DNA from: Tupaia tana
Lineage: Eukaryota > Chordata > Mammalia > Scandentia > Tupaiidae
Assembly (NCBI GenBank): GCA_026018925.1
Contig: JAKSZU010000002.1
Span: forward strand, 93,134,975-93,198,974
Direction: 5' to 3'
Length of the DNA stretch: 64,000 bases
Shown in pieces: positions 1 to 64,000 of this stretch; within the stretch, counting starts at the first letter, position 1; the number at the start of each line of letters is the position of its first letter. The notes beneath the pieces are model-generated. The model made no database searches and had not been told where the DNA came from. It saw only the letters and a program-made list of their open reading frames with translations. The position numbers were made by a program, and so were the translations under genes.

Positions 1-430
1 TTATTTATTCTTATTACCTCATTTTACAGATATCTTAGAGAGATTAAATCATTTACCAAACATCCCACTGCCAGTTGTGGTAGAGCCAACAGGAGTTTGA
101 GTGGAGATATTCCAACCTCAGATGTGCCCTGCTCTTAAAGCTCTATGCAATGAACACAGTGGTTAAAACAAACAAAATCTCCCTGCCAATCATTGTTCTA
201 GCTTGTGCCCAAATTATACTCAGCACTTGAGACATTCTTCTTATCTAATATTCATAGCAGTCTAATAGGGTATATATTATCCTTTTTTTTTTTTTTTTTA
301 TAGACAATGGAACCAAAGCTTAAAGAGGCCAAATAACTTTCTCAGAGCCACAAATTCTGTACATGGTGGATGTGGAACTTGGACCTAGGCTGGTCTGTCT
401 CCAGAGCCCTGATGTTCTTTACGAGCTCCT
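1..430 (-). repeat. MIR-type ancient SINE remnants
   Basis: CATTTTACAGATAT near 23-36 and the segment 245-430 (AATGGAACCAAAGCTTAAAG, AACTTGGACCTAGGCTGG, CTCCAGAGCCCTGATGTTC) match the - strand of MIR. A T-run interrupts the latter. Confidence 0.6.
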
Positions 431-680
431 CAGAACTTAGGAAATAACCCAAGCAAGTATATGTTTCTACCTGTTCTGTTCCTGAACAAATTCCCCCTCA
501 CCGGTTTCTCTTCTAGGGCAATCACCCAAAATACCCACCTCCACGGCCTTTTGCACTGGCTGATGCCCACAGCTCCCACCTTACCCAGAGATGCTCTCTC
601 CTCTGAGGGGCTCTTGCTGTTTCTATCTTCATCCCCTCCACCAATCTAGGTCCTTCCTGAGTGCTCAAAAGACTCTAGAG

Positions 681-1031
681 GGTGACCAGTAGATGGTGTA
701 ATAGCTATGTTGCTGGACTCACACGTAGTCGACCACGGTTGGAGTCCTGGACCCAGTGGCTTAAACTCATGCTGGGCATGTGTGCATGCGTGCCCAAAAT
801 CCCAAGAGGAGAATGGAGGAGAAGGGATTGTGTCATGGCCATCCCCTCTGTGGTGGTGGGAGGTGATTTCTCACTTTCTGTCTCTCTGTTTCTCATCTCT
901 CGGGTGAGCACATGTGCCCTAGAGCAAAAATTTCTCTCTCAAAAAAAAAAAAAAAAAAAAAAGAAAGAAAGAAAAAGAAAGAAAGAAAGGAAGGAAGGAA
1001 GGAAGGAAGGAAGGAAAGAAGGAAGGAAGGA
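681..1031 (+). mobile_element. Type 1 SINE with expanded tail
   Basis: Head GGTGACCAGTAGATGG; the A-tail from 941 has grown into (GAAA)n and (GGAA)n. Near-perfect duplications GACTCTAGAG at 671-680 and GACCCTAGAG at 1032-1041. Confidence 0.9.
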
Positions 1032-1104
1032 GACCCTAGAGTTACCTGGTTCTAGCACTCATGCCTCCACGGAGTCATCTGTTTACCCTCGTTTACTTCT
1101 CCAG

Positions 1105-1215
1105 AGACCTAACTGCATATGCTGTCCAGTGGGGATTGCTTTGGTCTCCCCAGTGCCTGGATAAGTGCCAGGCACATATCGCATACTCAGCAAATGTCTA
1201 TGAGGCATTTGAATA
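1105..1215 (+). repeat. L2 3' end fragment
   Basis: CCCCAGTGCCTGGATAAGTG and GGCACATATCGCATACTCAG followed by CAAATGTCT resemble the L2 3' end. Confidence 0.55.
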
Positions 1216-1365
1216 GAGATTGAACGCTCAAGTTCTGCACAATTACCAGTATGTACTCAGTGCGATAATTTGGAAGTCCCTGCCATTTACAAAACGCACA
1301 CAGTGACAGATGTATTCGTGAACCTATAGTTCTAATGCTTAAATGAAATAGACCAAATAGAGGGA

Positions 1366-1581
1366 ACCAGCTGGAGGCATGATGGTTAACGTGGCCAGAT
1401 TCCACATGACCGATTGCATGGTTCAAATCCCAGATCTGACAGCTTAAAAAACATGCCAAGTGTGTGTGCATGCATGCCCAATATCCCAAGAGAAAAATGG
1501 AGACGGGATTCTGGCATGGCCATTCCCGCTGAAGGGTGCTTTCTCACTTTCCATCTTTATCTTTTTTTTTTTTTTTTAAGT
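1366..1581 (+). mobile_element. Type 3 SINE, diverged
   Basis: Contains GGTTCAAATCCCAGA (B-box region) and the CATGCCCAATATCCCAAGAG core; the tail carries a T-run. Confidence 0.8.
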
Positions 1582-1689
1582 AAAGACCAAAGCACTCATT
1601 ATTAGAACAAATGTTGACATTTAATGCACTAAGCTTCTCTATATTCTGAGCAGATTTCCCTTGCTTTTTGAAAGAGCTAGGGGTGGGGA

Positions 1690-1926
1690 GAAGGCAGTTG
1701 AATCCTTCATGGCTGATTGCACAGTCTGAAGTCTCAGACTCAGCAGTTTGAGAAATACACCAGGTACGTGTGCGTGCATGCCCAAAATCCAGAGAGAAGA
1801 ACGGAAAAGGAACCGTGGTGTGGCCATCCCCCCTGGGGCAGGGTGGGGTGCTTTCTCACTTTCCTTCTCTCTCTCTTTCTGTTTCTCTATGGTGTGAGCA
1901 TGTTCCCTAGAGCAAATTTTAAAAAG
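1690..1926 (+). mobile_element. Type 3 SINE, diverged
   Basis: Recognised from the GCATGCCCAAAATCCAGAG core and the CCCTAGAGCAAATT tail; the head is degraded. Confidence 0.8.
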
Positions 1927-2117
1927 AAAGCAAGAGCCGATGATAATTTTCTAATTATAATGAGCTCCGACATGTATAAAAATGGTTTGCATCTTCAAGT
2001 ACATTATCTCCTTTAATCCTTACAGTCAGTTCTGTGAAATAGATGTGAAACTATTTTTATGGTGTGATAATGAGCTCATGGGAGATTTATTCAAAATTGC
2101 ACTAATAAAGGAACTAT

Positions 2118-2340
2118 ATGGGGGGCAGATAGTGGCACAGCGGTAGAATGCTATGCTCTGTGAGGCTGATGCACATGAGGAAGTTCCAGGTTCAAGTTCA
2201 GAGACCTCCCTGAGTATGCTGGGTACACGCCTGCCTATGATCTAGGCTGGCACCCAGTGATTTCTCACTTCGCGACTCTCTGTCCCTGTCTCTCCGTGAG
2301 TGCACACACCCTATGGCAAAAAAGGGGGGGGGGGGGGGGA
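2118..2340 (+). mobile_element. Type 4 SINE with G-run tail
   Basis: Head GGGGCAGATAGTGGCACAGC. The tail is AAAAAA followed by 17 G (2323-2339), an unusual tail change or an assembly error. Confidence 0.85.
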
Positions 2341-2411
2341 CATTCATCTTGGCATGGCAGGCACTGGATTTTTAATCACAAAAGCAGTAGTAGAAATATC
2401 TTTTTTAAATT

Positions 2412-2577
2412 TTTTTGAGAGATAGATTTATTTTTTTGCTATAAGGTGCATGCACTTCCCAGAGAGAGACAGACAGAAAGTGAGAAATCATCCCCAAGGG
2501 GTACAGTCACACCACAATCTCTTCTCCATTCTCCTCCCAGGATTTTGGGCATGCATGCACATGGGCCCAGCATGAGG

Positions 2578-2633
<56 letters not shown>

Positions 2634-2642
2634 TTTTTTTTT
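2412..2642 (-). mobile_element. Type 1 SINE fragment plus (TTTC)n microsatellite
   Basis: The 3' half of a SINE (2412-2577), lost at CAGCATGAGG, then TTTC repeats and a T-run to 2642. Confidence 0.85.
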
Positions 2643-2666
2643 CCTTTTTTTAAGAATTATTTTATT

Positions 2667-2935
2667 GGGACCAGCAGTTGGTGTAATGGCTATGTTGTTA
2701 GACTCCTATGTAGTCGACAGCAGTTCGAGTCCCGAACCCCGGTGGCTTAAACTCACACCAGGCGCATGTGAGTGCATGCCCAAGATCCGGAGAGGAGAAT
2801 GGAGGAGAAGAGATTGTGGCATGGCCATCCCGCCAGGGGGTGATTTCTCGCTTTCTGTCTCTCTATCTCTCTCTGTCTTTCTGGTGAGCGCACACACCCT
2901 GTAGCAAAAACCTCTCCAAAAATAAAAGAAATTTT
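2667..2935 (+). mobile_element. Type 1 SINE
   Basis: Full-length copy from GGGACCAGCAGTTGGTGTAA to the CCTCTCCAAAAATAAAAG tail. Confidence 0.93.
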
Positions 2936-2990
2936 AAAAATTTGGATTTTAATGGCATTTTCCACAAACTTTTTGAAGTACCTGCATGTC
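2936..2990. mobile_element. Fragment of a mariner-like MITE (family B)
   Basis: CCACAAACTTTTTGAAGTACC resembles the end of the complete family B elements at 18.5 and 49.5 kb. Confidence 0.55.
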
Positions 2991-3172
2991 TGTATTGCTC
3001 ACTATGCATAAAGTATCTGCTGCCTATAGCTTCTCCACCTATAAAAGGTGGGTGGTAGGATTTCATTAGAAACTGCAATACCATAGTGCCATTTTATTTG
3101 GATTCACAGTCTAAATAATTCATTGGCCTAATCATATTCTAACACACTCTTTAACAATAATGTATAATTGGC

Positions 3173-3689
<517 letters not shown>

Positions 3690-3703
3690 AATGTATAATT
3701 GGC

Positions 3704-4279
3704 ATAAACAAGATAAAAATCTGGCAAGCCACAGCAAAAGTGGCTTTAAATTAGGCCCAACAGGAGTGATTAGCCAATAGTGAAAAACGCTTGGTGAATC
3801 ACAATTACATATATACAATTATATATTTATAATTGCATATATTATAATTGTATGTATATAAAGTGTTCACACGTGTATTACATGAATAACTGAAATCTTT
3901 GTATTTTTCTACCTAAAAGGAGGTACACTAGTGTTTACTTACAATGTATTTTAAGTTTGCCACTCTAAGTTGCATGAGCAAGTTTAAGGAACACCTTAAA
4001 CAAAACATGACCTTAGGTTAGACCCCTAAACATATTTACAAGTCTTAACAATGTTATTGTTACCACATTTAAGTTAGTAGAAAGCATACTGTATCTGCTG
4101 TAAAGTCATAAGGGGGAAACGTATTAGGTTTGTGTTCAAAACATAAGGTCTGGGGAAAAGGACTTAATAATAACCGCTTCAGTCTTTTAGAGGCCAGATC
4201 AGTGATGAAAGCTGGCCCTCACGCAGAGCCACCAAAGGTTTTCTTGCCTCTCCTGGGGTCGCCTTCCCGCAGTCTAAGG
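3704..4279. other. AT-rich sequence, nothing recognised
   Basis: Includes a TATA-rich stretch at 3810-3860. No gene, SINE or clear older repeat was recognised. Confidence 0.5.
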
Positions 4280-4680
4280 ACCTAAGAAAGTGACTTCAAG
4301 TTGGGGGCGTGTCGGGGGGGGCGGGCCCCAGTGACCTCGCGCTTGCGAGATCCGAACCTGCAGTTCCAGCGCTCGGCGGTCCGCGGTGGACCCGGCCCGC
4401 CCACGGGTGTCCGAGGGCTGGAGAAACTGCGCTGCCGGGAGAGCAAGCGCGGGAGAAGGACCGCCCAGCGCTCGCCTCGCTGCCCCGACCGTAGAGCTCC
4501 GGGGCCGCCTAGCCTCCCTTCCTGGCCGGCCGGGTGTGCCACGAGCCAGGTGGTACTTCCCCCGAACCCGCGTTCCTGCGCCGCCACCCCCCGCCCTGCC
4601 GGCGAGCTGAAGTTTGAACTCCGCCCGGAGGAAGGGCCTGCAGCCAGCGACTACCCTCACAGTAACGCACAGTAACACGG
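4280..4680. promoter_or_regulatory. Isolated CpG island upstream of EEF1A1
   Basis: About 400 bases very rich in CpG, in AT-rich surroundings and 3.5 kb before the EEF1A1 start. No conserved coding frame is apparent; overlapping frames differ by strand and look compositional. Candidate alternative promoter or first exon of EEF1A1, or a distal regulatory element. Confidence 0.55.
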
Positions 4681-5608
4681 CTCCGGTGGGCCCTGAGTAT
4701 AGGTTCTGAAGCCCGAAAATGGAGATCTCTTCCCCAAAGGAAGTCTCGGCCATTATCGCAACATTATAAGCACTCTGACCATGGTGCGAAGTAGGTAACT
4801 TAGGGAGCAAGGACTCAGGTGTACTTCTACTGTTTCTTAGATGATGTTTAAAAAAGAATTCTCTGTAGGTTTTTATAAAGAGTATACACACTTATTTGCA
4901 GTCACGGGGGCTTGGGAAATTTTTGCCTGTTTGAGGATATGTTGGAATCTTTTTTTTTTTTCCTTTCTGGGTGTAAAATTTAGTTTCAAGATCGCCTTCT
5001 GACCATTTCACTACATTATTTAGAATGCTGGATTTCTTTCACCATGCAAACCAGTAAGATTGTGGTACTAGGAAAGGGCTTATGTCGGATTTGAATCAGG
5101 AGGTGGAGTATCTATGAACTCCTGTGGAAAAGCTTGCAGTCACCTCTTAATTCCAATATGGTACCAAATACATACATCTTTATAAAAATTGCTTAAATTA
5201 TAGTAAGTCCATTTTTCAAGCAAATTAACTGAAAGTATACATATTTCCAATGATCATATAAAGGTACTTAATCTTCCAATGTCACATTTTAGAGAATTGT
5301 ACAAACCTCAGAGATGACTTTTTTCACTTTTACTAAGCTGAAATTACCTTTTGATACTTTTCCCTTTTACCAATATCCACTTTCACTTTAAATTTTCATC
5401 TCTTTCTTATTAGCTATGATTCTGGATTCATTGTATATCTGTAAAATGCTCTTTTTTTTTAAGTCTAACCTTTGCTTTCTTGCTTTATGTCACTAAATAA
5501 GCATTTCTTTACCCTCTCAAAAACTCATTCCTGTTAAAATATGTGCATTAGTATCATCAATATAGAAAATGTAAACCATATGAGACATGACTATTAAGAA
5601 GGCATGGA
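4681..5608. other. Unique AT-rich sequence
   Basis: Flank of the CpG island, then AT-rich DNA. No coding frame or repeat I can name. Confidence 0.5.
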
Positions 5609-5872
5609 GGGACCAGCGGTTTATGTAATTGGCTATGTCGCTGGACTCTCACGTAGTTGACTGCAGTTCGAGTCCCAGACCCAGTGGCTTAAACTCACGC
5701 CTGGCGTCTGTGCGTGCATGCCAAAGATCTCAAGAGGAGAATGGAGGAGAAGGGATTGCAGCGTGGCCATCCTCCCTGGGGGATGATTTCTCATTTTCTG
5801 AGATTCTCTCTGTCTTTCTGGCGAGCATACATGCCCTATAGCAAAAACCTCTCAAAAAAAAAAAAAAAATTA
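5609..5872 (+). mobile_element. Type 1 SINE
   Basis: Full length, with head GGGACCAGCGGTTTATGTAA and an A15 tail. Confidence 0.92.
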
Positions 5873-5886
5873 GAAAGCATGGAAAG

Positions 5887-6056
5887 GGGACCAACAAGTG
5901 GTGTGGTGGTTAAGGTGCTGGACACTCCCAAATGGCCAACCACGGTTCAAGTCCCAAACCTGGTGGTTTGCTTGCTTGCTCCCTCTCTCTCTGTCTCACT
6001 CTGGTCAAATTAAAAAATAAATGAATAAAATTAAATAAATAATTCTTTAAAAAAAG
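5887..6056 (+). mobile_element. Type 2 SINE
   Basis: Short form: GGTGTGGTGGTTAAGG head, pyrimidine tract, then GGTCAAATTAAAAAATAAAT tail. Confidence 0.9.
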
Positions 6057-7419
6057 AAGGTATAGAATATAAGTATGGCATCCTAACATTAATTTGAAAT
6101 AACAATGTGCAGTTAATATTACTGTGATATACTAATATAACTGATTGTGGGAATCTAGTTCCAAGGAGTGTAGTTACTAAAGAATATTTTCAGGACAAAA
6201 ACAAGAGAACAGAGTTATTTGCATAGTTCTGCTGCTAGTGATTGATTTTCATTGTTAGTTTTTACATCTTTTTCTTACTACACGCAGGGAGTAGGATCCA
6301 AGATAATTTTATTCTACATGTGTGTAACTGATTAAGGGCACAGGAAAATTTGATGTGGAAATATTTGTAAAAGGAGAGAACTTAGAACTATAGGAAATGC
6401 TTTGTGAATAAAAAAAGATTAAGTATATGTATTTCTAGAGGAACTGTTTGACCTAGACTTTTTTCATTAAAACTATCTCAAATATAAATAAAAACAAGGC
6501 TAAAAATCTAACGGAAAGACAAATCTCATTTTTAGGAAGTTTTACTTTACCAACAATGAGTAAAACAAGAAGATAGACTTGTGTATATACATAACAAAAC
6601 AGAAGACTTTTTTCACTTAAAAAGGAAAATAAGTGTTTCAATCGTGACAAGTACTGAAAGCTAGCATTAGAACAAATACATTATACAGTGAAATAGAAAG
6701 CAAGTAAATACCATACAAATTTGCCTTTAACTGCATCCCAGTTGATTTGTGTGTTAGTAGTAGTCTTTTCAAGGTGATTGTGAGTTCCTCTCATATACTC
6801 AATAGTGCTTCCCTTAGCACTGGACAAATAGTATGTTCTCAAATAAATGTTAATAATTACTTCAAGAAGCTAGGCAGTGATGTTCAACACCTGGAAAAAG
6901 CGTAAAGATCCAGTAATTGGCTTATTAAAAATGAATGTTCTTTCCTCAGAAAAACATTTCCCAAGGCCCACCCAGATAGCCATCCGGAGTCCGAATTTCA
7001 TAAAATCTCGCCCAAGATTTTTGCTAAAATGGAGTTATAATAAGTAGGACGACAGAAAATGAAGGCATCTAAATACTATAGGTCGTTTTTTTGAGAAGCA
7101 GTGTTGATTTCACAGCAAGTGCTGGAGATAGGGAACTGAGTGGATAAGCTTGCTGATGCCTTAGACCTTACTCCCCACATGAGATCATGTGGAAAAACTG
7201 AATTGGAGATTCCTTTTAGGTTTTGCATGCTTGCTATCAAATGACCGTACACTTAACAAAATATACTACGAGGGTAGACACACACATTTAGGGTCCATGT
7301 AGCATAAAAAGGCTAGAATTAGAAGTAAAGTTAAGTGTAAGATTTAATTCTAAGGTGAAAAACTGGACATCTGGAGTATCACAGGGGAGTGACGTGTACA
7401 GGTTTCATTAAAAGCAGCT
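6057..7419. other. SINE-free upstream flank of EEF1A1
   Basis: AT-rich; possible L2/MIR traces near 6780-6860 (AGCACTGGACAAATAGTATG). No gene seen. Confidence 0.45.
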
Positions 7420-7980
7420 GGTTGTGCCTGGAACGAGCCAGGGGTCCGACCAAGCAGCAGATCCGTCGTTTTCACAGTCACCGAAGTCAGTCCTCGCTGA
7501 CCGCCTGCCCGTAAAGGCGCCCCCCCAGCCAGGGACCTTCGCCCCAGGCTTCTCAGGGACCCCAGGCGACGGACTCCTCTCCAGAAGGGAGGGGCACGGA
7601 TGGCAGTGCCGGGAGGAGCCAGCCAGGACTAGGCTGCAGCCCGCTCAGGATGCAGCGCTCCGTCCGGTACCAGGAGGAACGCCAGGCAGGGGACTGGAGG
7701 TGGACAGCGGGGTGAAGGGACACCCCAGTCTCGATACCACCTTTGCGGTTAAGCCTGAGGGAGGAATTCTGGACGACCCCTCCTGGCCGCGTCCTCGCCG
7801 CCCCGCCCCAGCTGAAGCTGAGAGTAATTCATACAAAAGGAGGACTCGCCTCTGCCTCGGGGAATCCCAGGGACCGTCGTGAAACTACCACTAACTTAAA
7901 ACCGAAGGCTCGTTTCGTCCCCACCCTCCACCGCTCCCGCTTGTCCTCGTCTGCGTCGACGGAGCATGCGTGAGGCACCA
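7420..7980. promoter_or_regulatory. GC-rich proximal upstream region of EEF1A1
   Basis: GC-rich and CpG-containing sequence running into the promoter. Long open frames here occur on both strands and are best explained by base composition. Confidence 0.5.
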
Positions 7981-8173
7981 CTGCCCTTTGGCGGGCTTAG
8001 CGCACATCACCCACGGTCCCCGAGATGTGAGGGGGTGGGGACGACGATTGAACCGGTGCCTGGTGGAAGTGGCGCGGGGTAAACTGGGAAAGTGGTGTCG
8101 TGTGCTGACTCCGCCCTTTTCTCCGAGGGTGGGGGGAGAACGGTATATAAGTGCCGTAGTCGCCCTGAACGTT
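7980..8173 (+). promoter_or_regulatory. EEF1A1: EEF1A1 core promoter with TATA box
   Basis: TATATAA lies at 8144-8150, 24-30 bases before the inferred start at 8174. Upstream are GC-rich blocks including CCGCCC at 8111 and a G-rich tract at 8128-8136, candidate Sp1 sites. The segment closely resembles the widely used human EF-1alpha promoter as I remember it. Confidence 0.93.
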
Positions 8174-8206
8174 CTTTTTCGCAACGGGTTTGCCGCCAGA
8201 ACACAG
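8174..8206 (+). other. EEF1A1: EEF1A1 non-coding exon 1 with 5'TOP start
   Basis: The exon begins CTTTTTCGC, a C followed by a pyrimidine run. This is the 5' terminal oligopyrimidine signal that places translation-machinery mRNAs under mTOR-LARP1 control. It ends ACACAG before the GTGAG donor. Confidence 0.9.
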
Positions 8207-9163
8207 GTGAGAGTCGGGCGTGGCTTCCGCAGGCCTGGCCTCCTTGAGTGGGCCTCGGCCTTTCGCGTGCCTTCCCTGTCCTCCCGTGCCGCTCGGCGGG
8301 GAATGAGGTTCCTGACCTTGAATTTGGGGGTGTACGGAGGTGGGAACGTGCGAGGCCTTGGGCTTTCTCAAGGAGCCTTTCAGCCTCGTGCTTGAGTTGA
8401 GGCCTGTCTTGGGCGCCCCGGCCGCCGCGTGGGGAGCCTCAGAGCCTCGTGCCTGCCTGCTCTCCTTGTTTAGCGTCTTGGGTCACTGGAATTTTCTAAA
8501 CGGACAGCTGCGAGTTTGCTCTCGGCCGAGGTAGCCCGGTCGGCGTTGGGCGGGCTCCTCGCGCTCTTCGCCGGGTTCTCGGGAAAGCGGGGCCCCGCGA
8601 GGCGCGGAGGGCGGTGGCGCGGCCCGCCTGTCCAGCGCACATGTCGGGCCAGACCTGACCCCGAGCCGCGGCTCCAGTCGGGAGGGTGGGGAGACGGGAG
8701 TCGGGTGCCGGCAGGGCGGCAGTGGTGCCCAGCCTGCCGCCGTGTGTCGCCCCGGCCCTGGCGGCGAGGCCGGCCCGCTAGGCACCAGTTGCGTGCGCGG
8801 AAAGATGGCCGCTCCCCGGCCCTGCTGCAGGGAGCTCAAAATGGAGGACGCAGCGGCCGGGAGAGCGGGCGGGTGAGTCACCCACACAAAGGAAGAGGGC
8901 CTTGCCCTCGCTGCCGCTTCCTGTGACCCACGGGGAACTGGGTGCCATCCCGGCACCTCGATTACTCCTCAGCCTTCGGAGTAAGGCTTTTAGGTTGGGG
9001 GAAGGGAATTGAAGCGATGGAGTTTCCACATTTGGTGGGTGGAGACTAGGCCTGCTTGGCAGTGGATGTAATTCTCCTTGGAATTTGCCCTTTGCGTTTT
9101 TGTCGTGGCCTATTCTCAAACCTTTTGGACTGCGGTTCAAAGTTTTTCCCCCTTCCATTTTAG
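8207..9163 (+). other. EEF1A1: EEF1A1 intron 1, GC-rich
   Basis: A 957-base first intron running from GTGAG at 8207 to TTTTAG at 9161-9163. The first 750 bases are CpG-rich and continuous with the promoter CpG island. In human the matching intron carries enhancer activity (Sp1 and AP-1 sites); here GC-box-like runs and TGAGTCA at 8873-8879, an AP-1 core, are visible. Confidence 0.85.
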
Positions 9164-9185
9164 GTGTCGTGAAAACCACCGCTAA

Positions 9186-11363
<2,178 letters not shown>

Positions 11364-11650
11364 ATATCCCTAATTCCTGCCACCCCAGTTTTAATCAGTG
11401 GTGGAAGAACAGTCTCAGAACTGTTTGTCTCAATTGGCCATTTAAGTTTAATAGTAAAAGACTGGTTAATGATAACAATGCATCGTAAAACCTTCAGAAG
11501 GAAAGGAAAATGTTTTGTGGACCATTTTGTTTTTTTGTGTGTGGCAGTTTTAAGTTATTAGTTTTTAAAATCAGTACTTTTTAATGGAAACAACTTGACC
11601 AAAAATCTGTCACAGAATTTTGAGACCCATTAAAACAAAGTTTAATGAGA
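11364..11650 (+). other. EEF1A1: EEF1A1 3' UTR, short form
   Basis: Runs from the stop codon to just past ATTAAA at 11629-11634. The end point is inferred from the usual 10-30 base spacing to cleavage. Confidence 0.85.
11629..11634 (+). terminator. EEF1A1: EEF1A1 poly(A) signal ATTAAA
   Basis: ATTAAA with a T/GT-rich stretch (GTGTCTTCTTTTGG) starting about 20 bases downstream, as expected of a cleavage site. Confidence 0.8.
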
Positions 11651-13390
11651 AACCTGTGTCTTCTTTTGGTCAAAAATGAGATTTCATAGAAAAATGTTAA
11701 GGAAAACTGAGTTTGTAAATCACTCTTGTATTAAGAACCTGTACTTTTTAAAGAATATGATAATTTAGATAATTTTTTTTTCTGGGTTGGGAGTTTGGGT
11801 CATTTCTCACCTTTCTAAGAAGGCAGAATCTTGATAGAATGCCTGTTTACATATTTCTCTAGAAGGCCAAATCCTGTAATAGTGGCCATGTGTTGCATAT
11901 GAAATTTTGTAGTTAATCAGTATTAAGTAAATTTGTTTGAACAATCTCAAGTTTGAGTTCCCTAGTTATTCAAATGTGCAATCTCATAAATAACATTACT
12001 TTTTCTAAAAGTACATGAAATGTTAAGGTTCAAATACTATACTGTGCTCATCTTCTAAGAAAAATAAAGCTTATAGAAGTTTTTAGTCATAAGTAATAGG
12101 AACCCACTTAACATAGGATTTTTAAAGGCGTATTAGCCAACCTAGGTTAAACCCAAAGTTTGAAACTATTAATAGATGAAGTGGTAAATACTGAGCCTGA
12201 GTGAGAAACAACAGTTTTGGAGACGGCTTTATCTTGTCCTTACTGGGCCATCAGGAAAGACTTCCAGTATCTTCTGCAAAAATGTTATGGCTCCCAATGA
12301 TAATAGAATGCATGGTGGTACATTTATGAAGTGCTAATTTGGGGCAATTCCCTAATAAGGAATAATTCATAGTTGAAGTAGCTAAAAAATCTTTCGACAG
12401 TAATGGTATGCTGAAGGGGTAAATTGTTCTTAAGTGCTGCTCAGGCCCTAGCAACAACCTTGTTCAGTCTAGAGGGTTGTGATTTGTTTGTGAAGTTTTG
12501 ATCAAGCTTGAGATTGGCCCAGTTATATAGGGCATGTGTTCTGCGAGGATACTTATCATTGGAGCTTAAAATGGGGTCCAAGAAAAAGTTGAGATGCAGT
12601 GTCTTGTTCAAAATTCACAGGGTAAGTATTGAGGTTCCAGTGCCATAAAAATGGTCCCATATGGCCATGTAAGAATTGACCCAGAAAGGTTTTTTTTCTG
12701 TAAGTGGAAATGCTTTTTCTTTATAAGGTTTAGGCACTGAGGAAGGCTGTAAATTGACTGGAGATAATTTGTCCCCACATGAAACCTCTGGTAAACTTGT
12801 CCTTAGTTTTCTCACAAGTCAGCTATCTTGTTTATACGCATGGTTGACCAAAGATAAAATTGGTAACGTCTTTAGTAGCTGGCCTATAGAGAAGTTGATG
12901 GCTGTAGGATTTGCTACAGGTATTGTTCCATCCAGAGAATCAAGGCCTAACTAAAAGATTGCTGTGCCACCAGTGAAGGGGCAAGAACAAAAACCTGTCA
13001 GTTTGAGGATGTAGGATGTATGCCAATTGCGAACTGAGATTTACTTCCTCAATGAAGCCTCTTGGTAGTGTGTTTGAGCACCACCTACTGGTGCTTATTA
13101 CAAAATTCAAAGCAATAGATGAATGTTTAACCTTGGGTGTAAGGTAACTTTTTTCCTACAGTAACTTTGTAGTTAGCATATTTAGGACTGGATTTCAAAT
13201 GTGAAAACATAAAGTAACCAACTTAGTATTTTCCCTCAAACTAGTGTTGGCCTGTGGAATCACTGCATGTTTGGTTGTGGACTTCAATGTGCCTCCAGGA
13301 ATTCTGGTGTGACTTGAGGATAAAAGGAAATAATGGAGGCATTCTGATTTGAGAGTTTAAAACAGATTGCCATTAAGATGACCTTTTGGT
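11651..13390 (+). other. EEF1A1 downstream flank, possible long 3' UTR
   Basis: 1.7 kb without SINE insertions or a coding frame. AATAAA at 12063-12068 could end a longer transcript. I recall longer human EEF1A1 transcripts, so this may be an extended 3' UTR; nothing in the sequence proves it. Confidence 0.45.
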
Positions 13391-13805
13391 TTTTTTAATG
13401 TTTTAAAAATTGACCAGAGGGAACCAGCTGTTAGCGTAATGGCTATGTCACTGGACTCCCACATAGTCGACCACGGTTCTCGTCTCAGACCCGGTGGCTT
13501 ACAACTCAAGCCAGGCGCGTGTGCGTGCGTGCCCAAGATCCCGAGAGGAGAATGGAGGAGAAGGGATTGCGAGGAGAAGGGATTGCGGCGTGACCATCCC
13601 CCCTGGGGGGGTGATTTCTCGCTTTCTGTCTCTATGTCTCTGTCTGTCCGGCGAGCGCACGCACCCTATAGCAAAAAACCTCTCAAAAAAAAAAAAAAAT
13701 TGACCAGAGACAGTAAAAAAGCAAACGGTCAGGTCCAAGATTTGAACTATGGTAAGCCATGTGGGAGTCTAGCACCTTGATCACCATGCCACCTGCTGTG
13801 ACCCC
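13391..13805 (-). mobile_element. Type 2 SINE split by a younger SINE
   Basis: The two halves 13391-13419 (tail to TTGACCAGAG) and 13701-13805 (to CCACCTGCTGTGACCC) form one - strand type 2 copy. Confidence 0.85.
13420..13700 (+). mobile_element. Type 1 SINE nested in a type 2 SINE
   Basis: Flanked by AAAATTGACCAGAG duplications. Contains a short internal repeat of GGAGAAGGGATTGCG near 13556-13590. Confidence 0.92.
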
Positions 13806-14889
13806 CTTCTAACCTTTTCTGATCACCCATTTTGAACCTAGATTGGGAGATCCAAATAACTGAGTTTTGAACAGATCAGAACTCAAAAGTTTAGCCTCCC
13901 CCTCGTTTACCACTGTTTTTTCCCACTGTTATTGCTGTCTATCTCCCAAATCCCATACATCAGGCCTTAGCTTTTAAGAACTGTCTTAGCTAAGTGGCAC
14001 AATTTGTTCTGAACACCAATGCAGTATTAATATTTAATGTTGAACAGTTTCACTAACCATCTCTTAACTATGGTAGTTCCACAAGGTATCATTCAGCTAG
14101 AGACCCTGATGTTTATTCCTTACATAATTCCCTACAGTCCTCAAAATACTAATAAAATGATTTTAGATGCTTGGAATCTAGATGTTCCTTCTGGACATAA
14201 ATTGTTAATTGATTGCAACTTGCAGATACTGTCAAGTACTTGAGATAAATTGCTTATTAGCTCTAGGGAGTGTGAAGTATAAAATGTATAGAAGCAAGTC
14301 TCAATGGAAGTTTTATCTGATTCCTAGGTTCTGGTTCTACCAAATCAAGGTGGTTGACTGATAAAAATGTAAAGAGGTCTTCATTTTCCATTAATTTTCA
14401 GTATAGGGTATAAAAACCCTGGAGAATAGTACTAATACCTAGTTTTACTTAATTAAAATTTGCTTCATTCAGTAACTTTCTGCTGAACTCAAGCACTGAG
14501 CCCACACCAGAGCAAGCTTTTCTTGGTCAATCAATGCCTGAAATGGGGAGTTATCTTAAACAAGGGTAACAACTTTGTATCAAAGATGCCCTTACATATT
14601 TTAGGTCAGTTCATTTGTCCTGAAGTGCTGCAGAAAAGTCTGGCAGTTGAGAAATAGTTGCCTTTTGGAATTGTGACCAGTATCCAGCAAGAGTTCAGGT
14701 CTAATGATGGGGGAGGAGACAATGCACTCAGATGAGAAAGAGAAGTAAGACATTTATGCCCGTTTTCCGTTTTCTTTGAAGAGTTTTCATTCTGCTTTCC
14801 ACAGCTTTTTTGAAAAAAAAAAAAAAAAAAACCCTCAAAAGTCATAGAATCTCATCTAACATTACTCAGGAGGTGCATCAAAATCACTA
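13806..14889. other. Unique AT-rich sequence
   Basis: Intergenic DNA between EEF1A1 and MTO1; an A-run at 14813-14831. No gene or named repeat recognised. Confidence 0.45.
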
Positions 14890-14947
14890 TTTGCGGTTGG
14901 CCATGTGGGAGTTCAGTAATACGACCACTATGCCATCCACTGGTCCC
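14890..14947 (-). mobile_element. Type 2 SINE 5' fragment
   Basis: GGTTGGCCATGTGGGAGTTC through CATCCACTGGTCCC; only the tRNA-like head remains. Confidence 0.75.
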
Positions 14948-15297
14948 TGAAATAGTATGTAATAGAGAGTCTTTAGTATCTGGCCCATTTATTGGTAGCT
15001 TTTATCTTAGTAGTTTGGAAGATCACAGGGCTTTAGCCAACTCTATTATACTTCTAAAACTGTCAACAAATATCACCTGATTTTTTTAAATTCAAATTGT
15101 ATTCTAGTAAGATCTCCTTTAAACTATGTGTATGGTTGATATTTTTCTAAAAAAAAAGAAACTTTTGGAATAATCTGATTTACAGGAAAATTGTCAAGAT
15201 AGGATAGTGTCGCCATTATAATCCTTACCTAATTTGCTTCCCCTAATTACCAAAGTGCATTTGTCAAACGTAACATTGGTGTGTTAATCTACAGACT

Positions 15298-15475
15298 GGA
15301 TCTACATGGCCAACAGTGAGGCTTGAGTTGCAAACTTAGAAGTTTGAGAAACATGCTGGACATGTGTACATGTGTGCCCAAAATCCCAAAAGGAGAGAAG
15401 GGATTGTTGTGTGGCCATCTCCCACAGGAGGTTGCTTTCTGACTCCACAGTGAGCAAATGTGCACTTTAGCACAA
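15298..15475 (+). mobile_element. Type 3 SINE, truncated and old
   Basis: Core GTGTGCCCAAAATCCCAAAA and a diverged 3' part; part of the head is missing. Confidence 0.75.
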
Positions 15476-16237
15476 TTTGTTCTGCCACTTAATTTATAGT
15501 CAGGATGGGAGTAAAATCTTTATACTAGGAATTAAAACTTTTCTATTTTAACTAATCACAGTTTCCCTTAAGGAGTTTAATTAGTTTTGTTTCTTGTGAA
15601 ACTTTACCTTTAAAGCTAACTCAGAACAAAACATATACAGTCTGGATATTGCCTTTAACACAATTCCTTTTGAGACATTGTCTAAAATATGGGTTATTAG
15701 CCCTAAGTCAAAAGTAGAATTCCATTTATTCCAGTGAAAAAGTAAAAGCTGACAGAAGATCTTGTGATGTAACTCTGCAAGTGTAGTTTCCAAAAGTTAA
15801 ACTCCAGATGGCTAATGTCACATGCAGAAACAAATATTCCACTTGGTTAAATTTTAAGTAAAATCATGTGATGGGTGGTGTCCTAGTTCATGTGTGAGAA
15901 TCTAAAGTTGCCACACAAGCAACTTGAGTTTGAGTTGAAATACTGTCTGGAGACACAGACTGAGGAAGTAGTTCCCCGAGACTCTGGTGAGGGTATCTGC
16001 AACACTTTCTGAGGAAGACTGTAACCATGTAGGTGTAAGGCTTTCATCTGTATCAGTGCAATAGCACTTGACCTACAGCCCCTCTAGTCATTGTCATACC
16101 TTCTTGATTGACCTTTTGGACTTCTCTGTTGAAGCTTTTATTCTGTATGGAGCTGGATACTCTGTAAATGTCTAATGAGAAATTACGTGATTTTCATTCT
16201 GTGGTTGGGTATAAAGAACATTTTCTCAGTTGAGTTT
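15476..16237. other. Unique sequence
   Basis: No gene or repeat I can support; 15880-15990 may be a very old tRNA-SINE remnant. Confidence 0.35.
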
Positions 16238-16362
16238 TTCTTTAATAATATTTTTTTATTATTTTTAATTTAGAGAGAGTGGAAAAGTGAGAAAGCAAGC
16301 CTTGAACCATGGTTGGCCATGTGGAAGTCCAGCACCTTAACCACCATGCCATCTGCTGAGAT
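16238..16362 (-). mobile_element. Type 2 SINE
   Basis: Ends with TTAACCACCATGCCATCTGC; T-rich tail at the left. Confidence 0.85.
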
Positions 16363-16395
16363 TATATTGAGGTAGAGATACATGTCATGGAACTC

Positions 16396-16618
16396 AGTTT
16401 ATCATCATCATCATCATCATTATAAACTTTGGCTATAGGGTGTATACACTTGCCAGAGAAAGTGAGAAATCACCCCCTGGGGGATGGTCACAACATAATC
16501 CCCTCTCCTCCAGTCTCTGTGTCTGATGTGATTTTCAAGTTGCCAGGTCTGGACTCAAACCACAGAGTCTGCCATTTGGGATATAGTGCCTTGATCTCTG
16601 TGCCACCTTGCTGGCCTG
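16396..16618 (-). mobile_element. Type 3 SINE, old, with (ATC)n tail
   Basis: The tail has become an ATC repeat at 16401-16422. Core GGCTATAGGGTGTATAC; head ends CCACCTTGCTGGCC. Confidence 0.85.
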
Positions 16619-16877
16619 TATCTCATCATTTTATATAACCGTTCAACCATGTTTTTCTTCAGAACTGTAATTAATATCTGGTTCTGAAGTTTGAATTAAA
16701 CTGCCCTTCGTAAGGTTTCCTGTGAAACTGGCAATACAGAAAATTCAGGTTTCCTCATGTTGCTTAGAACAATACATGCTCTGAGCACGTGCACACACAG
16801 ACATAGAGTCTGGTCTGGTATTAAAATTAGTATATTCTAGGATGTTTCTCTTTAAATTTAGGCAGTAGGTTTTTATG

Positions 16878-17065
16878 TATTTAAAAAAATTTTTAATCAC
16901 CAGAGGGTGTGTGCACACAGAGAAAGCACTCCTTGATGGGCATGTTCACACCTCGATTCTTTTTCCTCCAATTCCTCCTTCCCATCAGGATTTTGGGCAT
17001 ATACACTCTGGTTGGCCATGTTGGATCTGGCTCACAATGCAGTGCTTAACCACTGTGCTACCTTT
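16878..17065 (-). mobile_element. Type 3 SINE, old
   Basis: ATTTTTAATCACCAGAGGGT, then CATCAGGATTTTGGGCATAT and TTAACCACTGTGCTACC identify the copy. Confidence 0.75.
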
Positions 17066-17143
17066 TGTATGTACCATAATGTGTTTTAAATGAGGATCAT
17101 CCATGTTTTAAAAGGGTGCAGCAGACTGACTCTAAAAGAAAAT

Positions 17144-17287
17144 TCTTTTTTTTTTTTCTTTTTAATTAATTTGACCACAGAATGAGAGAGAGCAAAAGTG
17201 AGAAGGCAAACTGCCAAGTTCGGGACTCAAACTGTGGTTGGCCATGTGGGAGTCCAATGCCCTTAACCACCATGCCACCTGCCGGCT
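17144..17287 (-). mobile_element. Type 2 SINE
   Basis: From the T-run to CACCATGCCACCTGCCGGC, full length for this short type. Confidence 0.9.
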
Positions 17288-17317
17288 CCTAAAAGGGAAT
17301 TATTAAAAGCAACCAAC

Positions 17318-17590
17318 AGGGACCAGCAGTTAGCGTAATGGCTATGTCGCTGGACTCCCACGTAGTCGACCGTGGTTCGAGTCCCGGACCCGGTGGCTTA
17401 AACTCACGCCGGGCACGTGTGCGTGCGTGCCCAAGATCCCAGGAGGAGAATGGAGGAGAAGGGATTGCGGCGTGGCCATCCCCCCTGGGGGGTGATTTCT
17501 CGCTTTCTATCTCTCTGTCTCTCTCTGTCTGTCTGGCGAGCGCACGCGCGCTATAGCAAAAACCTCTCCAAAAAAAGAAAAAAAAAAAAA
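17318..17590 (+). mobile_element. Type 1 SINE, young
   Basis: Almost consensus; duplications AAAAGCAACCAACA at 17304-17317 and after the tail at about 17590-17603. Confidence 0.95.
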
Positions 17591-18111
17591 AAGCAACCAA
17601 CATAATTATAGACTAAAAAGTTAATTAGCAGACACTGGATTAAAAAATAATTGTTTAATGAACACTAAAAAATTATCTCCTTCAGTTACATGAATAATAT
17701 TTTGAGTCTGCAGAGGGTACCGCTTAAGTGAAATTTGCACGCTGAATCCTTCGATAACCTCTATACTCTAGGATAACCTTTAGACTGGGGGCTATGATAT
17801 AATAGCTAATCAAATATGGCAACTCCATAAATGTGTAACATTTAAAATAGACTACAGAGCGTGAGAGTTGTAACTGAAAGCTAAAAGTAATAGCTTCAAG
17901 CCTAGATTTTTCAAGAAGAGATGTAGAAACTTTTTATCCAGCAAAGGATCTCTGGTCCATAGAAGGGAAAAATCCACTGAAAACAGAAAGGGTTCGTGAA
18001 ATCAGAAGACCTAAGATTCATGTTCAACAGTAACTTAAAGTTAGACTTTAATAAATCACTTTTAATTTAAACAATTAGAGCATAGAAAGAGATTATTAAG
18101 ACTTTTAAGTT

Positions 18112-18252
18112 TGGGGTTCTACAGGTGGTATGGTGGTTAAGGCTAGACTCCCACATGGCTGACCATAGTTTGAGTCCTGGACCTAGTAACTTGCTTTCCT
18201 GTCAAATTAAAAATAAATAAATTAATTAATTAAATATTTCTTTTAAAAAAAG
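18112..18252 (+). mobile_element. Type 2 SINE
   Basis: GGTGGTATGGTGGTTAAGG head and TCAAATTAAAAATAAATAAA tail. Confidence 0.88.
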
Positions 18253-18495
18253 ACTTTGAATTTGAAAAAAGTCTTAGAAAAATTCTTACTTGGAGGAATA
18301 TACAAATGTAAAAGAATTCTAATGTACTGGATTTTTCTCGTTAGGGAGTAGTTCTGTTCAATCAGAGAGTGTTTCAAACATCTCACTCTGATCCACAGTA
18401 AGAAATATATTACAACACAGTACAAACACATACACTCTGTATTTCATAGCATGTAAGATATTTTTCAGTTGGAAGTTGCAAATGCTCCTAATTAT

Positions 18496-18624
18496 ACTAC
18501 GCATCCTCAAAAAGTTCATGAAAAAATGCATATTATGAAAAAACTGTGCATGGATTTCAAATTATTTTTCTACCAGAATAAACCAGTATTTTAATTTTCC
18601 ACAAAACTTTGAAGTCTCCTCATA
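18496..18624. mobile_element. Mariner-like MITE, family B
   Basis: About 130 bases with inverted ends: CGCATCCTCAAAAAGTTCAT at the left pairs with AAAACTTTGAAGTCTCCTCA at the right. TA sits at both edges. No transposase. Confidence 0.75.
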
Positions 18625-19034
18625 GCTATAGAATGCCATTTATGATAGAATATACATTAATTTTAGAGATATTTAAATATGAAAAATCTGCATATTAAAA
18701 TTGGTGAATTTATGTGTCAATTACCAAAAAGAAAAATTCAGAGTCCTGTGACAAATTTCATGACCTACCACTATCACACTGCAATATACAATTGCAGCCA
18801 ATAGTTTTAGAAAATGTTGATTTGGGTCAATGACAGTCAAAATGAGCTTCTAAGTCAAGCAACAGCATCCTTTTATTTTGGCATAAGACCATAGGGTCTC
18901 AATTTATACTTGAAAAATTTACACTTGTCCAAGTAGCCATAAAGCTTGCATTTGAAAAAAAATTGGTCTTGACCATAAATGATCACAGGTCACCTTTTAC
19001 TGGAAGGTGGAACTATTTTCCTAGAAACTTAATT
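18625..19034. other. Unique AT-rich sequence
   Basis: No gene or repeat recognised. Confidence 0.4.
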
Positions 19035-19262
19035 TTTTGAAAAAAGAGAGAATACAGGAAAGAGGGGGAAAGAGACAATTATTTAAACAGGAGCTTACCC
19101 TGGAAATCCTCTGCACCAGCCTCCCAGTTTGCTAGGATGACAGGTGTGCACTACCATATCCGGCCTGTTTTAGGTTGATCCAAGATCTGAATCTGGGCCT
19201 CTCATGTGGCCCCAGTCCCACAGAGTGATACTCTACTGCCTGGGTCACTGTGGCTGCCCTAG
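19035..19262 (-). mobile_element. Type 4 SINE, old
   Basis: CTGAATCTGGGCCTCTCATG and ACTGCCTGGGTCACTGTGGC mark the - strand head; resembles copies at 30350 and 52175. Confidence 0.7.
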
Positions 19263-19489
19263 ACTTGAATTTTTGTAGTACAATGTAAATTCCACTTTCT
19301 GAACAGTGAACTGCTCTAGCTCTTTAAACAATACAGATTATTTGTATTCTTTGCTCCTTAACCAGCACATGCTGTTAAATTAATTGTAATCTAGTTTCTG
19401 CTGAAAGCATCTGCAATAATGGGTATTTATGGAGGCAAGACAGTGGTTCTTATATTTGGCAAGGCATCAGTTACTTATGGAACTTTTTT

Positions 19490-19640
19490 TAAAAAGAATC
19501 ATTTATTAATTTTATTTATTCATTCATTTCTTTTCATTTGACCAGAGAGAAAGTGAGAAAGCAAGCCACCAGGTCCAGGATTCGAACTATGGTCAGCCAT
19601 GTAGGAGCGTCCAGTGCCTTAACCGCCACCTGCTGGTCCT
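19490..19640 (-). mobile_element. Type 2 SINE in MER20 (first of two)
   Basis: T-rich tail, GACCAGAGAGAAAGTGAG, ending CGCCACCTGCTGGTCC; flanked by copies of TTATGGAACTTTTT. Confidence 0.88.
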
Positions 19641-19654
19641 CATTATGGAACTTT

Positions 19655-19816
19655 TTTTAAGGAAAGATTTATCCTTTAATTTTATTTAGTATCCTTCTAC
19701 TTCAATTTGATGAGAGAAAGAGAGAGAGAGAAAGTAAGCCACCAGTTCTGGGACTTGAATCAGGGTTGGCCATGTGGGTATCCAGTGCCTTAACCACCAC
19801 ACCACCTGCCGACCCC
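19655..19816 (-). mobile_element. Type 2 SINE in MER20 (second of two)
   Basis: Same type and same target site as its neighbour; the right flank reads TTACGGAACTTTT. Confidence 0.88.
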
Positions 19817-20044
19817 ACTTACGGAACTTTTAAACATGATGTGAAGTCCTTCCCAGGTCAGCTGACTCAAAACTGCATGGAGTAAAGTTTGATCATCTAT
19901 ATTTTTTACAAGCTCTATTGAGAATTCTGATGTTCAACCAGGTTTGAGAATCACTGTTCAAGGATTTGCCAGTCATACTAGTAATTGTTTTAAAAAATAG
20001 CAGCTTTATTGATATATGCCCCATATAATAAAATTCATCCTTTT

Positions 20045-20240
20045 AAAAAATTTACTCATTTATTTATGCTATGAGTGAGTCCTGCTGTCATAATTCCCCC
20101 CCAAACTCATCTGGCCCTGGATCATGGGTACACAAACACCCAGTGCCAGTGTACTCAGGAGGTCTGCAGATGTCAATCTAGAATCTTCTCATGTGGGTCA
20201 GCCTCACAGAGGCTGTGTTTTATCACTGTGCTACCATCCA
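20045..20240 (-). mobile_element. Type 4 SINE
   Basis: Ends with GTCAGCCTCACAGAGGCTGT and ACTGTGCTACCATCC, the - strand head. Confidence 0.75.
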
Positions 20241-20255
20241 TTTCCTAAATCCATC

Positions 20256-20514
20256 TTTTTTTTTTTTTTTTTTTTTGAGAGGTTTTTTGTTATAGGGCAC
20301 GTGCGCTTGCCAGAAAGAGAGATAGAAAGCGAGAAATCACCCCCCAGGGGGGATGGCCATGCCGCAATCCCTTCTCCTCCATTCTCCTCTCAGGATCTTG
20401 GACATGCACGCACACGCACCCGGCATAAGTTTAAGTCACCAGGTCCGGGACTCGAACTGCAGTCGGCTACATGGGAGTTCAGGGACATAGCCATTATGCT
20501 AACTGCTGGTCCCA
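20256..20514 (-). mobile_element. Type 1 SINE
   Basis: Full length, T22 tail at left; ends TGCTAACTGCTGGTCCC; AATCCATC on both sides. Confidence 0.92.
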
Positions 20515-20526
20515 ATCCATCCATTT

Positions 20527-20780
20527 TAAAAAAAAAAAAAAAAAGGTTTTTGCCATAGGGCACGTGTACTTGCCAGAGACAGAGACAGCGAGAGGAAAGT
20601 GACAGCTCACCCCCTGAGGAGGATGGCCACTCAACAATTCCTTCTCCATTCTCCTCCTGAGATTTTGGGAATGCATGCACAGGCACCCAGTGTGATTTTC
20701 AAGCTGCCTGGTCTAGGACTTAAAACAAGGTTGGCCTGTGGGAGTCCAGGACCTTAACCACTACACCACCTGCTTGCTCT
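20527..20780 (-). mobile_element. Type 3 SINE
   Basis: GGTTTTTGCCATAGGGCACG to AACCACTACACCACCTGC; same AATCCATCC target as its neighbour. Confidence 0.88.
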
Positions 20781-20801
20781 CCCAAATCCATCCTTTTATA
20801 G

Positions 20802-21162
20802 CAGGGGTATCCAACTCCCAAACCACAGACCAGGACAGGTCTGCTGGCTGTGCAGTAGGAGGTGGGCAGCAGGTGAACAAGTGAGACTCCATCTGTGTTA
20901 GCAGCTGCTACCCAATGCTTTCATTGCTGCCTGGGCTCTGCCTCCTGTCAGATCAGCAAAGGTATTAGGTTCTCATGGGAGTGCAAATCCTATTGGAGTG
21001 TGGTTGTTTCATTGTATATTGCAATGTGATAGTGGTGGAAATGGGGCACATAGTGGATGTGGTGTACCTGAGTCATCCCTCGACCAACCCTCCTACCCCA
21101 GCTGTAGAGGGACTGTCTTCCACGAGATGGGTCCCTGATGCTGGGAAGGTTGGGAGCCATGG
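20802..21162. mobile_element. MER1-type hAT-Charlie DNA transposon
   Basis: The left end CAGGGGTATCCAACTCCCAA pairs with the right end AGGTTGGGAGCCATGG. Internal GCTCTGCCTCCTGTCAGATC is typical. Near-identical 8-base duplications TTTTATAG (20794-20801) and TTTTAAAG (21163-21170). Confidence 0.75.
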
Positions 21163-21427
21163 TTTTAAAGTACACAGTTAATAATCTTTAATATCTTCAC
21201 AGAGTTGTGCAACCATCACCACAATGTAATTTTAATTATCACTTCAAAAAGACATGGGCTTTCTAAGGACAAGGAAGTCACTCAGAAGACTTCATTTATA
21301 ATTCATTGGGTCAGTTTGCACTCTAGATTCAGATCTAGACCAAACACTGGGTGGGGGTACTTTCTTGCTTTAAACTAATAAAGACTTAGCTTCCAGTGCT
21401 GCAAAGGGGAAGACGATGAAGAAAATC

Positions 21428-21670
21428 ACATTTTTGTTGCTGCTGTTGTTTTTTTGCCATAGGGTGCATTTGCTTGCCAAAAACAAAGATAAAGTGAGAA
21501 ATGACCTCCCTGGAAGGATGACCATGCTGCAATACCTTCCATTCTCCTCTGGGGATTGTGGGCACACACATGCACCTAGTATGATTTTCAAGCCACTGGA
21601 TCTAGGACTTGAACCGTGGTTAGCCACATAGGACTCCAGCGCCTTAACCACCATGCCACCTAGTGGCCCC
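21428..21670 (-). mobile_element. Type 3 SINE
   Basis: TTTTTTGCCATAGGGTGCAT to CACCATGCCACCTAGTGGCC. Confidence 0.88.
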
Positions 21671-21933
21671 CCAAAAAAATCCCAATTCTTTTTGACAGAG
21701 AAGAAGGTAGCAGACATGGTTGTTGGCAAGGCAAGCAGCAGTGTTTATCATAGACAAGTTGCTTATGATCTCCAACTCTTGTTTCCCTTGTCTCTAAACT
21801 GGAGAGCTTTATAATGGGATTAAATGCAATGACATATGTAGATCTAATTTTATATAGACTTAAAGAGGCTTCACATCCTAAAACAAATGGTAGAACATAA
21901 AATAAATGTTTTCTATAAAATATTTTTCAGTGA

Positions 21934-22195
21934 GGGCTGGCCCCATGGCCTAGTGGTGGTTAAGGGAGCTGGATCCCACATGGCTGACAGTGGTTCAAAT
22001 CCTGAACCTGGTGGCTTGAAAAACATTGGCTGCATGTGTATGTGCATGCTCCAAATCTTTGCAGGATACATAAATGGAGGAGGATTACAGCGTAATCCTA
22101 CTTACTACCTGCCTCCCGGGTGCTCTCTCTCTTACCCTTTCTCTCTGGCAAACCCATGCACCCTCTGTCAATTAGAAGAAGAAGAAAAAAGAAAA
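21934..22195 (+). mobile_element. Type 3 SINE
   Basis: GGCTGGCCCCATGGCCTAGT head; TTTTTCAGTGAG before it reappears after the next SINE, so the two share one outer target site. Confidence 0.88.
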
Positions 22196-22198
22196 ACT

Positions 22199-22436
22199 AG
22201 GGCCAGCAAGTGGTGTGGAAGGTAAGGTGGCTGGATCCCACATGGTTCTGAGTACCGGACCCAACAGCTTAAAACACACTGGGCACATGTGCATGCATGC
22301 CCCAAATCCCAAGAAGATAATGGAGGAAAAGGGACTGCAGCATGGCCATCCCCCTGGGGATGCTTTCTTACTACCCACTGCCCTTCTCTCTGGCAAGTGC
22401 AGCAAATTTTGCACCCTGAGCAAATTAAAAGAAAAA
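22199..22436 (+). mobile_element. Type 3 SINE next to the previous copy
   Basis: GGGCCAGCAAGTGGTGTGG head, GCATGCCCCAAATCCCAAG core; inserted in the A-rich tail of its neighbour. Confidence 0.87.
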
Positions 22437-22484
22437 CATTTTTCAGTGAGACATTTCTTGTAATAAAACAGTGTTACAAACCTG

Positions 22485-24571
22485 GGAGTCTGCCATGAGA
22501 GCTGAGATCTAGTGATTTCAGGGATAAGGCAAACAGAAAGGGTAAGCCAGGAGACTGAGTCTGCCATGAGAGCTGAAACCTAGTGATTTCAGAGGTAAGG
22601 CAATAAAGATGTTCTGCTGAGAATTTACCCTGGTAGAGCTCCTGGAGAAAATGCAGCGCCAAAGAGTTTGCAGACCACATTCTCCTGTACACTTCTGATC
22701 GCTCAGATGATCTTCTAGAAATCAGGAAGAAACGGATAACCCATCAGATGACCAGAAATTACCACAGGGGCACAAGAAATATGCGAAACCAAAAAAATAT
22801 CTCATCTCCAAGGGCAAAGAATAACTCCTCTTCATCCACAGACAGTACAATGGAACTCATGGAAATGCCTGATAAAGAATTTAAAGTATTCATAATGACA
22901 AAACTGACAGAGATGGAAGAGAAGAGAGACAATGAACACCAGAAGAAAAAAGTTGATGAGTTCCAGGAGGTGAGGAAGCTCTTGAGAGAGCTGAAAGAGG
23001 AAATACACACCATAAAAAAGAATCAAATGGAACTCTGGGAGATGAAGGCTATAATACAGGAAGTCAAAACATCCTTTGAAAGTACTAAAAGCAGACTAGA
23101 TCACACAGAAAATCGAATCCCAGATGTAGGATTGCTAGACTAGTAAAATCCACCACGAAGACTGAGAAAATAGCCCAAAAAAATGAGAATAATACACGAG
23201 AAATACTAGATACCATTAAATGTCCAAACATCTGGATAATTGGTATCCCAGAAGGTGAAGAGACTAGTAAGGGCATTGACAATCTATTCCATAAAATCCT
23301 GGAAGAAAACTTCCCAAACCTGGAGAGGCATTCAAAGATCCAGACCCAAGAAATACAAAGGACCCCCAAATAGGATCAACCCAAGAAGATTTTCTCCAAG
23401 ACACATTATAGCCAGAATGACCAAAACCACAGACAGACACGATACTCAGACTGGCAAGAGAGAAACGTCAAGTTATCTACAAAGGATATCCCATCAGGCT
23501 AACAGTGGACCTCTCATTGAAAATAATGTGAGCAAGGAAAGAATAGGAAAATATATTCAAAGTGTTGAGTGAAAAACAATTTCAACCAAGAATACTATAT
23601 CTGGCAAGATTATTCTTCAGATGGGAAGAGAAGACGATAACGATCTCAGATAAAACCTGAAAGAATTTACCAACACCAGACCAACTCTCGAGAAGTTCTG
23701 AAAGGAGTGCTATCTCAGGAAAACTAAAGTCAGAAAAACAGAAATAAGAGTTCTAAAACAGCTAAGAAAATGGTCAGCTTAATGGTAGGGACAAGTCCAG
23801 AGTTGAACATTATCTTCCAGAATTTAAAAGGAAAGATCAGACCACAACAGAAGATAAAGTATATGAGTTTGAATGATGAAATAGAATTTTATGACTTTTG
23901 ATTAAAACATTACTGACCTTCTGTGCTTTATTTTCTAGTGTCAAGGAGTTTTGTCTTCTCTCGAGTTGTGGAAAGGTACCTACTATTTGGACAGAATCCT
24001 AACCTGTTTCTTGGCTTTAAATATTAAGCAAAGTTCTCTTAACATTTTTTTATTTTCATTTATTAAAGCTAAAACTGCTTTTCTTAAAATTAAAAAGTGT
24101 ATTTAAAAAATACCTATTTAGTAACCACAGTAAGCTATATAGCCTCAGCTATGTGCTATTTTATAGTATATTCATTCCACCCACAGGGTTTCATGCCTAA
24201 AGTCAACATTTGTTCACAGATATGTATATATCAGCTGAACTTACTATTGAAAGTATTTAGATTAAGATATTTTGTGAATCAATACAACGTGGGAAAGAAT
24301 AAAGGAATGGAAAGCAACTACAGATACCAGAGACGGGGTGGGAGGAGGATGGGAAAGAGCAGAGGGTGAGAAACAGGCGGTGTGTGTGTGTGGGGAATAT
24401 ATATATATATATATGTATGTATATATGAAACAAGAAATGGAAAATTATTTGTTGATGATAACATGTATGATTAAGCCACTCTACAGTGTATTCTGGCTGG
24501 AAAATTGCATTTAGTATGCTGTGGTGATATTCAGTGAAAGTATATAAAATAAATTAGTTGATTAAAAAAAT
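22485..24571 (+). mobile_element. HAL1-like ORF1-only L1-derived element, copy 1
   Basis: A complete 2.09-kb insertion bounded by perfect 15-base target-site duplications AGTGTTACAAACCTG at 22470-22484 and 24572-24586. It holds two tandem 5' units (from about 22487 and 22555), a broken ORF1-like frame starting at 22748, and about 850 bases of 3' UTR ending in a short A-run. No endonuclease or reverse transcriptase coding exists between ORF1 and the tail. It aligns along its whole length with copy 2. Confidence 0.85.
22748..23722 (+). pseudogene. L1 ORF1p-like gene of HAL1-like copy 1, broken
   Basis: Starts MTRNYHRGTRNMRNQ. A polar N terminus and heptad-rich coiled coil (about residues 45-130) are followed by a frameshift near 23125. 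The RRM-like part (IIGIPEGEE-like) and C-terminal domain continue in other frames to about 23722. Confidence 0.85.
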
Positions 24572-24977
24572 AGTGTTACAAACCTGAAACATTAGATTTA
24601 TAAATATATTAAAAAACTTTATACTAGACCCAAATTGTAGCTGTCATGAACCTCCAAAAGCATTTAGGAATTTGCTGTTTCCTCAAGACAAATTTTTATT
24701 ATATCCCATTCAATAGGCACCCCATTCATTGCTTTTACTCTTATATTCCATTGCAAAAAAAAAAAAAATTAAAAACATTGATTTTCCTTTTTGTGCTAAA
24801 CAAACAGAACAAAATACTTTAATTTGTAAAATATATAGTATCATAATATTATCTCTAATAAGAATTTTTGCCTAAGAATAGCTATAAAGAATAAAAAAAG
24901 TTATCATCTTTTGAAATTATTTAAAAAGTATCAGAAAGAATTCATCACTGCTAAATAATCCAGCCTTACAAATTCTT

Positions 24978-25221
24978 TTTTTTTTTAAAGAGATTTTTGC
25001 TATAGGTTCATGTACTCGCCAGAGAGACAGAGAGCAAGATATCAGCCCCCAGGTGTGAGATGGCCACACCACAACTCCTTCACTTCCATTCTCCTCTCAG
25101 GATTTTGGACATGCACACACATGCGGCCAGCATGAGTTTTAAGCCACCAGATCTGGGACTTGAACAGCGGTTGGCCACGTGGGAGTCCAGTGACATAACT
25201 ATTACACCATCTGTTGATCCC
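24978..25221 (-). mobile_element. Type 1 SINE
   Basis: AGATTTTTGCTATAGGTTCA to ACACCATCTGTTGATCCC. Confidence 0.9.
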
Positions 25222-25736
25222 TTCAATGTGTTACTGATATGACTGCTTTCTGGAAAGACTGAAATTAGATGAAACAAACCCTTGAAAATTGAGCTACACC
25301 CAAATGGCCAAATGTAATTAGAATAGTAAGATATTTGGTTGATCCACACCTATACTATAATGAGGGTTAACATACAGATCTCCAACTACAGTTGTCTTTG
25401 GGACCCTTGGAAGTATCTGCTTTGGCCTGAAGATGACATGGGAGCTTCATTCTGGGCTAACACCAGAGATCCTGGTTGCCATTGCAGGGAAAAGAAGGGT
25501 GCTCTAGCCAGATTGGCTGTGTTCCTTTCCTTAGTCTATCGAGAAAGGCTGAAGTGGCTTAACTATTAACCCTGCAATCACAGACCATCAAGGTACTGAC
25601 GAGAAAGAAGGGTACCAGCACTATTTTGTTTTTTTCTGTCAATGTGACTTAAAAACAGGGAAATACTACTTATCAGTTACTATAAATCTGTCTTCAGTGT
25701 TAAAAAATTATGACCATGGCAGTTTCATAAGAAAGT
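25222..25736. other. Unique sequence
   Basis: No gene or repeat I can support. Confidence 0.4.
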
Positions 25737-25739
25737 ATT

Positions 25740-26020
25740 TTATTTTATTTTATTTATTTTGGAGAGGTTTTTGCTATAGGGCACGTGCACTCGCCAGACA
25801 GACAGAGAGAGACATAGAGACAGAAAGCGAGAAATCATCCCCCAGGGGGGATGGTCACGCTGCAATCCCTTCTCCTCCATTCTCCTCTCGGGATCTTGGG
25901 CATGCATGCACACGCACCCAGCTTGAGTTTTAAGCCACTGGGTCCGGGACGCGGGACGCGAACCGCAGTTGACTACGTGGGAGTCCAGTGACATAGCCAT
26001 TATGCTAACTGCTGGTTCCC
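25740..26020 (-). mobile_element. Type 1 SINE
   Basis: Full length; AGAAAGTAT on both sides. A short GACGCGG repeat sits in the B-box region near 25948-25961. Confidence 0.9.
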
Positions 26021-26439
26021 CAGAAAGTATCATTTTATGATTAAAAAAAAAATTACTTTTATTCTCCCTTAACCAGGTTACCAAAAAATAAGTTCCAATG
26101 CTGTACATGATAGGAAATAACAGTGATTTCCAAACTTTCTGTTTTATAGGGCTTTCTATTAATGTTAAAAAACAATTACTAGTCTGCTCCATGGCTCCTG
26201 AGATCTAGCCATTTTGGGAGAAAGGAAGATGTCCCAATGCTAACTGGGCCTCCAGCATACAAAACCCGCGTGAACAGCCCTTCTTCAAGAGACAGTCTGC
26301 TCCATGGCTCCTGAGATCTAGCCATTTTAGGAGAAAGGAAGATGTCCCAATGCTAACTGGGCCTCCAGCATACAAAACCCGCATGGTAGGAAAAACCCCT
26401 TTCAAGTCTCCTGTCTCTGAGTCAATCTTTGTCTCTCTC

Positions 26440-26474
<35 letters not shown>

Positions 26475-26866
26475 TTTTTTTAATTTTTGCTTTTTAGAAT
26501 TTTTTAAGGTGAGGTGTTTTACAGGGCCCTTTGGCCCCTCCCTCCTAGGCCTTTATTTTGTTAATAATCCCCTCTCCTCCTCCCAGAACAGCCCTTCTTC
26601 AAGAGACAGTCTGCTCCATGGCTCCTGAGATTTAGCCATTTCGCGTGGTGCACGGTTTTCTAATTTTTGATTTTTACTGAAATTTTTTGAATATTAATTT
26701 TTCTTTTTTAGATTTATTCAAAAGTTTTTCTCTTCCTTTTCTCTGTTTCTTGTCTGTTTTTTTTCCTGTTATTGGTATTGTTTCCCTCTCTCTGCTTCCT
26801 TTTCTGCACACTTCCCGACCCTCATATTGAACTTCAAAGTTTGGGAAGAACCCGACCATCCACCAG

Positions 26867-28137
26867 ATGACTAGAAATCGCTGCAGGACCACAAGAAATA
26901 TGGAGAAGCAGGAAAATGCCTCTCCTCCAAGGGAAACGGATAGCTCCTCTTCATCCACACACAGTTCAAGAGAATTCATGGAAATGTCTGATAAAGAATT
27001 CAGAACACTCATAATGGCAAAGCTAACAGAGATGGAAGAGAAGAGAGACAAGGAACTGCTGAAGAGGAAGGAGAAAGGAGTTGAAGAGTTCCAGGAGCTG
27101 AGGAAATTCATGCAAGATCTAAAAGAGGAGTTTCACACTTTACAAAAGAATCAGATGGAACTGTTAGAGATGAAGGCTATAATACAAGAAGTCAAAATCT
27201 CTCTTGAAAGTATTAAAAGCAGACTAGATCATACAGAAAATCGAATCTCTAATGTAGAAGAGAAAATGGCTGGCCTAGAAAAATCCACCATAAAGACTGA
27301 GAAAATGGCCCAAAAATTTGAGAATAATATGCGAGAATTACTAGATACAATTAAACGTCCAAACATCCAGATAATAGGCATCCCAGAGGGTGAAGAGACT
27401 CATAAGGGCATTGACAATCTATTCCATGAAATCCTGCAAGAAAACTTTCCAAACCTGGAGAGGCACTCAAAGATTCAGTCCCAAGAAATACAGAGGACCC
27501 CAAATAGAATCAACCCAAGAAGATCTTCTCCAAGACACATTATAGCCAGATTGACCAAAACCACAGACAAAGACAAGATACTAAGACTGGCAAGAGAAAA
27601 AAGGCAAGTTACCTACAAAGGCTATCCCATCAGACTAACGGCAGACCTCTCATTGGAAACAATGCGAGCGAGGAGAGAATGGGAAAATATATTCAAATTA
27701 TTAAGGGAAAAGCAATTTCAACCGAGAATTCTGAACCAAGAAAGGTTATCGTTCATTTGGGAAGAAAAGACACAAACTTTCCCAGATAAACAAAACCTGA
27801 AAGAATTTACCAGCACCAGACCAGATCTCCAAGAAATTCTTAAGGGATGGGAACCAGCAGTTAGCGTAATGGCTATGTCGCTGGACTCCCACGTAGTCGA
27901 CCGCGGTTCGCGTCCCGGACCCGGTGGCTTAAAACTCACGCCGGGCGCGTGTGCGTGCGTGCCCAAGATCCCGAGAGGAGAATGGAGGAGAAGGGATTGC
28001 GGCGTGACCGTCCCCCCTGGGGGGTGATTTCTCGCTTTCTATCTCGCTGTCTCTCTCTGTCTGTCTGGCGAGCGTACACGCCCTATAGTGAAAAATCTCT
28101 CAAAAAAAAAAAAAATTCTTAAGGGAGTCCTATGTCA
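26867..28137 (+). CDS. L1 ORF1p-like protein of HAL1-like copy 2, interrupted by a SINE
   Basis: Nucleic-acid-binding chaperone of the L1 ORF1p family. About 327 codons read openly to 27847; after the SINE the frame would resume and stop at TAA within four codons (VLCQ*), giving about 332 residues without the insertion, near the usual L1 ORF1p length. Visible: serine-rich N terminus (residues 20-35), coiled coil with KLTEMEEKRDKEL (about 47-150), RRM-like block PNIQIIGIPEGEE (about 165-177), and C-terminal block RHIIARLTKTTDKDKILRLA onward. The continuing open frame into the SINE (to 28027) is an insertion artefact. Confidence 0.8.
27848..28112 (+). mobile_element. Type 1 SINE inside HAL1-like ORF1
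   Basis: Full length, A-tailed; 14-base duplications AAATTCTTAAGGGA at 27834-27847 and 28113-28126. It dates SINE activity after the HAL1-like insertion. Confidence 0.95.
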
Positions 28138-29339
28138 GTAAAATTAAATGCAGACACATAAAAATAAGAGTTCAAAAACCAAGAAAATGGGCAACTTAAT
28201 TGTAGGGACAATGTTTGGAGATGAATATTATATCCCAGAATTCAATCTGGAAGATCGAACCTTAACAGAAGAAATATTAAGTACATGAGACAACCGATGA
28301 AACAACATTCTGTGACTTGACTAAATTATTGCTGCCTTTCTCTTAAGCTTTGTTTTCCGGTTTTAAAGGATTTTTGTCCTGTCTTGAGCTGTTGATAGGT
28401 GCATGTACCTACTATTTGAACAGAATACTAACCTGTTTCTAGGCTTTAAGTTTCAAGGAAATATCATTACCAGTTCAAAACTACTCTTCTTGAAATTACC
28501 TGCTGAAAGTAGTTAGATTACTTATGATATTGTGTGGCCAACAAAATGTTGGGGAAAAAGGAATGGAAGACAACTGTATATAGCAGAGATAGTGTAATAA
28601 GAGAGTGGGAAAGGGCAGAGGGTCCTTTCATGGGGTAAAAAACATATATATACATATACATATGTATGAAAGTAGAAATGGAATATTATTGATGATAACA
28701 TGCTTGATTAAGCCACTATGCAGTTTATTCTAGATGGGAAACCACATTTAGTATGTTGTGATGATGCTCAGGGAATGAATGTTAAGTAATTTAAAAAAAA
28801 AAGTTGCAGGAGAAAAAAAACAGTAAAACTGTTAGTATCGAAATTTTTTTAAAAATGCATATTTGATGACTACAGTAAGCTATATAGCCCCAGCTGGGTA
28901 CTACTTTATAATATGTTCATTCTACTCACTGGGGTTTATGCCTAAAGTCAGACTTGGGTTCATGTATAGGTATATATCAGCTGTGCTAGCTATTGGATAT
29001 ATTTAGACTAATTAAGTTCATTAGTAAATCAACTAAATGGGGGAGGGAAGGCATAGAAAGCAACCGTGGATACCAGAGACAATGTGGGAGGAGGGTGGGA
29101 CATGGCAGAGGGTGAGGGATAAGGAATCAAGGATGGCAAAACAAAAAACAAAGTATACAAGACATAAGAATTGGAAAATTATTTGCTGAAAACATGTATG
29201 TTGATGTGCTTGATTGAGCCAATACACAGTGTATTTTGGATGGAAAAAAAAAAAAAACACAATTACTACTGATGATTGCTTAAAGAATTACAGAAATCTT
29301 GGAAGTTTCACCCTACACACTATATTCCAATATTGGAAA

Positions 29340-29595
29340 TTAGTTTTTGTTAATTTAGTTTTGTTTGGGTTTTGCCATGCACTCACCAGAGAGAGAGAGA
29401 CAAACAGACAAAGAGAAGGAAGGAGAAAGCACCTCCCCCCAAGCAGGCATAAACAAACTGCAATCCCTTCTCTACCCTTATGTACATGTAGCCAAGGTAT
29501 TTTTCAAGTTATCAGGTCTAGGACTCAAACAGTGTGATGGGCCATGTGGAGCTAGCTCCCTAGGCCAAAAGGTCACAGTACTGTCCCACCAAATG
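29340..29595 (-). mobile_element. Type 3 SINE, old
   Basis: GGGTTTTGCCATGCACTCAC, then TCAGGTCTAGGACTCAAAC near the head. Confidence 0.75.
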
Positions 29596-29759
29596 ATCTA
29601 GATGATTTTATAGTCTCAATGTTTTAGCTCTAAGTATTTAAGGGCTTTGGTATTGCTTCCGAACCTGTATAACTAGGCAAGATTACTAACTTTCAAAACA
29701 GGTTAAAAGGTAAGACTTTTAATTTGGTAGACTTAATAGACAATGTCCTTCTGAGAAGG

Positions 29760-30073
29760 CAAATTTATAAACTGAGATTTTTATTTTTTAAAACTGGATT
29801 TACTTTTAGGTTCATGATATGTCTCATGATGAACAATGCACAAAGTCATATCTCACTGTATTAGAGCTCCTAAGAGAAAGAGAACAGAGTGTTCACAACT
29901 ATTTTTTTAGATACACAAAAAAGCACAATATAATCTTTGTCCTTTTCATAGATTAATGACAAACCCATAATTACTTAGTAAAACTACTCGAACAGGTGCT
30001 AAACAGTTTTAATCTCTTTTTTATATTCTTACATTGATTACTCATACACTAAAAGTTGTCAATGAATTAACAG
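29760..30073 (-). other. MTO1: MTO1 3' UTR, inferred
   Basis: AT-rich tail after the stop codon, ending shortly after the AATAAA signal on the - strand at 29780-29785. Longer isoforms cannot be excluded. Confidence 0.6.
29780..29785 (-). terminator. MTO1: Candidate MTO1 poly(A) signal AATAAA
   Basis: AATAAA on the - strand, 289 bases after the stop codon and the first canonical signal in that direction. Confidence 0.6.
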
Positions 30074-60720
<30,647 letters not shown>

Positions 60721-60935
60721 GCTGGGAGACGGTCAGTCTGTCTGACGTACAGCCCCCACCCGCGAGGCGCAGAACACTCAGGTAGAAACCGCGCAGGGCG
60801 CAGCCATCTTGCCCCAACGTCACCGCGTACACGTCAACACCCAGCGTCGCCGCTGATTGGCGTTTGGCGCGAGTCCCCGGCAAAAGGAAACCAAACCGCG
60901 CGCAGGTCGCCTGGAAGATGTACGCTTTGTTTCAG
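60721..60935 (-). promoter_or_regulatory. MTO1: MTO1 promoter region, CpG-rich with YY1-like site
   Basis: CpG-rich and TATA-less. CAAGATGGC on the - strand at 60803-60811 is a strong YY1 core, common at start sites of nuclear genes for mitochondrial proteins. ACGTCA-like CRE/ATF half-sites lie at about 60817 and 60833. A type 1 SINE sits just upstream from 60954. Confidence 0.75.
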
Positions 60936-60953
60936 GTCACTGCGAGTGTTTTT

Positions 60954-61195
60954 TTTTTTTTTAGAGGTTTTTGCTATAGGGCGCCTGCGCTCGCCAGACA
61001 GACAGACAGAGACAGACAGAAAGTGAGAAATCACCCTCCCCAGGGGGGATGGCCACGCCACAGTCCCTTCTCCTCCATTCTCCTCTCGGGATCTTGGGCA
61101 TCCGGCGTGAGTTTTAAGCCACCGAGTCGGGACGCGAACCACGGTCGACTACGTGGGAGTCCAGCGACATAGCCATTACGCTAACTGCTGGTCCC
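60954..61195 (-). mobile_element. Type 1 SINE upstream of the MTO1 promoter
   Basis: Perfect 16-base duplications CACTGCGAGTGTTTTT at 60938-60953 and 61196-61211. Confidence 0.95.
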
Positions 61196-61211
61196 CACTG
61201 CGAGTGTTTTT

Positions 61212-62000
61212 GATGGCTTACGGTTCTAGGTAATTTCTCAGACACTACAGTCCTTATCTCCGGGTGGCCACTCATGGACAATGAATTTGATCACATTGCC
61301 TTGTCGAATTTTTTGAGTTTTCTAGTGCACTGTCAACTTCTCTTTGTCTATAAAAACTAGAATCTGAAAATAGGAATCGATTCGAAAGGAGTACAACTAC
61401 ATTTGTGAGCAAAAGATTCATCTTGGCTAATTAGGAGCATTCGACGGTTGAATGTTAAATATCCAGTCTTTTGGAATTGACATCTTTAAACCTTTCTCGG
61501 GGAGGAAACATTTGACTGATTGTATAGTGAAACAGCCAGTGTGACCGCTGGCAGGTGCTTTTTCCCTCTCCCTTTCTGTCTTTCTGGTGAGTGCACATGC
61601 CTGCGTGCAATTAATTGAAAAGAAGCAGAAAACTGTTGCAAACCAGGGACACTTTTTCAAGCTGTAGAACCCAGGGCTTTTACTGGGAGTCAGGTAGGCA
61701 TGAAGTACTTGTATGATTGACTTTTGTTTCCTCTGTCTTCAGCCCCTCCAGAGGTTGAACTGATACAGCATGGCCAAGAGCTCACCACAAATCACATTAT
61801 TACATAAACTTTCAATCATGGCTTAAGTATATATAAAGACACTTACTGGGCAGGATATTGTAAGGATTTAGAGGGTTTTTTCCATGGGCTAGTCAAGGAC
61901 CATTTCTTTCTGTGGGATGTGTAGAGGTTATATACCCTAAGCCTGAAGAATTATGCCTTTAAGCACACACTTTTTATTTTTTTTAAGAATTATTTTATTT
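61212..62000. other. MTO1 upstream flank
   Basis: Mostly unique DNA; a SINE 3' fragment at about 61540-61625 (GGTGAGTGCACATGCCTGCG). No gene seen. Confidence 0.5.
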
Positions 62001-62004
62001 AGAT

Positions 62005-62164
62005 TTATTTATTTATATATTTATATATTTATTTATTTATTTTAATTTTACCAGAGAGGGATAGAGTGAGAGGGGGACAGAGAGAGAAAGCAAGCCGCCA
62101 GATATAACTGTGGTCGGCCATGTGGGAGTCCAGTGCCCCTAACCACCAGCCACCTGCTGGCCCC
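62005..62164 (-). mobile_element. Type 2 SINE
   Basis: (TTTA)n tail at 61990-62045; ends CAGCCACCTGCTGGCCCC. Confidence 0.88.
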
Positions 62165-62224
62165 AGCACACACATTTTATAAATTAAGGGAGTCTTCTTG
62201 ATCTTAAGTTGATCTTATTATTCT

Positions 62225-62467
62225 TATTTTGTTTTTTCAAATTTTGTCAGAGGACCCATAACCTCACCAGAGAGGAAGAGAGAGCTGGGGCACAGTCACA
62301 CAACAGTCCCTTCTCTTTCACCTCTCCATTCTGTTAGGACCTTGAGCATACATACCTATTGTTCCTGGCATGTTTTTTAAGCTGCCAGGTCTTAGACTTG
62401 GAGGTGGGGGTGGGGGGCTAGCCATGTGGGATTTTGCTGCCTTCACCACAGGGTACCGTGCTGGCCC
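62225..62467 (-). mobile_element. Type 3 SINE
   Basis: TCAAATTTTGTCAGAGGACC to GGGTACCGTGCTGGCCC. Confidence 0.83.
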
Positions 62468-62575
62468 AGGCTGTTTTATGTTATAAATCTTTGCTTCAGA
62501 CTTGATTTTTAATGTTAAGATATGATTACGGGGCACCTAGAAACGATCTCAAGGTCTCTAAGTTGTAAAAAAGCC

Positions 62576-62806
62576 TTTTTTTTAAAAAAAGTTTATTTAG
62601 GGTGCACATGCTCACTAGAGAGAGAGAGAGAGAAATCACCCCTCGGAGGGATGGCCATGCTGCAATCCCTTCTCCTCCATTCTCCTCTTAGGATTTTGGG
62701 CATGCATGCACCTAGCATGTTTTTCAAGTCACTGAGTCCCTATTTTAACTCTGGAATTGACTGTGTGGGATTCAGTCACCCTAACTGCATGCCACCTGCT
62801 GACTCC
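62576..62806 (-). mobile_element. SINE, type 3/1
   Basis: AAAGCCTTTTTTT on both sides; head ends GCCACCTGCTGACTCC. Confidence 0.88.
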
Positions 62807-63562
62807 TATATAAAGCCTTTTTTTAAAAAAATTTTTTTATGATCATGATTAGCAAAAGAAAATTAAGAACAATAATAACAACAAAGTACATGTCACCAGA
62901 AAATATTTGGGTCTCACAAATTATAGTTTAAAAAGTAGATAACTCTACTTGTTGGAGAATTTCCTTTCCTATTTTCCAGTTATTTGCTAATCTACTAGTT
63001 GTGAACAATGAAAAGAATAGGAAAAAAATAAAATCTCTGTCTTGAGAGGTATATCGTTCCACATGAAATTCAAGCAGGTTATATGCAACAGAAGAAAAAG
63101 GAGTCAATTTTACCACCACTTGGAAAATGGCCAGACTTACAGAAATGAATAATCTTAAAGAATTTACAAACTACAGACTGGCATGCACACAGTCATGAAG
63201 TGATGCAGTAAGTGTGACAAAAATCAGTGAGCTCTGAGTAAAGGCAGCAGAGGAGTGAAGCTGTCCATGACACATGACAGGGAATACTTGCTTCGTAAAG
63301 TTGAACTGTGAAAAAGAACTTGAAGTAATTCATCATAAAAGGAAAGAAGGGCCTTTAGGAATCCTTTACTATCTGGTCTCCAAATTTCTTTTTTATTCTC
63401 TTTTCTTTTGCTTCTTGTGTCCTCTCAGAGTAGAATTCCTCTTTCTTTCACTGCCCTTTATCTCCATTCCCCTACAAACTTTATGGTACTTTATGCTTCA
63501 GTGAGAACAATGTTACATACAAAGAAAAAAGTTGAGAATAGGCCAGAATAATGGACATTTGC
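62807..63562. other. Unique AT-rich sequence
   Basis: Flank beyond MTO1; no gene or named repeat recognised. Confidence 0.4.
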
Positions 63563-63835
63563 GACCAGCAGTTGGCATAATGGCTATGTCGCTGGATTCC
63601 TATGTAGTCTACCACAGTTCAAGTGCCTGACCCAGTGGCTTAAACTCACACAGGGAGCATGTGCCTGCATGCCCAAGATCCCAAGAGGAGAGTAGAGGAG
63701 AAGGGATTGTGGTGTGGCAATCCCCCCTGGGGGTGTAATTTCTCACTTTCTGTCTCTCTGTCTCTCTCTGTCTTTCCAGCAAGCACACATATCCTATAGC
63801 AAAAACCTACCCCCCCACACAAAAAAAAGAGAAAG
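63563..63835 (+). mobile_element. Type 1 SINE
   Basis: GCGACCAGCAGTTGGCATAA to CAAAAACCTACCCCCCCACAC. Confidence 0.91.
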
Positions 63836-63978
63836 AGAGAGATATAACACATTAGGAGTATAGCCATTTTGAAAAAGGTTTTAGAAAAATGTTAATTACC
63901 TATGGATAATAAAGTTTTAATTAACCCTAATTAAAGATTTGATAATAATTTAAAACTGATAAAGAAATTTGGCAGTAT

Positions 63979-64000
63979 TGGGACCAGCAGTTAGCATAAT
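63979..64000 (+). mobile_element. Type 1 SINE cut by the window end
   Basis: Only the head GGGACCAGCAGTTAGCATAA is inside the window. Confidence 0.85.

Follow-up and report, generated by a model that had tools for sequence, protein, structure and literature searches.

Mammalian retrotransposons that keep only the first open reading frame of L1 have been described as HAL1 ('half-L1') families, among them HAL1-1H_Cpo of guinea pig and HAL1-1C_Cja of marmoset (Bao and Jurka, 2010, via PMC3627910, PMC5322556 and PMC5753468; table in PMC3183009, section 9). According to excerpts of these sources, human has about 2,100 HAL1 copies, the ORF1 of guinea pig HAL1 stayed coding for 29-44 Myr, and the young families of guinea pig and marmoset are less than 1% divergent (PMC3627910, PMC5322556, PMC5753468, PMC3183009); excerpts of the last give 32-106 copies for each young family. 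L1TD1, unlike the mobile family described here, is a domesticated gene (PMC4161310, in excerpt). An excerpt of PMC13174262 contained nothing on ORF1-only elements. The window, by which we mean the whole stretch of 64,000 nucleotides of Tupaia tana DNA that was analysed, holds two L1-derived elements, copies 1 and 2 (Table 1). We consider that both are very probably complete insertions of a HAL1-type retrotransposon that has its own 5' units, ORF1 and 3' UTR, that lost ORF2 once in an ancestor and that would use ORF2p in trans.

Structure of the two insertions

An earlier note on this DNA had proposed that both elements share one plan: 5' units, ORF1, an A-rich 3' end and target-site duplications (TSDs), with no ORF2. 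That plan was borne out to the base, and the coordinates of each copy's own TSD, perfect in copy 1 and shorter in copy 2, were confirmed. The units of copy 1 (22486-22532 and 22557-22603) match at 91% over 47 nt with a period of 71 nt, and the first two units of copy 2 are 98% alike over 92 nt with a period of 113 nt. The units of one copy are related to those of the other, with a score of 37 that was reached in 0 of 1000 shuffles. A single fixed transcription start for both copies was also considered; this idea is weakened by sibling copies, whose starts are clustered near unit positions 1, 20 and 88-95.

Table 1. Positions of the two elements and their parts in the window
Feature	Position	Strand	Remarks
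Copy 1, whole L1-derived element	22485-24571	+	tandem 5' units, ORF1, A-rich 3' end, own TSD
TSD of copy 1	22470-22484 (5') / 24572-24586 (3')	+	perfect 15-nt repeat AGTGTTACAAACCTG
Tandem 5' units of copy 1 (n=2)	22485..22603	+	related to copy 2 units
ORF1 of copy 1	22748..23727	+	L1 ORF1-type, broken by frameshifts and stops
Inter-ORF spacer and ORF2-start vestige of copy 1	23728..23829	+	vestige ATG at 23770
3' UTR and A-rich end of copy 1	23830..24571	+	
Copy 2, whole L1-derived element	26182-29258	+	tandem 5' units, ORF1, A-rich 3' end, own TSD
TSD of copy 2	26172-26181 (5') / 29259-29268 (3')	+	10 nt, ACAATTACTA
113-nt 5' units of copy 2	26182..26641	+	26182-26293; matching 26294-26385; third, partial, to 26641
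ORF1 of copy 2	26867..27847	+	L1 RRM-like and C-terminal domains
SINE within copy 2 ORF1	27847..28112	+	13-nt duplication AAATTCTTAAGGG at 27834-27846 / 28113-28125
ORF1 stop, inter-ORF spacer and ORF2-start vestige of copy 2	28139..28246	+	stop 28139-28141; vestige ATG at 28187
3' UTR of copy 2	28247..29258	+	two related blocks (~28491-28793, ~28847-29247), then A-run

The ORF1 of copy 2 stays open over 327 codons before the SINE interrupts it, matching the earlier estimate of about 327; undisrupted relatives have 331. It carries both L1 ORF1 domains (PF02994, E 1.1e-31; PF17490, E 1.5e-19). From among the structures of human L1 ORF1p (PDB 2ykp, 2ykq, 2yko), 2ykp matches residues 114-326 with E 2.2e-60, and the L1TD1 chain (2lr6, 3soo) matches residues 252-326. 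By eye, the inserted SINE looks tRNA-like.

In and around ORF1 the two copies agree at 82%, and in pieces of the 3' UTR at 71-76%. They differ too much to be a local duplication, in line with the earlier note. Copy 1 is a member of an old subfamily, c1, and copy 2 of a younger one, c2.

Exact TSDs of at least 12 nt flank 15 of 38 family loci, compared with 4 of 1406 mismatched-flank controls; a simple search found none of that length at the other 23 loci. A TSD of 10 nt is reached by 50 of the 1406 controls. Taken alone, the TSD of copy 2 is weak, yet it abuts the element exactly at both ends; a TTAAAA site adjoins it. In 16 TSDs, the first base is A in 15, the second a purine in 14, and the third and fourth are each A in 13, an A-rich start that is partly favoured by the choice of repeat boundary. 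Family copies show an A-tail and TSDs: they moved as finished units.

A single scar in place of ORF2

Between ORF1 and the 3' end of both copies there is no ORF2, save for a short vestige of its start. L1 homology past the vestige ATG ends without a sharp edge in copy 2, and in copy 1 it likewise fades 24-59 nt past the ATG. ORF1 runs straight into the same 3' UTR in all 36 other fetched loci, which are best-scoring copies (7 relatives of copy 1, found with a query that included the 3' UTR, and 29 relatives of copy 2, found with a query without it), and it is joined directly to that 3' UTR in 4 of 4 hand-picked copies of a third subfamily, c3. Elements with the same ends and a full ORF2 between them, the finding that the earlier note had set against its own reading, were seen at none of these 36 loci and four c3 copies. 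The family copies examined lack the ORF2, with endonuclease and reverse transcriptase, of an autonomous L1. Genome searches scored the best candidates, 40, 122 or 150 places, and a relative that has these ends and also ORF2 may lie beyond them.

Copies of c1, c2 and c3 have a common scar: the spacer between ORF1 and ORF2, about 8-23 codons from the start of ORF2, and then the 3' UTR. The ORF2-start scar beats all 500 shuffles in 8 of 8 comparisons between four c1/c2/c3 copies and two host L1s. Because the three subfamilies share one scar, we conclude that a single loss of ORF2 preceded their divergence. ORF1 similarity to the host L1s, together with the scar, indicates that the elements are derived from a bicistronic L1. 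The earlier statement that these are not L1s that later lost ORF2 holds for each insertion, but the lineage as a whole goes back to such a loss and still bears the scar.

The same genome contains L1s with intact ORF2: all of the best 150 scored RVT_1 places lie over the cut-off, many in frames of at least 1290 aa. Two host lineages were distinguished, A (L069/L070) and B (L072/L071), and one L1 of each type was read at ORF1 and at the 3' end. The ORF1 proteins of A and B are 64% and 69% identical to that of copy 2, which differs from them by an 11-residue insertion in its coiled coil. Both have the same order of ORF1, spacer and start of ORF2, but their sequence continues through ORF2, and their 3' ends are different. 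The family's 3' UTR is unlike the one A-type and one B-type 3' end read, and its source was not found there.

Recent spread and constraint on ORF1

Subfamily c3, which was reached through a pattern census, is very young. It is known here from four 271-nt stretches plus 66 nt; the 40 best-scored places, own locus included, are all 100% identical over 271 nt and lie on 16 contigs, and its junction 102-mer has 291 exact copies in the genome. The C-terminal peptide of c3 falls in an open frame of at least 330 aa at 73 of the best 150 scored places. For c2-type ORF1, 84 of the best 122 scored places, with the copy in the window counted, are free of stops, and a full ORF1 is kept in 11 of the 29 fetched relatives of copy 2. 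Some of the identical c3 copies are close neighbours (C275:39654830 and 39657890, and single pairs on C220 and C308), and these may be local or segmental duplicates.

The census, which counts exact matches to single patterns, found 3682 matches in the genome for an ORF1 23-mer and 839 for a junction 24-mer. We considered whether the surplus of the 23-mer could represent an ORF2-bearing relative, which was not borne out: 4 of 4 such places, hand-picked on C111, belong to c3 and are HAL. Nine pattern matches suggested relatives in viral contigs, none of which was confirmed. A probe from one c3 copy has 291 exact matches, compared with 173 for the homologous probe of one L1-A copy, and for this reason the lineage may spread today as well as L1 does. 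The family is both large and old, and seems to be spreading still. The recent activity suggested earlier fits the family, with its identical c3 copies, and does not fit the old subfamily of copy 1. Ages are rough and use a rate of 2.2e-9 per site per year.

Selection on ORF1 was assessed by Nei-Gojobori counts, with gapped codons dropped. Net dN/dS between the c1 and c2 groups is 0.26 for 8 c1 loci and 15 of 30 c2 loci (0.18-0.39 in 60 codon bootstraps), and 0.25 when all 30 c2 loci are used. The RRM+CTD part gives 0.12 and the N-terminal part, under little constraint, 0.89; the wrong frames give 1.13 and 1.55. Within groups the ratio is 0.50 and 0.48 in the right frame and 0.61-0.74 in the wrong frames. 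Because these within-group ratios fall below 1 even in wrong frames, the method is biased towards values under 1 when copies are young; the net ratio in wrong frames shows no such bias. The net values indicate purifying selection on ORF1 after the loss of ORF2.

Mobilisation, alternatives and relation to known HAL1s

We propose that the tandem 5' units would act as a promoter and as the source of the element RNA, and that ORF1p translated from this RNA would coat the same RNA in cis. ORF2p from the host's intact L1s, with its endonuclease and reverse transcriptase, would nick the target in trans, prime on the A-tail and copy the element RNA into the target. Mobilisation by L1 ORF2p in trans is probable, and the family is presumably active today.

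If ordinary L1 copies had lost ORF2 one by one, as they inserted or afterwards, through independent internal deletions or splicing of L1 RNA, they too would descend from a bicistronic L1 and could retain an ORF2 vestige, as these elements do. Such repeated loss is extremely unlikely: c1, c2 and c3 copies are alike on both flanks of one junction, the junction is present in 36 of 36 fetched copies, and the 3' UTR matches neither of the L1 3' ends read (one A-type, one B-type). ORF1p might instead be dispensable, with the RNA moved wholly in trans, like that of a SINE, and the open frames a sign of youth only. The L1 machinery moves SINE RNAs that lack an ORF1, and young copies would have open frames even without selection. 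However, the net dN/dS of 0.26 between c1 and c2, and of 0.12 in the RNA-binding half, with wrong frames above 1, and a loss of ORF2 that predates the c1/c2 split make a dispensable ORF1p unlikely.

A further alternative is that the selection on ORF1 took place in an L1 lineage that escaped notice but shares this 3' UTR, and that this lineage gave rise anew to the ORF1-only form. The survey leaves room for it, as ORF1 and the 3' end were read in one L1 of type A and one of type B and the searches scored the best candidates. We nevertheless regard it as very unlikely, given that the scar common to c1, c2 and c3 points to a single loss before their split, and that the four hand-picked 23-mer places lacking the c2 junction all proved to be HAL as well. 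Among the matches listed, an RVT_1 place lies 0.5-5 kb downstream at 0 of 89 c3 probe places, compared with 10 of 38 matching L1-A probe places, which is a weak argument in the same direction. A single ancestral loss with ORF2p in trans is our preferred reading. It may be taken further: the lineage would have split from autonomous L1 before its three subfamilies parted and, alongside L1, kept both its coding capacity and its mobility over tens of millions of years, with ORF1p in cis and stolen ORF2p, as the stable 'half' of a divided system rather than a dead-end derivative. We judge the chances of this wider proposal to be even.

The retention of ORF1 in elements that lack ORF2 has a direct bearing on the question of whether ORF1p acts in cis, on the RNA that encodes it. 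This genome, in which exact HAL ORF1 matches number in the thousands and a very young open-frame subfamily occurs together with intact L1 ORF2s, offers a natural setting in which to address it, as well as the competition of L1 with its HAL derivative.

The HAL1-like reading of the earlier note is supported by the L1-type ORF1, the lack of ORF2, the L1 descent, the A-tail and the TSDs. The HAL1s of mammals, as the excerpts describe them, are likewise ORF1-only and L1-derived, with an A-tail and TSDs, and their dependence on L1 ORF2p is taken as likely. Named HAL1 families were compared with this lineage by description. Exact-match counts here (3682 ORF1 23-mers, 291 junction 102-mers) are another measure than the 32-106 copies per family in the excerpted table (PMC3183009), and the comparison is only suggestive. 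HAL1s, including young ones, are already known from other mammals; the present lineage is probably a new member and carries the phenomenon to another mammal.

Two ORF1-only insertions

We examined both insertions base by base and searched the species' own assembly (G000; 2.95 Gb, 1198 contigs) for relatives. The results support the view that both are HAL1-like ('half-L1') elements, that is, L1 derivatives with ORF1 only. As the earlier note had described, each has tandem 5' units and its own target-site duplication (TSD), of 15 and 10 nt respectively, and the two copies are clearly diverged. Their identity is 82% across ORF1 and its surroundings and 71-76% in parts of the 3' UTR. The tandem units match at 91% over 47 nt in copy 1 and 98% over 92 nt in copy 2, and the units of the two copies are related to each other, with a score reached by none of 1000 shuffles. 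In copy 2, ORF1 carries both L1 domains, RRM-like and C-terminal, and its residues 114-326 align with human L1 ORF1p; its 327 open codons, also noted previously, run up to a SINE, and in relatives without the SINE ORF1 ends at codon 331. The 3' UTR has two related blocks in copy 2 and one in copy 1; either duplication or loss could be ancestral.

Features in and around the two insertions
Feature	Coordinates	Observation
Copy 1	22485-24571	bounded by exact 15-nt repeats
Copy 2 (locus L009)	26182-29258	bounded by exact 10-nt repeats
Copy 2 ORF1	26867-27847	11-residue coiled-coil insertion relative to L069 and L072, one locus per host L1 lineage
SINE in copy 2 ORF1	27847-28112	own 13-nt duplication
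Copy 2-subfamily 3' UTR blocks	28491-28793; 28847-29247	related at 73% (86 nt) and 80% (41 nt)
End of matched 3' UTR, copy 2	29240-29258	TSD directly at this end
Tandem duplication	54147-54506	perfect, 180 nt, 2.0 copies, 100% match

Elsewhere, the window carries gene pieces that resemble MTO1 and EEF1A1, a very dense SINE family (tRNA-like by eye) with copies up to 94% identical to the SINE inside copy 2, and the tandem duplication, which is either recent or an assembly artefact. The gene pieces and the abundance of SINEs together point to a placental mammal as host.

Loss of ORF2 and its scar

The lack of ORF2 reported in the earlier note extends to the relatives: ORF1 passes straight into the same 3' UTR in all 36 other fetched loci, 7 found with copy 1 and 29 with copy 2, although in one (L014) the 3' UTR match is limited to its first 386 nt. 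Because the copy 2 query lacked the 3' UTR, which the copy 1 query included, this arrangement was not built in for the 29 copy 2 relatives. With a junction-spanning query, which favours matches that begin at its first base, the match began at base 1 in 37 of 40 scored candidates, the window copy included.

We compared HAL copies with L069 and L072, loci of host L1 lineages A and B that continue into ORF2. The alignment continues from the last part of ORF1 across the spacer and stops 24-70 nt beyond the ORF2 start codon, depending on the pair, and all eight comparisons exceeded every one of 500 shuffles; a scar of spacer and first ORF2 codons is thus left before the HAL 3' UTR. That 3' UTR did not match the 3' end of L069 or L072, the one L1 of each type read there. 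Copies of three subfamilies (those of copies 1 and 2, and a third, c3) are similar on either side of the junction, so these sequences most simply suggest that ORF2 was lost once, before the subfamilies parted. On 11 contigs, a reverse transcriptase (RVT_1) place lay 0.5-5 kb downstream of none of 89 c3 probe places (of 100 listed among 291), compared with 10 of 38 L1-A places (of 100 listed among 173); the 57 RVT_1 places used, of 150 listed, favour the youngest L1s, making the check weak for an old L1.

Mobility, age and constraint on ORF1

Of the 38 HAL loci, window copies counted, 15 are flanked by an exact TSD 12 nt or longer, compared with 4 of 1406 control pairings; none of that length was found at the other 23. 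L1 endonuclease is expected to give an A-rich TSD start, and A stands first in 15, third in 13 and fourth in 13 of 16 TSDs, a pattern partly favoured by choosing the longest repeat beside the A-tail. The 5' starts cluster at a few positions of the 113-nt unit (near 1, 20 and 88-95), a pattern that would fit tandem promoters in which transcription begins at several sites; L018, L028 and L037 have extra units. The TSD directly follows the matched 3' UTR in copy 2, L012 and L019, and 11 siblings with long TSDs extend 67-95 nt further, A-tail included, so the family perhaps has two alternative 3' ends. The best-supported mechanism is that HAL ORF1p would act in cis and ORF2p would be supplied in trans, the latter half resting on general knowledge; many L1s of this assembly have long ORF2 frames.

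Mean pairwise non-CpG distances are 2.2% in ORF1 (30 copies) and 3.6% in the 3' UTR (29 of the 30) for the copy 2 group, and 8.6% and 11.1% for the copy 1 group (8 copies), values that lean young because copies were chosen by similarity. An assumed rate of 2.2e-9 per site per year would put the copy 2 group at 5-8 and the copy 1 group at 20-25 million years, as very rough ages. Full-length ORF1 is retained in 11 of 29 copy 2 relatives and 0 of 8 copy-1-type loci.

Between the groups, with within-group divergence subtracted, dS is 0.26 and dN 0.068, a ratio of 0.26 (0.18-0.39 in 60 bootstraps; 8 copy-1-type and 15 of 30 copy-2-type loci), or 0.25 with all 30; wrong frames give 1.13 and 1.55. 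The net ratio is 0.89 in the N-terminal part, 0.41 in the coiled coil and 0.12 in the RRM and C-terminal part. Within groups, the right frame gives 0.50 and 0.48 and wrong frames 0.61-0.74, implying that the raw ratios, unlike the net ones, are biased low by the method. Since ORF2 loss appears to predate the split of the groups, selection would most simply have acted on ORF1 in its ORF2-less form.

A youngest subfamily and known HAL1s

An ORF1 23-mer occurs 3682 times in the genome and a copy 2-junction 24-mer 839 times (reversed-pattern controls, 0 each). By hand count on contig C111, about 250 nt separates 11 of the 20 junction matches from one of the 86 23-mers listed there. Four hand-picked 23-mer places there without the copy 2 junction (L073-L076) all proved to be HAL, of subfamily c3, which matches the copy 2 family at about 82% over 174 nt. 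The four differ from each other at 1-11 of 271 nt, and a search with one of them gave 100% identity over 271 nt at all 40 scored places, own locus included, on 16 contigs (the best 40 of 830 first-look candidates). Exact 102-mers number 291 for c3 and 173 for the homologue in one L1-A copy, not a fair count of either family since each probe comes from a single copy. The C-terminal peptide of c3 was scored at 150 places, which had tied scores and were listed from low-numbered contigs only; 73 of them have an open frame of at least 330 residues.

Our search of the HAL1 literature, which it covers partially, found no paper linkable to this genome. Published HAL1s have ORF1p as sole product, a poly(A) tail, TSDs and presumed dependence on L1 reverse transcriptase and endonuclease, with about 2,100 in human and several separate origins in mammals (PMC5322556, PMC5753468). 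Published work also describes ORF1 coding capacity retained for about 29-44 Myr in guinea pig (PMC3627910, citing Bao & Jurka 2010), activity in rat (PMC8535693), and families less than 1% divergent, with 37-106 copies each in guinea pig and 32 in marmoset (PMC3183009, section 9). The kind of element is therefore already known, young members included; what this genome adds is a host with numerous, very young HAL copies, a clear ORF2 scar and measured constraint on ORF1.
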